Source: Natronorubrum sediminis
GTDB taxonomy: Archaea > Halobacteriota > Halobacteria > Halobacteriales > Natrialbaceae
Reading direction: 5' to 3'
DNA length: 64,000 nt
NCBI RefSeq assembly: GCF_900108095.1
Contig: NZ_FNWL01000002.1
Span: 416,748-480,747, forward strand
The notes beneath the pieces were generated by a model, which was not told the origin of the DNA, ran no database searches, and saw only the letters and a program-made list of their open reading frames with translations. The translations under genes were made by a program, and so were the position numbers. Shown here one piece after another: positions 1 to 64,000 of this stretch. Numbering within the stretch: position 1 is the first letter of the stretch; each line of letters starts with the position of its first letter.

Positions 1-241
1 CGATGATCATCACCAAGCCGAGGATCCCGGCGATCATCGCAACGCCGAGCGTCGCCCCGAGAATCCGCGCGAGTTCGATCGGAACCGACTCGACTGTCGG
101 CATCTCGGGCATGTTCGACATGGACTGTCCCCACCCTTCGATGATGATCGCCGGTAGGACGACGGCCAGGACGACCGTGACCGGATCACGAACGAACGAG
201 CGTATCTGCGACGACACCCCGATTGTGAGCTTTTCCACCAT
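1..241 (-). CDS. ABC transporter permease, N-terminal part (cut by window edge)
   Basis: The reverse strand opens with ATG at 241 and stays open to the window edge, giving about 80 residues beginning MVEKLTIGVSSQIRSF. A hydrophobic segment rich in Val/Leu/Ala/Ile follows a basic start, and a second one begins near the edge, as in ABC-2 type permeases. Its start overlaps the stop of the ATPase gene (TGATG), so the two are translationally coupled and probably form one exporter. The rest lies outside the window, so the substrate cannot be judged; position behind the copper genes suggests metal handling, by inference only. Confidence 0.75.
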   Translation of the reverse strand, partial: MVEKLTIGVSSQIRSFVRDPVTVVLAVVLPAIIIEGWGQSMSNMPEMPTVESVPIELARILGATLGVAMIAGILGLVMII

Positions 242-921
242 CAGTTCTCGACCTCCGAGAGCACTCCTTCTTTCAGCTCATAGACGCGATCGATGCGGTC
301 TCGCTCTTGCAGGAGGTGAGAAATGATCACGATCGAAGTGTCTTCGGCGACGAGCTCTTCGCTCATGTCCCAGAACGTCTGGTACGTCTCCCAGTCGAAG
401 CCAGTGTACGGCTCGTCGAGCAACAACACATCCGGGTCGTGCATGAGTGCGATCCCGAGATTGACCTTCTGGCGGTTCCCGCCGCTCAGGCGATCGATGC
501 GATAGTCGAGATATCGGTCGAAGTCGAGCCGATCGGCAAGGTGGTTCATCGCCGCGGTTATCTCCTCCTCATCCAACCCGTAGCCGGTACCGAACAGACG
601 AAACGTCTCGCGGACGGTGAGGCGGTCGTACAGGAGCGTTTCCTGTGGGCACCACCCGATCGTCCCATTGTGAGTGACGTCACCGCTGTCCTGGTCCAGA
701 ACGCCGACGAGGATCTTCATCAATGTCGATTTCCCGGACCCGTTCCCGCCAACGATCCCGACGATTTCGCCCGGGTAGACGTCGATCGACGCACCAGTCA
801 GCACTTCAACGCTCCTGGTGAACGGGAGCCGTGAACCGTACGTCTTCGTGATATCGTTCGCACTGAGTACTTTGCGTCCGAATTCGGCCTCCGATTCCTG
901 AGTTACTTCGTTCATCATCAT
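241..921 (-). CDS. ABC transporter ATP-binding protein
   Basis: A 226-residue ABC ATPase that would drive the membrane partner encoded right after it. Walker A GGNGSGKST is at about residues 58-66, the signature LSGGNRQK at about 145-152 and Walker B VLLLDEP at about 165-171, followed by a switch histidine in IISHLLQE. Three ATG codons are stacked at the start; a GGAGA motif a few bases upstream favours the third (915). It ends the leftward copper cluster with a TGATG overlap to the permease. The two-gene layout resembles NosFY-like copper-associated ABC systems, but this assignment is only contextual. Confidence 0.88.
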   Translation of the reverse strand: MMMNEVTQESEAEFGRKVLSANDITKTYGSRLPFTRSVEVLTGASIDVYPGEIVGIVGGNGSGKSTLMKILVGVLDQDSGDVTHNGTIGWCPQETLLYDRLTVRETFRLFGTGYGLDEEEITAAMNHLADRLDFDRYLDYRIDRLSGGNRQKVNLGIALMHDPDVLLLDEPYTGFDWETYQTFWDMSEELVAEDTSIVIISHLLQERDRIDRVYELKEGVLSEVEN

Positions 922-947
922 TGTCTCCTGTTGTTCTTTTTACCTCT

Positions 948-1625
948 CTAGGGTGATCGAGACTCACGTACGAAGCGTCGCCACTGGCCCAATCGAGGAA
1001 CGAACAGTGGAACTTCCTGCTGATACGTTCGGTACTCCTCACCGAACTGATCGAGCATGTCTCGCTCTTCCTTGCGAGCGAGCCACGTGAAGGTCAGGAC
1101 GATAATCGGGAACAACCCAACCGAAAATATCGTTGGCCAGTGAACGATACCCTCGCCAAAGAGTGCGAGGAACAACCCAGTATACTGCGGGTGGCGGACG
1201 TAGCTGTAGAGTCCGCTGGTAACCAGATGGTCTTCCTGTCTGGCGCGATGGACCTGTCGCCATCCCTGAATAAAGAGCAAGATCCCGATGAGCGCCACGC
1301 TGTAGCCGACCAGCATCGATACGAACATTCCGGTCTCACCGATACCAACCAGTGTAGACCAGAGATTGTCGCTGGCGTACTCCCGATCGAGGCCGCCGAA
1401 CCGAATCAGGAGATAAATAGTCAGCGGGAACCCGAACATTTCGGCGTACAGTGCGATGATAAACGCCTGTACGACACCGGCTCCAGCCCACTCGCGCCAG
1501 CTTTCTGGGGCGAAATAGCGGTAAAACAACCACGAGACAACAACGATCATGATTAGCGCGAGAGCCCACGCTCCGGCGTGTTCGAACGTCACGTCCAAGC
1601 TGATGAAACCGGTGGCCAGCAACAT
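948..1625 (-). CDS. ICMT/PEMT-like membrane methyltransferase family protein
   Basis: About 225 residues with five or so hydrophobic segments and the C-terminal signature of isoprenylcysteine carboxyl methyltransferase-like proteins: YVRHPQYTG near residue 145, then a KEERDML...FGEEYRTY segment. Such proteins bind S-adenosylmethionine at the membrane, though archaeal substrates are unknown. The ATG at 1625 overlaps the stop of the upstream HMA gene (TGATG), which favours it over the GTG one codon earlier. Coupling to metal-binding proteins is unusual for this family and may indicate a role in the metal response, which is inference. Confidence 0.8.
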   Translation of the reverse strand: MLLATGFISLDVTFEHAGAWALALIMIVVVSWLFYRYFAPESWREWAGAGVVQAFIIALYAEMFGFPLTIYLLIRFGGLDREYASDNLWSTLVGIGETGMFVSMLVGYSVALIGILLFIQGWRQVHRARQEDHLVTSGLYSYVRHPQYTGLFLALFGEGIVHWPTIFSVGLFPIIVLTFTWLARKEERDMLDQFGEEYRTYQQEVPLFVPRLGQWRRFVRESRSP

Positions 1626-1951
1626 CACCAGTCACCGTCCACGACGATCTGACAGCATCCATCGCTGTGATTGGATGGCGTTTGAGCGATCCCTGACTCT
1701 CGATCAATTTTGCCGAACGCTCTGTCCGGTGCGCTCATATCGAAGCACTCCGACTCGCACGTAGCGCTTCTGATCCTCAAATCGATCCGTTCGAGCGAGA
1801 CAGCGGCGGGATCGTACTCAACGCTCACTGTTTCGGTTTCGAACTCGACGCGTGCGCCACGGACGCCACGAAGCGTAGCGATCGCCCGTTCGAGCGTTAG
1901 AGCGCAATTTGGGCAGTTCAGCCCGTGGATGTCGGTGTGTTTTCTCGTCAT
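1625..1951 (-). CDS. Heavy-metal-associated (HMA) domain protein with Cys-Cys tail
   Basis: 108 residues. The N-terminal 65 residues form an HMA fold with the metal-binding motif LNCPNCA (Cys13 and Cys16), then the usual GVRGARVEFE strand region. An additional SATCESECF segment and a C-terminal SDGCCQ pair supply further thiols. HMA domains bind Cu(I) or similar soft metals and pass them between partners. The gene sits between another HMA gene and a methyltransferase, overlapping the latter. It lacks transmembrane segments, so it is probably a cytoplasmic chaperone or sensor-like accessory. Confidence 0.85.
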   Translation of the reverse strand: MTRKHTDIHGLNCPNCALTLERAIATLRGVRGARVEFETETVSVEYDPAAVSLERIDLRIRSATCESECFDMSAPDRAFGKIDRESGIAQTPSNHSDGCCQIVVDGDW

Positions 1952-2209
1952 TTTCCTGTAGTGGGCTTCTCGTAGCCGGGTAGTCGCGCAGCAAACATCT
2001 GGAACCGACCGATCAGACCGTAGTTAGCTACCCTTGTGAGCAAGCGAATCAGTAGCTTCGCTTGATCGTCCTGAACGCTTCCTGCTGTGGAGATTGGCGT
2101 GCTGAACCGAGGTGTGATTGGTGTTACCCCTATTAGTGACGAATGCGAGTGGCTCTTCGTCACCTGTGACCCGCCGAAACGGCTTGATAGGGGTCTCGCT
2201 GTCATGATC
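1952..2209. other. Gap within copper cluster, no gene recognised
   Basis: About 258 bases separate the two HMA genes. A reverse-strand frame runs through it, but its peptide resembles nothing I know and its composition looks non-coding. It may be a decayed gene or a leader for the distal HMA gene. Confidence 0.4.
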
Positions 2210-2566
2210 CTAGAACGGTGACCGGTTCTGTTGGTGGCCATCCATGTGAGTCTCCTCGTCGTCGCAGCAGCTATCGTGTGAACCGTCACTATCGTCAGCT
2301 GCTGCTTGCCTTCCGTTCGGTTGGATCCGATCACCATCCAGTGAGATGGTGAACCGCTTCGAGTCACAGCCAGTCTGCTCGACGGTGTGAACGATTCGGT
2401 TGAGCGTGACTGAGCGTGGGTTGTACTCGAAGACTGCTTGCTCTATGTCGAATTCGACGGCTGCACTGTGAACTCCGGAAAGCCCAGCAACGGCTCGTTC
2501 GACCTTCGCAGCACAGTTCGGACAATTTAACCCGTGGATTCCGACGCGTGTTGTTTCGAGTGTCAT
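2210..2566 (-). CDS. Heavy-metal-associated (HMA) domain protein with Cys/His tail
   Basis: 118 residues with an HMA domain carrying LNCPNCAAKVERAVAGL (CxxC at about residues 15-18) followed by GVHSAAVEFD. The C-terminal tail holds the cluster SHDSCCDDEETHMDGHQ, a potential second soft-metal site. It lies 56 bases downstream of the CopA ATPase on the same strand, so it is probably cotranscribed and delivers or buffers metal. It is a paralogue of the HMA protein encoded at 1625-1951, sharing the LNCPNCA motif and a Cys-Cys tail. Confidence 0.88.
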   Translation of the reverse strand: MTLETTRVGIHGLNCPNCAAKVERAVAGLSGVHSAAVEFDIEQAVFEYNPRSVTLNRIVHTVEQTGCDSKRFTISLDGDRIQPNGRQAAADDSDGSHDSCCDDEETHMDGHQQNRSPF

Positions 2567-2622
2567 GAGTTGGGGTCTGGTAGTGCTGTTTCACTGTGAG
2601 AACGGGTGGGGTGAGCCGTCAG

Positions 2623-4905
2623 TTACAGCTCGATATTCCCCAGCCGCGTCGAGTTCGTGATGACCGAGATGCTCGACGTAATCATCGCCGCGACGGCGAT
2701 CACCGGGTGGAGCAGCCCGAAGAACGCGATCGGGATCGCCACCGCGTTGTAGATGAACGCCCAGAAGAGGTTCTGCTTGATCTTCGAGAAGATCCGCTCC
2801 GACAGCGTGAACGAGTCAACGAGCGCATCGAGCGAGCCCCGCACGAGGCTAACGTCGCTCGACTGGATGGCGATGTCAGTTCCCGTGCCGATAGCGACGC
2901 CGATGTTCGCCTGTTTCAGCGCGGGCGCATCGTTGATCCCGTCGCCGACCATCGCAACGTTGTATCCCTCCTCTTGCAATTCGCTGACCTTGTCGATCTT
3001 GTCCTGCGGGAGGACGCCAGCCATAACTCGACTGGGGTCGATATCGACCGTTTCAGCGATCGCGCGGGCAGTCCGCTCGTTGTCCCCGGTGATCATCCAG
3101 GTTTCGAGCCCACGGTCGTGCAACGCCTGAATCGCATCGTGAGATTCCTCCTTGATCGTGTCGGCCGTGCTGATGACGCCGACGTTTTCGTCTTCGATAC
3201 CGACGAGCACCGTCGTTTTCCCTTCCTGCTCTAAGGCCTGCAGTTCGTCCTCGTAGGCAAGCGGAATGCCGACTTCGTCGAAGAACTTCGTGTTTCCGAC
3301 GTAGACCGATCGTCCGTCGATCTCTGCTTGGATCCCTTTTCCGGCGACGTTATCGAACGCCGCCGGCTCGGCCAGTTCGATTTCCTGGTCTTCGGCGTAC
3401 TCGATGATAGCCTGCCCGATCGGGTGTTCGCTCCCTCGTTCGGCCGAGGCAGCGAGTCTGACCACTTCGCGTTCGGTCAGACCGGGATCTTCCAAGTGTC
3501 CGCCGTCAGCACTGACCGAAGGGTGGTCTCCCACGACGACGTCCGTAACTGAGTGGTTGCCCTCCGTGATCGTCCCCGTCTTGTCCAGCACCACGACATC
3601 GAGATCCTTCATCGTCTGGATGGCTTCACCGTCGCGGAACAGGATGCCGTTCTCGGCAGCCTTCCCAGTGCCGGCCATCAGCGCCGTTGGCGTCGCCAGT
3701 CCGAGTGCACACGGACACGAGATCACCAGAACGGCAACAGCCGCGAAGATCCCGAGCGTCAACGGATCGAGAGCGAGATCCACCCAGGGGAGGTACGGTG
3801 CACCGATACCCGCGACGGCCCCCATTCCGTCCGGGAACAGGAACCACAATACGAACGAGAGCGCTGCGAGTATCAGTACTGTCGGGACGAAGTAGTTCGT
3901 GACACGGTCGGTAAAGGCCTGGATCGGGACTTTGGTTCCCTGGGCTTCTTCGACGAGTTCGACGACCTGTGAGAGGAACGTGTCGTCGCCGACCTTTTCG
4001 GCCCGCACCTTGATCATCCCCGACTGGTTCACCGTCGCACCGATCACTTCGTCGCCTTCCTCCTTGGTTGCAGGATCAGACTCGCCGGTCACCATCGATT
4101 CATCGACGCTGCTTCGTCCCTCGATGACGGTTCCGTCGAGCGGGACCTTCTCGCCTGGACGAACGACCATTACATCCCCAATCTCGACGTCTTCGATAGG
4201 GAGTTCGATCTCTTCCCCATCTCTCTGGACCGCTGCCGTCTCTGCTTGCATGGACATCAGTCCCTCGATGGCCGAGCTCGCACGTCCTTTCGCTCGGTGT
4301 TCGAGGTACGTTCCCACGTTGTGCGAGGCCATGATCATCGCTCCGACGCCGGCGTAGTTCTCGATCGGCGTCACGAAGACCATCACGCCGGTTACCCATG
4401 CGACGAGTGTCCCGATCGAGATCAGCGAATCCATGTTGAACGTCCCATTCTGGATACCCCGAATCGCGGACGCGTGGGTCGTCCGACCGTAGTAGAAGAC
4501 GACGATCGTAGCGAAGACGAACATAGCGACGTCGATCTGGAAGCCGGTCAGAACTTCCAGCGGTGTCCACATGAACACCATGAGCAGGACGATTGGAGAC
4601 GTGACAATCCACGCCCGGATCGCCATCCGACGCATCTCCTGTAGCTCTTCTTCGCCTTCCATCTCGTCGTTCAGTAACTCGTCACGAACACCGTAACCAG
4701 CGGCTTCCACGGCCTCGATGAGTTCTTCAACAGGGACATCCGAGTCATGGCTGACGTCCGCTCGCTCCGTGGCGAAGTTGACCGAAGCGTCCTGCACCCC
4801 GTCTACATCTTCGAGACTGTCCGCTATTGTAGACGCGCACGTCGTACACGACATGCCCGAGAGGGACAGGTCGGTTCGTTCTATATTCGAATGGTCGTTT
4901 GACAT
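2623..4905 (-). CDS. copA: Copper-exporting P1B-type ATPase
   Basis: 760-residue heavy-metal P-type ATPase that would pump Cu(I) out of the cytoplasm. An N-terminal HMA domain carries GMSCTTC (Cys20, Cys23). Transmembrane helices begin near residue 95; the actuator TGES loop is near 274, the ion-site motif SCPCALG has CPC at 397-399, the phosphorylated aspartate is in DKTGT (Asp441), the P1B hallmark HP is at 494-495, and the hinge [10 protein letters not shown] follows. CPC with these flanks is typical of the P1B-1 Cu(I)/Ag(I) group. The TRASH-domain regulator lies just upstream on the same strand and the HMA genes downstream. Length and domain order are normal. Confidence 0.95.
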
Positions 4906-5017
4906 GGTCTCTTCACCTCATCTCATACTACGGGCTACAGTTTGATGCGACTTGTCGTTATAATTACTAGAATCTGAAAGGGGGTAGATCTTCAAATCGA
5001 AAGTCGTGTTTCCGACA

Positions 5018-5611
5018 TCAGTTTGCCCCTTGTTGCAATGATTCGTACCGCTGTTCGTGCTTGCTTTTACACGATGGACAACAGAAGACTTTGACCTCGC
5101 CGTTGATTCGAGCTGTCTCGCCGTCGCTTTTCACCGTGTTATCGCACACTGCACACGAGATGGTGAAATCAGCGGGAGTGACCCCGACACTCCATTCGTA
5201 TCTGGACAGGGGCGTGAGCTCGTACGAGTCGATGTCTTCCATTTCCAGAGCATCTCGGAACCACGCGTGTGCATCTTGATCGGGTGCGTTCACGTGAGCA
5301 ACGATGCCGCCATCGAAACATTGGAAGACGTGCTCGGTTTCATCCAGCTCGTACAGTCGGTCGAAGACGCGTTCGACGGCTTCCGGTTTGACTGTCAGTT
5401 GAATCAGTACCGGAACTCGGTTCTGAAGCGTTGTTCGATCCACGTCAACCGTGAAGTTCCGAATAACGCCTAATTCTTCTAAGCGTGCGACACGATCGGA
5501 AACCGCTGGTGGGGTCAGGCCGACGTGATCGGCTATTTCGCTGAACGGTCGCCGAGCGTCATCGATCAGCAACCGTAGTATTTCGAGGTCGGTCTCATCT
5601 GGGTTCCTCAT
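5018..5611 (-). CDS. Lrp/AsnC-type regulator with C-terminal TRASH metal-sensing domain
   Basis: 197 residues from the ATG at 5611; a longer frame upstream lacks the usual RNPDETDLEILRLL beginning. The N-terminal winged helix (ADHVGLTPPAVSDRVARLEELG) is followed by an Lrp-like ligand domain. A TRASH zinc/copper-binding module closes the protein, with cysteines in CAVCDNT and FCCPSC. Halobacterium has a homologous Lrp-TRASH regulator (VNG1179C) that is needed for activation of its copper ATPase gene, so control of copA and the divergent copZ is the natural reading. It is separated from copA by 112 bases. Confidence 0.9.
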   Translation of the reverse strand: MRNPDETDLEILRLLIDDARRPFSEIADHVGLTPPAVSDRVARLEELGVIRNFTVDVDRTTLQNRVPVLIQLTVKPEAVERVFDRLYELDETEHVFQCFDGGIVAHVNAPDQDAHAWFRDALEMEDIDSYELTPLSRYEWSVGVTPADFTISCAVCDNTVKSDGETARINGEVKVFCCPSCKSKHEQRYESLQQGAN

Positions 5612-5658
5612 ACGAGAGAATTCGACCTCGAAGACAATTAGTCTTCCCCGCAAAACAG

Positions 5659-5667
5659 TTTATATAC
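5659..5667 (-). promoter_or_regulatory. TATA box in the regulator/copZ divergent intergenic region
   Basis: GTATATAAA on the reverse strand is a near-consensus archaeal TATA element lying 48 bases before the regulator ATG, which allows a leader of about 20 bases. Because it is nearly symmetrical it might also serve the rightward copZ gene, with a leader of about 50 bases. Confidence 0.55.
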
Positions 5668-5740
5668 AAAAGCATCACACGGAGATAGCTGAATGATTAA
5701 AACAACAATTGCAATAAGAGAACAGATCTACTAGTACAAC

Positions 5741-5941
5741 ATGGCACGAACGATCACTGTCACTGGGATGAGTTGCGAAGGCTGCGAACAGAACGTCGAG
5801 GATGCGCTCCAAGCACTTGATGGCGTGGCCCAGGTCAGTGCTGACCACGAGGCCGAATCTGTCGAACTCGACACCGAAGGTGGTGTAGAGGACGAAGAAA
5901 TCCACGCTGCCATCGAGGACGCTGGCTACGACGTCGCCTAG
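5741..5941 (+). CDS. copZ: CopZ-like copper chaperone (HMA domain)
   Basis: 66-residue stand-alone HMA domain: ITVTGMSCEGCEQNVEDAL with the metal-binding CxxC at Cys11 and Cys14, then GVAQVSADHE and the closing AIEDAGYDV. Such proteins carry Cu(I) in the cytosol to CopA-type pumps. It is transcribed divergently from the Lrp-TRASH regulator with 129 bases between starts, matching the haloarchaeal pattern of a metallochaperone next to the copper ATPase. The acidic surface is typical of salt-adapted proteins. Confidence 0.93.
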   Translation: MARTITVTGMSCEGCEQNVEDALQALDGVAQVSADHEAESVELDTEGGVEDEEIHAAIEDAGYDVA

Positions 5942-6071
5942 TCGTCTGCTTCTGTCGTCCGGAATGTTCGTGAAAGGTCGTTTTGAATGAGAGCCCCATA
6001 TGAAAACTAGCTACGTCCCTGCGACGATTGAGGCGGAACTGGACCGACGATGAGCCAGTTGAGGTGGTTAC

Positions 6072-6329
6072 CTACCCCTTGTCGCCCTCGCTAGGTAGGT
6101 ATTCTCTTCGTCTCTCCATTGATTCCTCATTAGTGAGTTGTGAGTAATAGGCATTGATACCGCCTGCGCTTACATCCATGCGTTCGCTGACGACCGCGAC
6201 AGAGGTTCCTTCGCGCAAGTACTGGATGATTGATCTACGATGGATCGGGTGCGTGCTTACGCTGTTTGGGCACCAAGGTGCTGACTCCCAATCGTTGCGT
6301 TTTGGAGTACAGAAGAATCGAAAGGAAGT
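6072..6329 (-). pseudogene. Tyrosine recombinase (integrase), C-terminal remnant
   Basis: A reverse-strand frame open from 6329 to the stop at 6072 encodes the end of a haloarchaeal phage-type integrase. It reads CPNSVSTHPIHRRSIIQYL, which carries the HxxR box, then VVSERMDVSAGGINAYY with the tyrosine region, and finishes ERRREYLPSEGDKG. The N-terminal core-binding domain and first catalytic arginine are missing, so it is a truncated copy and not active. It lies immediately beyond the copper genes and beside an intact integrase on the same strand, suggesting repeated insertion at this place. Confidence 0.8.
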
Positions 6330-6398
6330 CTATGGTTGAGCTACCCTACTGACCCCCTATGCTGTTCAATCTAATAATCGACGGCGGAGTGCCGACGG

Positions 6399-7355
6399 TT
6401 AGAGATCGAACGCGTCTCGTCTGAGTTCTCTTTTTTCACGCTCGGATCTCACATCGTAGTGTTTTTCCATCGTACGAGTACTTGTATCAACCCTCCCAGA
6501 TAGTAAATTTGGATCGTGGCCCTCATCGAGCCACGCAGAAATACTGCTACGGCGGATATCGTGTGGCGCGACTGAGTCATCACACTCTGATGGATACGTT
6601 GATCCGCAGGCACACCCATGCCCTAAATCACCACACGCAGTCAGTTTGTATACCCGAACACGAATTGCTGATCGAGACATACGTCCCCGCTTAGTCCCCA
6701 GTAGAGGTTCTCTCCCAAATTCATCAGTTACTGAGGGACGACGGTCGTTGATCCAAGCACGAAGCAAATCGCAGACCCATCCGTGTAAGTTAATCTCGCG
6801 CTCCGAACCACGTTTGTTTTTGAGCGGAGTCTCACTTTCGGGGCGATATACTAAATCTGCCCATCGGTTATCTAGGTCTACGTCTTTTACATCCAGTGCT
6901 CGCAAGCCGCCAATACGAAGCGAACAGGACCATAAGAGCGAGAGAATAACGTGGCCGGTTGACGCATACTGGTAGCGTTCTAAGTCATCAAGGAGTCCCG
7001 CAACACGATCTGGATCGATCTTACTATCACGTGCCGCTCCATCTCTTGTTGGCAGTACGATCGACTCCGGGAGTGACTCATCAACCCAGCCCATCCGGAA
7101 ACAAAACCGGAGGAAGAGTCGAACCACACAGAGTTGGTTGTACATTGTGTTGGTATTGATCGACTTGCTTCGGTATCGTCGAAACCGGGATAGGTCGAGT
7201 GGTTCGAGTTCTTCAACGCTGTTAACGTCTCCTGCACCCCAAGCCCATTTGCGGAACATTTTGAGTTGATAGTGGTGATTCTGCAGCGATGAGTCGCTGA
7301 GTTCGGTCTCTCTTTCCGTGAAGTACGCCTCGATAGCATTGTCAATTGCTGGCAT
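6399..7355 (-). CDS. Tyrosine recombinase / XerCD-like integrase
   Basis: 318 residues from the ATG at 7355 (MPAIDNAIEAYFTERE), where the SAM-like core-binding domain begins. The catalytic domain shows the first arginine in LRIGGLRALD, the HxxR box in HDIRRSS and the tyrosine nucleophile in KHYDVRSE near the C-terminus. A CGDLGHGCACG...C segment before the HxxR box is a cysteine cluster common in haloarchaeal integrases. The frame stays open upstream to 7613 across hairpin-rich DNA; that part looks non-coding. It would catalyse integration or excision of an element, whose limits are not certain here. Confidence 0.88.
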   Translation of the reverse strand: MPAIDNAIEAYFTERETELSDSSLQNHHYQLKMFRKWAWGAGDVNSVEELEPLDLSRFRRYRSKSINTNTMYNQLCVVRLFLRFCFRMGWVDESLPESIVLPTRDGAARDSKIDPDRVAGLLDDLERYQYASTGHVILSLLWSCSLRIGGLRALDVKDVDLDNRWADLVYRPESETPLKNKRGSEREINLHGWVCDLLRAWINDRRPSVTDEFGREPLLGTKRGRMSRSAIRVRVYKLTACGDLGHGCACGSTYPSECDDSVAPHDIRRSSISAWLDEGHDPNLLSGRVDTSTRTMEKHYDVRSEREKRELRRDAFDL

Positions 7356-7439
7356 GCGTTGTTGCTCCGTGCCTGGGAGTGCGAGCGAGTCGCCAGTGAT
7401 CTCAGCAACTATTTCTAAATTGCCTTCACCTGTAGTCGG

Positions 7440-7605
7440 AAGGCCCGCCCGCGCAGCGAAGCGAGCAGGCAGGACCCGAGGGCGGAACGCATGGAAGTCG
7501 GCAGTTCGTCGAGCGAAGCGAGACGAACTCCAATGGATTACACGCGCAGACGCGAAGCGTCGAGCATGTAATCCTATTGACAGTTCAAATCTGCCCCAAC
7601 CCATT
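7440..7605 (+). repeat. Hairpin-rich segment ending in a tRNA 3'-end-like sequence
   Basis: Inverted repeats follow one another. AGTTCGTC (7503-7510) pairs with GACGAACT (7522-7529). GGATTACA (7535-7542) pairs with TGTAATCC (7567-7574) around an inner GACGC-GAA-GCGTC hairpin (7549-7561). GCGAAGCG cores recur three times. The end (about 7577-7603) looks like a tRNA T-arm and acceptor 3' strand (GTTCAAAT then CTGCCCCAACCCA) with no matching 5' half, as expected at an integration site. It sits directly upstream of the integrase start. Confidence 0.5.
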
Positions 7606-7712
7606 TCTGACAAACGTACTCCTTACTCGGATCGTCGTTGTTTCGTCAAAAATTGACACGGGAGGTTTGAATCAGGGTGTGGACCGTCTGAAGTGAGTCC
7701 AACTTTCGAACA

Positions 7713-8744
7713 CTACGTTTGTGCTGACTTGGCAAACTCGAGTTCCGAACACTCGTACGTGTAGCACTTGATTCCGTTCTCCGCACAGTGGTCTGCCAAC
7801 TTCGACGGCCAGACGTCCGTCTCGTCGAAGTCGCCTAGATATGCGACCGTGACTTTGTCACTACTCTGACTGGCTTCACTCTCGACCACTACGGCCGTAT
7901 TCGGATCGTCGTGGCTCGTCTTGATCACGCAGTCACCCGATACGTAGGGATTCGAAGCGAACTCGAGATTCTCGTGTTTGTACCGCCAAAGTTTGATATC
8001 GGTATCGACACAGTACGACGCGAGGATGGCGGGGTGATACTCTCGCCACTCCGCCGGCCCCTCGTCGAGCGAACTCGGGAACGCAACGCTAACGGCTTCT
8101 CCGTCCATCTCTTGGCCGTACGCACCGGTATTCTTCTCGGGAGGCATCACCTCGATAACGACGCCTACCGACGGCTCATCGGTTCCAGCTTTCACGACAC
8201 GATCACCCGGCTTAAACGGATTCTCGGGCTTTTGATTCATGTGGGCAGTGTTCGGACCGAGGTCGATCAGTTCGTTCATCGGTCGGGCCGCTAAATGGTC
8301 GAGTTTCTCCGGCGACTCTCCCGAGTAAGCCGCTTCGGACTCAACCTTCGACGTTAGTGTCTCGAGTCGCTCCCACCCGAGCAGCATCAGACTGTCTTCG
8401 TTGTCTCGGTGCCAGACCATCACGACGATATCGTCGTCTGGATCACGCTCCACGAGTGACTCCGGGAGGAATGCAGAGACGTCTCGCGACGACTTGACGT
8501 CAACCTTGTAGCCGAAGACCTCAAAGTCATACCCCGAGAAACTTTCGGAGTTGCACCGTCTAATTGCCTCTTCGTTCTTCCACTCCCACATCTCGACTGG
8601 CAGATATTCACGACAGAACTGTTCGAATGCAAGCTCCCCCAAGTTCCCAATTCGTTTGACATCCAAGTCGTCGACACCTTGAATGACTGCCTGATGATGT
8701 GCCCGTTTGTGGTCGATTTCATTTGGCGTATATCGATACATCAT
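7713..8744 (-). CDS. PD-(D/E)XK nuclease-like protein with duplicated C-terminal module
   Basis: 343 residues. The N-terminal half carries GNLGELAFEQF, then GYDFEVFGYKVDVKSS, the E...D...xVK arrangement of PD-(D/E)XK nuclease folds. From about residue 174 two similar segments of 80-85 residues follow. Each begins NPF/NPY...GDxVxK, continues with a V(V/I)E strand and an AxxC turn, and ends with an LEFA motif. The protein lies beside the integrase with an AT-rich upstream region, so it is probably cargo of a mobile element, perhaps in defence. I do not recognise a named family for the whole protein; the nuclease call is motif-based. Confidence 0.6.
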   Translation of the reverse strand: MMYRYTPNEIDHKRAHHQAVIQGVDDLDVKRIGNLGELAFEQFCREYLPVEMWEWKNEEAIRRCNSESFSGYDFEVFGYKVDVKSSRDVSAFLPESLVERDPDDDIVVMVWHRDNEDSLMLLGWERLETLTSKVESEAAYSGESPEKLDHLAARPMNELIDLGPNTAHMNQKPENPFKPGDRVVKAGTDEPSVGVVIEVMPPEKNTGAYGQEMDGEAVSVAFPSSLDEGPAEWREYHPAILASYCVDTDIKLWRYKHENLEFASNPYVSGDCVIKTSHDDPNTAVVVESEASQSSDKVTVAYLGDFDETDVWPSKLADHCAENGIKCYTYECSELEFAKSAQT

Positions 8745-8955
8745 GTTGATTTATAATCCAATAAAAATAAAATTTCGTGTTTTTAGATATGAGTGTACAA
8801 GAACCTGTTCGAGCCGTAGAAAACACTATAAGATAGAGTCAATCTACCCACACGTTAGCTGTTCGATCAGTGTATAACTCGACCTAGTTGGCACTACAAC
8901 TTCTGATCGCCTTCTTGCTGGAAAACATCTTATTTGTTTGATTCTGTTGGTTACC

Positions 8956-9786
8956 CTAACCACAAAGCAATACCCACAATCCGCCGAGTGTAAACACCAT
9001 CCCAATACTGGCGTTCACCGCCGGATACCACCAGTACGCTCGCTCGAGGTCCACCTCGCTAAGTCCGATTCCGACCAGCAAAATCGGATACGCCAGCATC
9101 AACAGCCCGAGCCGATAGTCGAGGAGCGCGAATACGCCCGCGGCGAGCGCCCAGACCGAACCGCAGTAGACCGTCGCGAGGCGCCCACCGAGACGGGTTG
9201 CGGTGGTTTCGATGTCTGCGCGGCGGTCGGGTTCGATGTCCGGGATGGCCGAGAACGTGTGCATGCCCATCGCCCAGAGCCATCCGCCGAGGAGTGCGAG
9301 GACGGGCGGTGTCGTTCCGGCGACCGCGGCGTACGCTGTCGCACCGGGGAGGATGTAGAGGCCATTCGAGAGCGAGTCCAGAGGTGGACGGGTTTTGAGG
9401 CGCAGCGGCGGCGCGCTGTAGGCCGCCCCGAGAACGAAGAACCCGAGAAGCCAGGGGGCAGCGACGGTCGGGGTGATCGCCAACAGCGCGAGGCCAAGTG
9501 CGAACGACAAGGTGACTGACCAGCGAGTCGCGGCGTCGCCACGGTAGCGTGATTCCCGGTCGGCTTTTTTCGGATTTTCGCGGTCGGCGTCGGCGTCAAA
9601 AACGTCGTTGATACCGTAGAGGAAGAGATTCGCGGGGAGGAGGAAGTACCCAAACAGGACGAGTACGGTCGGGGTGAACAGCGCACCAACCGACTCGGCG
9701 GCATAGACAGCACCCACGAGTACGGGACCGGCGAGGTAGGGCCAAAAACGTGGTCGTGATCGAACCAGAAGCGCTCGAGAAGTCAT
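8956..9786 (-). CDS. lyeJ: Lycopene elongase / UbiA-type prenyltransferase
   Basis: 276 residues from the ATG at 9786, which overlaps the crtI stop (ATGA). It is a polytopic UbiA-family prenyltransferase with the first aspartate-rich motif NDVFDADADRENPKK and a second acidic motif PDIEPDRRADI. In haloarchaea this gene beside crtI adds C5 units to both ends of lycopene, the first step from C40 to the C50 pigment bacterioruberin. The overlap with crtI and crtB indicates a single transcript. A cruF-type hydratase gene is not seen in the window. Confidence 0.88.
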   Translation of the reverse strand: MTSRALLVRSRPRFWPYLAGPVLVGAVYAAESVGALFTPTVLVLFGYFLLPANLFLYGINDVFDADADRENPKKADRESRYRGDAATRWSVTLSFALGLALLAITPTVAAPWLLGFFVLGAAYSAPPLRLKTRPPLDSLSNGLYILPGATAYAAVAGTTPPVLALLGGWLWAMGMHTFSAIPDIEPDRRADIETTATRLGGRLATVYCGSVWALAAGVFALLDYRLGLLMLAYPILLVGIGLSEVDLERAYWWYPAVNASIGMVFTLGGLWVLLCG

Positions 9787-11309
9787 ACAGTCGGTGTCTC
9801 GGTGGCAACGTCGGCGATGAGCGCGTCGGCGGTATGCTGCCCGCTGATGAGACACATCGGTACGCCGATGCCGGGCGTCGTGTACGCGCCGGTGTAGTAC
9901 AGTCCCTCGAGTGCGGACGAACGGTGGCTCGGGCGGAACGGCCCGGTTTGGCGGAGCGTGTGAGCGAGACCGAGCGCGCTCCCTTCGCGGGCGTTGTACC
10001 GAGTCGCGAAGTCGGAGATGCAAAACGATTCCTCGACGAGGAGACGGTCCCGAAGGGCCACGCCGGTGTTTGCCGCGATGTCGTCGAGGAGAGAGTCTCG
10101 ATAGGCCTCGCGGATCGCCTCGTCGTCCTCGAGGCCGGGGGCGATGGGGACGAGCGCGAAGAGGGCGCTACAGCCGTCAGGAGCGACGGTGTCGTCGGTG
10201 ACCGACGGTGCACAGAGGTAGTACGCAGGGTTATCGGGCCAATTTGGTTCGTCGAAGATGGTCTCGAAGTGGGGGTCCCAGTCGGTCGGAAGCACGAGGG
10301 TATGGTGGGCGATGTCCTCGAGGTCGCCGGTGATGCCGAGGTAGAGCAAGAATGCCGATGGTGCGTAGGTTCGGGTGTCCCAATACGGTTCGTCGTGTTG
10401 TCTGAATTCGGGTTCGAGGAGTGACTGTTCGGTGTGGGCGTAGTCTGCGTTACTGACGACGAAATCGGCGTCGACGGGCCCGGCTGACGTCTCGAGGTGG
10501 AATCCAGTTTGTTGGGGCGCGATCTTTCGGACCTCGTATCCGGTTCGGAATTCGACGCCGAGTTCGGTGCAGAGATCGACGATTCCGTCGACGACGGCTG
10601 CGATTCCCCCTCGTGGATAGTAGACGCCGAGGTTGAAATCGACGTGGCTCATCAGGTTGTAGAGTGCGGGGGTGTTCGACGGCGACCCGCCGAGAAAAAC
10701 GAGTGAGTACTGGACGACCTGCTGGAGTTTCGGGTGGTCGAAGTACGACGACACGTGATCGTCCATCGAGCCGAGCAAGCCGAGTCCGCGGGCGTTTTTC
10801 AGGACGTTCCAATCGACGTAGTCGCGAAACAGGGGCCGATTCGTGTAGACGAAGTGTTCCATCCCGATGTCGTAGGTTTCCGTCGAGCGCTCGAGGTAGT
10901 CTTCGAGTGCGTCAGCGGCACCGTCCTCGTAGAATTCGAACGCGGCTTTGGTGGCCTCGACGTCTGGTGTTACGTCGAGTCGGTCGCCGTCTTTCCAGAA
11001 AATCCGGTAGTGGGGATCGAGTCGCTCGAGGGTGTAGAAATCGGAGGGGTCACGCTCGAACGCGGCGAAGAAGCGCTCGAAGACGTCGGGCATCATGTAC
11101 CACGACGGGCCCATATCGAATCGAAAGCCGGCGCGCTCGAGGACGCTCGCGCGGCCGCCGAGTTGGTCGTTCTTCTCGAGGACGGTGACGGACGCACCCG
11201 CCGCTGCGAGATGGGCGGCCGTCGAGAGTCCACCGAATCCGCTGCCGACGATGACGACGGAGTTCCCCTCGAGAGCGTTCGGTGGGGCCGACCATGGCTC
11301 CGTAGTCAT
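9783..11309 (-). CDS. crtI: Phytoene desaturase family carotenoid oxidoreductase
   Basis: 508 residues. The FAD-binding dinucleotide motif VVIVGSGFGGLSTAAHLA starts near residue 18 and leads into VLEKNDQLGGRAS. The C-terminal flavin signature GLYYTGAYTTPGIGVPMCL lies near residue 475. It would either desaturate phytoene towards lycopene or act as a later 3,4-desaturase; its position between crtB and the elongase does not decide this. It overlaps crtB by four bases at one end and the elongase at the other, so all three pigment genes are translationally coupled. Confidence 0.92.
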   Translation of the reverse strand: MTTEPWSAPPNALEGNSVVIVGSGFGGLSTAAHLAAAGASVTVLEKNDQLGGRASVLERAGFRFDMGPSWYMMPDVFERFFAAFERDPSDFYTLERLDPHYRIFWKDGDRLDVTPDVEATKAAFEFYEDGAADALEDYLERSTETYDIGMEHFVYTNRPLFRDYVDWNVLKNARGLGLLGSMDDHVSSYFDHPKLQQVVQYSLVFLGGSPSNTPALYNLMSHVDFNLGVYYPRGGIAAVVDGIVDLCTELGVEFRTGYEVRKIAPQQTGFHLETSAGPVDADFVVSNADYAHTEQSLLEPEFRQHDEPYWDTRTYAPSAFLLYLGITGDLEDIAHHTLVLPTDWDPHFETIFDEPNWPDNPAYYLCAPSVTDDTVAPDGCSALFALVPIAPGLEDDEAIREAYRDSLLDDIAANTGVALRDRLLVEESFCISDFATRYNAREGSALGLAHTLRQTGPFRPSHRSSALEGLYYTGAYTTPGIGVPMCLISGQHTADALIADVATETPTV

Positions 11310-12373
11310 TCTGACCTCGTTCCGAAGTAAGTTCGAATGCGACCGACGGTGCGGCGGGCCGAATGCATCGGTCGGGGAAAATTCGATTCTGATTGCGTCG
11401 ACCCCGCGTTCGTCACTTGCGTGGTCTCACCCTGGCTGCTCGAGTCGGAATCGGCTGCGTCAGGCTCGCCCGGCGAAATCGCGCTGACGGCCTCGAAGAC
11501 GGCCTCCGGGTCTCGTGTTCGTCGCCAGTGATACCACGTTCGGGCGGTGACGGCGAGACGTCGAGGTCTCGAGAGCGAGGGCCGACTCGCGAGCGTGTCG
11601 TATCCGTTCTGGCGGATGAGTCGGTGGTGTTCGGCGTACAGTACGGCGGCGAGGAGGACGCCGAACTGAACGTCTTCTGGGAGGTGGGGGATGCCGGCGA
11701 CGCCGTTTCTGTAGAGCGATTCGGTGCGTTCGAGTTCGTCTTCGATCACCGCGGCGACGCTGTCGTCGAACCGAAGCGATTCGATATCGTCGACGGTGAC
11801 GCCGTGACGGTGGAGGACCTCGCGAGGGAGGTAGATTCTGTCGTACTTCCGGACGTCCTCGCGAACGTCTCGAAGGAAGTTGGTCAACTGGAATCCTTCG
11901 GCGAGCGCGGCTGCGTGGGGTCTGACTGCGGGATCGAGGTCGGCAGCGAAGACGTCGGTCAACAGGTACGCGACTGCGACCGACGAGCCACGAAGGTAAT
12001 CGTCGAGGTCGTCGATCGTGTCGTATCTGGCTCGCTCGAGGTCCATCGCCATGGCGTCGAGGAATATCTCGATCTCACGATGATCGAGGTCGTGTTCGTT
12101 GCGGACGGCGGCGAATCCCTTCATCACGTCGCTCGTCGGATCGCGTTCGCCGAGCGCTTCGGCGCGAAGTGCCTCGAGTTCGCGGCGTTGTGCCGTCGTC
12201 GACTCCGGTTCGGGATCGTCGACGATTTCGTCTGCGACGCGGAAGAATGCGTACATGACGTGTGTCGGGTCGCGTGCACGCTCGGGAAGAAGCCGAGTAG
12301 CGAGGTGGAACGTTCGCCCGGTGCGTCGATGGATCGATTCCGCGGTCGCGCGGTGAGACGATGGCGTAGACAT
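11306..12373 (-). CDS. crtB: Phytoene synthase
   Basis: 355-residue squalene/phytoene synthase that condenses two geranylgeranyl diphosphates to phytoene. Both magnesium-binding aspartate motifs are present: DEIVDDPE near residue 48 and FLRDVREDVRKYDRIYLP near residue 168. The C-terminal 45 residues are a polar extension without a known domain. It is first in the leftward carotenoid operon, and the LOV-containing Bat-like regulator gene lies only 74 bases upstream on the same strand, suggesting light-linked pigment control. Confidence 0.93.
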   Translation of the reverse strand: MSTPSSHRATAESIHRRTGRTFHLATRLLPERARDPTHVMYAFFRVADEIVDDPEPESTTAQRRELEALRAEALGERDPTSDVMKGFAAVRNEHDLDHREIEIFLDAMAMDLERARYDTIDDLDDYLRGSSVAVAYLLTDVFAADLDPAVRPHAAALAEGFQLTNFLRDVREDVRKYDRIYLPREVLHRHGVTVDDIESLRFDDSVAAVIEDELERTESLYRNGVAGIPHLPEDVQFGVLLAAVLYAEHHRLIRQNGYDTLASRPSLSRPRRLAVTARTWYHWRRTRDPEAVFEAVSAISPGEPDAADSDSSSQGETTQVTNAGSTQSESNFPRPMHSARRTVGRIRTYFGTRSE

Positions 12374-12447
12374 GGTGGGTGCGTACGTTCCTGTAGCAAC
12401 CCTCGGCCCGTATCACCGATACCTTACCAGTAAGTATCGGAGAGAAT

Positions 12448-14025
12448 TTAGCCCAAAACGGCCGTGAGAAGCTTTCGTTCGGCTGCACGGAGGTGCTGGT
12501 GAAATGTCGGTCGAGAGACGCCCATCGACGCCGCGAGTTCGTCACCGGTCGTCGTGCGAGGGTCGTCGTAGTATCCCGAGTAAAACGCGCTGTAAAGCGC
12601 CGTTGCCTGTCGATCGGTCAGTCGGTCCTCCAGCGTCGACTCGAACGCAGCACGAGTCGTCGGTCGGTGCGTTCGTTCCCGGTAGGCCACGAGTTCGAGC
12701 CCGTCGTATCGATCCTCGAGCAGTTCGAGGATCACTCGACCACCGGTTTCAGCGGGCACGGTAATCTCGAGTTCAGCGACACCGGATTCGGCTGTCAGCG
12801 TCTGTACTTCCGCGCCGCGTTCGGCGAGGTGGTCGATAACCGATCCGGGTGCGAGTTCGAGTTCGATCAGTGGGGTTTCACCACCGCCGATCCGCGTCAC
12901 TGACTCGAGATGCTCGGTAGTGGGTGGCGATTCGTCGGTGCTCGCCGCGACGTCCTCGGAGGTGTCGACGAACAGGTGTAAGTGACCGTCACCGCCTTTT
13001 GCGGAGCCACGAAGCTCGAGGGGAGCGTTCCAGGTGTCAGCGAGTGCGACCGGGAAGAACGACTCGTCGGTGATCGTGAACTCGAGCTCGATGAGATCGT
13101 CTGCTGTCAGTCCGCGTCGGCTTTGGGCTGCGTTGATCGCCGTCGCGATGGTTCGACCCACCGACTCGAGAACCACCAGTTCGCGCTCGTCCAGGGCGTC
13201 CGTGTCGGTCCCGACGACGACCAACACGCCGTAGGTTGCGTCGCCGTACACGAGGGGGATAGCAGCGAACCGTCCGGCGTCGCGCTCGAGACGTAACCCG
13301 GATTGGTCTTCCAGAGAGCCGAGGACGACCGATTCCTGGGAGAACGCTCGAGCTATCGGGGAGTCTCCGTCGAGATCGATACTGAGGTCCTCGAAGGAGT
13401 CGTCGAAGTGGGCGTGCGTGGAGGTCTCGAGTGTGTTCGCCGCGAGGTCCGGTTCGCCGATCCACGTTGCGGCGTAGGACTCCGTCGCGGCGATTCGCTC
13501 GACGATGGCTTGCTCGGTTTCTTCGCGGTCGACTCCGTGCATCAGGAGTTCGGTGACGTCTGCGAGCAGGCCGTTGATTCGATCGACGAGGCGGTCGAGG
13601 CGTTCGCGCTCGGCCGCCAGCGCGAGTTGGGCCTCCTTGCGCTGGGTGATATCGACCTGAAAGCCGACGTAGTTCGTGACGTCGCCGGTTTCGTCCCGAA
13701 GCGGTGCGACGGTGACTTCGTTCCAGAACGGGTCGCCGTCTTCGCGGTAGTTGAGCAGTTCGACGGTGACAGCTTCAGCACTCTCGATTCCGTCTTTGAG
13801 TTCGCTCACAGCCGCTGGATCGGTCTCGTCTCCCTGCAAGAATCGACAGTTTTTCCCGAGGACGTCTTCGGCCGCGTATCCGGTGAGCCGTTCGAAGGAC
13901 TCGTTCACGTAAACGAGCGAATTATCCGGCTGGTCCGGGTCACTGATCGTGATACCGACGGGTGCCTCGTCGATTGCCCGTTCTTTGAGTTCGAAGTCGA
14001 CCTGGTCCAGGTCCCGCGTCTTCAT
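12448..14025 (-). CDS. Bat-like regulator: LOV/PAS, GAF and HTH-10 domains
   Basis: 525 residues. The N-terminal PAS domain matches the LOV class: LGKNCRFLQGDETD places the flavin-reactive cysteine at residue 60, with the flavin-contacting Asn92 (LLNY), Asn102 (FWNE) and Gln123 (GFQVDIT). A GAF domain follows (about 150-300), then the bacterio-opsin activator region, and finally HTH-10 (LTDRQATALYSAFYSGYY...GVSRPTFHQHLRAAERK). In Halobacterium the related Bat protein activates bacterio-opsin and phytoene synthase genes in response to light and low oxygen. Here it lies directly before crtB on the same strand, which fits blue-light control of carotenoids. No opsin gene is present in the window. 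Confidence 0.9.
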   Translation of the reverse strand: MKTRDLDQVDFELKERAIDEAPVGITISDPDQPDNSLVYVNESFERLTGYAAEDVLGKNCRFLQGDETDPAAVSELKDGIESAEAVTVELLNYREDGDPFWNEVTVAPLRDETGDVTNYVGFQVDITQRKEAQLALAAERERLDRLVDRINGLLADVTELLMHGVDREETEQAIVERIAATESYAATWIGEPDLAANTLETSTHAHFDDSFEDLSIDLDGDSPIARAFSQESVVLGSLEDQSGLRLERDAGRFAAIPLVYGDATYGVLVVVGTDTDALDERELVVLESVGRTIATAINAAQSRRGLTADDLIELEFTITDESFFPVALADTWNAPLELRGSAKGGDGHLHLFVDTSEDVAASTDESPPTTEHLESVTRIGGGETPLIELELAPGSVIDHLAERGAEVQTLTAESGVAELEITVPAETGGRVILELLEDRYDGLELVAYRERTHRPTTRAAFESTLEDRLTDRQATALYSAFYSGYYDDPRTTTGDELAASMGVSRPTFHQHLRAAERKLLTAVLG

Positions 14026-14505
14026 ATAATGACTGTCGAGTTCGAGGACAAGAAGGTTTGCTCGAGGCCGTCGTCTCCGAGCGAACCCAGTTCTAATCCA
14101 ATTCTGCTTCTCGAGTGCGAGAGAATAGTCAACTTATAGATGGATCGAGGTCTCTCATACACGTTCGTCAGCGTCTGATAGAGTGATTCGCTATCTGATC
14201 TATCGGACACATATCGAGCCGTGGCCTCTGAGATAATAACACGAAATATTAGCTAGAAGCGACCCAGTGTCGCCCTTTAGTAGAAAAAATTCCCGTCGGT
14301 CCAAATAGTGCCTGATATAGTTAACAATAGTCGCCTCTCAGAGGTGTCTCGTCTAAAGTAGCACTGAAATTCGAGCTCACCACGGGGACTCGAGTACTCA
14401 CTTCCCATACACGATTCGTTTGCAGGCATCACTTACTCGGAATTCAGTTTCCATTATAATTCTGATACCAGAAACCCCAAATGAAGCGTTCCCGACAGTA
14501 GCTGT
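14026..14505. other. Divergent intergenic region, 480 bases
   Basis: AT-rich non-coding stretch between the leftward Bat-like gene and the rightward RNase gene, where both promoters must lie. It includes AGTTAACAAT near 14320 and GATAG/CTATC inverted halves near 14178-14196. I see no gene or RNA in it. Confidence 0.6.
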
Positions 14506-16332
14506 ATGTCAGAATTGAATTCGGAGATGCCGTGGATTCCAGCCGACGCGGGTCCCGAGTTCGACCCGCTCGAGCACGCTGATATCCACCCTTCGTCGGA
14601 CACCCCGATGGTCGTAACGCCGCGGGGTGGCGACCGCGAGGTCGGCCGAAGTTGCTATCAGGTCGATACCGTTTCCGGGACCTACCTCGTCGATTGTGGA
14701 TTGAATCAGGGGAGTGGCGACGCGTTCCCCGATTTTCGAGGCCTCGAGCCAGAATCCGTCGACGCCGTCTTTCTCACTCACGCGCACATCGACCACTGCG
14801 GTGGCCTACCGGTGCTCGAGGCCCGCGGCTTGCTCGCGGACGACGCGCCGGTCGTCGCAACGCCGCCGACGGTCGACCTCGCGACGACGCTTCTCGAGGA
14901 CTCACTCAAAATCCACAGACGTGAGACCGCCCGTACGAAGCGGAATCAGGAGTTCACGCGCCGGGATCTCGACGAAATATTCGACCGGTTCGAAGCCGTC
15001 GACTACGGCGGTGGAACGCTCGAGGCCGTCGCCGATTCCGTCGTGCAAGATCCGATCGTCTTCCAGTTCGGAAACGCTGCTCACCTCCTCGGTTCGGCGT
15101 GGCTCGCCCTTCAGACCGGTGGCTATCGCGTCGTTTTTTCGGGTGACATCGGCGACAGGGCGAGTCACCTGCCGGATCTTGCGCCGCCGCCACAGGCCGA
15201 TCTATTGTTGCTCGAGTCGACCTACGGCGCGACACATAGCCATACAGCCTTCCGAGACGCGCAGTCGACGATCTACGAAACGGTCGAGCGCGCGCTGAAC
15301 AACCACGAACCGGTCCTCATTCCGACGTTCGCCGTCGGCCGGGCCCAGACGCTTCAGTTACTGTTCGCCGATCGGTTGCACACGCTGGCGGGCGACCTGC
15401 GCGACGACGTGCGACTCGTCGTCGACGGCATGGCGGAGGAGGCCACCGAAATCTACCACGAGTACGTGAGAAACACCGACTACGTAGACGAGTCGATCGC
15501 GAATCGCGCGACGGAGAGTGGGGATACGACGCCGTTCTCTCCGCCACACACCGAATTTCCTCAAAGTGATGCGGACCGACGGGCGATTCTCGAGGACGCT
15601 GACCCAACTGCTGGCGGAAACGTTCCGATCATCGTCGCCCCCTCGGGGATGCTCACCGGCGGCAACTCGCCGAGATACCTCCTCGAGATCGCGGCCAGAT
15701 TCCACTCGGCGACGATCGTGCTCACCGGCTATCAGGCAACGCGGACGACGGGGAGAACCATCCAGAACCAGGTCGATGCCGGTAGCGAAGCGGTCCAGTT
15801 CACCGCCGACGCGGATCCGTTCGGAACCGAGTGGCCGAGCGCCGAGAACGTCTCCTGGGTCTCCGCCGAGAACTCGAGTGAACTGGTGGCCAGAGCGACG
15901 ATTCCAGCGGAGTGGGTGTCTCTCGTCGGCGGCCTCAGCGGCCACGCCGCCCAACACGGCCTACTCGAGTTCGCACGGACGGTCGACCCGGAGACAATCG
16001 CGTTGATTCACGGCCCGAATTACGCGCAGGAACACCTCGGGACCCACCTGGCGAAGAACGTCGAGAGCGTCGAGAACGTAACCCGTAGTCGACGACTGAC
16101 GCCAATCGCCGTCGACCGTGAGGCGACTCCGGAGACGCCAACGCTGTCTCCCGAACAGTTCGAGACGGACCACGAGAGCGCCTACGACCAACTCGAGGAC
16201 GTCTTCGACCGCCTTGCAGCGTTGAACGAGGAGGTTGCCACGGCACGGACCGAAACGACTCGGAGCGAAGCCGAGATCCGCGCCATCGTTCGAGACGAAC
16301 TCGAGCGAGCGGGTGTGCTCGACGGAGAGTGA
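14506..16332 (+). CDS. Beta-CASP metallo-beta-lactamase ribonuclease
   Basis: 608 residues. The metallo-beta-lactamase core carries LTHAHIDHCGGLP near residue 90 (HxHxDH zinc motif), HLLGSAW and the aspartate in FSGDIGD. A beta-CASP insertion follows with PTFAVGRAQ and GGNSPRYL, ending with SGHAAQHGLLEF and IHGPNYAQEHL. This architecture belongs to archaeal RNA-processing nucleases related to CPSF73/RNase J, without the KH domains of aCPSF1, so it is aCPSF2-like. The last 70 residues form a predicted coiled coil (YDQLEDVFDRLAALNEEV) that may mediate oligomerisation. Confidence 0.9.
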   Translation: MSELNSEMPWIPADAGPEFDPLEHADIHPSSDTPMVVTPRGGDREVGRSCYQVDTVSGTYLVDCGLNQGSGDAFPDFRGLEPESVDAVFLTHAHIDHCGGLPVLEARGLLADDAPVVATPPTVDLATTLLEDSLKIHRRETARTKRNQEFTRRDLDEIFDRFEAVDYGGGTLEAVADSVVQDPIVFQFGNAAHLLGSAWLALQTGGYRVVFSGDIGDRASHLPDLAPPPQADLLLLESTYGATHSHTAFRDAQSTIYETVERALNNHEPVLIPTFAVGRAQTLQLLFADRLHTLAGDLRDDVRLVVDGMAEEATEIYHEYVRNTDYVDESIANRATESGDTTPFSPPHTEFPQSDADRRAILEDADPTAGGNVPIIVAPSGMLTGGNSPRYLLEIAARFHSATIVLTGYQATRTTGRTIQNQVDAGSEAVQFTADADPFGTEWPSAENVSWVSAENSSELVARATIPAEWVSLVGGLSGHAAQHGLLEFARTVDPETIALIHGPNYAQEHLGTHLAKNVESVENVTRSRRLTPIAVDREATPETPTLSPEQFETDHESAYDQLEDVFDRLAALNEEVATARTETTRSEAEIRAIVRDELERAGVLDGE

Positions 16333-16432
16333 GGACGCCTCGGAAATTCGATATCGTCGCGGTGATTGCCAGTGTGAAACTCACGTTTCGGGACAACGAA
16401 CGCTTACAGTCGTTACTGTCGTACGTTCCCGT

Positions 16433-16567
16433 ATGGCATACGAACTGCACTGCGATAGCTGTCACCTCGAGCGAGAGTGTGCCGATTGGATCGAGGCGAA
16501 CAGCGACGCGAACGACCACGAAGCCGCGTATCCCGACCACTGGGTGACGATCGTCGCGCTCGAGTGA
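16433..16567 (+). CDS. Small haloarchaeal zinc-binding-like protein
   Basis: 44 residues starting MAYELHCDSCHLERECADW. A CDSC pair plus a third cysteine and several histidines resemble a half zinc finger, a common pattern among haloarchaeal microproteins. It is rich in acidic residues and ends WVTIVALE. It lies 100 bases after the RNase gene and 62 before the MaoC gene on the same strand. No function is known to me. Confidence 0.65.
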   Translation: MAYELHCDSCHLERECADWIEANSDANDHEAAYPDHWVTIVALE

Positions 16568-16629
16568 TCGTCTGCAAGCGGCTTCGCCTTCCCATACGCT
16601 CATTGTCGTGTCGAACACAGTAGCGAGCG

Positions 16630-17082
16630 ATGCAATACTACGAAGATATCGAGGTTGGCGACACTACCGAGTTCGGTGAGTATCACGTTACGAAAGAAGA
16701 GATCGTCGACTTCGCCGAGCGATACGATCCACAGGTGTTTCACACGGACGAGGAGGCAGCGAAAGAGTCCGCGTTCGGCGAACTGGTCGCATCAGGATGG
16801 CACACGGCATCGATGTGCATGCGGATGCTCGTCGACGGGCCGCTTCAGGAGCGAGCGGGGATGGGTGCCCGGGGTGTCGACGAACTTCGCTGGAAACAGC
16901 CAGTGCGGCCGGGAGACACCCTCTCGATCCGCTCGGAAGTTATCGACAAACGCGTCTCCGAAAGTGACCCAAAACGCGGTTACGTGGACAGTTTCCTCGA
17001 GGGCCGAACCCAAGATGGAGACGTCGTCATCTCCTGGATCGGTCTGGGGATGATCGAACGCCGAAACCCCGGTGAGGATTGA
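16630..17082 (+). CDS. MaoC family dehydratase
   Basis: 150-residue hot-dog fold protein: YYEDIEVGDTTEFGEYHVTKEEIVDFAERYDPQ leads to FGELVASGWHTASMCMRML, where Asp and His of the hydratase dyad normally sit (YDPQVFHTD). MaoC enzymes hydrate trans-2-enoyl-CoA thioesters. Length is normal for a single-domain member. It stands alone beside RNA-processing and hypothetical genes rather than within the lipid cluster further right. Confidence 0.9.
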   Translation: MQYYEDIEVGDTTEFGEYHVTKEEIVDFAERYDPQVFHTDEEAAKESAFGELVASGWHTASMCMRMLVDGPLQERAGMGARGVDELRWKQPVRPGDTLSIRSEVIDKRVSESDPKRGYVDSFLEGRTQDGDVVISWIGLGMIERRNPGED

Positions 17083-17090
17083 CCGAACGG

Positions 17091-17504
17091 CTACTCGCTC
17101 GGATCGGTCTCGAGGTGTGCGGCGAGGATTGCCGTCTGCACCGTTCGAAGATCACTCTCTTGGATCGTCGCCGCGGCCTGAAAGCGCTCGCGTAACTCGG
17201 AAATGCGGCGGGGTTTCGCCGCGAGGTGAACGAGTGAAAACGCGTTCGGATCGACGGTGCGTGCCGCGTCGAACGCCGCGCGATCGTACAACGGTGCGAA
17301 CGATTCGAGAACGGCCTGAAGGAGTTCGTCGGTCGCATCAGCACCCGGATCGCCGACGGGGACGGCGTCCTGACTCTCCTCGAAGTACGTCTCGAGGTCG
17401 ACGACGCCCGCGTCGTCGTAGAGCGCTTGCGCGAGAGACTCAACGGTCGACGGCGAGAGGTAGACGCCGTAGAGTTTGTATCGATCGTCGCTCGTCATAT
17501 CCAC
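17091..17504 (-). CDS. Conserved-looking haloarchaeal hypothetical protein
   Basis: 137 residues (or 135 from the second ATG at 17498), soluble, acidic and largely helical: MTSDDRYKLYGVYLSPSTVE, then a long LLQAVLESFAPLYDRAAFDAA helix and ELRERFQAAATIQESDLRTVQTAILAAH. No cysteine motif, membrane segment or catalytic pattern is visible. It converges on the MaoC gene with an 8-base gap. I do not recognise the family. Confidence 0.7.
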   Translation of the reverse strand: MDMTSDDRYKLYGVYLSPSTVESLAQALYDDAGVVDLETYFEESQDAVPVGDPGADATDELLQAVLESFAPLYDRAAFDAARTVDPNAFSLVHLAAKPRRISELRERFQAAATIQESDLRTVQTAILAAHLETDPSE

Positions 17505-17584
17505 TCGTTCGTGACCGACCTACAAGAACGGTCGCTCGAGAACGAACGGACTCCAACGGTGATTTATCGCGTCGACGGACCGTA

Positions 17585-17728
17585 TCAAAACACGTAGTGA
17601 GCGATTTCGCTCGAGTCACACGCTGGGCACGCCTCTGGCTCGGCGTCGAATTTCGTCCCGCAGTTTCGACACTCGTAGAGCTCACCCTCGTTTTGTACGA
17701 GTACTCGAAGCCGTGTCACTACTCCCAT
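17585..17728 (-). CDS. Small zinc-ribbon protein
   Basis: 47 residues from the ATG at 17728: YECRNCGTKFDAEPEACPACDSSEIAHY contains two CxxC knuckles spaced as in rubredoxin-like zinc ribbons. An upstream ATG at 17809 extends the frame, but that part lacks the character of the family; haloarchaeal relatives usually begin about 20 residues before the first cysteine. Probably an accessory metal-binding protein of unknown role. Confidence 0.75.
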   Translation of the reverse strand: MGVVTRLRVLVQNEGELYECRNCGTKFDAEPEACPACDSSEIAHYVF

Positions 17729-18213
17729 CCCACGTAGTGCTTGGGTCGGCACAACCATGAATTGTCCTGCCAGCATTGTTCGAGAACAGACTCCGGTCGT
17801 GAGTCTCACGACAAGGCGACAGTCGTTTGCTACTCACCTTGTCAGTCTAGTACTAACTTCTCTCCTTCTCAACTGTAGTTGAATTCTGCCATGTATGGAG
17901 CGTAATAGCTAATGGCTGACGACCACTTACGAGGATTCCGAAAGTTTACAAAACTGGGCGAGAATCTGCGGTAATGTGTGGTTACTACCCAAACTTCACA
18001 AATAAATCTATAACTTGTACACCTCTCGTACCACAATATAGGGGTAATTTCTATCTGACCTTACACCACATATCAGGAGAACGGTTCTTCCTCAGAAACA
18101 TAATGAATCCATCATAAGTTAGTGAATCGGTGAATGGCCTCGAGACGATCCGTCGAAGTACGCTTCGATGCTGGTGTACGAACGGGAAGGCCAGACAACA
18201 GTCGAGGCCGCGT
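17729..18213. other. Intergenic stretch, about 480 bases
   Basis: Between the zinc-ribbon gene start and the end of the SMC-like gene, both leftward. It is AT-rich around 17850-18060 and should hold the promoter of the zinc-ribbon gene. No convincing gene, hairpin or RNA was seen. Confidence 0.55.
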
Positions 18214-20244
18214 TCAGATCTCGGTGACGTACGTGTGTGAGTCGGGGAGGGCCTGTGCGTCCTCGTGAAGGAGAGCAACGACGAGACAGTCGGCGTAATC
18301 TTCGAAGTACGCAACGAGATCGGCGATGCGATCGGAATCGATCGCCTCGAGTGAGTCCAAGAGCACAGTTGGGACGGCCTCGTGGACCTCGTGGACGAGG
18401 AAGCCCGCGAGGGCGAAGATCAATCCGGTCACCTCGCGTTCGCTCTCCGAGAGGTGATCGATGCGATCCTCGTAGGTCGTCCCGTCGTCGGCCGCGCGGA
18501 CGACGTGGAGGTCGAAGGCGGTCTTCGTTACTTTTCGACGACCCTCGCGAACCGAGCGCTCTCGTCGTTCGATCCAGATACGCTCGATGTTTCCGTACTC
18601 GAGGATCGAGAGAATCGAGTCCATGTGCTCGTTGAACGCGTCGACGGCGTTTTCTTCGAGGCGGCCGACGCGGGTTCGAAGGTCGGTCAGTTCGTCGTCG
18701 ATATCCTCACGTTCGGCCTCGAATTCCGCTCGCTCCTCGAGTTTCGTTTCGATCTCGTCGATCTGGGAGTGGACGTCGTCGTACTCCGATTCGAGGGACT
18801 CGATTTCCATCTCGAGTTGGGTGCTCTCACGGTGGGTTTCGATAACTTCGCCGTAATCTGCCGTCTCGAGCGTCTCCGCTTCCTCCTCGAGTTCCTCGAC
18901 GCGCTCGCGCTGTTCGGCCTGTTGGGTTTCGAGGTCGTCGATCCGCGACTCGCGGCGCTCGAGTTCCTCCTCGACGGCGGAGCGTCGGTCCTCGAGTTCT
19001 CGGTGGTTCTCTCGGCGCTCGCGAAGTTCGCGCTGGCGCGTCGAGAGTTCGTCGATCTGCGATTGGAGGTCGTTTCGCTCGCCGAGTTTGCTCTGATGAA
19101 GCGATCGAAGCTTTTCGACGGTGGTTTCGATGCGGTCGCGTTCGACCGACGATCCGCAGGTCCAACAGACGACGTCGCTCGACTCTTCGAGGAGTTGGTC
19201 GGTGACGTCACCGTCTGTATCGGAGCCTGCACCGGCGTCGCTGTTTGGCTCGATCTCGAGGTCGAGTCCATCTTCATCGAGTCGGTCCTCGTTGAACCGG
19301 ATGACGCTCTGGAGTTCGTTCAGCGTCGTATCGAGTGCGCGTTTTCGGTTTCGAAGCTCCTGAACGCGGCCCTCGAGGTGCTCCGGTGAATCGAGATCGT
19401 CGTCGACGGCCTCGAGTTCGTCGTCGATCTCCTCGCGTTCGGCCTCGAGTTCGGCCTTGCTCTCGCGCTCGGTCTCGAGTTCGTACTCGATCGAGTCGAG
19501 CGTCGACTGTGCGTCTTGGAGGTCGGCGACAGTCTCCTCGATGTCTGCGCGTTGCTCTCGGCTCGCGTCGATGTCGAGGTCGAACGACTCGAGTTCCGAT
19601 TCGAGTTCCTCGAGTCGCTCAGTTTTGGCTTCGATGTCGTCTTCGATCGCCTGCCGTCGCGTCTCGAGAGCCGGCCGTTCGGACTTGAGATCGTCGAGGT
19701 CGGCGAGTTGGTCGTCGATCTCTCGCTTTCTGGACTCCAGTCGCGATATTTCGGCTTCGATCTCGTCCGTGTCGATCGGCCGCATGATCAACTCACGAAG
19801 GTCGTCGCCCCGTCGAACGGTTTGTCGAGCCTCGTTGGACTCGAGCAAGAACGCGAAGAGATCGGCGAGTTCGGGGTCCTCGAGGTACGGATCGCCGTCG
19901 AATCGGACGGCACCGTCGTGGCGCTCGAGCGTGCGAGTGTAGGTTTCGCCGTCGAGAGCTAATTCGACGTGGCCCGACTCAGCGTCGCCTTTCAGCGACG
20001 GGCGGTCGCTACCGATTGCGGCCATGATCGACTGGAGAAACGACGTTCGATTAGTCGCGTTCCGGCCAGTCAGAACGTTTACACCGGGCTCCAGCGTAAC
20101 TTCGGTGGAATCGATCCCGCCGATGCGCTCGGCGGAAACAGTGATCGACGACGTAACTGACTCAGGTGGTGACACACGGGTCCGTTGTCTGTCGGAGTAA
20201 AAAATAGTATCGACTGGCGAGTGATGTCGAATTATCGCCATCAT
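18214..20244 (-). CDS. Archaea-specific SMC-related (Rad50-like) ATPase
   Basis: Up to 676 residues; the real start may lie about 30 codons later, before SITVSAERIGGID. Head segments at both ends flank a long coiled coil (about 160-600) rich in Glu/Arg heptads. A zinc-hook-like CWTC sits at residues 360-363. The ATP site is atypical: the Walker A position reads GRNATNRTS at 60-68 with no glycine-lysine pair, and the Walker B reads TVLLDSLEAID with Ser instead of Glu. LSESEREVTGLIFALAG supplies an ABC-signature-like segment. It lies directly after rdfA, as in other haloarchaea, and may act with it in chromosome or cell-shape functions. Confidence 0.85.
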   Translation of the reverse strand: MMAIIRHHSPVDTIFYSDRQRTRVSPPESVTSSITVSAERIGGIDSTEVTLEPGVNVLTGRNATNRTSFLQSIMAAIGSDRPSLKGDAESGHVELALDGETYTRTLERHDGAVRFDGDPYLEDPELADLFAFLLESNEARQTVRRGDDLRELIMRPIDTDEIEAEISRLESRKREIDDQLADLDDLKSERPALETRRQAIEDDIEAKTERLEELESELESFDLDIDASREQRADIEETVADLQDAQSTLDSIEYELETERESKAELEAEREEIDDELEAVDDDLDSPEHLEGRVQELRNRKRALDTTLNELQSVIRFNEDRLDEDGLDLEIEPNSDAGAGSDTDGDVTDQLLEESSDVVCWTCGSSVERDRIETTVEKLRSLHQSKLGERNDLQSQIDELSTRQRELRERRENHRELEDRRSAVEEELERRESRIDDLETQQAEQRERVEELEEEAETLETADYGEVIETHRESTQLEMEIESLESEYDDVHSQIDEIETKLEERAEFEAEREDIDDELTDLRTRVGRLEENAVDAFNEHMDSILSILEYGNIERIWIERRERSVREGRRKVTKTAFDLHVVRAADDGTTYEDRIDHLSESEREVTGLIFALAGFLVHEVHEAVPTVLLDSLEAIDSDRIADLVAYFEDYADCLVVALLHEDAQALPDSHTYVTEI

Positions 20245-20267
20245 CGATTGCGGCTGTTTCGTGCCGG

Positions 20268-20894
20268 TCAGGTGCTACTCGCCTGCTCGCAATCGCAGCC
20301 GCCTCGCTCGAGTAAGTCGACGATCGGATAGTCTGAGCCGCAGTTCTCACAGACGACGCGGACGTTGACGAACACCTCATAGCTGCGGTCCGTGAGCCGG
20401 TCTGCGGTCACCAGTTCTTCGAGTGTGGCGTCCGTGACGACCTGCGTCCGGCCGGAGAGGCGTTCGATCGTGGTCTGCTTTCGCTCGAGGCGGTCGGTCG
20501 GGTCTTCGTCGGGGAGGGCAGCGTCGCGGACGGACGTCAGGTAGGTGTGGACCGCCTGATGCGTGACGAAGTGTGACTGGAGCGCCTCGACGTCGATTCC
20601 GGACCGTTCGAGGTCACGGCGCTTTCGGACGGTGTCGGATCGAGGGACGCTGTCGTCCGTCAGCGTCTCGTAGAGGTGACCGACGTCGGCGTCGGTGACG
20701 GATTCGCCCGCATCGATGAGAGCAGCCCTGAGAACGGCCCGGTTGAACAGGTCGGCCAGGTCGCGCAGACTCGTTCGCTCCGTTCCGTCACCGATCCACT
20801 CCGCCTCGAGGCGAGCGCCCCACTCCTCGAGTCCGTACTCGTCGATGATGCGTTCGACTTTCGTTCGTCGTCGCCCGCTCGCGTCCTCGCCCAT
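20268..20894 (-). CDS. rdfA: Rod-determining factor RdfA family protein
   Basis: 208 residues. The N-terminal section KVERIIDEYGLEEWGARLEAEW, followed by RTSLRDLADLFNRAVLRAALIDAG, is characteristic of the RdfA family, implicated in Haloferax in adopting rod shape. A central helical part contains ETLTDDSVPRSDTVRKRRDLE, and the C-terminus holds a zinc-ribbon-like VCENCGSDYP...GGCDCE. It lies 23 bases upstream of the SMC-related ATPase gene on the same strand, so the two are likely cotranscribed. The family name is from recall of this gene neighbourhood; the biochemical activity is unknown. Confidence 0.8.
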   Translation of the reverse strand: MGEDASGRRRTKVERIIDEYGLEEWGARLEAEWIGDGTERTSLRDLADLFNRAVLRAALIDAGESVTDADVGHLYETLTDDSVPRSDTVRKRRDLERSGIDVEALQSHFVTHQAVHTYLTSVRDAALPDEDPTDRLERKQTTIERLSGRTQVVTDATLEELVTADRLTDRSYEVFVNVRVVCENCGSDYPIVDLLERGGCDCEQASST

Positions 20895-21206
20895 ACCAAC
20901 CGAGACAGAAGCCGCCGATACAAACGTTGTGGTTACGGGCGGAAATTTCGGTATACTCGGTCGGTTGCAATCCGCGCTGGTTCGGCGGTCGACACAGTAA
21001 GACTATCGACTGACGCGGGTGCCGATAGACCGTCGAGACAATTACAGGCCTATATTTGTAATGGGTCCTGTGTTCGTATCAGCCGAACGGGAGTATTTCG
21101 ACCAATACCGTCAATAGGCCGCCGTGCTCGATCAAATTCTATTCTCGCGCGTTCGATGAGCCGTTCAACCCAACCGAACACTCGCGCGCTCTCGCCGTTG
21201 GGTGGT
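20895..21206. other. Intergenic stretch, 312 bases
   Basis: Lies between the rdfA start and the end of the IclR regulator gene. It should carry the rdfA promoter. I see no gene or notable repeat. Confidence 0.5.
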
Positions 21207-21983
21207 TCACTCCGAGAACAAGAGGTTGACTTCGACGGTGTTCGCCGCCGAGAGCAGTTGGTTGTGCAGTTCGTCGTGTTCCCACTCGTTCTCGAGGCGG
21301 TGTTGTGGGCCGGCGACCGTAACCGCGCCGTGGACTTCCCCCTCGTTCGAGAGTACCGGGGCACCGACGGCGCTAATACCGGGCAAGTACTCGCCGTGGC
21401 TGTACGCGATGCCGGCCTCACGAATCGTCTCGAGTTCGGCTTCCAGGGTCTCCCGGTCCGTGATGGTCTCTTCGGTGAACGCGGGGAGGCCCCACCCCTC
21501 GACGATCCGACTCACACGGTGGGACTCGAAGTGGGCGAGCATCGCCTTTCCACCCGCAGAACAGTGGAGGTACGTCGGCGTCCCGACGGTGATACTCGAG
21601 GAAACGGACCGTTCGCCATCACACGCGCGGATGACCGTCCCCAATCCGTTTTGTACAGTCGAACACAGCACTCGTTCACCGGTCCACTCGGCGAGGTCTT
21701 CGAGAGGGGTTTCGGACGCAGCGTGGAGTGGTTCGGCGTGTTTGACGTGCTCGCCAAACGAGAGGAATCGAAGGCTCAGACGGTAGTCGGTTCCTTCCTG
21801 AACGACGTACCCTTTCGAAGAGAGTGTCGTCAAGTGAGCGTGTACCGTGCTTTTGGGGAGCCCCGTTCGCTCGGTCAGTTCGGTAACACCCGCGCCTTCG
21901 GCCTGCCAGAGTGCCTCGAGGATGTCGAGCGTCTTGACGACCGCTTGAACCCGATCCACCTCGTCCGTGCCCTGGATTGTCAT
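21207..21983 (-). CDS. IclR family transcriptional regulator
   Basis: 258 residues. An N-terminal winged helix (RVQAVVKTLDILEALWQAEG...LTERTGLPKSTVHAHLTTLSSKGYV) is followed by the IclR effector domain (SAGGKAMLAHFESH, AYSHGEYLPGISAVGAPVL). IclR proteins bind small metabolites and usually repress or activate neighbouring catabolic operons. The gene diverges from the acyl-CoA dehydrogenase/MBL pair, and a perfect inverted repeat lies just upstream of its TATA-like box, so it probably controls itself and the divergent lipid operon. Confidence 0.92.
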   Translation of the reverse strand: MTIQGTDEVDRVQAVVKTLDILEALWQAEGAGVTELTERTGLPKSTVHAHLTTLSSKGYVVQEGTDYRLSLRFLSFGEHVKHAEPLHAASETPLEDLAEWTGERVLCSTVQNGLGTVIRACDGERSVSSSITVGTPTYLHCSAGGKAMLAHFESHRVSRIVEGWGLPAFTEETITDRETLEAELETIREAGIAYSHGEYLPGISAVGAPVLSNEGEVHGAVTVAGPQHRLENEWEHDELHNQLLSAANTVEVNLLFSE

Positions 21984-22016
21984 ACCAATAGTTCCAGAGA
22001 GAGCAGTATAATTGTT

Positions 22017-22032
22017 CTGTTCTGTCGAACAG
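22017..22032. promoter_or_regulatory. Inverted-repeat operator candidate upstream of the IclR gene
   Basis: CTGTTC-TGTC-GAACAG is a perfect 6-bp inverted repeat with a 4-base spacer, 34 bases before the IclR start. A TATA-like CAATTATACTGC on the reverse strand (about 22002-22013) lies between it and the gene at the spacing expected for leaderless transcription. The repeat would cover the BRE side of that promoter, a normal place for autoregulation. Confidence 0.55.
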
Positions 22033-22129
22033 CGTAATCACAAAACACCCCGAAAGCGGGCTCCAATTGGCGTGACGACGGCCTGTGAGCCACGATAACA
22101 CTTATGTAGTCGGTTCTGTCATATAGGAT

Positions 22130-23326
22130 ATGGACTTTAGCGAACCGTCCGAGGCAGTGCAGATTACCCAAGCGCTCGACGATTTCATCGAACAGGAAGT
22201 CTCCCCACTCGAGAGCGAGTACGAGGAGTTCCTCGGCCCGGATTACGAGAAACACATCGTCGACGAGAATCATCGACAGGTACCCGAATATCGAGAGATC
22301 GTCGAAACCATCCGGGAGAAATCGGTCGAGGCTGGGTTCTACGGGATGACAATGCCCGAGGAAGCGGGTGGCGGTGACGTCGATATCCTCACTCGAGCGA
22401 TCGTCGGCGAGCACATGTCGAACCGACCGCCGGGCTTTCACAGTGCGATCTTCGGCGGTGCGGGCGGACCGACGCCCATTCTCCTCGCCTGCGACGAAGA
22501 CCAGCGCGAAGAGTACCTGAAGCCACTGATGGACGGCGAGATCACGACCTGTTTCGCACTCACCGAGCCGGGCCACGGCAGCGACGCCCACTACATGGAT
22601 ACGACCGCTGAGAAAGACGGTGACGAGTGGGTGATCAGCGGCCAAAAGTGCTACATCACGAACGGCCCGTACGCGGACTTCGTCATGGTCTTCGCGCGAA
22701 CGAGCGGCGAAGATGGGGATCTCGGCGGCATTACGTGCTTCCTCGTCGACGCGGACAACCCCGGCTTCGAAGTCGGCACGATCCACCGCGCGATGGGAAT
22801 GACCCCGGGAACGCACTCGGAACTGTACTTCAACGACTGTCGCGTCGGCGAAGACAAAGTGCTCGGCGAGGTCGACCGTGGCTTCCAGTCGGCGATGGAC
22901 TGGATCGGCGGCGGTCGAATTAACATCGCCGCTGGCTCCGTCGGCACGGCGCAGTTCCTCCTCGACATGTCCGTCGAATACGCCCGCGAGCGAGAGACCT
23001 TCGACAAACCGATCGGACACCGACAGGGCGTCTCCTTCCAACTCGCCGAACTCGCGACTGACATCGAGCAGGTCAGACAGCTCTATCGCTACGCCGCCTG
23101 GAAGATGGACGAGGGCGAGCGCGCACGCAAAGAGGAGTCTATGGCGAAGCTTCGCGGAGCCCAACTCGCCAACGACGCCGCCGACATCGCGATGCAGATC
23201 CACGGTGGTGCCGGCTTCATGAAGGAACTCCCGATCGAACGCAACTACCGCTCGGCTCGTGTCTTCCGTATCTTCGAAGGAACCGACGAGATCCAAAAGC
23301 GCACGATCGCTCGAGAACTCATCTGA
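22130..23326 (+). CDS. Acyl-CoA dehydrogenase
   Basis: 398-residue flavin enzyme that would introduce the trans-2 double bond in an acyl-CoA. Family markers include CFALTEPGHGSDAHYMDTTA near residue 145, WVISGQKCYITNGPYADF, and the closing helix QIHGGAGFMKELPIERNYRSARVFRIFEGTDEIQKR. The FEGTDEIQ turn is where several family members have their flavin contacts. Its start lies 147 bases from the divergent IclR gene, and its stop is four bases before the MBL hydrolase, indicating an operon. Confidence 0.93.
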   Translation: MDFSEPSEAVQITQALDDFIEQEVSPLESEYEEFLGPDYEKHIVDENHRQVPEYREIVETIREKSVEAGFYGMTMPEEAGGGDVDILTRAIVGEHMSNRPPGFHSAIFGGAGGPTPILLACDEDQREEYLKPLMDGEITTCFALTEPGHGSDAHYMDTTAEKDGDEWVISGQKCYITNGPYADFVMVFARTSGEDGDLGGITCFLVDADNPGFEVGTIHRAMGMTPGTHSELYFNDCRVGEDKVLGEVDRGFQSAMDWIGGGRINIAAGSVGTAQFLLDMSVEYARERETFDKPIGHRQGVSFQLAELATDIEQVRQLYRYAAWKMDEGERARKEESMAKLRGAQLANDAADIAMQIHGGAGFMKELPIERNYRSARVFRIFEGTDEIQKRTIARELI

Positions 23327-23329
23327 GCG

Positions 23330-24325
23330 ATGTCCAAGCCGACCAAACAGACCGAGCCGTCGGTCGCCTCCATCACCCGACTCGAGTTCGACATCGAGTG
23401 GCCGCCCAAACACGCCGCCGCGTACCTGATAGAGGCAGACGCGCCAATCGTGATCGACGCGGGTGATCCGAGCGACCGAGCGAGCGAGACGATCCGCGAG
23501 ACCCTCGACACGAAGGGCTACGACCCCTCTGACGTCGAAGCCGTCATCGTCACGCATCCACACAGCGACCATATCGGACAGGTGCCGCTGCTCCGTGAGG
23601 CCGGTGCGACCATCTACGCGCCCCAACCCGTCCTCGAGCGACTCGAGCGCGATGGCGACGAGTTGGCCGCGGGCGTCAGTGAGATCGGACAATCCGCCGG
23701 CTACCGCGGTGAGGCGATCGAACGCGAGATCGAACGCGCTCGAGACTCGTTACGGCGAAATCGTCGACTCCTCGCCCCGACGGCGGCAGTCGGCTTCGAG
23801 TTCGGCGAGGCGTTTACCGTCGGGGGTCTCCAGTTCGAGGCGATTCACACGCCTGGACATCAACTCCATCACGCGAGTCTCGCGACGACGATCGGTGACC
23901 AGCGGATCCTGTTCAGCGGCGACGCGCTCATCGAGCCGTTTCGTTCCGGCGCGATCCACGTCGGTATCGACCACGGCGCCTACGAGGCGATCGACGCGTT
24001 CCACGACGCGTTGGATCGGCTCGAACCGTACTCGTTCGACAGCGTCTTCCCCGGCCACGGGCCCGTGTTCACGGATTTCGATCAGACGATCGAGTTCACG
24101 CGTAACGAACTCGAGTCGCTCACGGCCGAGACCCACGAAGCGATCGTGACCGTGGGGCCGGCCACGCCGATGGAGATCACGCGCCACCGAATGGGGGAGG
24201 TTCGCTATCCCGCCCAACTCCTCGACACGCTCGGCGCACTCGGGACGTTAGAGCGCCGCGGCCGCGTCGAACACGTTACTCGAGACGGCGTGCGGTCGTA
24301 CGCGACGGTAAAGCCGACGCCGTAG
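23330..24325 (+). CDS. MBL-fold metallo-hydrolase
   Basis: 331 residues with a metallo-beta-lactamase core: VIVTHPHSDHIGQVP (HxHxDH), TPGHQLHHASL, FSGDALIEPF and PGHGPVFTDF. The C-terminal 60 residues resemble the winged-helix-like tail seen in thioesterase/glyoxalase-like MBL proteins. It is cotranscribed with an acyl-CoA dehydrogenase (3-base gap), and a paralogue at 41950 also sits among beta-oxidation genes. Hydrolysis of a CoA thioester is a reasonable guess, but no substrate is shown by sequence. Confidence 0.88.
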   Translation: MSKPTKQTEPSVASITRLEFDIEWPPKHAAAYLIEADAPIVIDAGDPSDRASETIRETLDTKGYDPSDVEAVIVTHPHSDHIGQVPLLREAGATIYAPQPVLERLERDGDELAAGVSEIGQSAGYRGEAIEREIERARDSLRRNRRLLAPTAAVGFEFGEAFTVGGLQFEAIHTPGHQLHHASLATTIGDQRILFSGDALIEPFRSGAIHVGIDHGAYEAIDAFHDALDRLEPYSFDSVFPGHGPVFTDFDQTIEFTRNELESLTAETHEAIVTVGPATPMEITRHRMGEVRYPAQLLDTLGALGTLERRGRVEHVTRDGVRSYATVKPTP

Positions 24326-24460
24326 CCGGATCTGACACGGTGTCTCGACTCGGTACTCGTTTTTGCGCCTGCTATCTGTGGTAGCTGTTGCAACGACCAG
24401 CACAATAGACTCAGATTCCAGCGCGCGAACAAAACTCGAGACAGATGTGATTCGGCGAAA

Positions 24461-24471
24461 ATGTTAACAAT
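24461..24471. promoter_or_regulatory. TGTTAACA palindrome in ABC permease promoter
   Basis: ATGTTAACAAT lies about 30 bases before the permease ATG, over the expected TATA position. A longer version, TTGTTAACAA, is found before the substrate-binding protein gene of the same transport system (27544-27553). The shared motif suggests one regulator for both ends of the transporter locus. Confidence 0.5.
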
Positions 24472-24492
24472 TACCTTGTGTATAGTGTTGGC

Positions 24493-25440
24493 ATGGCAAC
24501 CGACATGGAGCCTGTCGACCAGTCACGTCGTTTTTACGACGACGGGATTTCGATCGGCGGGTTCGAAATTACCTCGGAGGACTTCTGGGGCTGGTTGACG
24601 ATCCTGCCAGTGTTGGTCCTCTACACGCTCGTCGCACTGATACCGATCGGCTTCGCGTTCGTCGCATCGTTGCACAACCTGCCGCTTTTGAATCCACAGT
24701 GGGAGTTCGTCGGGCTCGACAATTACATCGAGGTCTTCCAGATCGATCGGTTCTGGGGATCGATGTGGCGTGGATTCGTGTTCATGGTCGGTTCGACGGT
24801 GATCCAGTTGATCGTGGGCGTCTGGATGGCACTCGTCTTGAACAAGATCTCGCGTGGCAGTCGGTTGCTGAGCACGCTCGTATTCACGTCGTATCTGATC
24901 CCGACGATTATCGTCACCATGGTGTTTTTGTTCATGCTGGATCCCTACGACGGGGTGCTCCACGCGGCGGGGACGCAACTCGGTCTCTGGGACGACTACT
25001 TGCTTGGGAACACGAGCCTCTCGATGACGGCGGTCATCATCATCAGTAGCTGGAAGTTCTCGGCGTTCGTGACGCTGTTCACGCTCGCACAACTGCAGTC
25101 TATTCCAGACCGGTTCTACGAGGCCGCGAAGGTCTGTGGGGCGACGACCTGGGAGATGTTCCGCGACATCACGCTGCCTCGACTCTACGGGGCGATTTTG
25201 GTCGTGATCTTCCTGCGCGCGGTGTTCATGTTCAACAAGTACGACATCATCTACCAGTTGACCCAGGGCGGACCGGGCAGTGCGACGACGACGATGCCGA
25301 TTCTCGCCTACAGGGAGACGTTCGAACTCGGCGCGTACGGGATGGGCAACGCCGTCGCCATCGTTATGTTCCTGTTCTTGCTCGTGAGCGGGATCCTCTA
25401 CTTGAAACACATGAATCCGAGCCAGGAGGTCCAAACATGA
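24493..25440 (+). CDS. CUT1-type ABC transporter permease (MalF-like)
   Basis: 315 residues from MATDMEPVDQSRRF; an in-frame ATG at 24478 would add five residues. It shows six or so membrane helices and the binding-protein-dependent transport EAA loop EAAKVCGATTWEMFRDITLPRL near residue 215, where the ATPase docks. Such permeases pair with a MalG-like partner to import sugars or glycerol-phosphate-like solutes. It overlaps the next permease by four bases (ATGA). The TGTTAACA palindrome upstream is a candidate operator. Confidence 0.92.
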   Translation: MATDMEPVDQSRRFYDDGISIGGFEITSEDFWGWLTILPVLVLYTLVALIPIGFAFVASLHNLPLLNPQWEFVGLDNYIEVFQIDRFWGSMWRGFVFMVGSTVIQLIVGVWMALVLNKISRGSRLLSTLVFTSYLIPTIIVTMVFLFMLDPYDGVLHAAGTQLGLWDDYLLGNTSLSMTAVIIISSWKFSAFVTLFTLAQLQSIPDRFYEAAKVCGATTWEMFRDITLPRLYGAILVVIFLRAVFMFNKYDIIYQLTQGGPGSATTTMPILAYRETFELGAYGMGNAVAIVMFLFLLVSGILYLKHMNPSQEVQT

Positions 25441-26336
25441 GTACCCAGACCGGCGGAGACGACACGCCGGACGAACCGACGTTCGGCCGCTCGTTCCGGC
25501 TCTCACACACCTACCGAAGCCTCATCTACCGAACCGGGCTCTACGGCAGCATGACCGTCCTCTTCGTGATTCTGGGCTTTCCGATTTATTGGATGGCCCA
25601 GAACGCGTTCAAGACCCGTCTCGGGCTCCAAGAGGGGATCACGTTTTTCCCCACGCCGGACATCTTCACGGTCCAGCAGTTCGACGTGATCTTCAACCCG
25701 ACGGTCGGACGCTACCTCTTGAACAGCGTCATCGTCACGATCGGTGTCGTCGTGACCGTCATCGTCGTCTCCCTGATCGCGGGGTACGGCCTCGCCCGGT
25801 TCAACTACAAACACAAGGTCAAGACGGCGCGATTCTTGCTGGTCGGCTACATGTTCAGTCCGATCGTCCTCGCGATTCCGCTGTACCTCATCTGGGATAC
25901 GCTCGGACTACTCAACAGGTACGTCGGCCTCATCCTGGCACTGAGTGCGATGTCGATGCCGTTCGCCGTCTGGTTGATGTGGAAATACATCCAGACCATC
26001 CCAGCCTCGATGGAGGAATCCGCGTGGGTCGCCGGCGCGCCGAGGTGGCGTGGCTTCCTCGACGTGATCGTTCCGCAGACGAAACCGGCGATGATCGCCA
26101 ACTCGGTCTTCGCGTTCGCGATCGCCTGGGGCGACTTCACGTTCGCGTACATCCTCATGCCCGACGATTCGGCGACGACGTTCCCGCCGGGGATCTTCCG
26201 ACTGTTCCACTCCTCGTGGGAAACCGGCTGGCCGGAGTTCATGGCCGTGAGCCTCCTCGTCTCACTGCCCGCACTCCTGTTCGCGTTCTTCCTCCAGTCG
26301 TACCTGCTGAAGGGCTTCAAGATTCGCGCACTCTGA
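25437..26336 (+). CDS. CUT1-type ABC transporter permease (MalG-like)
   Basis: 299 residues with an N-terminal cytoplasmic part and about six membrane helices. The EAA loop ESAWVAGAPRWRGFLDVIVPQTKPAM is near residue 198 and the protein ends in LLKGFKIRAL, as is usual for MalG-type subunits. It starts inside the end of the MalF-like gene, ensuring coupled translation, and is followed after 62 bases by the ATPase gene. Substrate cannot be read from the permease. Confidence 0.92.
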   Translation: MSTQTGGDDTPDEPTFGRSFRLSHTYRSLIYRTGLYGSMTVLFVILGFPIYWMAQNAFKTRLGLQEGITFFPTPDIFTVQQFDVIFNPTVGRYLLNSVIVTIGVVVTVIVVSLIAGYGLARFNYKHKVKTARFLLVGYMFSPIVLAIPLYLIWDTLGLLNRYVGLILALSAMSMPFAVWLMWKYIQTIPASMEESAWVAGAPRWRGFLDVIVPQTKPAMIANSVFAFAIAWGDFTFAYILMPDDSATTFPPGIFRLFHSSWETGWPEFMAVSLLVSLPALLFAFFLQSYLLKGFKIRAL

Positions 26337-26398
26337 GCAGCGTTTGAACAGACAATCACACGACACAATCGACACAACCACACTAACACACCAAAACC

Positions 26399-27475
26399 AT
26401 GGCAGCAATCACCATTCAGAACCTCACGAAACGATTCGGATCGCTCGTCGCCGTCGACGACTTTAGCCTCACCATCGAGGACGGCGAATTCATCACTCTC
26501 GTCGGCCCATCGGGCTGTGGGAAGACGACGACGCTACGCTGCGTCGCCGGCCTCGAGAGCACGACCTCAGGAACGGTCATGTTCGGCGAACACGACGTTA
26601 CCGACTACCCCGTCCAGCAGCGGGGAATCGCGTTGTTGTTCCAAGATATTGCGTTGTACCCACACATGACGGTCGAAGAGAACATCGGCTATCCGTTGAA
26701 ACTCGAGGGCCAGAGCAAGGAACAGCGCAGCGAACGGGTTCGCGATGCTGCGGAGATGCTACAGATCGAAGATCAACTCGAGAAACACCCGAGCGAACTC
26801 TCCGGGGGACAACAACAGCGCGTCGCGCTGGGGCGCTCCATCGTCAGGGAGCCCGCGATGTTCCTGTTCGACGAGCCGATGAGCGACCTCGACGCGAAGC
26901 TCAAACACGAATTGCGGCCGCTGTTCGCCGAAGTAACCGAGAAGGTCGGCTGTCCGACGATGTACGTCACCCACGATCAGGAGGAGGCGATGACGATGTC
27001 CGACCGTATCGCCGTGATGAACGACGGCGAACTCGAGCAGGTCGGGACGCCGAGGGAGGTCTACGACGAGCCACAGTCGTCGTTCGTCGGGGAGTTCATC
27101 GGCCGACCGAACATGGAGTTCTTCGACGCCGATCTCTCTCGACAGAACGGAACGATGGATCTGTCGATCGGGGATACGGCCTATCAGATCGCCACCTCGG
27201 AGGCGTTGGCCCAGTACGAAGACGGAAATATTCGAATCGGTATTCGACCACAGGATATCTCGGTTTCCTCGGAGCCCGACGACGGACTCACCGGCGAACA
27301 CGTCTTCGACGAGACGCTCGGCGATCAGACCCACAGCCTCTTCGACACGCCACTCGGCCGGCTCACCGTCGTGACGCCGCCGAAGTTCCGCGGCAACGGG
27401 CAACAATACGGCCTCGAGTTCGACACGAACGCGATGAAGGCGTTCGATCCGAAGAGCGGGCTTCGGATCGAGTAA
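26399..27475 (+). CDS. ABC transporter ATP-binding protein (MalK/UgpC type)
   Basis: 358 residues. Walker A GPSGCGKTTTLR at about 37-48, signature LSGGQQQRVALGR at about 136-148, Walker B MFLFDEPMSDLD, and switch histidine in YVTHDQEEAMTM. The C-terminal 110 residues form the TOBE/OB domain typical of MalK, UgpC and MsmX (IRIGIRPQDISVS). It completes the two-permease importer upstream and the lipoprotein downstream. Confidence 0.94.
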   Translation: MAAITIQNLTKRFGSLVAVDDFSLTIEDGEFITLVGPSGCGKTTTLRCVAGLESTTSGTVMFGEHDVTDYPVQQRGIALLFQDIALYPHMTVEENIGYPLKLEGQSKEQRSERVRDAAEMLQIEDQLEKHPSELSGGQQQRVALGRSIVREPAMFLFDEPMSDLDAKLKHELRPLFAEVTEKVGCPTMYVTHDQEEAMTMSDRIAVMNDGELEQVGTPREVYDEPQSSFVGEFIGRPNMEFFDADLSRQNGTMDLSIGDTAYQIATSEALAQYEDGNIRIGIRPQDISVSSEPDDGLTGEHVFDETLGDQTHSLFDTPLGRLTVVTPPKFRGNGQQYGLEFDTNAMKAFDPKSGLRIE

Positions 27476-27532
27476 TTACCACTGCTCGATTTTCCGTCGT
27501 TCGTCGGCGAACGCGGTGAATACAGACGATAT

Positions 27533-27553
27533 CTTTATAATGATTGTTAACAA
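27533..27553 (+). promoter_or_regulatory. TATA box and TTGTTAACAA palindrome before the binding protein
   Basis: TTTATAAT at 27533-27540 is a good archaeal TATA box, 26-33 bases before the ATG at 27566, fitting a leaderless transcript. Immediately after it, TTGTTAACAA (27544-27553) is a perfect 10-bp palindrome that would cover the region between TATA and start site, an ideal repressor position. It gives this gene its own promoter although it follows the ATPase gene by only 90 bases. Confidence 0.65.
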
Positions 27554-27565
27554 CAAGCATGGTCT

Positions 27566-28945
27566 ATGCCAGGTAGTGGTATACACAGGCGACAGGTACT
27601 GTCAGGTCTTGGCGTTGGGGCGGCCGGCCTCTTCGCGGGGTGTCTCGGCGGCGGAGACGACGACGAACTACACATCCTCACCGATCTGACTGGCGGCGAG
27701 TGGGAAACGTACTGGGAGGAAGAACTCATCCCGGGATTCGAGGAAGACTCGGACGTCCCGGTCAACATCGAGTACACGGGCTTACACGGGTCGGGTGAAC
27801 AACGACTCGCGACGCTGTTGCAATCCGGTGACGCACCCGAGTTCTACCACGGAACGACCTCCGAGTTCGGCGACCTGATCAACCAGGGGCTGACCAGGCA
27901 GGTCGACGACGTGGTCGACGACCTCGAGGAGGAGTGGGGTGACGCACTGTTCAAGTACACGCTCCAGCCGATGACCGGCGACCGTGACGAGGAGACGCAC
28001 TCGATTCCCCACGGCGTCTACGTGGGTGGCTGTCTCAACTACCGAGCTGACGTCTACGAGGCGCTGGATCTCGAGGTGCCCGAGACATGGGACGACCTCG
28101 TCGACAACGCCCAGGCCATCGACGAGTCGGACGAGTTCGAAGAGATGCGCGGCTTCGGCCTCCCGGGAGAGCCAGTCGGGAAATCCGGCTCGGACTTCGC
28201 GAATTGGCTGTACAACTCCGGCGGCGACGTCTGGCAGGAAAACGGCGACGGCGAGATCGAGTTGTGGTTCGACGAGGAACACGTGATGCCGGTGTTAGAC
28301 GTCTTGCTCGAGCTATCGGAGTACTCACCGGACGCGTCGGCGATCGGCTGGGAAGACACCATCGAGGACTGGATCGGCGGCAGATACGGCCAGTGTTTCA
28401 TGAACAACGCGTGGCTCTGTGGTCCAGCGTACGAGGCGGGCGCGGAGGACCTCGCGCTCGCGACCGAGCAAGCACTGATACCGACGCGAGACGGTGCCGA
28501 CCCGGTAACGCGAGGGTGGGTGCTCGTCAATGGGACGCCGATCATCGACGGCTCGAGCAACCCAGAGACCGCCGAGGAGTTCAAACGGTACATGTACGGG
28601 GCAGACAATCACGTCGAGGTGTCCCTGATGGAACCGATGCGATTCATCCCGCCCTACGAGGAGATCATCGAGGAAGACGAGTACCAGGAGGCGGATATCT
28701 TCCAGGTCGAAGACGGCGCGTTCCTCGAGAAAAACGAGTTCATCATGGACGAGATCGTTCCCGAACTTGAGAGCCCGGAACTGCCGTCGAATCCGGAGAC
28801 GCTCCACGTCGGGACGTTCGACATCCCTGCTGAGCTAACCAACCGAGTGCTCGTCGACGACGAAGATCCCGAAGAGGCCTACGAGTGGGCGGTCGGCGAG
28901 TACGAAGCACGATACGATGACGTCCAAGAGCAAGCGAACTACTGA
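27566..28945 (+). CDS. ABC transporter substrate-binding lipoprotein (CUT1 type)
   Basis: 459 residues. The N-terminus MPGSGIHRRQVLSGLGVGAAGLFAGC combines a twin-arginine motif, a short hydrophobic stretch and a lipobox with Cys26, followed by an acidic linker (GGGDDDE), as in haloarchaeal Tat-exported lipoproteins. The rest is a type-1 extracellular solute-binding fold (EEELIPGFEEDSDVPVNIEYTG). It would capture the solute at the membrane and hand it to the MalF/G/K-like genes upstream. Its own strong promoter suggests higher expression than the membrane parts. Confidence 0.92.
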   Translation: MPGSGIHRRQVLSGLGVGAAGLFAGCLGGGDDDELHILTDLTGGEWETYWEEELIPGFEEDSDVPVNIEYTGLHGSGEQRLATLLQSGDAPEFYHGTTSEFGDLINQGLTRQVDDVVDDLEEEWGDALFKYTLQPMTGDRDEETHSIPHGVYVGGCLNYRADVYEALDLEVPETWDDLVDNAQAIDESDEFEEMRGFGLPGEPVGKSGSDFANWLYNSGGDVWQENGDGEIELWFDEEHVMPVLDVLLELSEYSPDASAIGWEDTIEDWIGGRYGQCFMNNAWLCGPAYEAGAEDLALATEQALIPTRDGADPVTRGWVLVNGTPIIDGSSNPETAEEFKRYMYGADNHVEVSLMEPMRFIPPYEEIIEEDEYQEADIFQVEDGAFLEKNEFIMDEIVPELESPELPSNPETLHVGTFDIPAELTNRVLVDDEDPEEAYEWAVGEYEARYDDVQEQANY

Positions 28946-29484
28946 CGCTCGCTCGAGCCGGAAGCGGCTCGTGCGTGCGCGTCGCGATCGTAGAGCGACT
29001 CCGCGGTCGTAACCGGTCGGACGACGAGCGTGCCAGCGAGACGATCACCCAATCTACGACCGGTCGGGGAGCGACGAACGACGAACCAGCCGAGAACGTA
29101 GCCGACGGGGAGCCAGTCGACGTATCGCAGGACGTTTCGAATTGCTGCGTCGTGTACGGACAGGTGAGCGCCGTCTTCGCTGACGACGAGGAGCCCCATT
29201 CGCTTTTTGCCCGGCGTTCGGCCGTAGCGCCACTCGAAGCAAAACGTATAGCCGAGGTAGATCGGGACGAGCCCGACGAGGCTCAAGAGGAACGCACCGT
29301 TTCCGAGTGCGAGGAAGGCGTCCGTGAACGCGACCAACAATACGGCCAGTATCGCCGTCTCGATAACGAAGTAGCACACGGCGAGGTCGATTCCCGTCGC
29401 GATCGCTCGGCGTTTGAGCAACGATGGCGACGCCGACTCGAGGTCGGGGTCGGGCACTCGTTTGGTGGGAATCGAATCGAGCAC
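28939..29484 (-). CDS. RDD family membrane protein
   Basis: 181 residues: a hydrophilic start, then RRAIATGIDLAVCYFVIETAILAVLL carrying the Arg-Asp pair of the RDD domain, further helices, and the conserved GRTPGKKRMGLLVVSEDG loop. A third helix pair contains the PTGRRLGDRLAGTLVV motif. The function of RDD proteins is mostly unknown; some act in ion homeostasis. It converges on the substrate-binding protein gene with a 7-base overlap. Confidence 0.87.
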   Translation of the reverse strand: MLDSIPTKRVPDPDLESASPSLLKRRAIATGIDLAVCYFVIETAILAVLLVAFTDAFLALGNGAFLLSLVGLVPIYLGYTFCFEWRYGRTPGKKRMGLLVVSEDGAHLSVHDAAIRNVLRYVDWLPVGYVLGWFVVRRSPTGRRLGDRLAGTLVVRPVTTAESLYDRDAHARAASGSSERQ

Positions 29485-29593
29485 TATTGCTCACCTGTAT
29501 CGGCCACCGGGAGGCGTGTCGAGGCCGGATCGTGGCCACGCTCGAGCGCCGGGTCGAGTGCGGAGTCGGTTCGTTCGCGTGCCGTGGCGTCCA

Positions 29594-31075
29594 TCAGTCT
29601 TCGGCGGTCGATGAGGTGTTCGATTGCGTCTCTGGCGTTTCAGTCTCTGCCTCGGTCTCGGACTCCGAGGCGCGAGAGCCCTCTTCGGCTCGCTGTTCTT
29701 CGTAATCGTGCAGCGATTTCATCCGTTTGACGAGGTCGACGTCTTTTTTCTCTTGCAGCGAGCGAACCCGGTATCGGTAGGCCGGGTACGCGAGGATAAT
29801 CCAGCCGAAGATAATCGCGAGGATCCAGCCGAGTTCGAGCGAGACGCCGGCCAGGAAGATCGACGACACGAGCGCACTCATGATGGCGACGACTTTCAGC
29901 ACTGGTCGTGGCAGTTTGTAGATCGAGTACTCGTAGCGACGCTCGAAGCGCTTCGGCAGGTTCCACAGCGCGACCGCGCTGATGATCGCACCAATCATCG
30001 ACGTGATCGAGAGAATTGCCGCCATGATGACGGGCGTCGTCGAGCTAATCGGCGGCACCATAAGCAGCGCCGGGACGGCGAGCAACAAGATCGCTCGGTG
30101 TGGCGTCTGGTACTTCGGGTGGAGTTTCGCGAAGTACAGCGGAATTGCCTCGTCTCGAGCCGCTCGCATGAGCTGTCTCGAGTACGCGGTATAGAGCGTG
30201 TTGAGCGAGGTAAACGCCCCGACGACGGCGGCGAAGGCGACGAAGTAGGCACCGCCGGTCGGCAGGAACTCGAAGGCCGCGTACGCGACGCCCGCGTCTC
30301 GATTCTCGATGTAGAAGTCGAGCGGAACGACGCCGACGGCGACGACGACGAGGAGCACCATGAGCCCGATCGAGATCACGGCGCTGAGTCCCAACACCCT
30401 GGGAATGTTCTTCACCGGATCCTCGAGTTCCTCACCTAAGTCGGTCGCGAGATTGAACCCGTGCATCGCGATCGATAACGAGACGATCGCGAGGAAGAAC
30501 GCACCCGTTCCGGATTCGAACATGCCCGTGTAGTTCGCGGTGTCGATGTAGAGTGATCCCGGCACGATGAAGAGCAACATTCCGCCGATGATGATCGAGA
30601 CGAGGACGATCTGAACCTGCGTCACGATCCGGATCCCCAGGATGTTCAGGATGATGAACGGAATCATGACGGCGTACATCAGTGCCCACATCGGAATCCA
30701 ATCGAACGTCGGGAAAAAGCGCATGAACTCGGCGAACCCAAACGCGAGGTACAGTTGGCCGAGCCAGATCGAGGGGATGACAATCCACGGGAGTAAGAAC
30801 CCGAAGAACGGACTGATCAGCCTCGAGCCGTAGACGTAACTCCCACCTGCCGCGGGCATCGCACCACCGATTTGGAGCGTGCTGAGGATGCTAAAGGTCA
30901 CCGGTAGGATGACGAGCATCATGGCGATGGCGACCTCCGGTCCGAGGCCGTCGTCAGCGATCAAGTGAGCCGGTAAGAGGAACGCCGTCATCGCGATAAC
31001 GTTGCCGACGAGGAGTAACGTGCCCCCGAAGAGACCGATCTTCTCGTCGATAATCTTGAACTCTGCGTTAGACAT
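29594..31075 (-). CDS. APC family amino acid permease
   Basis: 493 residues from MSNAEFKIIDEKIGLFGGT; an in-frame ATG four codons upstream is less likely. Twelve membrane segments are expected, with the APC helix-1 motif GGTLLLVGNVIAMTAFLLPAHLI interrupted by small residues, and the helix-6 region SIAMHGFNLATDLGEELEDPVKNIPR. A C-terminal Glu/Ser-rich cytoplasmic tail of about 50 residues follows. It would import amino acids or amines by cation symport. It sits between the ABC importer and an acyl-CoA dehydrogenase without evident cotranscription. Confidence 0.9.
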   Translation of the reverse strand: MSNAEFKIIDEKIGLFGGTLLLVGNVIAMTAFLLPAHLIADDGLGPEVAIAMMLVILPVTFSILSTLQIGGAMPAAGGSYVYGSRLISPFFGFLLPWIVIPSIWLGQLYLAFGFAEFMRFFPTFDWIPMWALMYAVMIPFIILNILGIRIVTQVQIVLVSIIIGGMLLFIVPGSLYIDTANYTGMFESGTGAFFLAIVSLSIAMHGFNLATDLGEELEDPVKNIPRVLGLSAVISIGLMVLLVVVAVGVVPLDFYIENRDAGVAYAAFEFLPTGGAYFVAFAAVVGAFTSLNTLYTAYSRQLMRAARDEAIPLYFAKLHPKYQTPHRAILLLAVPALLMVPPISSTTPVIMAAILSITSMIGAIISAVALWNLPKRFERRYEYSIYKLPRPVLKVVAIMSALVSSIFLAGVSLELGWILAIIFGWIILAYPAYRYRVRSLQEKKDVDLVKRMKSLHDYEEQRAEEGSRASESETEAETETPETQSNTSSTAED

Positions 31076-31472
31076 GGGTATCAACACACTCCATGGTACT
31101 TCCCGTGACGTTCACGCCAACGATGCCCTCCAACGGCGGTCGGCTTCGCATTTTCTGTCGTCGAGGAACCGATGTCCGTCGAGACAGCCACTCGAGTCGA
31201 GCGTCTCGTCTTCCGTGTCGGCTAGATCCCAATCCAATAGTCGGCCGTCTGACTATATTCACCCACGTATCCATGGCAAGAATATTCGATCCGAGTGCCG
31301 TAAATCTAGTGGTTGGTTATCACGGTTGATACTAACGTGAATGGTGTTCACATTCAATGTGATTCAACGTTACGCTCGTAAATGGTGCGGTCGATGGCGT
31401 TAACGGCGAGTGAACGCGTTCTCGACGAATCTGACTCTCGACTCTCACACGCAGTGTCTCGTGGGTAGGGAT
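31076..31472. other. Intergenic region with CACATT-C-AATGTG palindrome
   Basis: About 400 bases without a gene, between the permease start and the end of the next leftward gene. A perfect 6-bp inverted repeat CACATT-C-AATGTG lies at 31349-31361, roughly 275 bases from the permease start, so a role there is uncertain. TATA-like AT-rich patches occur around 31255-31330. Confidence 0.5.
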
Positions 31473-32660
31473 TCAGGTGTACGCCTGCATGTCGGTCAGT
31501 TCGTAGCCGACGACCAGTTTCTGAATTTCGGTGGTGCCGTCCGGGATGGTCATCGTCCGCGCATCCCGGTAGTAGCGCTCGAGGGGGTACTCCGTCGAGA
31601 GGCCGTTGCCACCGTAGATTTGCATGGCGTCGTCGGTTACGTCGACCGATTTCTCACAGACCCAGCCCTTCGAGAGCGAGGAGAGCATCCGGGCGTCCGG
31701 GTCCCCAGCGTCGATCATCTGGGCGGTGTGACGCGTCAGGAGTCGCCCCGTCTCGAGGCCGGCACGGATGTTGTAGAGTTTCTCCTGGACGAGTTGGTGT
31801 TGGCCGATAGGTTTCTCGAAGACTTCCCGATCGGTGGCGTACTCGAGTGCGGCCTCGTAGGCGGCTTGCATGATGCCCACGGAGATGGCGGCCATTCCGT
31901 TTCGCATCGAGGCGAACATCGTGTTCAAGGGGTTTCCGCCGGCACCACCGCCCGTCGCGAACGACGACTCGCTCGGATCCATTCGACCGTCGCTCATCGC
32001 CTCCATCACCGCTCGAGAGAGTTTGTTCTCCTGTGGAATGCGACACTCGTCGAAGAAGAGTTGGCCCGTCGGTGAGCCCTTCCAGCCGAGTTTCTCGAGC
32101 GGTCTGGTCTCGAAGCCGGCGGTCTTCTGGTCGACGAGGAACATGTCCCGTTGGTCGTGTTCGTCGTCCCAGGCGACGACGAGCGCGATATCGGCGATCG
32201 GGGCGTTCGACACCCACGTTTTCTCGCCGGTGATGACGTACTCGTCGCCGTCTTTGGTCGCGGTCGTGTTCGGCACCTTGGTATCCGACCCGCCCGCCGG
32301 TTCCGTGATCGCGAAACAGCCGACGAGTCGGTCGGTCTCCCACTCCTCGGCGTAGGCTTCGCGCGTTCGCTCGGAGAAGATCTCGAACATCGTCACCGGT
32401 AGCGACATCCCCATCGTCACCTGCAGGCTCGGCCACACGCGAGACACCTCCTCGCTGACGATGGTACTCGTCAGCGGGTCGTCGAAGCGTTCCTCGGCGT
32501 ACGGCCCCACGTCTATTTCGGCCATCTTTTGCATGTAGTCGATCGCGTCGGCTTTCGAGAGGGGGTCGCGATCGGCCTCTGGCAAATCCGGTGCGATCTC
32601 TTCGTCCATGAACTCCCGAATCGAGTCTCGAACCATCCGTTGTTCGTCGCTGAGCATCAT
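31473..32660 (-). CDS. Acyl-CoA dehydrogenase
   Basis: 395 residues from MMLSDEQRMVRDSIREFMDEEIAPDLPE at 32660; the longer upstream frame does not look like the family. It carries VGCFAITEPAGGSDTKVPNTTA, YVITGEKTWVSNAPIADI and the C-terminal IYGGNGLSTEYPLERYYRDARTMTIPDGTTEIQK. The pattern resembles the short-chain/glutaryl type group, but the chain-length preference cannot be set. AT-rich ATTATGTTAAAAC about 40 bases upstream may be its promoter. Confidence 0.92.
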   Translation of the reverse strand: MMLSDEQRMVRDSIREFMDEEIAPDLPEADRDPLSKADAIDYMQKMAEIDVGPYAEERFDDPLTSTIVSEEVSRVWPSLQVTMGMSLPVTMFEIFSERTREAYAEEWETDRLVGCFAITEPAGGSDTKVPNTTATKDGDEYVITGEKTWVSNAPIADIALVVAWDDEHDQRDMFLVDQKTAGFETRPLEKLGWKGSPTGQLFFDECRIPQENKLSRAVMEAMSDGRMDPSESSFATGGGAGGNPLNTMFASMRNGMAAISVGIMQAAYEAALEYATDREVFEKPIGQHQLVQEKLYNIRAGLETGRLLTRHTAQMIDAGDPDARMLSSLSKGWVCEKSVDVTDDAMQIYGGNGLSTEYPLERYYRDARTMTIPDGTTEIQKLVVGYELTDMQAYT

Positions 32661-32780
32661 CGTGTATTCACTCTTGGCAGCAACTCGACTATCTCCACAG
32701 ATTATGTTAAAACTTCTCACGAGATGGGGACGAACAAAACGCGACACGAGAACCGACACACTCTCCAGCCACTCGAGTGG

Positions 32781-33053
32781 TCAACTCGGGAGTTCGCCGG
32801 CGTTTTGAAGGCCGTCGACGATGTCGTCGGCGACTTCCTCGGGGCCGTGGTAGGGGTATCGATCGGAGTCGCCGCCGTCGGACGCGTTCTGGAGTTCCAT
32901 AATCGACATCGAGAAGTCACCCGACTCGAACGTCGTTGCCGGGCCGTTGGGCAACGCCGGGAGGAACTCCATCGGGTTCGAGACGGGGTAGTCTGCACCG
33001 TCGAACGCGTCGACGAGCTGTGATCGGATCTCTTCGGGATCTGGCTCGGACAT
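32781..33053 (-). CDS. MTH865-like family protein
   Basis: 90 residues from MSEPDPEEIRSQLVDAFDGADYPV. The spacing of NPMEFLPALPNGPATTFESGDFSMSIMEL and a C-terminal PYHGPEEVADDIVDGL matches the small MTH865 helical family. Structures are known for the family but no role. It lies upstream of an acyl-CoA dehydrogenase gene on the same strand, about 120 bases apart. Confidence 0.75.
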   Translation of the reverse strand: MSEPDPEEIRSQLVDAFDGADYPVSNPMEFLPALPNGPATTFESGDFSMSIMELQNASDGGDSDRYPYHGPEEVADDIVDGLQNAGELPS

Positions 33054-33296
33054 AGTACGGTTTGTGGTAACAGTATCCATTTACATAATCTTTTCCGCCG
33101 AACAACCTTCGTTGATTCAAGCAGACAACGCCTCGCACACACGCAACTGACTGGTCGAAACGGCCGACTGTGGCTCCGTCGCTTCGTCGCGTCAATGTCC
33201 GTTGTTACCGGCCATCGTGGTACACCACCACAATCTATTTGGCGACCGTCAGAAAAACGCCGTCCATGACTGCACTCGCTGTCAGGAGGCACGACT

Positions 33297-34445
33297 GTGG
33301 CTGAACCGATCGTCGCCGGCGTCGCCGAGAGCGACCTCGGCGAAACACCCGACCGAAACTGGCTCGACAACGCGGGCATCGCGACCGTTCGCGCACTCGA
33401 GGACGCCGGGCTAGCACTCGAGGACGTCGACGGCGTCGCCGTCGCCGGCGGGAACGACTACATGCCCGCGCTGGTCCTCTCTGAGTACCTCGACCTCGAG
33501 GAGCCGTCCGTGCTCGAGGGCACCGAAATCGGCGGCTCGTCGTTCGAGAGCTTCTGTGGTCACATCGGCGACGCGATGGCTCGCGGGAGAGCGGACGTGG
33601 TCGTGATCGCCTACGGCTCGACGCGCAAGACCGGGCCCGGCCGGGATCAGTCGCTCGAGATTACGCACCCCGTCGACGGATTCGTTCGACCGACGGGACT
33701 CTTTCGCCCGCCCGGGGCGTACGCGATGGCCGCCCGTCGGCACATGCACGAGTACGGGACGACAGAGGAGCAACTGGCCGAAATCGCCGTCGCCACGCGC
33801 GAGTGGGCGTCGATGAACCCGAAAGCCGAACATCAGGACTCGATCACGGTCGACGACGTCCTCGAGTCGCGCCAGATCGCGGAGCCGTTCAACCTCCTCG
33901 ACTGCTGTCTCGTCTCCGACGGCGGTGGCGCGGTCGTGTTGGTTTCCGAGGAGAAAGCTCGAGAACTCGGGGTCCCCGAAATCGCCGTCTCCGGCGTCGC
34001 CTCGACGAGCACGCACCGACAGGACATCAGCGAGATGCCCGACATGACGACCACTGGCGCGGCCGTCACGGGACCGAAGGCGTTCGAACAGGCCGGAATC
34101 ACCCCCGACGACGTAGACGTCGCCCAACTCTACGATTCGTTCACCTACACCGCCCTCGTGACGCTCGAGGACCTCGGTTTCTGCGAGAAGGGAGAAGGCG
34201 GGTCGTTCGTCGAGGGCGGAACCACAGCTCCGGGAGGCGAGTTGCCGATGAACACCCAGGGTGGCGGGCTTTCGTACTGCCATCCGGGTCACTTCGGGGT
34301 GTTCGTGCTCATCGAAGCCGTCCGCCAACTTCGGGGCGACTACACGGGTGATCGACAGGTCGACGGAGCGGAGGTCGCCGTCGCACACGGCACCGGCGGC
34401 ATCCTCTCCTCGAGTAGCACCGTCGTCCTCCGGAGGGAAGCATGA
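33297..34445 (+). CDS. Thiolase-like protein partnered with DUF35 (possible retro-aldolase)
   Basis: 382 residues from a GTG start; AGGAGG about 8 bases upstream supports it. The thiolase fold is clear (NWLDNAGIATVRALEDAGLALEDVDGVAV, GGSSFESFCGHIGDAMARG, YDSFTYTALVTLEDLG, GGGLSYCHPGHFGVF). At the position of the nucleophilic cysteine of true thiolases the sequence GGSSFES has no Cys at the usual place. This is as in SCP-x/Ltp2-type proteins, which bind a DUF35 partner and can perform retro-aldol cleavage of side-chain acyl-CoAs. The DUF35 gene overlaps its end by four bases. Confidence 0.85.
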   Translation: MAEPIVAGVAESDLGETPDRNWLDNAGIATVRALEDAGLALEDVDGVAVAGGNDYMPALVLSEYLDLEEPSVLEGTEIGGSSFESFCGHIGDAMARGRADVVVIAYGSTRKTGPGRDQSLEITHPVDGFVRPTGLFRPPGAYAMAARRHMHEYGTTEEQLAEIAVATREWASMNPKAEHQDSITVDDVLESRQIAEPFNLLDCCLVSDGGGAVVLVSEEKARELGVPEIAVSGVASTSTHRQDISEMPDMTTTGAAVTGPKAFEQAGITPDDVDVAQLYDSFTYTALVTLEDLGFCEKGEGGSFVEGGTTAPGGELPMNTQGGGLSYCHPGHFGVFVLIEAVRQLRGDYTGDRQVDGAEVAVAHGTGGILSSSSTVVLRREA

Positions 34446-34882
34446 GCGGGTCCGAATCCCCCGTCGTCGAGGATCGCCGGGAGTCGTGGGAAGGGCCGGT
34501 CCCAGTCCCGAGCGGTGCGAACGAGGCGTTCTGGGAAGCCACGCTCGAGGGCGAGTTGCTGTACCAGCGCTGTGAGGAGTGTGCAACTGCACAGCTCTAC
34601 CCGCGTGCGGTCTGTACGGGCTGTGGGGCCACCGATCCGCCGTTCGAGGCGAGTAACGGCGTCGGGACGGTGTACTCCTACACCGTCTGTCACATCCCCG
34701 GCGAACCCGGCTTTAGCGACCGCACGCCGTACGTCGTCGCCGCGGTGACCCTCGAGGAGGGGCCGCGGCTGCTCGCATTGCTCGAGTGCGACCCGGAGAC
34801 GGTCGAAGTCGGCATGCCACTCGAGGTCACCTTCTGGCAGGTCTCCGAAGAGGCGGCGATCCCGGTGTTCGTGCCTCGGTGA
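34442..34882 (+). CDS. Zn-ribbon/OB-fold (DUF35) protein, partner of the thiolase-like enzyme
   Basis: 146 residues. An N-terminal rubredoxin-like zinc ribbon (YQRCEECATAQLYPRAVCTGCG) is followed by an OB-fold with GVGTVYSYTVCHIPGEPGF and an acidic-hydrophobic tail. DUF35 proteins form complexes with thiolase-like enzymes and bind the CoA moiety. The ATGA overlap with the upstream gene ensures paired synthesis. Confidence 0.92.
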   Translation: MSGSESPVVEDRRESWEGPVPVPSGANEAFWEATLEGELLYQRCEECATAQLYPRAVCTGCGATDPPFEASNGVGTVYSYTVCHIPGEPGFSDRTPYVVAAVTLEEGPRLLALLECDPETVEVGMPLEVTFWQVSEEAAIPVFVPR

Positions 34883-34998
34883 GTGAGCCGCGCAAAACGA
34901 GGCGTTCGTCCTGCGTTTCGCTTTCTCGGGGAGACGAGGTGGCCTCGAGACACCTAGACTTGGTACAATCGAAAATCGCTGCCCCGCCAGACGCTCGC

Positions 34999-36018
34999 TC
35001 AGTCGTCGGACAGCGTCGCCGTGGCGGAGCCGGTTAGGAGCGTTTCGCCGTGTTGGTTCTCGACCGCGAGGTCGACCTCGACGACGCCGTCGTCGGGCTG
35101 CCTGTCGACGACTTCAGCCGTCGCAGCGATCGAGTCGTCGGGGAAGACCTGCGACTGGAAGCGGACGCTGAAGGAGTCGACGGCCCCGAGGCCGAACCAG
35201 TCGGTGACCACTCGAGACGCGACGCCGGCGGTGAACATCCCCTGGCCGAAGACGCTCTCGTTGCCCGCTTGGCGGGCGTAGGGTTCGTCGTAGTGAATCG
35301 GGTTGAAATCCCCGCTCGCGCCCGCGTACTTGACGAAGTGTACTCGCTCGAGGTCCTCGACGACGACCGTCGGGCCGGTATCGCCGACGGCGAGGTCGTC
35401 CGCCGAGCGAACTCGGTCGACCGCCGCCGCGGGTGGGACGGTGTCGTCGGTGGCCGTCGAATCGTCTCCGTCCGTCGGGCCCGTCCCGTCCTCGCCGTTT
35501 TCAGCGTCGCTCTCGTCGTCTTCGACGGCACCGTCGGTCTCGATGACCGTCGCCCGATCGGTGAGCACGAGGTCGTCGCCTTCGTCGCGGTACTCTGTCT
35601 CGTAGACGGCGAACGTCATCGTTCCGGCGCGCCCGCCGTTGCGCTGGAAGACGTCCGTCAGGGTGGTCGTCCCCGTCAGCACGTCGCCGACTTGCAGCGG
35701 CCGCTCGTACTCGTAGCCCTGCTCGCCGTGGAGGACGTACTCCGGTCGAAAACCGAGGTCGAAGCCGTACATCTCGAGGTCGTCGGGTCGATAGCGGGGG
35801 AACCGGCTGACTCGAGCGTACGTCAGGGGCGCGGGCAGGCGGTCGAATCCGCGTTCGTCGGCGACGCCAGCGTCGCGAAAGACGGGGTTCGGATCGGTGA
35901 TCGAGCGGGCGAACTCCTCGACTTTGCCCGGTTCGATCCGGAAATCCTCGACGGTGACTCGCGAGTCGCCGACCATGGCCTCGAGGTCGGCCATCGACTT
36001 ACTCGGCACGAGCGACAC
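34999..36018 (-). CDS. Tandem MaoC / hot-dog dehydratase
   Basis: 339 residues with two hot-dog halves. The first (about 20-165) resembles the N-terminal MaoC-like dehydratase region (SITDPNPVFRDAG...LPAPLTYARVSRFPRY). An acidic linker of about 40 residues rich in Asp/Glu/Thr joins it to a catalytic MaoC domain (FVKYAGASGDFNPIHYDEPYARQAG...GQGMFTAGVASRVVTDW), which keeps the Asp and His dyad. It probably hydrates an enoyl-CoA. The start may be the ninth codon (35994). It is divergent from the SDR gene and convergent with the DUF35 gene, within the same catabolic region. Confidence 0.88.
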   Translation of the reverse strand: MSLVPSKSMADLEAMVGDSRVTVEDFRIEPGKVEEFARSITDPNPVFRDAGVADERGFDRLPAPLTYARVSRFPRYRPDDLEMYGFDLGFRPEYVLHGEQGYEYERPLQVGDVLTGTTTLTDVFQRNGGRAGTMTFAVYETEYRDEGDDLVLTDRATVIETDGAVEDDESDAENGEDGTGPTDGDDSTATDDTVPPAAAVDRVRSADDLAVGDTGPTVVVEDLERVHFVKYAGASGDFNPIHYDEPYARQAGNESVFGQGMFTAGVASRVVTDWFGLGAVDSFSVRFQSQVFPDDSIAATAEVVDRQPDDGVVEVDLAVENQHGETLLTGSATATLSDD

Positions 36019-36225
36019 CCCCGATGGCTGATCGGCGGCATGATTCCGGACCTTGACTATGCAGGTGACGCGCAGTCTCGCTGTATTCGTCCATCATTTT
36101 CCCTACGGTTTTTCGACGAATCTCATAAGCGTATTCCTCGCGGTCAACGAGGCGAGGCGGAAACTGGGTTCGAAGACGCGACCGGTCACATGATTTATTA
36201 CATCGATCGTCGAAGTATCGTGTTG

Positions 36226-36235
36226 TATCATGATA
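36226..36235. promoter_or_regulatory. TATCATGATA palindrome in the MaoC/SDR divergent region
   Basis: A perfect 10-bp palindrome 53 bases before the SDR start and about 210 bases from the MaoC start. ATTTATTACAT (about 36193-36203) nearby looks TATA-like. Its place in a divergent promoter region makes an operator role possible. Confidence 0.35.
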
Positions 36236-36288
36236 GCAAATGCCACATTGTGGCCGACAGTGGATCAGCCAGACGTGAGGCGATATCG

Positions 36289-37059
36289 ATGACGACCGAC
36301 CAATTCAGCCTCGAAGGAGAGACGGTGGTCGTCACGGGCTCCTCGAGCGGACTCGGGAAGGCGATGGTCGAACGCTTCGCCGACGACAGCGCGAACGTCG
36401 TCGTCACCTCTCGAGAACTGGACAACGTCGAACCCGTCGCGAGCGCGATCAACGAGGGCGACGCCGATGGGCGCGCGCTCGCCCTCGAGTGCGACGTGCG
36501 AAACCGTGGGTCGATCGACGAACTGGTCGATCAGACCGTGAGCGAGTTCGGATCGCTCGACGTGTTCATCAACAATGCGGGTGCGAGCTTTCAGGCGCCG
36601 GTCGCAGAGATCAGCGAGAACGGCTGGAAGACTATCGTCGACATCAACCTCCACGGGACGTTCCACGGCTGTCAGGCCGCGGGCGAGTACATGCGCGACA
36701 ACGGCGGCGGGAAGATCATCAACATCGCGAGCGTCGCCGGTCAGCGCGGCTCGAGACAGATGAGCCCTTACGGCGCGGCGAAAGCCGCTGTGATCAATTT
36801 CACGAGTTCGCTCGCCGCCGATTGGGCCGAAGACGACATCTGGGTCAACTGCATCGCGCCCGGATTGGTCGCCACCGAGGGCGTCAAATCCCAGATGGGC
36901 GTCGACGACGACGCCGACGCGATCGATCGCTCGAGAGCGGATCGGACGATCGGGAGGCCCGAAGAGGTCGCGGACCTCGCGCAGTTCCTGGCCAGTCCGG
37001 CTTCCTCCTACATCGTCGGCGAGACGATGACGATCAAGGGAACGCCGCGCCTCGAGTGA
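36289..37059 (+). CDS. Short-chain dehydrogenase/reductase (SDR)
   Basis: 256 residues from MTTDQFSLEGETVVV at 36289; the frame extends far upstream without family features. The NAD(P)-binding TGSSSGLGKAM is near residue 17, the structural NNAG motif at INNAGASF, Ser in INIASVAGQRGS and the catalytic YxxxK in SPYGAAKAAV. The C-terminal FLASPASSYIVGETMTIKG is typical of classical SDRs. An acidic residue after the second strand (SRELDN) leaves cofactor choice open. It likely oxidises a hydroxyacyl or alcohol intermediate of the neighbouring pathway. Confidence 0.9.
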   Translation: MTTDQFSLEGETVVVTGSSSGLGKAMVERFADDSANVVVTSRELDNVEPVASAINEGDADGRALALECDVRNRGSIDELVDQTVSEFGSLDVFINNAGASFQAPVAEISENGWKTIVDINLHGTFHGCQAAGEYMRDNGGGKIINIASVAGQRGSRQMSPYGAAKAAVINFTSSLAADWAEDDIWVNCIAPGLVATEGVKSQMGVDDDADAIDRSRADRTIGRPEEVADLAQFLASPASSYIVGETMTIKGTPRLE

Positions 37060-37173
37060 GTTCCCGTCGGCATCGCTGACCGGCGTCGTCGGTATCAACC
37101 GACCGACGAGGGTTCCGGTTCGTGTTACCAAGATCCATACACTTTTCAGTGATATCGACAAACTACTTGACAA

Positions 37174-38760
37174 ATGGATGACCTCGAGCTCGTTCCGGCA
37201 GCGTCGCTGTTCGAATCGCCCTACGACGGAAACATTGCAAACCTCCTGGACAGGGCGGTCGCCGAACAGCCCGACCAGATCGCGATCGAACACGCCGGTG
37301 AGACGGTAACCTACCGGGAGTTTTCCCGCCTCGTCGAAACGTACACCCGCGGATTGGTCGGGCTCAGTCTCGAGTCCGACGATCGGATCTGTCTCTATAT
37401 GCCAAACGGTATCGCGTTCAGTGCGGTCGTCTGGGCGTGCATTCGGAGCGGAATCGTCGCGAGCCCGCTGAACCCGGCCTACCGTCGCCGCGAAATCGAG
37501 TATCAGGTGGACCACGCCGACGCGAAGGCCGTCGTGGTAGACGGCGAGGCGAGCGATCACGTCGTCGACGCCGTCGCCGGTCTCGAGGCCGAAATCGTGA
37601 GTACGAGCGCCGACACCGATCACACGTCACTGTCGTCGGTTGCGGAGGGAGGCGACGACAGCCACGGCGACCTCGTCGAGCGCTCGGACGACGACGTTTT
37701 GCTTCAGCCCTACACGTCGGGGACGACCGGCGATCCGAAAGGCGTCCTCCTCACTCATCGGAACTTCCGGGTCCAGATCGCGACCAGCGTCTCGAATTAC
37801 AGCGCGAGTCCCATTCAGGGCGATTCGCTCATTATCCTCCCGATGTACCACATCACCGGCCTCTTGCAGATGCTCTCCTCGCTGTGTTCGGGTCGGACGC
37901 TTCACTTACTCCGACCCGACCAGTGGGACCCAGAACGCGTTCTCGAGTTGATCGACGAACACGACATTCCGGCGTTCATCGGCGTCGCGACTATGTTCAG
38001 CGACTTGCTCGAGGCCTACGACCCGGAGAAACACGGCCTCGAGGCGCTCCAGCGGGCGGGACAGGGTGGCGACAAACTGCCGAAGCCGGTTCAAGAAGCG
38101 TTCGAGGAGCGAATCGGTGTCACGCTCTCAGAGGGGTACGGACTCACGGAGACGACGGCGACGACGCACACCATTCGCTGGTCGACACTCGGCAATCGGC
38201 CGGGGAGCGTCGGCCAACCCGCCGGGCACACGCGCTCGAAAATCGTCGACGAGAACGACGAGCCAGTCGCGACCGGTGAGGAAGGGGAGTTGCTCATCGA
38301 CGGGCCACAGGTTATGGCGGGCTACTACAAGAATCCCGAAGCGAACGAGGCCGTCTTCACCGATGACGGCTTCTTCCGGTCGGGCGACATCGCGTCTCGA
38401 GACGACGACAACTACTACTACATCAAGGGGCGCGAGAAGGAGATGATCCTCACGGCGGGGTACAACGTCTATCCCCGCGAAATCGAGGACACGCTCTACG
38501 ATCATCCGGGCGTACTCGAGGCCGCCGTCTTCGGCGTGCCCGACGAGCGACGGGGCGAGACCGTCGCCGCAGCCGTGGTGCCCACGAACGGGGCGTCGAT
38601 CACCGACGAGGAAATCGAGGAGTACGTCCTCGGCGAACTCGCACCGTACAAGCACCCTCGGTACGTCGAAGTCCGTAATGAACTGCCCAAAACCGGGAGC
38701 GGGAAAGTACAGAAGACGGTTCTGCGCGAGGAGTTCGGTCGAGAGTATGTCGATGAGTGA
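37174..38760 (+). CDS. AMP-forming acyl-CoA ligase
   Basis: 528 residues of the ANL superfamily. The P-loop-like YTSGTTGDPKGVLLTHRN is near residue 182, the ATP motif GYGLTETTATTH near 320, DGFFRSGDIASRDDDNYYYIKGREKEMI near 395 and the catalytic lysine in PKTGSGKVQKTVL near the C-terminus. It would activate a carboxylic acid to its CoA thioester at the pathway entrance. A second ligase of similar length lies at 46153. It begins 114 bases after the SDR gene. Confidence 0.94.
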   Translation: MDDLELVPAASLFESPYDGNIANLLDRAVAEQPDQIAIEHAGETVTYREFSRLVETYTRGLVGLSLESDDRICLYMPNGIAFSAVVWACIRSGIVASPLNPAYRRREIEYQVDHADAKAVVVDGEASDHVVDAVAGLEAEIVSTSADTDHTSLSSVAEGGDDSHGDLVERSDDDVLLQPYTSGTTGDPKGVLLTHRNFRVQIATSVSNYSASPIQGDSLIILPMYHITGLLQMLSSLCSGRTLHLLRPDQWDPERVLELIDEHDIPAFIGVATMFSDLLEAYDPEKHGLEALQRAGQGGDKLPKPVQEAFEERIGVTLSEGYGLTETTATTHTIRWSTLGNRPGSVGQPAGHTRSKIVDENDEPVATGEEGELLIDGPQVMAGYYKNPEANEAVFTDDGFFRSGDIASRDDDNYYYIKGREKEMILTAGYNVYPREIEDTLYDHPGVLEAAVFGVPDERRGETVAAAVVPTNGASITDEEIEEYVLGELAPYKHPRYVEVRNELPKTGSGKVQKTVLREEFGREYVDE

Positions 38761-38808
38761 GCGCCCAACGCCAGCACGGGACGTAGTGAACGGAGGCCCC
38801 GCGCTTCG

Positions 38809-40158
38809 ATGAATGACCGAGGGAAAGGGGAATCCGCAGGTGACGAACCGCCAGATTCGGAGTCAGCGTCCGAGTCGAAGACGTACTCGAATCGCGAAAT
38901 CCGAACGATCGCTCTCGCGGTCATCGGCGGCGTGTTCTTCGGCGGTGTCGCGACGGGGGTTGCCTATCCGACGCTCCCGTTGTTAGACGAACACCTGCTC
39001 ATCAGCGCCGTTATGTTGAGCATCATCCTGTCGGCGAATCGAATCGCTCGGCTGTTCATGAACACGCCGGCAGGATCGATCATCGACCGCTACGGGACGC
39101 GAAAACCGATGATCTTCGGCCTCTACACGCAGGCGCTGGCACCCTTTGGCTACATCGCCGGCCTGTACACGCCGGCGTACGTGTTCGGGACGTTTCCAAT
39201 CGTTGGCGAGGTATCCGCGCCGGGTGTCGTCTTCGTCCTGGCTCGTCTCTTCTGGGGTGTCGGCAGCGCGTTCGTCTTCATCGGCGCGTTCGCGACCATC
39301 ACGTACGTCACGACGACGCAGAACCGCGGCCAGTGGGTCGGCTACATGCGCGGATTCGACTCGCTCGGCTTTCCGGCTGGCCTCATCGTCGGCGGCGTGC
39401 TAACGGACCTCGCGGGGATGGAAATCGCGTTTCTCGTCGGCGGCATTCTCGCACTCGTCGCCGGAACGATCGCCACGCTCGTCTTGCCGGACGTGCACGC
39501 CGGGACCGATAGAGACGCCGCGAGAATTCGGGACATTCCGGCCATCCTCCGCGAGCGGCCAGCCGTCCTCGCGATCGGCTACGGAAACTTCACGATTCAG
39601 TTGCTCTGGGGCGGCATCGTCCTCGTCACGCTCGCCAGATACGCGGAGGTCCACGGAATGCAGATCTCCGCACTGGAGGCCGCGGGAATTAGCGGGGTCG
39701 TCATGGCACTCGGCGTGGTCACGTCCGGCGTGACGACGTTGTTTACGGGCTGGGTCTCCGATCGAATGCGAGATCGGTCGCTCCTGACGGTCCCCGCGTT
39801 CGTCGCCATGGCCGTCGGGTTCCTCGTCATCGCGTACTACCCCGTCCTCGAGTTGCTCCTCGTCGCCATCGTCCTGATCGGGTTCGGCATCGGAATGTCG
39901 GCACCCGCGTTGCTCGCGATTCTGGGCGATCTGACGCCGGGGGACGAACTCGGTCGGATGGGGGGCGTCTACAACGTGATGGGCGAAATCGGGTTGAGTC
40001 TCGGGCCGCTCGTCGCGATTCCCGCCGTCGAAAGCTGGTTCGGCTACCAGTGGACGTACGTACTCTGTGCGCTGTTGGTCGTCAGTTGTCTCACCGTCGT
40101 CTCGATTCCGCTCCTTCGGGACCCGGCGGTCTCGACGACGACTGTGAACGCGGACTGA
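38809..40158 (+). CDS. MFS transporter
   Basis: 449 residues with a polar acidic N-terminus of about 30 residues and about 12 membrane segments. MFS marks include RIARLFMNTPAGSIIDRYGTRKPMIFG, the loop between helices 2 and 3, and a corresponding WVSDRMRDRSLLTVPAF in the second half. Downstream of an acyl-CoA ligase by 48 bases, it may carry the acid substrate in or a product out; direction and substrate are not visible. Confidence 0.9.
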   Translation: MNDRGKGESAGDEPPDSESASESKTYSNREIRTIALAVIGGVFFGGVATGVAYPTLPLLDEHLLISAVMLSIILSANRIARLFMNTPAGSIIDRYGTRKPMIFGLYTQALAPFGYIAGLYTPAYVFGTFPIVGEVSAPGVVFVLARLFWGVGSAFVFIGAFATITYVTTTQNRGQWVGYMRGFDSLGFPAGLIVGGVLTDLAGMEIAFLVGGILALVAGTIATLVLPDVHAGTDRDAARIRDIPAILRERPAVLAIGYGNFTIQLLWGGIVLVTLARYAEVHGMQISALEAAGISGVVMALGVVTSGVTTLFTGWVSDRMRDRSLLTVPAFVAMAVGFLVIAYYPVLELLLVAIVLIGFGIGMSAPALLAILGDLTPGDELGRMGGVYNVMGEIGLSLGPLVAIPAVESWFGYQWTYVLCALLVVSCLTVVSIPLLRDPAVSTTTVNAD

Positions 40159-40251
40159 ACATCGGTCTCGCGCACCCGTCTGTTTCGGAGAAAGTCGACA
40201 TCAAGCGGAGTGTTCACAAGAACTAAGGTCTCTCCTGTGAAGCGTGATATC

Positions 40252-40989
40252 ATGTCCCGAGACACAGCCGCCGTCGTCGGTGGCGGAATTATGGGTGCAG
40301 GCATCGCACAGGTACTCGCACGAAACGGCTACGACGTTCGCGTCCGCGAGATCAACGAGGAATTGGCCGAGGAGGCCAGAGAGCGCGTCATTTCGGGTAA
40401 CTACGGTCTCGACGACGCCGTTTCCGGCGGCTATCTCTCCGAGGAGGAAAAGGCAGAGACGCTCGAGCGAATCACGTTCACGACGGATCTCGCGGCAGCG
40501 ACGGACGGCACCGACTTCGTCATCGAAGCCGTGACCGAGAACCTCGCGATCAAGGGTCAGGTTTTCCGTGATCTCGACGAGGTCACCGACGACCAGCCGC
40601 TGTACTCGAACACGAGTGGCTTCTCCGTGACCGCGATCGCGAACGCCGTCTCCGACCCCTCTCGCGTGGCCGTAACGCACTTCTTCAACCCGGTTCCGGT
40701 CATGGACATGGTCGAAATCGTACGCGCACCGGAGACCGACGACGCGGTCGTCGAACGCGCGGAAGAACTGATCGACGAACTCGACAAGACGCGAGTGACC
40801 ATCGACGACGCACCCGGAACCTACGGCTTCATCGCGAACCGCTGTCACGCGGCGATGCGCGAGGAGGCCCAGCAGATCGTCGACGAGGGAATCGCGACCG
40901 AAGATCAGGTCGACAAAGCGCTCGAGGACGGCTACAACCTCCCCGTCGGCCCGTTCTCGCTGCGCGGGATCGGCGAAGAGTGGGACTGA
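40252..40989 (+). CDS. 3-hydroxyacyl-CoA dehydrogenase family protein, short C-terminus
   Basis: 245 residues from MSRDTAAVVGGGIMGAGIAQVLA, which carries the NAD-binding glycine motif. The catalytic region shows SNTSGFSVTAIANAV, THFFNPVPVMDMVEIVRAPETDD and FIANRCHAAMREEAQQIV. Typical members run about 285 residues, with a C-terminal helical domain after the GPFxL turn; here the protein ends GPFSLRGIGEEWD. It is either a naturally short form or truncated by the octamer-repeat tract that follows the stop. It would oxidise a 3-hydroxyacyl-CoA. Confidence 0.85.
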   Translation: MSRDTAAVVGGGIMGAGIAQVLARNGYDVRVREINEELAEEARERVISGNYGLDDAVSGGYLSEEEKAETLERITFTTDLAAATDGTDFVIEAVTENLAIKGQVFRDLDEVTDDQPLYSNTSGFSVTAIANAVSDPSRVAVTHFFNPVPVMDMVEIVRAPETDDAVVERAEELIDELDKTRVTIDDAPGTYGFIANRCHAAMREEAQQIVDEGIATEDQVDKALEDGYNLPVGPFSLRGIGEEWD

Positions 40990-41026
40990 ACGAACACAAA
41001 AACTGCGAACCCGCGAACCCACAAAA

Positions 41027-41066
41027 TCGAGAAACCGAGAAACCGAGAAATCGAGAAGTCGAGAAC
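41027..41066 (+). repeat. Five tandem 8-bp units of (T/C)CGAGAAA type
   Basis: TCGAGAAA, CCGAGAAA (twice), TCGAGAAG and TCGAGAAC follow without spacers, just after two GCGAACCC-like units. The tract lies between the convergent ends of the hydroxyacyl-CoA dehydrogenase and enoyl-CoA hydratase genes. It could be slippage-derived and may affect termination. Confidence 0.8.
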
Positions 41067-41084
41067 CAACGAGACAGCGCGTTC

Positions 41085-41879
41085 TTACTTTCCTTCGAAC
41101 TCGGCGTCGCGCTTTTCGGCGAACGCCGCGGCACCTTCCGCGTGGTCTTCTGTCGTCAACAACTCCGCGAAGACCTGGCTGTCGTAGCGCAGGCCCTCGT
41201 TCAGGCCGGAGTGGACGGCCATGTGGGCGGACTTTTTGACGGCCTGCACGGCGAGGGGTGCCTGTCCGGCGAGTTCGGTGACGAAGTCGTCGACGTCCTC
41301 GTCGAAGGAATCCGCGTCGTAGACGTGGTTGATGATCCCCTCGTCATCGGCGCGTTCGGCCGAGATGTGGTTGCCGCGCATGGCCAGTTCCTTCGCGACC
41401 GCCGGGCCGGCCAGTTTCGTCACGTACTGGACGCCACCCGCACCGGGGATGATTCCCAGGTCGACTTCGGGGAAGCCGAACGTACTCCCCTCGGTCGCCA
41501 GCCGGAAGTCACACGCGAGGGCCGTCTCGAGGCCGCCACCGAGACAGTAGCCGTCGATCTTCGCGATGACGGGCGTCGGGAAGTCCCGGATGAAGTCGTA
41601 GTGCGTGCGTCCGGAGGAGCCGCCGGCCGATTCGTCCGAGAAGCCGCCGATGTCCGCACCAGCACAGAAGGCCTTCTCACCGGCCCCCTCGAGCACGACG
41701 GCTCGCAGGGCGACGCCGTCGGCGTCTTCATTCGCGGTCTCGAGTTGTTCGAGCCCGGCGATGATGTCGTCTCGGAGCTGTCCGTTGAGAGCGTTGAGCG
41801 CGTCCGGACGGTTCATCGTGAGCGTGCCGATGCCAGTTTCACTGTCGTACTTCACTAGGACTGTGTCGAGGTCGTCCAT
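41085..41879 (-). CDS. Enoyl-CoA hydratase/isomerase (crotonase) family
   Basis: 264 residues. The crotonase oxyanion-hole segments are present: GEKAFCAGADIGGF near residue 72 and YCLGGGLETALACDFRLATEGSTFGFPEVDLGIIPGAGGVQYV near 110-150, with the Glu residues of a hydratase (LGGGLE and PEVDLG). It would hydrate trans-2-enoyl-CoA. It diverges from the MBL hydrolase gene, start to start 70 bases. Confidence 0.94.
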   Translation of the reverse strand: MDDLDTVLVKYDSETGIGTLTMNRPDALNALNGQLRDDIIAGLEQLETANEDADGVALRAVVLEGAGEKAFCAGADIGGFSDESAGGSSGRTHYDFIRDFPTPVIAKIDGYCLGGGLETALACDFRLATEGSTFGFPEVDLGIIPGAGGVQYVTKLAGPAVAKELAMRGNHISAERADDEGIINHVYDADSFDEDVDDFVTELAGQAPLAVQAVKKSAHMAVHSGLNEGLRYDSQVFAELLTTEDHAEGAAAFAEKRDAEFEGK

Positions 41880-41949
41880 GGCTGACAGTCAGTATCGATC
41901 ACCAAATAAGTACACGAATCGGGTGTGCGAATCGCGTCTCTTCCCCCGA

Positions 41950-43068
41950 ATGTACTCGCTCGAACCGACAGTTCGCGTAAGCCTTGCCGGTGAACAAACC
42001 ATCACCCACACCGACCTCGAATGTGAGTTCGTGTCACGGACGAATCGACCGAGTGCGGACAGCGCTCGGTCACGAGTTCACCGCCTCGAGTGCAGCGTCG
42101 AGTGGCCGCCCGGTCACGTCGCAGCGTACCTCATTCCCGGAGACGAACCGATCCTCGTCGACGCCGGCATGGCGGGCGAGCAGGGTCGCGACGAGTTATT
42201 CGAGGGACTTCGATCCCACGGCGTCGATCCCAAAGCGATCGATCACCTCCTGCTTACGCACCCGCATACGGATCACGCCGGGCAGGTCCAGCCCCTTCGC
42301 GAGCGTGGAAACCCGACGGTCCACGCGCCCGGACAGACCCGCGACCGATTCGAACGCGACCTCGAGACCGTCGAGATGGCGACCAGACGGAACCTCCACG
42401 AAGCGGGAGTCGACGAGCGCTACATTCCGAATTCTCTCGAGCGGCTTCTCGATGCCCATCGGTCTCACCGCGACTGTTTGCCACTCGAGGCGGTAGACAA
42501 CTGGATCGAGGACGAAACACCCGTGACGATCGGGGACAGAACGTTCGACCCGATCTACACGCCCGGCCATCACGCACCACACTACTGCTACGCAACGACG
42601 CTCGGCGAGGAACGCGTCGTCTTTGCGGGTGACATGGCCATCGAACCGTTCCGGGCGATCGCCCTCCACGTCAACTTCGACGACGGCGTTCGCGACGGGA
42701 TTTCGGCCTACCTTGAGGCCCTCGAACGACTCGAGCGTCACTCGTTCGATCGTGTTTATCCAGGTCACGGGCCCGTCCACGACCGCTTCGACGCCGTCGT
42801 CGACCGATCGATCACCGACCTCGAGACCCAACTCGAAGCCTGTCTCGAGGTTCTCGAGCAGGCTGACGACGCGCTCACCGCAACCGACGTCGCACTCGAG
42901 CAGACGGACTCCGTTCGTGAACGAGCCCGGAAGATGCCCGAAATCGTCGGCTCGCTGGCCACGCTCGAGCGCGAGGGCCGCGTTCGCTCGAGCCTCGAGG
43001 AGGGGGTTCGATACCACGAACGTGAATACGAACACGACGAATACGAAGACGAACACGAACACGTGTAA
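41950..43068 (+). CDS. MBL-fold metallo-hydrolase with His/Glu/Asp-rich tail
   Basis: Up to 372 residues; a GTG at 42031 would give an N-terminus matching that of the paralogue at 23330. Zinc motifs: LLTHPHTDHAGQVQPL, TPGHHAPHYCYA, FAGDMAIEPF and PGHGPVHDRF. The C-terminus ends in HEREYEHDEYEDEHEHV, encoded by a short degenerate repeat; the paralogue lacks it. Both paralogues share VEWPPGHVAAYLI-like strands and lie among acyl-CoA genes, so a thioesterase-like activity is plausible but unproven. Confidence 0.88.
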   Translation: MYSLEPTVRVSLAGEQTITHTDLECEFVSRTNRPSADSARSRVHRLECSVEWPPGHVAAYLIPGDEPILVDAGMAGEQGRDELFEGLRSHGVDPKAIDHLLLTHPHTDHAGQVQPLRERGNPTVHAPGQTRDRFERDLETVEMATRRNLHEAGVDERYIPNSLERLLDAHRSHRDCLPLEAVDNWIEDETPVTIGDRTFDPIYTPGHHAPHYCYATTLGEERVVFAGDMAIEPFRAIALHVNFDDGVRDGISAYLEALERLERHSFDRVYPGHGPVHDRFDAVVDRSITDLETQLEACLEVLEQADDALTATDVALEQTDSVRERARKMPEIVGSLATLEREGRVRSSLEEGVRYHEREYEHDEYEDEHEHV

Positions 43069-43111
43069 CGCGAACAGAATTGCTATCAGTGTGGTCGTGT
43101 AATGGTGTGTC

Positions 43112-44269
43112 ATGCACGACGCAGTTATCGTCGACGCAGTTCGAACGCCATTCGGAAAACGCGACGGCTCGTTTCGGGACACTCACCCACAAGACCTCGC
43201 GGCAGAGCCACTGAAGGCCCTCGAAGAACGCAACGACTTCGAGCCAGAGACGATCGAAGACGTGATCTACGGCTGTGTCTCGCCGATCGACGAGCAGGGA
43301 CTCAATATCGGCCGGCTCGCGCCGATGGTCGCTGGTTGGGGCGATATCGTTCCGGGTGTGCAACTCAATCGAATGTGTGGCTCGGGCCAGCAGGCGCTCA
43401 ACTTCGCCGCGGCGAACGTCATGGCCGGTCAACACGACGTATTGATCGCTGGCGGCGTCGAGCACATGACCCGTGTCCCGATGGGGTCGGACGGCGGCGA
43501 CGGGGCCGGCGTCACGGACACCTACTTCGAGCACTTCGACGAACTCACGCATCAGGGAGAGGGAGCCGAACGCATCGCCGAGAACTACGGCTTTTCGCGC
43601 GAGGAACTCGACGAGATCGCCGTCGACTCGCAGCGCCGCTGGGGCGAGGCGTGGGAGGAAGGGCGCTACGACGATCAGGTCGTGCCCGTGGAGACGGAAG
43701 TGGACGGCGAACCCGTCACCGTCGAACAGGACGAACATCCGCGTCCGGAAACCGATCTCGAGACGCTCTCGAACCTCCCGCTTTCCTTCCGCGAGGAGGG
43801 CAACGGTAGACACCACCCCGGCAACTCCTCGGGAATCGTCGACGGCTCCTCGGCGCTGCTCGTCGCCAGTGCAGAGGCGGCCGAAGCACACGGCTGGGAA
43901 CCCATGGCTCGAATCGTCCAGACGGAAGTCGTCGGTGTCGACCCCGTGACGATGCTTACGGGACCGATTCCGGCGACCGAGCAGGTCCTCGAGCAGGCCG
44001 ACCTAGATATTTCGGACATCGACCTCTTCGAGGTCAACGAGGCCTTTGCCGCCGTCGTCGCCGCCTGGCTCGAGGAGACGGGCGCGTCCTGGGAGCAGGT
44101 CAACGTCAACGGCGGAGCCATCGCTCACGGCCACCCACTCGGCGCGACCGGCGCGATGCTCACCACGAAATTAGCTCACGAACTCGAGCGAACGGGACAA
44201 GACCGAGCGCTTTCGACCATGTGCATCGGCTTCGGGCAGGGAATCGCGACGATTCTCGAGCGGGTTTGA
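43112..44269 (+). CDS. Acetyl-CoA C-acyltransferase (thiolase)
   Basis: 385 residues of a canonical thiolase: nucleophile in LNRMCGSGQQALNFAA (about Cys90), NEAFAAVVAAWLEE, GGAIAHGHPLGATGAML and the second active cysteine in STMCIGFGQGIATI. It would cleave 3-ketoacyl-CoA in the last step of beta-oxidation. This contrasts with the Cys-less thiolase-like protein at 33297. It follows the MBL gene by 43 bases. Confidence 0.94.
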   Translation: MHDAVIVDAVRTPFGKRDGSFRDTHPQDLAAEPLKALEERNDFEPETIEDVIYGCVSPIDEQGLNIGRLAPMVAGWGDIVPGVQLNRMCGSGQQALNFAAANVMAGQHDVLIAGGVEHMTRVPMGSDGGDGAGVTDTYFEHFDELTHQGEGAERIAENYGFSREELDEIAVDSQRRWGEAWEEGRYDDQVVPVETEVDGEPVTVEQDEHPRPETDLETLSNLPLSFREEGNGRHHPGNSSGIVDGSSALLVASAEAAEAHGWEPMARIVQTEVVGVDPVTMLTGPIPATEQVLEQADLDISDIDLFEVNEAFAAVVAAWLEETGASWEQVNVNGGAIAHGHPLGATGAMLTTKLAHELERTGQDRALSTMCIGFGQGIATILERV

Positions 44270-44352
44270 GCCGTCTTCGGACGGGTCACAGATCGCGACG
44301 GGGAAGGCCCGCTTTCTGACGGGAAACGCGCGCTCGTCGTGACTGGCTCCCT

Positions 44353-44468
44353 CGAGACGCCGCTTACAACTGTGTATGAACCGAAACATCGCCTACAACT
44401 GTATATTCCCCGAAACATCGCTTGCAACTGTATATTCACCGAAACATCGCCTACAACTGTGAATAGTG
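44353..44468 (+). repeat. Four tandem copies of a 29-bp repeat
   Basis: Direct repeats with exact 29-bp period begin at 44353, 44382, 44411 and 44440; the two central copies are nearly identical and the outer ones degenerate. Each unit carries CTACAACTGTATATTC or a close variant, that is, a TACA-AC-TGTA inverted repeat. There are no spacers. The tract lies 85 bases after the thiolase stop and before the end of the next leftward gene. Confidence 0.85.
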
Positions 44469-44600
44469 GCAGCGAGGGATTCCCACGTCCTCCCCAGCCG
44501 ATTCACTCTCTCGCGTCGCTCGCTCGCTCATCCCTCGCACAGGTCGATCCGCGCTTCGCCGGTGGCTCACCGCGGATCAGCGCGCGCCACCACAGATTGT

Positions 44601-44645
44601 TCGGTCGGTTAAATCTCGGTCGGTCGAATGTCGGTCGGTCGAATT
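44601..44645 (+). repeat. Three tandem 15-bp repeats
   Basis: TCGGTCGGTTAAATC, TCGGTCGGTCGAATG and TCGGTCGGTCGAATT stand head to tail, 70 bases from the end of the leftward acyl-CoA dehydrogenase gene. They share a TCGGTCGGT core. No coding role is visible. Confidence 0.75.
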
Positions 44646-44715
44646 GACATACCGTTGTTCGACTCTCGAAGTCGGACACCGACGACAAAAAAACGTCTTT
44701 CGGAGACCGCGTGCG

Positions 44716-45966
44716 TTACTCGTCGAGGGCGTCGATTCGCAGGTCCTCGTCGAACTGGAGTGCGTTCTCCACTTCAGCTTCGTCGATGTCCTCGAAGGCC
44801 CAGCGGGCGATCGAGCGGCGGTGGACTTCGTCAGCGCCGTCGACGATCCGGAACGCGCGGACGTTCTCGTAGAAGTGTGCGATCGGGAGGTCCTTCCCGA
44901 TACCGTTGCCACCACAACACTGGAGTGCGAGGTCGATTGTCTCGTTCGTGACGTTCGCGGTGAACATCTTCGCCATCGCGACCTCGATCCGGGCGTCGTT
45001 TCGGTCTAGTTCGCGGGCGGCGTGACGGACCATACAACGAGCGGCGTGAAGTCGGGTTTCGGCGTCCGCGATTCGGTGGCGAAGCGCCTGCTTTTCCTCG
45101 AGTGTCGTGCCGAAGGCCTCGCGCTCTGCGAGGTAGGCCTTCGCGACGTCGAGTGAGCGCTCGGCCATGCCGGAGTAGCGCATACAGTGGGTGAGTCGGC
45201 CGCCACCGAGGCGCATCTGCGCGATTTGGAAGCCCTCGTTCTCCTCGCCGAGGGTGTTCTCGACGGGAACGCGCACGTTGTCGAACTTCACTTCGGCGTG
45301 GCCACCTTTGCGCTCGGTGATGCCGTGGCCGCCGAGGTGGGGCACGTTGCGGACGACTTCGACACCGTCAGCCTCGGACGGCACGAGGATGATCGACGTC
45401 CCCGAGTAGGGATGGGCATCGAGATCGGTGCGGACCATCGCCAGGTAGTAGTCCGCGTTGAGACCGTCGGACGTCCACCACTTGTGGCCGTTGATGACCC
45501 ACTCGTCGCCGTCTTTGACGGCCGTGCTCTGGAGCATCTTCGGGTCCGAGCCACCACCCTGTTTCGGCTCGGTCATCGCGAACGCCGTCTGAATCTCACC
45601 CTGTACGAGCGGTCGCAGGTACTCTTCTTTCTGTTCTTCGGTGCCCACCATTTCGAAGGTGTGCATGTTCCCTTCCTGTGGGGCGTTTGCACGGATGGCG
45701 AGCGCGCCGATGAGCGAGCGCCCGACCTGTTCGAACGACGGCAGCATGTCCTGGAAGTCGAGTCCCTGCCCGCCGTACTCTTCGGGCACTTGGGGGGCAA
45801 ACAGGTTCCGTTCTTTCGCCTGATCCCAGAAATCGTGGATTTCGTCCATCGTGATTTGCTCTCCCGTGGCGAGCGCTTCTCGCTCGCGAGGGAGGACGAC
45901 TTCCTCCATGAAGTCCTCTACCCGCCCTGCAACCTCTTTCGCCTTCTCGGAGTCGTGGTACTCCAT
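44716..45966 (-). CDS. Acyl-CoA dehydrogenase
   Basis: 416 residues from MEYHDSEKAKEVAGRVEDF at 45966. Family segments are TAFAMTEPKQGGGSDPKML near residue 125, WVINGHKWWTSDGLNADYYLAMVRTD, RLTHCMRYSGMAERSLDVA and ALQCCGGNGIGKDLPIAHFYENVRAFRIVDGADEVHRR. The WW and long acyl pocket pattern resemble ACAD10/11-like or long-chain members. Palindromic ACAACGTTGT and TACAA-CA-TTGTA elements cover its promoter. Confidence 0.92.
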   Translation of the reverse strand: MEYHDSEKAKEVAGRVEDFMEEVVLPREREALATGEQITMDEIHDFWDQAKERNLFAPQVPEEYGGQGLDFQDMLPSFEQVGRSLIGALAIRANAPQEGNMHTFEMVGTEEQKEEYLRPLVQGEIQTAFAMTEPKQGGGSDPKMLQSTAVKDGDEWVINGHKWWTSDGLNADYYLAMVRTDLDAHPYSGTSIILVPSEADGVEVVRNVPHLGGHGITERKGGHAEVKFDNVRVPVENTLGEENEGFQIAQMRLGGGRLTHCMRYSGMAERSLDVAKAYLAEREAFGTTLEEKQALRHRIADAETRLHAARCMVRHAARELDRNDARIEVAMAKMFTANVTNETIDLALQCCGGNGIGKDLPIAHFYENVRAFRIVDGADEVHRRSIARWAFEDIDEAEVENALQFDEDLRIDALDE

Positions 45967-45981
45967 ACCGGGATATGCACA

Positions 45982-46026
45982 TACAACATTGTAAATGTAC
46001 AACAAAGCGGTCAGATACAACGTTGT
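45982..46026. promoter_or_regulatory. Paired palindromes over the acyl-CoA dehydrogenase promoter
   Basis: TACAA-CA-TTGTA (45982-45993) and the perfect palindrome ACAACGTTGT (46017-46026) are 34 bases apart, centre to centre, with TGTACAAC between them. The first overlaps the TATA-like position for the gene that starts leftwards at 45966. The layout suggests binding of a dimeric repressor to two sites on similar DNA faces. Confidence 0.55.
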
Positions 46027-46152
46027 GAAATGAAGTCGCGATACTCGTCCGTCTCTGTTCCGTCGGGCGGTCCCGCGTACACAGCCAATAATTGCGAGCG
46101 AGGAGATATTGGCCGGGATACGTTTTAGTACCAGAGTGTGTTATATGAGAAC

Positions 46153-47706
46153 ATGGATCTCGACGATGTCCGCGAGACCGCGAGAGCGGGGAATGCAGCA
46201 CGATTGCACGACGAAACGGCCCGTCTCCACGGCGATGCGACGGCGATCGAATACCACGGAACGACGCTGACTCACGACGAACTCCGCGAAGAGAGCGCCC
46301 GTTTTGCTGGCGGGTTGGCAGCACTCGGCGTCGACCCCGGCGACGTAATGCTCCAGTATCTGCCGAACTGCCCGGCGTACCTCATCGGTGCGCTGGGGGC
46401 GTTCAAAGCCGGCGTAGCTGTCTCCCCGGTCAATCCACAGTACCGCCGTCGGGAGCTCACCTACCAACTCGAGGATACCGACGCGTCGGCCGTTCTAACT
46501 CACGCGGCGTTGTTGCCCCACCTGCAGGAGGCACTCGAGGAAATCGACTGGGAGCCGGTAGTTATCGGCGTCGGCAGTACCGAGGAGGGCGTGTACATGT
46601 TTTCAGACGTTCGGGAGGAAGAACTGTTCGTCGAACGCTCGGACGACGACCTGGCCCTGTTGCCGTACACGTCGGGAACGACGGGGAAGCCAAAGGGTGT
46701 CCGACTCACCCACCAGAACTTCCGTGCGCAGATGTTCTCCGTCCTTTCACAGACAGGCGAACTCGAGGACGAGGACGTCCGGAGCCTCGTCTGGTTGCCG
46801 CTGTATCACATCACGGGCTTTACGCACACGGCGTGGCAGCCGCTGTTGCGCGGCGGAAGTGTCTTTCTCCGGAGTGCGGCTAACTGGGACGGCGACGCGG
46901 CGATGGAACTGATCGAAGAGGAAGGGATCACCCACTACGTCGGCGTCACCGCGATGTACGTCGATATGGTCAACAGCGAGAACTTCGGCGAGTACGACCT
47001 GACGAGCCTCGAATCGGCCGGCGAGGGCGGCGCGAAGATGTCCGTCGCGATTCAAGAGGAGTTCGAAGCCGTCGCCGGCGTCGAAATGGGCGAAGGCTAC
47101 GGCCTCACCGAAACCCACGGGGCGACCCACTCGCAGGCGAGTTCCACGTTCGGTCTTCGCCACGGGACGATCGGGCAACCGACGCGCCAGACCGACTGCA
47201 AGATCGTCGACGAGGCCGGTGAGGAGGTCCCACCCGGCGAGGAGGGCGAACTCCTCGTGCGCGGCCCACAGGTGATGGACAGCTATCACGACCTACCCGA
47301 CGCCACCGACGCCGCATTTACGGAGAACGGCTACTTCCGCACCGGTGATATTGCCCGGCGAGACGCGAACAACTACTACGAGATCGTCGACCGGAAGAAA
47401 CACATGATCAACTCGGCGGGCTACAACATCTATCCCAGCGAACTCGAGGAGTTGCTGTCGGAACACGACGCCGTCGCCGAGGGTGCCGTCGTCGGGATTC
47501 CGGACGAGCGGCGTAATGAGGTTCCAAAGGCGTACGTCGTGCTCGCACCCGACGTCGAAGCCGGCGTCGACGTGACTGAAGCGGCGATCAAAGAGTACTT
47601 CCTCGAGCGAGTTGCCGCGTACAAACACCCGCGTGAGGTCGAGTTCATCGACGAACTCCCGCGAACGACCAGCGGGAAGATCCAGAAGTACAAACTCGAG
47701 GAGTGA
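46153..47706 (+). CDS. AMP-forming acyl-CoA ligase
   Basis: 517 residues from MDLDDVRETARAGNAARLHDE; TTTTAGTA about 26 bases upstream suits a leaderless start here rather than at the ATG 15 bases earlier. Motifs: YTSGTTGKPKGVRLTHQN near residue 178, GYGLTETHGATHS near 315, NGYFRTGDIARRDANNYYEIVDRKKHMI and the lysine in PRTTSGKIQKYKLEE. It is divergent from the acyl-CoA dehydrogenase at 44716, sharing the palindrome-bearing intergenic region. Confidence 0.94.
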   Translation: MDLDDVRETARAGNAARLHDETARLHGDATAIEYHGTTLTHDELREESARFAGGLAALGVDPGDVMLQYLPNCPAYLIGALGAFKAGVAVSPVNPQYRRRELTYQLEDTDASAVLTHAALLPHLQEALEEIDWEPVVIGVGSTEEGVYMFSDVREEELFVERSDDDLALLPYTSGTTGKPKGVRLTHQNFRAQMFSVLSQTGELEDEDVRSLVWLPLYHITGFTHTAWQPLLRGGSVFLRSAANWDGDAAMELIEEEGITHYVGVTAMYVDMVNSENFGEYDLTSLESAGEGGAKMSVAIQEEFEAVAGVEMGEGYGLTETHGATHSQASSTFGLRHGTIGQPTRQTDCKIVDEAGEEVPPGEEGELLVRGPQVMDSYHDLPDATDAAFTENGYFRTGDIARRDANNYYEIVDRKKHMINSAGYNIYPSELEELLSEHDAVAEGAVVGIPDERRNEVPKAYVVLAPDVEAGVDVTEAAIKEYFLERVAAYKHPREVEFIDELPRTTSGKIQKYKLEE

Positions 47707-49031
47707 AGCGTTCGAAGGGGCCGAACAGTCTCGCTGAATCTACTGGGTCGAACGACACCGCTGTCTGAACCGTTTCATCGATTGTGTCAGGTACCCCTTC
47801 ACAGAATTCGGTTCAACAGTTGAACGAGTATCCGCCAGTGCGTTCACTCAGGCGGAACGCCAGTCTCAATCGAGCCACTGAATCACTACGGTCGATTTCA
47901 ACCGTGTGCGTCGCACACACCTGAACTCTCTACACGAACCGTTCGTCCGGTCGCGATCATTCGACCCGTGATTGTGTCCCTGTTCGGTCGTTTTGAGGGT
48001 ACACGACAGAGGCCCCCATACGTGTTCACCACAGCAAATCGAGTAAATACGAACCGAGACACATCATAGTCCGTTCTTGCTCCGGTTTCGGTCGATATCT
48101 CACGAAAGGGACGTGTTCAACCGGACAGAACAACATCGATAGTAGTTAGCTGTCGAGAAAGTGATGGCAAACAGCGTTACACGATTACGTGTGTAACGTT
48201 TGGGACAAGCGCTGGAAGACGCACTACAGGCGTTAGCGAGTCCCGGCATCCCATCTCGTTTCCAGTGATGCTGGGACCCAAAACAGGGAAGTGACCGAAC
48301 CAATTCCCTGTCAGTTCCCTGCCGATTTCGAGAGGAAAATAGTTTAAAAATCAATGCATTGTCATTATTATCATATTCCAGTCACTTCCATCAATTCGGC
48401 GATACGCGTGTCGACTCGAGCCCCGAGACCGATGAATTAGTAGCTATCGGCCACCAGTTCGCCGGACGACTCGAGGAGTGGAGTTCCGGGTTCCATCCAT
48501 TCGAACCAGTCGCCAAAGCGCTCAGTTGCTACCGACGGACCGTCCGCTTTTGGAAGAAGCGATGGGGGTGGACTATCGATCGACTGAAACCCGGTTCGAC
48601 GAAAGAAAACGCTCGAGACGGAACAGATAGGCGTATACAAGTGCCACGTATTGTTCTCGAGTCGGTTCAAACTCAAGTGTGGTGTCTCGCGTTCGATTCG
48701 ACTGTCGCTCTCACATCAACTGTCGTAGTGACTGCAAGTCAGTGCACAGCTACTCGGCAGCCGTGTTTGTCTGGAGCGTGCAAATCGATGTAATCGATCG
48801 GAGACGGGCTGGCACTTGTCTCCGAATACCGACGGACGCCCGTCCAGCTGACGCACCGGACACTACGATATGTGTCGTATGTAAGAGTATTCTGTGAAAG
48901 AGGTAGCTTTGGAGAGTGGGGGAGGGCAGTGTGTAAACGATTGCGCAAAGTTCCGGTGCGCGTTCGTTCGTCACAACCAACGACATTCGTATGTCACATA
49001 CTTTTGTATTGCCACGTAAAATGATGAACGT
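47707..49031. other. Gene-poor stretch of 1.3 kb with two hairpins
   Basis: No frame here has a convincing haloarchaeal protein. Two clear inverted repeats are GTGTGCG-T-CGCACAC (47904-47918) and GTTACAC...GTGTAAC (48176-48197, 8-base loop). CATACTTTTGTATTG around 48991-49005 should be the promoter of the next gene. The rest may be decayed mobile DNA. Confidence 0.55.
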
Positions 49032-50093
49032 ATGCGAGCCGCCGTAATCGACGAGCATGGGGAACCACTCGAGATCGACGACGTCGACTATCCGGAGCCG
49101 CGACCGGATCAGGTCATCGTCGAGACGAAAGCGTGTGGAGTCTGTCGCAGTGATTGGCACGCCTGGCAAGGCGACTGGAGCTGGATCGGGGCTGGCGTTC
49201 CCGAAGGCCAAATTCTCGGCCACGAACCGGCCGGTGTCGTCTCGGCCGTCGGCGACGACGTCGAAACGCTCGAGGAGGGTGATCGAGTCGCCGTGCCGTT
49301 CCATCTGGGCGATGGCACTTGTACACACTGTCGAGAAGGTCGGGCGAACAACTGTGAAACGGTCTTGCCACTCGGCCTCTCGGAGTACGCACAGGGTGCA
49401 TTCGCGGAGGCCTTCCCGGTTCGGGAAGCCGATTACAACTGCGTCAAACTCCCCGATTCCGTCGGGTTCACGGAGATGGCCGGCCTCGGCTGCCGGTTCA
49501 TGACTGCCTACCACGCGCTGGCCGACCGCGCGAACATCCGTCCCGGCGACTGGGTCGCCGTCCACGGCTGTGGTGGCGTCGGCCTCTCGGCGATTCACAT
49601 CGCACAGGCGCTTGGCGCACACCCGATCGCGATCGACGTCCTCGACTCCAAACTCGAGCGTGCCGAGGAACTGGGTGCCGTCGAGACGATAAACGGCGCG
49701 GACGTCGACAGCGCCCCCCAGGAAGTAAAGCGCCTCACCGACGGCGGCGCAGACGTCTCCCTCGACGCGCTTGGAATCGCCGAGACCTGCCAGAACTCGG
49801 TCAACAGCCTCGCCACCCGCGGCGATCACGTCCAGGTCGGACTGACGACCGGGGAGGAACAGGGTCAGATCGATCTCCCCGTCGACGTAATGACGATGCA
49901 AGAGATCGATTTCCACGGCTCCTTCGGCATGCCCTTGGTTCGCTACGAAGAATTGTTCAACCTGATCGCACAGGGAACGCTCGAGCCGAGTAAGATCATC
50001 GGCGAGACGCTCTCACTCGAGGAACTGCCGGAGACGCTGGGCTCGATGGACGACTACGAGACGGTCGGTATTCCCGTCGTCACCGAGTTCTAA
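49032..50093 (+). CDS. Zinc-dependent alcohol dehydrogenase (MDR family)
   Basis: 353 residues. Catalytic zinc ligands lie in CGVCRSDWHAW and GHEPAGVVSAVGDDV; a cysteine-containing loop GDGTCTHCREGRANNCE is the structural-zinc lobe. The NAD(P)-binding fold has VHGCGGVGLSAIHIAQALGA, followed by VLDSKLERAEELGA. It would oxidise an alcohol or reduce an aldehyde; the closest substrate is not set by sequence. It stands alone between two gene-poor stretches. Confidence 0.92.
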   Translation: MRAAVIDEHGEPLEIDDVDYPEPRPDQVIVETKACGVCRSDWHAWQGDWSWIGAGVPEGQILGHEPAGVVSAVGDDVETLEEGDRVAVPFHLGDGTCTHCREGRANNCETVLPLGLSEYAQGAFAEAFPVREADYNCVKLPDSVGFTEMAGLGCRFMTAYHALADRANIRPGDWVAVHGCGGVGLSAIHIAQALGAHPIAIDVLDSKLERAEELGAVETINGADVDSAPQEVKRLTDGGADVSLDALGIAETCQNSVNSLATRGDHVQVGLTTGEEQGQIDLPVDVMTMQEIDFHGSFGMPLVRYEELFNLIAQGTLEPSKIIGETLSLEELPETLGSMDDYETVGIPVVTEF

Positions 50094-51161
50094 GCAGCCC
50101 TAACCGTCTTCCAAACACGATTTTGACCTTCGTAGCGAATCGCTCGACGAGTGCACCGCTGTCTCGACGGTGTACGTCCTGACTACGTTCGAATTCTCGT
50201 GGAGAACACTCGCTCGAGTCGCGTATCGGTACCTTGGTAGCTCAAAACCCGGGCGGGGACGGGAGCCCGCCCTGGCGTGAGAGACATGAGCTAACTCGAA
50301 GCGGGGGCGAGTCCACTTCCGAGCGATCCGGGTACGAGTGCAACCCAATTGGCTGGTCAACACGTCGCAGACTGGTGGAGCGTGTACCCGACGGGGCCTT
50401 GCATCCCCGCAGCACCACTGATGGGTGTGTTACCCATTGTTATGCAGCTACTTGTCCACGAGTAGTTGAGACAATCCATTGACAGGAGGGCACTAGCACG
50501 AGCCAACGACCGAATTCGGTGACGGAAACGCTGACGTGTCCCATCATGTCTCGAGTGCGCGCAACCACGATATCGCTGACACGACGATATCCGATTTCTC
50601 CTCCCGATGGCGTTTGAGGGAGTCTCTTCGGTGGTGGTCGTGGAGCAGGTCCCGTGATGGAGTCCGTTGGGGTGACCCCTCCAGAGGCCGTCGTTGGGAT
50701 GGGGAGACCGACGATTTGCACGCGTTCGAACGATTGAACGTCGGTTTCGTCCTCCTCACTCGTTTCCGTTGGCTCAATTCCCATCGCTCCCAAGATGTTC
50801 ACACGAGTTCGAAATCGACTGGCCAGCCGTCGAATTCAGTCGAACGTCGAATCGGTGCGTGTTCAACTCGTCTCGGTGGTTAACTCACCGTCCGGGAAAC
50901 GAATCCCTATCCATCGATAACGAGACTCTGGAGGACTGCGAGTAAGGTCGCTCGAGGTCGATTGGCCGACGAGCAATCCGCGCCATTCGGGTGATTAGGC
51001 GGTGGTTACGAGGGGTCGTGTGACACTGTGACAAATGCGTTCGAACGATGACCGGGTTGTAGCTCACGTTCGGGTAAAACAGTTGGTAAGAACTCCATAG
51101 GCGGTCGCGGCTTTCCGTTACAAGCCGGATAACTACAACTGGTCATAGCCATCGGTCGAGT
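50094..51161. other. Gene-poor stretch with a strong GC hairpin
   Basis: About 1.07 kb without a supportable gene. GGGCGGG (50251-50257) pairs with CCCGCCC (50266-50272). Flanking ACCCGG/CCGGGT and CTCG...CGAG halves could extend it into an RNA of about 90 bases (50247-50333). It is 157 bases past the alcohol dehydrogenase stop, so it is not an obvious terminator. Confidence 0.5.
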
Positions 51162-51377
51162 ATGATCACCTGCAGTAACTGCGAGACCGCCCAATTCTTG
51201 CAGATCACGCAGAGCCGCGTCTACTTCGAGGACGGTGAGATGATCAACGAAATCTCCGAAACCTACGAGTGTACCCTCTGTGGGTCGACAGGCCAGTACA
51301 TCTACGACGAAGACCACGACGAGGAAACCGTTACCGGCGATGTCGAATTGACGACCGAACGACCGAAATTCGCCTGA
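51162..51377 (+). CDS. Small haloarchaeal zinc-ribbon protein
   Basis: 71 residues: MITCSNCETAQFLQI at the start and YECTLCGSTGQYIY in the middle supply two CxxC pairs for a zinc ribbon, then an acidic tail. It resembles the many short haloarchaeal zinc-finger proteins of unknown partner. It converges on the gas vesicle gene gvpM, 73 bases away. Confidence 0.78.
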   Translation: MITCSNCETAQFLQITQSRVYFEDGEMINEISETYECTLCGSTGQYIYDEDHDEETVTGDVELTTERPKFA

Positions 51378-51450
51378 CGGTCACCACCCGAATCGGAGTC
51401 GATACCGACGAATCGATTCGGTGATCCCGTCCCCGAGAGAACCCGATAGT

Positions 51451-51747
51451 TTACGAGTCACGTCGGACGTGGCTACTGCCGACGGCGATTTCGTCTCGCT
51501 CTCTCGCTTGCAAGCGCTGTTCTCGATCGTACCCCGGATCGTCGACCCCTCGGTGCTCGCGATCCCACTCTCGGAAGAAGCCGTACTCCGTCATCGTGTC
51601 CATCCCCGCGAGAGCAGCGGAGAGTTTGAGCCCGATAAGGGGAATGCCGGCGACCGAAACGATCACGTCCGCCCGGAGCACGGCCCCGTCTCTGAGCAAC
51701 ACGTCGATGACGTCCACGAGTGCGTCGTCGTTCTTTTCCGGTTTCAT
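51451..51747 (-). CDS. gvpM: Gas vesicle protein GvpM
   Basis: 98 residues, a GvpA-like core (ALVDVIDVLLRDGAVLRADVIVSVAGIPLIGLKLSAALAGMDTMTEYG). GvpM is a minor, very hydrophobic wall or nucleation protein related to GvpJ and GvpA. The C-terminal 35 residues after GFFREWD are an arginine/acid-rich extension. It is the last gene of the leftward gvp operon and overlaps gvpL by four bases. Confidence 0.92.
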   Translation of the reverse strand: MKPEKNDDALVDVIDVLLRDGAVLRADVIVSVAGIPLIGLKLSAALAGMDTMTEYGFFREWDREHRGVDDPGYDREQRLQARERDEIAVGSSHVRRDS

Positions 51748-52664
51748 GGCTGTGATCGTGCGTTCGTCGCGTCCTCACCACCGCCCAGTTCGGGGGCGAA
51801 CGTGTACGGCGGCCACGGCCCCGTAAATCGAACCTCGAGGCCGTCGTGGGCCGCTACGTCGTCGAGTACCGACCCGATCGACGATTCGTCGGCTTCGTGT
51901 GCGAGGACCGTCAGCCGACAGAGCGTTTCGCCGTCGTCCGTCTCTTCAGAACCGGCGATATCGTCGGAGATCGACGCACTGGCTTTTCGCTCGAGGGAGT
52001 GGACCTCCCGAGCGTGCTCGTCGATTCGCGTCTGGAGGTCGGCGGTGATCGATTCGCGACGATTCGCGCGGACTTCGGTGAGTCGCTGATCGAACTGTTT
52101 CTCGAGCAGGAAGGCCGTGCCGTCTTCGGACCCGCTCATCTGTTCGTCGAGTTCGCGCAATCGCTCGTCGTGGTCGATCAACGCCTCGTCACTGATCGGA
52201 TCGGTTTCGACGACTTCGATTCGATACTCCCAGTGGTCCGCGAGCCCCGAGAGCACTTGCTCGAGCGTGTCGGATTCGGATCGAATCCACTCCCGGACGC
52301 CCTCGTCGTCAGATTGGAGGATCGTATCGAACTGGAAGGGGACCGGCGTCCCAAACGCCTCACCGGCCTCGTCGACGACCGTCTGGTGGCGGACGAGCCA
52401 GCGTCTAATCTGTGCGAGATCGTCCGAATCGTAGATCTCCTCACAAGCGTGAACGACCGCACCGATGCCGTCTTCCGCGACGACCGAAACGGGTTCGCCG
52501 TCGACGCCCGTCGTCTCGAGGGTCGGTTCGCCGTCGCTCTCATCGACCTGCACGAGACAGTACAGATACCGTCCGTCGTCGATCGACGGGACGGCGTCTG
52601 CCTCGGCGTGTTCGTTTGCCCCGTGTTCACGCCCCTCGTGTTCGTCGCTTCGATCGGAACTCAC
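51744..52664 (-). CDS. gvpL: Gas vesicle protein GvpL
   Basis: 306 residues of the GvpL/GvpF family: [13 protein letters not shown] at the start, [35 protein letters not shown] with [12 protein letters not shown], and the C-terminal [13 protein letters not shown]. In haloarchaea GvpL interacts with most other accessory Gvp proteins during assembly. An acidic N-terminus of 30 residues precedes the domain. It overlaps gvpK (ATGA) upstream and gvpM downstream. Confidence 0.92.
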
Positions 52665-53005
52665 GTGTCATCACCCTCGAAGACGGAGTATCCGGGCGAA
52701 TTCGTGTTCGTCGTCTTCCCGTGTAGTTGTTCGATCGCGTCGCTGACGAGGCCGTCCAGATCCCCGCGGAGGTTGTCGACGCTGTCTTCGATTCCTTCGT
52801 CGGATTTGAGCTGGTCGAGTTCGGCCTCGATCCGCGCGAGTTGTTGGCCGAGACGTTCGATCTCCTTGTCGGAGAGGTCCCCCGATTCCATGCGACGAAC
52901 CGCCTCGCGCTCTAAGGCGTCCATCAGGAGTTCGACGACAGTGACAACGAGCGACATCAGCCCTTCTCTCGCGTCTTCGCCGTCGCCGACGTCGATCTGT
53001 TTCAT
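52661..53005 (-). CDS. gvpK: Gas vesicle protein GvpK
   Basis: 114 residues: [53 protein letters not shown] is the conserved helical core of GvpK, an accessory factor for vesicle assembly. Length is normal. Overlaps with gvpJ and gvpL by four bases each keep the operon coupled. Confidence 0.94.
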
Positions 53006-53667
53006 GTATCGGGGGCCCCCGCACTCGTCGCCTCGGCGGTTTCGTCCTCGTCTCCGGTCTCCTCGTCTGCCCCGCCCCCGCTATCTTCGTTGGCACCGTC
53101 GGCGTCCGACTCGTCACTGAGGAGGTCGAACCCGCCGCTCGTCGGCTCTCTCGGATTCGGACGTGCGTTGAAGTGCTCGGTGCCACGGTCAGACTCGTCG
53201 GTTCCGGTCCCCGTTTCGATTCCCTCGAGTCCGTCGAAGACGCTCGAGACGGTTTGTTCGTCGCCTTCTCCCGAGTCGGTTTCTCCTTCTGGCTCGCTCG
53301 AGTCGTCGTCCGTTTCGGACTTGCTCGAGTCGTCGCCGTCTTCCTCGGTCTCGTTCGGGGTGACGTTGACGGCTCGCGTCGGATCGATCGGTGGCGCTGG
53401 TCGATCCATCTCGGCAAGTTCTGGCTCTCCGGCGGCAGCAGCGACGCGGCGCATGTCGGTCCCTTCCGGGAACTCGAGGCCGTACTTCGCCGCGGTTTCG
53501 AAGGACGCGATCGCGGCGCGAAGTTGGACGCCGAGGAGTTGGGTGTCGCCGATCGAGACGGCGATGTCAGCGTTGATGACGATGCCTTTGTCGAGGAGCA
53601 TCTCCACGACTTCTGCGAGGTCTCCGCGGTGTTTTCGCGGTTGGAATTCAGTACTCACGTGGCTCAC
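53002..53667 (-). CDS. gvpJ: Gas vesicle protein GvpJ with long acidic tail
   Basis: 221 residues. The first 85 contain the GvpA/J fold: [55 protein letters not shown]. GvpJ proteins elsewhere are about 100-115 residues. Here some 130 residues of Asp/Glu/Ser/Gly-rich low complexity follow, likely disordered. GvpJ is a minor shell protein thought to act at vesicle tips or nucleation. It overlaps the short gene at gvpI position by 20 bases. Confidence 0.92.
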
Positions 53668-53833
53668 CTCCTGGAGCGGAGCGGGTTTGACGGAGCGAGT
53701 GGGTCGGCTGCATTGGTGTTCCGGCCCCTGTTTCCCGTGAATCGAACGGCTGGATTTCGGTATCGGACGGCAGGGTGGTCGACGCAGTTGGGTGGTTCAC
53801 CTCGTTTCGGCTGGCTGGTATTCGGTCAGTCAT
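53648..53833 (-). CDS. Short protein at the gvpI position
   Basis: 61 residues beginning MTDRIPASRNEVNHPTAST. It starts 8 bases inside the end of the preceding gene and ends inside gvpJ, so it is embedded in the coupled gvp operon at the place where halophiles carry gvpI. Classical GvpI is longer and strongly basic; this peptide is neither, being polar and rich in Thr, Ser, Pro and Arg. It is either a much reduced GvpI or an unrelated small protein. Confidence 0.5.
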   Translation of the reverse strand: MTDRIPASRNEVNHPTASTTLPSDTEIQPFDSRETGAGTPMQPTHSLRQTRSAPGGEPREY

Positions 53834-54761
53834 GTTGTGATCTCTTTCGTTCTCGTTCGATTTTGAATCGACGGCCGTAGATGCGCGTGAAGCCGGAGGC
53901 AGTCGAGCCCTTGACCTGTTTCGGAACCGTCGAGTAGAGCGTTCCACCGCCGGTGTCTCTGCTACCGAGTTGCATCGTCGAAACGGCCGTTGGGTTGCGC
54001 GAGTTCGTTCGCGAACCCTCCTGGCTCGTCTTCTTTCGGTTCTCTTCGACGATCTCTTCGAACTCCTCGTGGGTCTCGAGGAGGGCCTCGCGAAACGCTT
54101 CGATCCCTCTCATTGCCTGTTGCTGGATGGCGACCTGATAGGCTTCAGGATCGTCCTCGATGTCGATGTCTCCGAGCAGTTCCATGGCTTCCTCCCCGCT
54201 AAGATCCGTCTCGAGGAGTTCTCCGTCGTCGTCATCGTCGTCACCGAGGAGGCTCTCGTCGTCGTCGGAGACCGTTTCGGCGGCCTTCGCGGCCAATCCG
54301 TCGTCGTCAGCGTCGTCGGCGAGGTCCTCGACGGCGTCGTCGACGGCCCGTTTTTGCTCCCAGACTTTGCCGAGATCAGCCGCGTCCCAGGCGTTGAGCA
54401 GGTCGATGGCCGAGAGCACCTGCGAGAGGTCGACGACGTCCGTCGCCCCGGTCTCTTCGTCGGCGATCGCGTCGGGGATAGCCTCTCCCTGAATCGCATC
54501 CAGGAGGTCGCCCGCGTCGACGGCCTCGGGGAGGTCGCTCACCTCGAGCGTTTCGAGCATCGTTTCGACCTCCGAGACAACCGTGGTGAGCTTCTCGACG
54601 TCGCCGAGCAACGACTCGAGGGTGCTGTCCTCGAGGGAGTCGAGATCGTCGACTCCTTCGAGCGTCTCCGTCACTCGCTCGAGGCTCTCCGTCCCGTTCT
54701 CGAGGAGCGTCTCGAAGGCGACGTCGCTGGCTTCCTCGAGTGATGAGTCGTCGTCGCTCAC
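53826..54761 (-). CDS. Unrecognised gas-vesicle-cluster protein X
   Basis: 311 residues, placed between gvpH and the gvpI position, with an ATGA overlap to gvpH. The first 120 residues are acidic and helical with repeating LExL patterns (FETLLENGTESLERVTETLE, LEDSTLESLLGDVEKL). A poly-Asp patch follows near 180, then a helix AYQVAIQQQAMRGIEAFREALLETHEEFEEI. The last 55 residues turn basic and Gly/Thr-rich, ending FTRIYGRRFKIERERKRSQHD. I know no standard Gvp with this layout. It may be a shell-associated or scaffold protein. Confidence 0.75.
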   Translation of the reverse strand: MSDDDSSLEEASDVAFETLLENGTESLERVTETLEGVDDLDSLEDSTLESLLGDVEKLTTVVSEVETMLETLEVSDLPEAVDAGDLLDAIQGEAIPDAIADEETGATDVVDLSQVLSAIDLLNAWDAADLGKVWEQKRAVDDAVEDLADDADDDGLAAKAAETVSDDDESLLGDDDDDDGELLETDLSGEEAMELLGDIDIEDDPEAYQVAIQQQAMRGIEAFREALLETHEEFEEIVEENRKKTSQEGSRTNSRNPTAVSTMQLGSRDTGGGTLYSTVPKQVKGSTASGFTRIYGRRFKIERERKRSQHD

Positions 54762-55561
54762 GGTGTGCTCCCTCCGTTCGGTTCGGACCGGCCTCCCTCG
54801 TCACCCTCGTGTGCGCCCTCGTCGGTAGGCTCGACCTGGACGGTGAGGATGCCGTTTTTGATCGTCGCGTCGGCCGTTCGGTCGCGCCAGGGGACCTCGA
54901 CTCGATCGAGTTCGGTTCCCGAAATGGCGACGACGAGCGCCGAGTCGTCGAAGCCGACGGTGACGTCGTCCGGGTCCGTGCCGGCAACGTCTGCCGTAAC
55001 GGTGAGTTCGTCGCTCGTCGTTCGGGTCGTCAGATGAGCCCCCGACGTGGGAGATTTTCGACGTCGTGTTCGTGATCGGGACTGTCGATCCGGACGCTCG
55101 TCCGTTCCCATCTCGGGTGACGATGGACGCCGCCCACCCTCGCCGGGCCGATCCCTTCCCGACCTGATCGAAATATCGTAGTCGAGCACCGTCCGATTCG
55201 TCCGCCGCCGGCCGGACGCGGCTCCGCGCTCGAGCGACTCCAGGGCCGAGAGAAGACTCGAGAGCCAGTTTCCGTCCCGATTGGTCGACTCCTCACGCGT
55301 CGATCCGACGGGAACGTGGCTGGCGTCGCCGGCCGCTCGGTCGTCGTCTTCATCGAGGTCGTCTGCGTCTGTTGGGTCGTTGGACGCTGCGCTTTCGTCG
55401 GTCCCGTCGGTGTCGTCGAGGCCTGTCCCTCTGTCGGAACTGGCATCCCCGTCGAATTCTTCGGTCTCGTCGATGTCGTCGGCGTCGTCGATATCGACGG
55501 AGTCGTCGTGCTCGTCGGGCGGTTCCTCCCGTCGGTCGTTCGAGTCATCTGGCGATGTCAT
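54758..55561 (-). CDS. gvpH: Gas vesicle protein GvpH (Hsp20-like domain)
   Basis: 267 residues. The C-terminal 85 residues are an Hsp20/alpha-crystallin-like fold (DELTVTADVAGTDPDDVTVGFDDSALVVAIS...NGILTVQVEPTD), as in halophilic GvpH, which is thought to prevent aggregation of other Gvp proteins. The first 90 residues are nearly all Asp, Glu, Ser and Gly, longer than in Halobacterium GvpH, followed by an Arg-rich linker. The start overlaps the gvpG stop by one base (TAATG). Confidence 0.88.
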   Translation of the reverse strand: MTSPDDSNDRREEPPDEHDDSVDIDDADDIDETEEFDGDASSDRGTGLDDTDGTDESAASNDPTDADDLDEDDDRAAGDASHVPVGSTREESTNRDGNWLSSLLSALESLERGAASGRRRTNRTVLDYDISIRSGRDRPGEGGRRPSSPEMGTDERPDRQSRSRTRRRKSPTSGAHLTTRTTSDELTVTADVAGTDPDDVTVGFDDSALVVAISGTELDRVEVPWRDRTADATIKNGILTVQVEPTDEGAHEGDEGGRSEPNGGSTP

Positions 55562-55815
55562 TAGGATTTCACCTCCACGCGGCCGCTCGTGAGCCGTTGG
55601 TGGACGTCCCGCGCGATTTCGATCTCTTCCTCGAGTTCGCGCTTGCGATGTCGGTACTCCTCCTCGGGGCGCTCGCCGAGTTCGTACAGCAACTGGTTCT
55701 CCTTCAGTTCGTCCTGTAGGGCCTCGATGTCGTACATCTCGTTGAGCGCCATCGTGTGTAGTGAGTCGACGATGCTGACAAACGGCCGGAACAGGAGGTC
55801 GTTGATGATGAACAT
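55561..55815 (-). CDS. gvpG: Gas vesicle protein GvpG
   Basis: 84 residues, normal for the family: FIINDLLFRPFVSIVDSLHTMALNEMYDIEALQDELKENQLLYELGERPEEEYRHRKRELEEEIE. The coiled-coil centre is diagnostic. GvpG is an essential accessory assembly factor. It follows gvpF by three bases. Confidence 0.95.
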   Translation of the reverse strand: MFIINDLLFRPFVSIVDSLHTMALNEMYDIEALQDELKENQLLYELGERPEEEYRHRKRELEEEIEIARDVHQRLTSGRVEVKS

Positions 55816-55818
55816 GGT

Positions 55819-56442
55819 TTACTGCTGGGTGCCGATCGCCACGTCGACGAAGCTATACGGTGCGAACGGGCCCGTGTACCGAAAGATCAGGTCGTCGTGC
55901 TCCTCCTCGAGTTCCGCGACGGCGTCGTCGAACGTTTCGCGGTCTTCCTTCGCAACGAGATACGACTGATTGAGCACGAGTCGGTCGCTGAACAGGCCGT
56001 TCGGCACCGATTGGTCGGCGATGGACTCGAGTTCGTCGGCGACGGCCGCTTCGATCGCCTCCTCGTCGACGTCGGCGTCTTCCTCGCGGACCACTTTCAG
56101 CCCGAGTTCGATCCGGCCCTCGATGTCGTTTATCGCGCGGCGAAACGCCGGTCGCGCACCCCGGAGGATGTTTTTCAACGCGCGGTCGCTCTCGAACGCC
56201 ATGCCGAATTGCATCGGAACGATCGTCCGTCCACCGTCGCGCTCCATGATTTCCCGAAGAATTTCGTCGTGACGTTGTGCGTCCTCGTCGGTCTCCTCGG
56301 GATCGGTCGTGTCGATGTCGGAGACGACTGCGTTGAGCCGACGGTGAGACACCGTGTACACGTAGTCGGCCCCGGCGACGGCGTCTGCCTCGAACTCCAC
56401 TGGATCGTCGTTCATGACGCCGTAGACGTACCGGTTCGTCAT
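55819..56442 (-). CDS. gvpF: Gas vesicle protein GvpF
   Basis: 207 residues from MTNRYVYGVMNDDPVEFEADA at 56442. GvpF/L family signatures include YVYTVSHRRLNAVVSDIDT, TIVPMQFGMAFESDRALKNIL, and the end RYTGPFAPYSFVDVAIG. GvpF binds GvpA before assembly in other organisms. It is the first gene of the leftward operon and starts 435 bases from gvpA. Confidence 0.94.
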   Translation of the reverse strand: MTNRYVYGVMNDDPVEFEADAVAGADYVYTVSHRRLNAVVSDIDTTDPEETDEDAQRHDEILREIMERDGGRTIVPMQFGMAFESDRALKNILRGARPAFRRAINDIEGRIELGLKVVREEDADVDEEAIEAAVADELESIADQSVPNGLFSDRLVLNQSYLVAKEDRETFDDAVAELEEEHDDLIFRYTGPFAPYSFVDVAIGTQQ

Positions 56443-56877
56443 CGCTTGCACACCTCGATTCGACTCGGTTGAGTTCGTCTGCGAGAGCCACCAGCGTGTG
56501 CTGCGTGTGCTGCGTGGCTGGTTTTCGGTGAACGTCGGCTACCGGCCAGTGAGTGCTGTCGAGTCGTCGCGTTCGATCGAGAGATCATGGATAGGGAGCG
56601 TCGACTACCCGAATGGGTGTGCGTCAACGCGCGCGACGTGAACTGCACCCGCGGGTACTCGAGGAACACGTCACGTGAGATTCGATACCACGATGGGTTA
56701 TCGTGGTGCTTGCAGGTGCAGCCGCAACCTGATTAGCCGTCTTCGAGTGAGCGTTTCACTATCCTGACTGTACAGGTCTTCTACCAGTCGATGGCTGTGT
56801 TTCCCAAATATGTGAGGGTGGCTTGCACGTGCAGTGAAAGCCGTGTTAGGAAGTCGGAAAGAACGTGTCGCCGTAGT
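56443..56877. promoter_or_regulatory. gvpF/gvpA divergent control region
   Basis: 435 non-coding bases. For gvpA, AAATATGT (about 56807-56814) is a TATA candidate, giving a leader of some 40 bases. The palindrome TGCACGTGCA (56824-56833) lies just after it, and a near copy TGCAGGTGCA is at 56711-56720, 113 bases upstream, both within GCTTGCAxGTGCAG. Near gvpF, TGCTGCGTG is tandemly doubled (about 56496-56515). The known GvpE activator site is not obvious and gvpE is absent from the cluster. Confidence 0.6.
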
Positions 56878-57162
56878 ATGGCACAACCACAACGGAGACC
56901 CGACTCCTCGAGTCTCGCAGAGGTGCTGGATCGCATCCTCGACAAGGGTGTCGTTATCGATATCTGGGCTCGCGTCTCGGTCGTCGGGATCGAGTTGCTG
57001 ACGATCGAAGCCCGCGTCGTCGTCGCCTCGGTCGACACCTTCCTGCACTACGCGGAGGAGATTGCAAAAATTGAGCAAGCGACGTCAGAGGGCGACCTCG
57101 AAGAACTCGAGGAACTCGAGGTCGAAGAACGTCCAGAATCGTCACCCCAGTCCGCTGGATAA
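56878..57162 (+). CDS. gvpA: Major gas vesicle structural protein GvpA
   Basis: 94 residues: [59 protein letters not shown] is the almost invariant GvpA core that forms the ribbed, water-excluding vesicle wall. The start at 56878 gives MAQPQRRPD; Halobacterium GvpA begins MAQPDSS. The C-terminal tail is acidic and about 18 residues longer than the Halobacterium protein. It is first in the rightward gvpANO operon, with gvpN six bases downstream. Confidence 0.96.
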
Positions 57163-57168
57163 CACTTC

Positions 57169-58206
57169 ATGGCCGACGATTCCTCGCGCAAGCGCAAGGT
57201 CAGAGGTCGGAAGATCAGGAGCGACCGCTCCGGGAAGGAGGGTCGGCGAGCGAAGAAAGAACTGGCCCGCAAGGCATCCCAGGCCCGATCACAAAACGGC
57301 GACAGTCCACTCTCCGATCCCGAGGAGGTTGCACCGGAGCCGTTCGTCGAAACCGACGCCGTCACGTCCCTGCGAAACAGGATTACGGGCTGGTTGCGAG
57401 CGGATCAACCGGTCCATCTCATCGGTCCGACGGGCTGTGGGAAGACCGCGCTCGCGCTCTCGGCGGCCGCAGAACGTGGCCGCCCGGTCGTCTGGCTCAA
57501 CGGTGACGAAGCAGTCGACACCGCAGCACTCGTCGGCGACCACGCCGGCGGCGAACGCTACAAAGAGGACGACCGCTTCGTCAGCGGCGTGAGTAAGCAA
57601 ACGGAAATCGTTCGCGAACGATGGGTCGACAACCCGCTCTCGGTCGCCGTCCGCGAGGGCGCGACGCTCGTCTACAACGAGTTCTCCCGAAGCGACCCCT
57701 CGGCCCACAACGTCTTGCTCTCGGTCTTCGAGGAAGGCGTCCTCGAGCGACCGGGCAAGCGAGGCGAGGATCGATCGATCGACGTCCACCCCGAGTTCCG
57801 AGCGATCTTGACCTCGAACGACGTCGAGTACGCGGGCGTCCACGAACAACAGGACGCCTTGCTCGATCGCTTCGTCGGCGTTCACGTCGACTACCACGAC
57901 GAAACGACCGAACGCGAAATCGTCGACTCGCACGTCGACCTCTCCGAGGCGGACGTCGAAACGATCGTGAAGACGACGCGAACTCTGCGCGACGACCTCG
58001 AGGTCGTCGTCGGAACGCGAGCAGCCATCACGGCCGCGAAAGGTCTCGCCGTCTTCGAAGACGCCCGCCAGAACGGTGCTGCCGACGGCGAGTTCGACGA
58101 CGACCTACTGACCGACGTCTTCATGGACGTACTTGCGCCGAAAATCGCCGGCGAGGGTCCGGACGATATCGAAGCGTTGCGCACACAGATCGCCGAGTCG
58201 GTGTAA
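57169..58206 (+). CDS. gvpN: Gas vesicle protein GvpN (MoxR-like AAA ATPase)
   Basis: 345 residues. After a basic N-terminus of about 45 residues comes a MoxR-type AAA+ module: Walker A LIGPTGCGKTALA near residue 85, VVWLNGDE, Walker B-like GATLVYNEFSRSDPS and sensor-like RAILTSNDVEY. GvpN is needed for enlargement of nascent vesicles. The N-terminal KRKVRGRKIRSDRSGKEGRRAKK stretch is unusually basic for a halophile and could bind nucleic acid or membrane. Confidence 0.94.
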   Translation: MADDSSRKRKVRGRKIRSDRSGKEGRRAKKELARKASQARSQNGDSPLSDPEEVAPEPFVETDAVTSLRNRITGWLRADQPVHLIGPTGCGKTALALSAAAERGRPVVWLNGDEAVDTAALVGDHAGGERYKEDDRFVSGVSKQTEIVRERWVDNPLSVAVREGATLVYNEFSRSDPSAHNVLLSVFEEGVLERPGKRGEDRSIDVHPEFRAILTSNDVEYAGVHEQQDALLDRFVGVHVDYHDETTEREIVDSHVDLSEADVETIVKTTRTLRDDLEVVVGTRAAITAAKGLAVFEDARQNGAADGEFDDDLLTDVFMDVLAPKIAGEGPDDIEALRTQIAESV

Positions 58207-58294
58207 CTCCGCTCGATCAGCGCGAGGGACAGCGACACCGACACCGACTCGAGGTGCCAGCCACGAACTGCCGACAACGATTCACCAGACGCCA

Positions 58295-58867
58295 ATGGCC
58301 GAAGCCGATACAGAGCAGTCGACGGATCAGTGTAAGGCGCTCACCGCGGACGGTGAGCGCTGCTCACGGCCGGCCCGGGAGGATGGCTTTTGCTACCAAC
58401 ACGACGAGAGTGATCAGACAGTGAGTGATAGTCAATCAGCACAATCGGAACAGGACGAACAGGAATCAGACTCAGCAGACGAACAACAAGCAGAATCCGA
58501 AACCGAGGAGTCCCGAAGTCACTCGCTCGGCTCGGTCGAGATGAGCGACGAGGAGAAGACAGATCCCGACGACGTCGACGTCGACGTCGAGACCGAACAC
58601 GACCAGATCGCCGGCGTCCTCGGCGTTCGCCAGTCCGTCCAATCGTCTGCCGGCGAACTCATCGGTCGGGAGTTCGACGCCGTCAGCGAAATCGTACCGA
58701 CCGACAACGGCTGGCGGGCGGTCGTCGAAGTAATCGAACGCCGCTCGGTTCCCGACACCCAAGACATCATCGGTCGCTACGAGATCGAACTCACCGAAGA
58801 CGCCGTCGTTCACGGCTATCGCCGCCTCGATCGATACCGTCGCGGCGATACGGCAGCCTTCGAGTGA
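58295..58867 (+). CDS. gvpO: Gas vesicle protein GvpO with N-terminal CHC zinc motif
   Basis: 190 residues from the ATG at 58295. The C-terminal 95 residues match halophile-type GvpO (GVLGVRQSVQSSAGELIGREFDAVSEIVPTDNGWRAVVEVIERRSVPDTQDIIGRYEI). Ahead of them, CKALTADGERCSRPAREDGFCYQH forms a compact Cys/Cys/Cys/His zinc-like site, then an acidic Ser/Gln-rich linker. GvpO is essential for vesicle formation and affects gvp transcripts in halophiles; a zinc module may confer nucleic-acid or protein contact, as inference. Confidence 0.92.
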   Translation: MAEADTEQSTDQCKALTADGERCSRPAREDGFCYQHDESDQTVSDSQSAQSEQDEQESDSADEQQAESETEESRSHSLGSVEMSDEEKTDPDDVDVDVETEHDQIAGVLGVRQSVQSSAGELIGREFDAVSEIVPTDNGWRAVVEVIERRSVPDTQDIIGRYEIELTEDAVVHGYRRLDRYRRGDTAAFE

Positions 58868-59006
58868 GGCTGCCCTACTGAGTGGACGACGACATCTCTC
58901 GTGAGTCGACTCCGACGTCCCTGGTACGTCGACTATCGGTCGTGTCCACTCGAGTTCGAGAACACAACGGCGAAATAGCACGCTCGTGTAGCGGCGACTA
59001 CGATCC

Positions 59007-59339
59007 GTGTCCACTCACTCCGTCCGCGGGCTGACTGTCGACGACGACACTCGATGCACACACTATCGAACCGACCGAGACGTCGTCGCGTTCAAATTCG
59101 ACTGCTGTGAGCACTATTATCCCTGTTTTCGGTGTCACCAGGCCGTCGCAGATCACGAAGCGATTCCCTGGCCGAGCGATCGATTCGACGAGCCCTCGGT
59201 GTTGTGTGGTGTCTGTGCCACCGAACTGACCGTTCCGGCGTATCTCGAGGCCGACCATCGCTGTCCGTCGTGTGACACTCCGTTCAACCCTGGTTGTCAC
59301 GAGCACGCATCACGCTACTTTACACCTGGTGATCGATGA
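59007..59339 (+). CDS. CHY zinc finger protein
   Basis: 110 residues from a GTG start. CTHYRTDRDVVAFKFDCCEHYYPCFRCHQAVADHE is the CHY-type zinc finger core, followed by LCGVCATEL and HRCPSCDTPFNPGCHEH, for about three zinc sites. CHY proteins occur as ubiquitin ligase parts in eukaryotes; archaeal members have no assigned role. It lies between gvpO and a convergent regulator gene. Confidence 0.88.
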   Translation: MSTHSVRGLTVDDDTRCTHYRTDRDVVAFKFDCCEHYYPCFRCHQAVADHEAIPWPSDRFDEPSVLCGVCATELTVPAYLEADHRCPSCDTPFNPGCHEHASRYFTPGDR

Positions 59340-59460
59340 GTCGGCCGGTAGAACTCGGATAACACGCGACGAAACGGACAAACTATCGAACGAGTGCGCA
59401 ACGACAACAAAACGCACACGGGGGCCGAACCGGAGACGGGTGATGGCGGCGGGCTGAGGG

Positions 59461-59853
59461 CTACTCGTACTGGATCTCTTCGATATCTTCACACGTTTCG
59501 ACTAATGCTTTCAACGTGTCCGGAAACGTTCGACAACGGATATCCCCATTTCGCGGATCGAAGTCGATCGCGCCGATTTCGGCCAGTTGCGGGAGATCTG
59601 AGTGGTGAAGGCTCAGTTTGATCTCCTCGTACACTGGCTGTGGAATGTCGTCGATCGGTTTGCCTTCGCGTGCAACAGCAATCCTCGAAGCGAGCGTCTC
59701 GAGGTCTGTAACGTCGACCGAATGGAGATGATAGATCAGAAATCGTCGTTCGCTATCCGCGAGCGCGTGCAAGATTTCGTCGACCCAGTTGCGTCTCTCC
59801 TCGCTTGCGCCGATCGGGATGTCTCCGTTCTCCGGCCGATCATCACCGCTCAT
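59461..59853 (-). CDS. Winged-helix DUF7344-like regulator
   Basis: 130 residues from MSGDDRPENGDIPIGASEERRNWVDEILHALADSERRFLIYHL. The order of helices LETLASRIAVAREG, then YEEIKLSLHHSDLPQLAEIGAIDFDPRNGDIRC, is that of haloarchaeal wHTH proteins of the DUF7344 type, related to ArsR regulators. It ends with a helix ALVETCEDIEEIQYE. It is divergent from the HalOD1/CHAT operon (150 bases between starts), so it may regulate it. Confidence 0.8.
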   Translation of the reverse strand: MSGDDRPENGDIPIGASEERRNWVDEILHALADSERRFLIYHLHSVDVTDLETLASRIAVAREGKPIDDIPQPVYEEIKLSLHHSDLPQLAEIGAIDFDPRNGDIRCRTFPDTLKALVETCEDIEEIQYE

Positions 59854-60003
59854 AGTAGGACGAATGCCGTGGATAGGTAAAAGTAAGCGGGTAACGGCCG
59901 CTTCAGCGGCCCTAACGCGTCGTTTAGTAAATACGTTACATCTTATCTTTCTCGGGGTACCCAATCGAATGATTCACGTCGGTGGGACCCCTGGAGTACT
60001 CAT

Positions 60004-61278
60004 ATGGAAATCGACGAGGTGGACTGCCGCTGGCCGTTCCCAATACGCAGTGCGCCTCAAGTGACGCACGCGGTCGACCTGGGGAATGGGCACGTGACCT
60101 CATCGCTCGTCACCTCTGCGGCGGACATGCTGGATACCGATCCGTACGAGCTTGCAGCACTCTACGATCGTATTGATCCCGACAGTGTGGATCAGCTGTT
60201 GGATTCTGTTCCGCGTGAGTCCCCGACCGGACTCCGTGTCGCGGTCGAGACGTCGTGGAAGGACGTATCCGTGGTCGCCACGGATTCCGGCCACGTTGCA
60301 GCCTATCCGTCCAACCGAACCCCCAATCGGTTGAACCCTACAGCCCAGATTCACCACGAGTGGTCGGACGACCCCTCGCTCGTCTGGTCCATCGGACGGG
60401 CAATTTCGACGGCCGCGAGCGACGTTGCAACTGGTACGGATTCGAGTGCCAAACCCTCCACCGCCGATATCGTCGACTCGCTCCTCGAGCAACTCGATGC
60501 CGACGCCCTCGAGCGGACACTTCACCCGCGGTTGACCGACGAGCGCACCGACAGTCGACTGCTCCTCTCGACGAACGGGTACGAAGTGCAGATCGAACCC
60601 GATGGCACAATCGCTACTGAACCGTCGCTGACAGTGTTAAAACGGGCCGGCGGAACCGTTCTCGTCGCGGGCGCCGTTCCAGAGGACGCGTTCGATCGTG
60701 CCACGGCAACGTTGCTCGGCTCTTCGGAAGAAGAGAACACCCCACTGTTCGTCCACCACGGCCAGAATGTGGCGACGGCTCAACGACGGCTCTCGATGGC
60801 CGGTCACCCACAATCGACGGCCACCGTGCTCGACCATCGTCCCTCCGCCACCCGATCGACGGCCGCTGCCCCCGTCGGAGACAGCCCGCTCGACCACGAC
60901 GCAGACAGCGGACCGACCGTTATTTCTCATACCGACAGCATCGAATCCCTCCCCGGGGCCGTTCACAACGCGATCGTCGACGGCGAGTTGTCGGATCGCG
61001 GTCAGTTGCGAGTCGGCGTCGATTCCGTTCACTCGATGCTCGAAGCTACCTCTCTCGAGCGGACGCAAGCCGCCATCGACGGAATCGGGCAGGAGGTTCG
61101 TGAACATCGAGGAATCGGTCATTTCCACCTCTCATCTCCGAGAGACGGCGACGCAGTGGCCTCGCTCGAACCGTTGTTCGATGCGGTCGTCGAGTTGCGA
61201 GTCGGCGACGTCGACGTCGAACAGCGGTGGCGTCTGACCGAAACCGGGTACGAAACTGCCTGGTTTCCGCTCAAATGA
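60004..61278 (+). CDS. HalOD1-domain / DUF7504-like protein
   Basis: 424 residues. Two HalOD1-like output domains come first: SAADMLDTDPYELAALYDRIDPDSVDQLLDS (about 38-70) and PSTADIVDSLLEQLDADALERTLHP (about 150-175), each followed by a strand pair (VVATDSGHVAAYPS; YEVQIEPDGTIATEPS). A C-terminal RecA-like fold without Walker motifs (GGTVLVAGAVPEDAFDRA...LRVGVDSVHSMLEAT...ELRVGDVDVEQRWRLTETGYETAWFP) resembles DUF7504. These domains occur in haloarchaeal two-component-like signalling. The end overlaps the CHAT gene by four bases (ATGA). Confidence 0.82.
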   Translation: MEIDEVDCRWPFPIRSAPQVTHAVDLGNGHVTSSLVTSAADMLDTDPYELAALYDRIDPDSVDQLLDSVPRESPTGLRVAVETSWKDVSVVATDSGHVAAYPSNRTPNRLNPTAQIHHEWSDDPSLVWSIGRAISTAASDVATGTDSSAKPSTADIVDSLLEQLDADALERTLHPRLTDERTDSRLLLSTNGYEVQIEPDGTIATEPSLTVLKRAGGTVLVAGAVPEDAFDRATATLLGSSEEENTPLFVHHGQNVATAQRRLSMAGHPQSTATVLDHRPSATRSTAAAPVGDSPLDHDADSGPTVISHTDSIESLPGAVHNAIVDGELSDRGQLRVGVDSVHSMLEATSLERTQAAIDGIGQEVREHRGIGHFHLSSPRDGDAVASLEPLFDAVVELRVGDVDVEQRWRLTETGYETAWFPLK

Positions 61279-63459
61279 CCGTTGAGTTCCGCGCGAACGA
61301 GGACGGGCCCGGAATCGTCGCCGTCGATAGCGTCGAAGGCCGCCAGTTCTCGCTCTCGACCGACGAACCCGTGTCACTCACGCCGGCTAGTCGTCCCTCG
61401 TTCAACGAGCCAGTCGATGCGGTCACGAGCTGTCACATTCAAAAAATCACGTTACCGTACGTCGTTCCGGTCTTCGTTCGTAACACGGACGAGACGCTGC
61501 TTGTCGAGTGCGATAATTTCACACACGAAACGCTTCCAGCAGGTGAGTACGAAATCGAGATTGCCGCGGCGATCAAGTTCTTCCTGCGAGTGTCGGGACC
61601 CGTGACCGTCCAGTCGCTAAGCGACAGTATGCACATCTCGTTCGACGAGACGACTCACGTGGAACTGGCCGCGCAGTCGTACTCCGAAGGACCGGCCGCC
61701 ACGGTTACCACGACGACAGACCCGGAAGACGTGATGGCGGCAGTGTCGACGTTCGGTTCCTCACTCGAGACGACCAGTCCGGAACGGTCGTTTCCATCAC
61801 AACGAGGCCATCCACCCCAACTCGAGGTCGGTTCGACGCTGATGATCCCCGATTCGATCGACGTTCCAGAGACGGGACTCGAGATCGAAGTTCCACCGGA
61901 GCTCCCGGCCATCTATGCGGTCGCTTCGCTCTCGCACTATCTCGGCGCTCGAGTGGTTCCAGGCCCAGAACCTCGCCTGCTGGCAAACGGAACGGAGATC
62001 GTTTCACTCGCCGACTCGAGTGAGATCCGGGGAGAGCGTACCGGCGTCGGCACGTCGGAGACGAACGCTGAGCGCACACCACTCGAGCAAGCGGTTACTG
62101 ACGTGTTACAACACGTATTCGTGCTAGACTGTGTCGTTCGGACGGAGGGTCAGTACCCGATCGACCTCGCCGAACGAAGGCAACTCGAGGAGCGCGTCGA
62201 CTTACCGTTGGAGACGCTCTATGCGGCACCGATTGCCGAGCGGGTGACGACGTACGTGGACGTCCCATTCGACGTAACGAAAGACCTCGTCCCAACGTGG
62301 CAACTCTCGACGCACGTCTCGCCGGATCCCGAATCGATCGAGATTCTCTCCTACGCGGCGAACACGCTGTCACTGATCAGCGTCGAGCAACAGCACCAAC
62401 ACGTCGATACGGCATCCGAACCGCCCGGCTACGGCGCGCTCACCAGGAGCGTCTCCCGTGAAGCCGAACCCGTAGAACCAGCCGTCGAGCCGTCTTACAT
62501 TCGGATTTCGTCGTCCGACACGCTCGAACAGGCCTGGTTTGGCGAGGGTCGCTCGGTCAACGCGAACGACCTCTCTATCGAGAGCGTTCGAAATCGATTC
62601 ACGTCAGAACCCGCCGACGGACCGATCGAAATCGGTGTCGTCTGCAACGAGGCGCAGATGGCCCCCGAGGTGAGCGAAGCGGCACTCTACGGTGATCGAA
62701 AGGATCTCCCCTTCGACGTCTCGTCGTACCGAAACCTCTCGTGTCGCGAACTCGCAGACGTCTTGCAACGTGATCTCGACTTCCTCCACTACGTCGGTCA
62801 CGTGTGATCTCGACTTCCTCCACTACGTCGGTCACGTTAACAAATCGGGGTTCGTCTGCCAGGACGGCACGCTCGACGCAACCGAACTCGAGGCGGTCGG
62901 CGTCGACACGTTCTTGCTCAACGGCTGTCGGTCGTACGATCAGGGGCAGGTGATGATCGAACGCGACAGCATCGGCGGCATCGTCACCACTGGCGCGATC
63001 AACAATACGAAAGCGATTCCGGTCGGACGGCTCATCGCCGGACTTCTCAACAGAGGGTACTCGCTGCGTTCGGCGCTGACCGTCGTCAGTCAACGACACA
63101 CGGTGGACGGACGGTACACCGTCATCGGCGACGGTGGGATTCAGATCGCTCAATCGGAAAATGGGACGCCGAATCTCCTGCAGATCGATCGGGCATCGGA
63201 CGGGCACGGCTACGACGTTCGGATCGCAACCTTCCCCGTAATCGGTCGCGGAATGGGGTCGTGTTACACACCGTACGCGCCGAGCGTCGATCGATATTTC
63301 CTCGTCGGCGGCGACCTCCCGGCGCTTACGATGTCACTTCCCGACGTCGTCTCGTTGCTCTCACTCGAGCGGGTCCCCACCGTTATCGACGGTGAGTTTA
63401 GGTGGTCAACCGACATCGCGCCGACGGAACTTCCCGGCAGAGATTCAGACGCCGAGTAA
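61275..63459 (+). pseudogene. CHAT-domain protein split by a 34-bp duplication
   Basis: The frame starts MTVEFRANEDGPGIVAVD at 61275 and stops at 62807; the remaining part reads on in the next frame to 63459. Removing one 34-bp copy restores one frame of 716 residues. The C-terminal CHAT domain (caspase-like) has the histidine in LDFLHYVGH and the cysteine in FLLNGCRSY, then GSIGG-like IERDSIGGIVTTGAI. The N-terminal 450 residues are beta-rich with no recognised domain. As read, the upstream product keeps the His segment and loses the Cys. It could be a true mutation, a reversible slip or a read error. Confidence 0.88.
62771..62838 (+). repeat. 34-bp tandem duplication inside the CHAT gene
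   Basis: Positions 62771-62804 and 62805-62838 are identical except for the last base (G versus T). The unit encodes the DLDFLHYVGHV segment with the CHAT histidine. Because 34 is not a multiple of three, the second copy shifts the frame by one and brings in a TGA. Confidence 0.97.
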
Positions 63460-63594
63460 TTCGACGTGACTACTCGAGGGTGCTGGCGCGACTCACTCGA
63501 GGTGGTGTCGTCTGGGACCGATACGTGCGAGGCTAGTGTCCTATCGACGATGTCCGCAAGAAAAGCCGTTCGAATTCGAAACTGGTGAGCGCAC

Positions 63595-63726
63595 TTACGA
63601 GATCGTTCCACCGTTCGCTGCAGCTGCGGTTCCGGCCTGGGAAATGAGCAGGCAAATCGTAAACAGCGCGCCGATTAATCGTGGGTTGTTCGCCAGGTAA
63701 TCCGTGCATGGGTTTCTCTCGGACAT
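63595..63726 (-). CDS. DUF7503-like microprotein
   Basis: 43 residues from the ATG at 63726: MSERNPCTDYLANNPRLIGA, one hydrophobic helix LFTICLLISQAGTAAAANGG and a short end. The NPR turn followed by a single helix and QAG is the pattern of the short haloarchaeal DUF7503 family, probably membrane-inserted. GTTTTAAAC about 45 bases upstream could be its TATA box. Function is unknown. Confidence 0.8.
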   Translation of the reverse strand: MSERNPCTDYLANNPRLIGALFTICLLISQAGTAAAANGGTIS

Positions 63727-63852
63727 TGCAACTGATCATCAGGAGGGTGTTATTGTGGGCTTTTTGGTTTTAAACGCTGAATGAAATAATATTCCAATGG
63801 AGTGATTAAATAGAAATAGTTGATTTACTTTGTCTAGTCATCCCGTAGCCTA

Positions 63853-64000
63853 CTAATTAGGGAGCAATAGTCGATTACTACCGGTCGTTTCCTGAGGGGT
63901 ACGCTCGAGGGATTCGCCCAAGAGGTTCATCGGGTTGAGCAGTCCTCGTAACGTTCCCGTGTGGCGACTAGCATGGGCAAGAATCACTTCTTTACGCGTG
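63853..64000 (-). CDS. C-terminal fragment of a leftward gene, cut by window edge
   Basis: About 49 residues (TRKEVILAHASRHTGTLRGL, then LNPMNLLGESLERTPQETTG) before a TAG at 63853. The composition looks coding, but the family is not recognised and the start is outside the window. AT-rich DNA of about 125 bases separates it from the microprotein gene. Confidence 0.4.
   Translation of the reverse strand, partial: TRKEVILAHASRHTGTLRGLLNPMNLLGESLERTPQETTGSNRLLLPN

Follow-up and report, generated by a model that had tools for sequence, protein, structure and literature searches.

A probable long-form GvpI in a gas vesicle gene cluster of Natronorubrum sediminis that lacks gvpC

Identity of the gene between gvpH and gvpJ

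The window analyzed here, a 64,000-nt stretch of the Natronorubrum sediminis genome, contains a gas vesicle (gvp) gene cluster in which the slot between gvpH and gvpJ is occupied by a 311-aa open reading frame (ORF) with a GTG start, gene X (53826..54761, minus strand). Homology of its C-terminal third, its gvpI position, its co-occurrence with GvpK, and the purifying selection acting on it are the bases on which we identify X, with high confidence from sequence comparison, as GvpI; that it is the GvpI of the gvpFGHIJKLM operon in a long form, with the accessory role proposed below, is probable. The preliminary description had presented X as an unknown protein matching no standard Gvp; homology search of gvp loci overturned this by matching X clearly to GvpI, a known Gvp, and X is no longer an apparent unknown among gas vesicle parts.

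In BLASTP comparisons, GvpI of Halobacterium NRC-1 matched a Natrinema ortholog of X (E 9e-10, 34% identity over 105 aa), a Natronorubrum ortholog (E 1e-7, 30% identity over 105 aa), and X itself (E 3e-5), and profile–profile alignment (hhalign) joined 15 short GvpIs to 24 long-form cores at 99.0% (E 3.6e-18, 112 columns). The GvpI-homologous part comprises the ~106 C-terminal residues of X (the core, residues 206–311; 53829..54146, minus strand), in which a helix is followed by S-R-N-P-T-A-x-S-T ... S-T-V-P ... Y-G-x-R-F and a basic tail; the motif common to this core and GvpI reads NP[TA]A..ST ... STVP ... YG.R. X also occupies the gvpI slot (H-X-J), and the order F-G-H-X-J-K-L-M holds in the Natrialbaceae clusters read. 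GvpI of Halobacterium salinarum (144 aa in p-vac, 113 aa in c-vac) has the same H-I-J position, C-terminal core, and motifs, but X carries ~205 extra N-terminal residues (the extension, residues 1–205; 54147..54761, minus strand), acidic and predicted to be mostly helical, for which Halobacterium GvpI has no counterpart. Furthermore, X has an acidic core helix and the Halobacterium protein a basic one, and the overall pI is about 4 as against about 10–12. At 311 aa and pI about 4, X does not display the small, basic character and K/R-rich N-terminus of Halobacterium GvpI; we assign that trait to the short form rather than to the whole family because clusters with the long form outnumber those with the short one here (84 versus 16).

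Long-form GvpI has been known since 2012, when Siddaramappa et al. described Nmag_0338 of Natrialba magadii and Htur_2370 of Haloterrigena turkmenica as distant GvpI homologs with an N-terminal extension of >200 residues (PMC3403918); likened to them by this published description, X is alike, and no difference was found. Pfam and NCBIfam scans of X returned sub-threshold matches only (e.g., LXG and baculovirus PEP_C), and Halobacterium GvpI is likewise unrecognized by both collections, an annotation gap that accounts for the label “hypothetical protein” given to long GvpIs in the public records examined. Two other sets of matches were rejected: a PDB profile match, 9e5c chain 0q (E 5.6e-11), concerns an E/A/V-rich repeat protein and is a composition effect (best single stretch, i-Evalue 0.06), and BAG-domain matches reached E about 0.04.

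X is a real, conserved gene. Compared to its 95%-identical copy in genome G103, dN/dS was 0.17 overall and 0.18, 0.12, and 0.21 in successive parts along the gene, and purifying selection acts on all of these parts. The preliminary description of X as helical, acidic at first, and basic at the end agrees with pI values of 4.05 (residues 1–205) and 11.2 (residues 246–311) and with seven helices predicted by AlphaFold at low confidence (6–34, 45–71, 83–92, 108–127, 130–148, 207–251, and 297–310); the model, made from 8 sequences, had a mean pLDDT of 52.6, insufficient for a fold search.

A first contig scan with X was empty, probably because short back-translated patterns are ill suited to a diverged acidic protein; whole-genome search then found matches. 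X/GvpI was present in 111 of 125 Natrialbaceae genomes and GvpK also in 111, the identical 14 genomes lacking both. Class-wide (341 genomes), the GvpI profile matched 141 genomes and GvpK 140, with 139 holding both; the single GvpK-only genome (G278) has its cluster on a 6.9-kb contig. The tie of X to gvp genes that had been proposed for it held up, as the 201 haloarchaeal genomes without GvpK yielded GvpI matches in two, both short fragments. These core fragments (G054, C45:48302–48463; G070, C11:658077–658208), one with an internal stop, may be what is left of copies that have been lost.

Many genomes with a gvp cluster carry a second long-form GvpI of ~260 aa away from the gvp genes (loci L068–L079 in Natrialbaceae; L039, 7866–8651, on a Halalkalicoccus jeotgali plasmid). 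In a tree of core sequences, the orphan paralogs of Natrialbaceae form one group, near Halalkalicoccus-type GvpIs. Several orphan loci also hold genes that, recognized by eye from sequence, we take to be pdxS-like and homoserine-kinase-like.

The gas vesicle cluster and its mini-ORF

The plus strand of the cluster carries gvpA-N-O, and the minus strand F-G-H-X-(mini-ORF)-J-K-L-M. Family models placed gvpA (56878..57162) and gvpO (58295..58867), whose starts are inferred within ORFs open from 56791 and 58133, respectively, and between them gvpN (57169..58206) was assigned as an AAA ATPase by its domain match. Among minus-strand genes, gvpF (55819..56451, start not fixed), gvpG (55561..55815), gvpJ (53002..53658), gvpK (52661..53005), gvpL (51744..52664), and gvpM (51451..51747) were assigned by family models; gvpH (54758..55561, 267 aa) contains an Hsp20-like stretch, and gvpJ starts at a GTG at 53658 behind GGAGG, in an ORF open to 53667. 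Next to gvpM, the plus strand holds a 71-aa Cys-rich, zinc-ribbon-like ORF (51162–51377), and small hypothetical genes of similar size occupy the same place in Natrinema and Natronorubrum loci (L038, L047).

X had been described as overlapping both of its neighbors by a few bases. This is correct for gvpH, with which it shares 4 nt at GTGA, but not for gvpJ, from which it is separated by a 167-nt gap (53659–53825) holding a coupled mini-ORF of 61 aa (53648..53833, minus strand), which shares 8 nt (ATGACTGA) with X and 11 nt with gvpJ. A mini-ORF of 31–77 aa was found in 42 of 42 loci listed from one part of Natrialbaceae (some loci duplicated between records). It usually starts 7 nt short of the end of X, and its stop codon keeps almost the same spacing to gvpJ; the other Natrialbaceae loci checked yielded no such ORF. 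Most of the distinct X–gvpJ gap lengths preserve its frame. Its peptide sequence evolves unconstrained: between the two closest genomes dN/dS was 1.19, compared to 0.17 for X. We read this arrangement as suggestive of a translational coupler. Siddaramappa et al. reported that Nab. magadii lacks gvpC, gvpD, and gvpE and that the Nab. magadii and Htg. turkmenica clusters both contain an additional gene (PMC3403918); judging from neighboring locus numbers, the mini-ORF may be this gene (Nmag_0337/Htur_2371). The peptide NHPTASTTLP in the mini-ORF resembles the GvpI motif, but counterparts elsewhere do not, and we dismissed the idea of a GvpI fragment as resting on a coincidence.

The preliminary description rightly noted the absence of gvpC. 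Between the end of the gvpA ORF (57162) and the start of the gvpN ORF (57169) lie 6 nt, which leaves no room for gvpC there; PF05465 (GvpC) had no match in the window's genome, and a purpose-built GvpC profile identified no GvpC in the window's cluster, where GvpD and GvpE were not found either. Five species whose vac regions lack gvpC and gvpDE were all reported to be vesicle-negative (Pfeifer 2015, PMC4390858), and on this account the activity of the cluster holding X is putative. That report would fit a cryptic cluster in which X is retained for a role unrelated to vesicles, as would the paralogs away from gvp genes, several of them at the loci with the presumed genes noted above. We nevertheless consider such a role improbable, since X evolves under purifying selection, its presence follows that of GvpK from one genome to the next, and the genomes lacking GvpK retain just the two short fragments.

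GvpI length and the distribution of gvpC

GvpC sits on the outside of the shell and strengthens the vesicle. We compared 102 haloarchaeal clusters with F, G, K, and L sequences, from which a concatenated tree was built; GvpI lengths were taken as ORF lengths, which can be overlong. All 15 clusters with gvpC had a short GvpI (113–149 aa), whereas 86 of the 87 clusters without gvpC carried the long type (≥245 aa in 84; the other two, L087, which is split into two ORFs, and L169, are shorter readings), and long GvpI and gvpC never occurred within one cluster. The sole short GvpI among the gvpC-less clusters belongs to L155 (G061), an accessory cluster in which gvpA, N, O, and C all went undetected. 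One Natrialbaceae genome with gvpC was found (G013, locus L060), and its GvpI is short; it had been a candidate for a gvpC-less cluster with short GvpI until the purpose-built profile recovered a 416-aa GvpC, PF05465 having given no GvpC match in Natrialbaceae. Partial clusters of accessory genes only (FGHIJKLM or JKLM) were seen in L155, on a Natronococcus plasmid (L044), and on a Natrinema plasmid (L046).

In the F+G+K+L tree, the short/gvpC clusters and L155 form one clade (support 1.0), with which the core tree agrees (0.974), and parsimony places one change of GvpI length on the tree; rooting by F/L paralogy, aimed at the ancestral form of GvpI (long or short), had weak, inconsistent support. 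The long/short split is real, but it is one historical event, and a single clade-level change does not amount to repeated support for replacement of GvpC by the extension.

This limits the suggestion, made in the preliminary description, that X could be a shell-associated replacement for GvpC. Under such a replacement, the long GvpI would stay on the finished shell and stiffen it from outside through its extension, making gvpC dispensable. The mutual exclusion of long GvpI and gvpC, including the short GvpI of the gvpC-bearing Natrialbaceae genome, stands in its favor, as does the resemblance of the extension to haloarchaeal GvpC, likewise acidic, helical, and similar in size to X; furthermore, GvpI bound GvpC in split-GFP assays (rf 10–20, PMC9501494). 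The association is nonetheless unreplicated, and neither family scans nor hhalign detected homology of X to GvpC or the PF05465 repeats (extension versus GvpC: hhalign probability 0.2%, E 0.27). X lies in the low-output accessory operon and does not adjoin gvpA, whereas gvpC is located between gvpA and gvpN, and the long architecture also occurs in paralogs outside gvp clusters. We consequently regard replacement of GvpC as unlikely, and hold out the same slim chance for a two-function long GvpI whose extension takes over from GvpC in stabilizing or sizing the shell. If this were true, haloarchaea would reinforce vesicles in two ways, with GvpC plus short GvpI or with long GvpI alone. The split between gvpC with short GvpI and long GvpI without gvpC was not found in the cited literature; it provides a specific test of reinforcement in vesicles without GvpC, which also bears on engineered gas vesicles for ultrasound and antigen display.

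Proposed role in vesicle assembly

Published work on Halobacterium associates GvpI with assembly: its loss yields extremely long vesicles, it forms a strong pair with GvpH and binds GvpL and GvpF, and it makes GvpJ, GvpK, and GvpM oligomerize in pull-downs (PMC7688916). By homology, X most likely has these roles too, and our best reading of it is an accessory assembly and size-control factor acting with GvpH and GvpL, in line with the assembly scaffold that the preliminary description had offered as its other option. X would be made in small amounts alongside the other accessory Gvps, would pair with GvpH and bind GvpL and GvpF in an assembly complex, and would limit the growth of vesicles in length, as extrapolated from Halobacterium. 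We give this proposed mode of action roughly even chances.

The published GvpI mode may not transfer to X because its core helix is acidic, with a net charge of −9, where three short GvpIs carry +8 to +12. Of the first 53 residues of Halobacterium GvpI, 23 are K/R, and these have been suggested to form a bridge between acidic Gvps (PMC7688916); a K/R-rich bridging N-terminus of this kind is therefore not shared by X, whose basic residues lie at its C-terminal end (about 243–311). From the sequence, we suggest that this strongly basic tail could be the contact bridging acidic Gvps and that the acidic extension and core helix could alter the contacts of X with other acidic Gvps.

Across the family, the extension contains [L/I]PDA[I/V]D-like motifs, often 9 residues apart; the motif was picked after viewing the sequences, and a shuffle test of it is thus only indicative. 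Poorly conserved, low-complexity stretches also occur and, together with the acidic composition, are consistent with a solubility or chaperone domain, unrelated to GvpC, that would work with Hsp20-like GvpH to keep the hydrophobic GvpJ, GvpM, and GvpA soluble at nucleation. The strong GvpH–GvpI pair and the prevention of GvpM aggregation by GvpH (PMC7688916) point the same way, but conservation of the motif region (residues ~60–130 of X) extends across families and to paralogs located away from gvp clusters, beyond the needs of a solubility tag, and GvpI is present in the 17 of 102 clusters in which gvpH was undetected. A solubility function is accordingly doubtful, though a better prospect than replacement of GvpC. 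As a separate observation on the gene preceding X, gvpH encodes 267 aa here versus 182 aa in Halobacterium and includes a long acidic N-terminal part.
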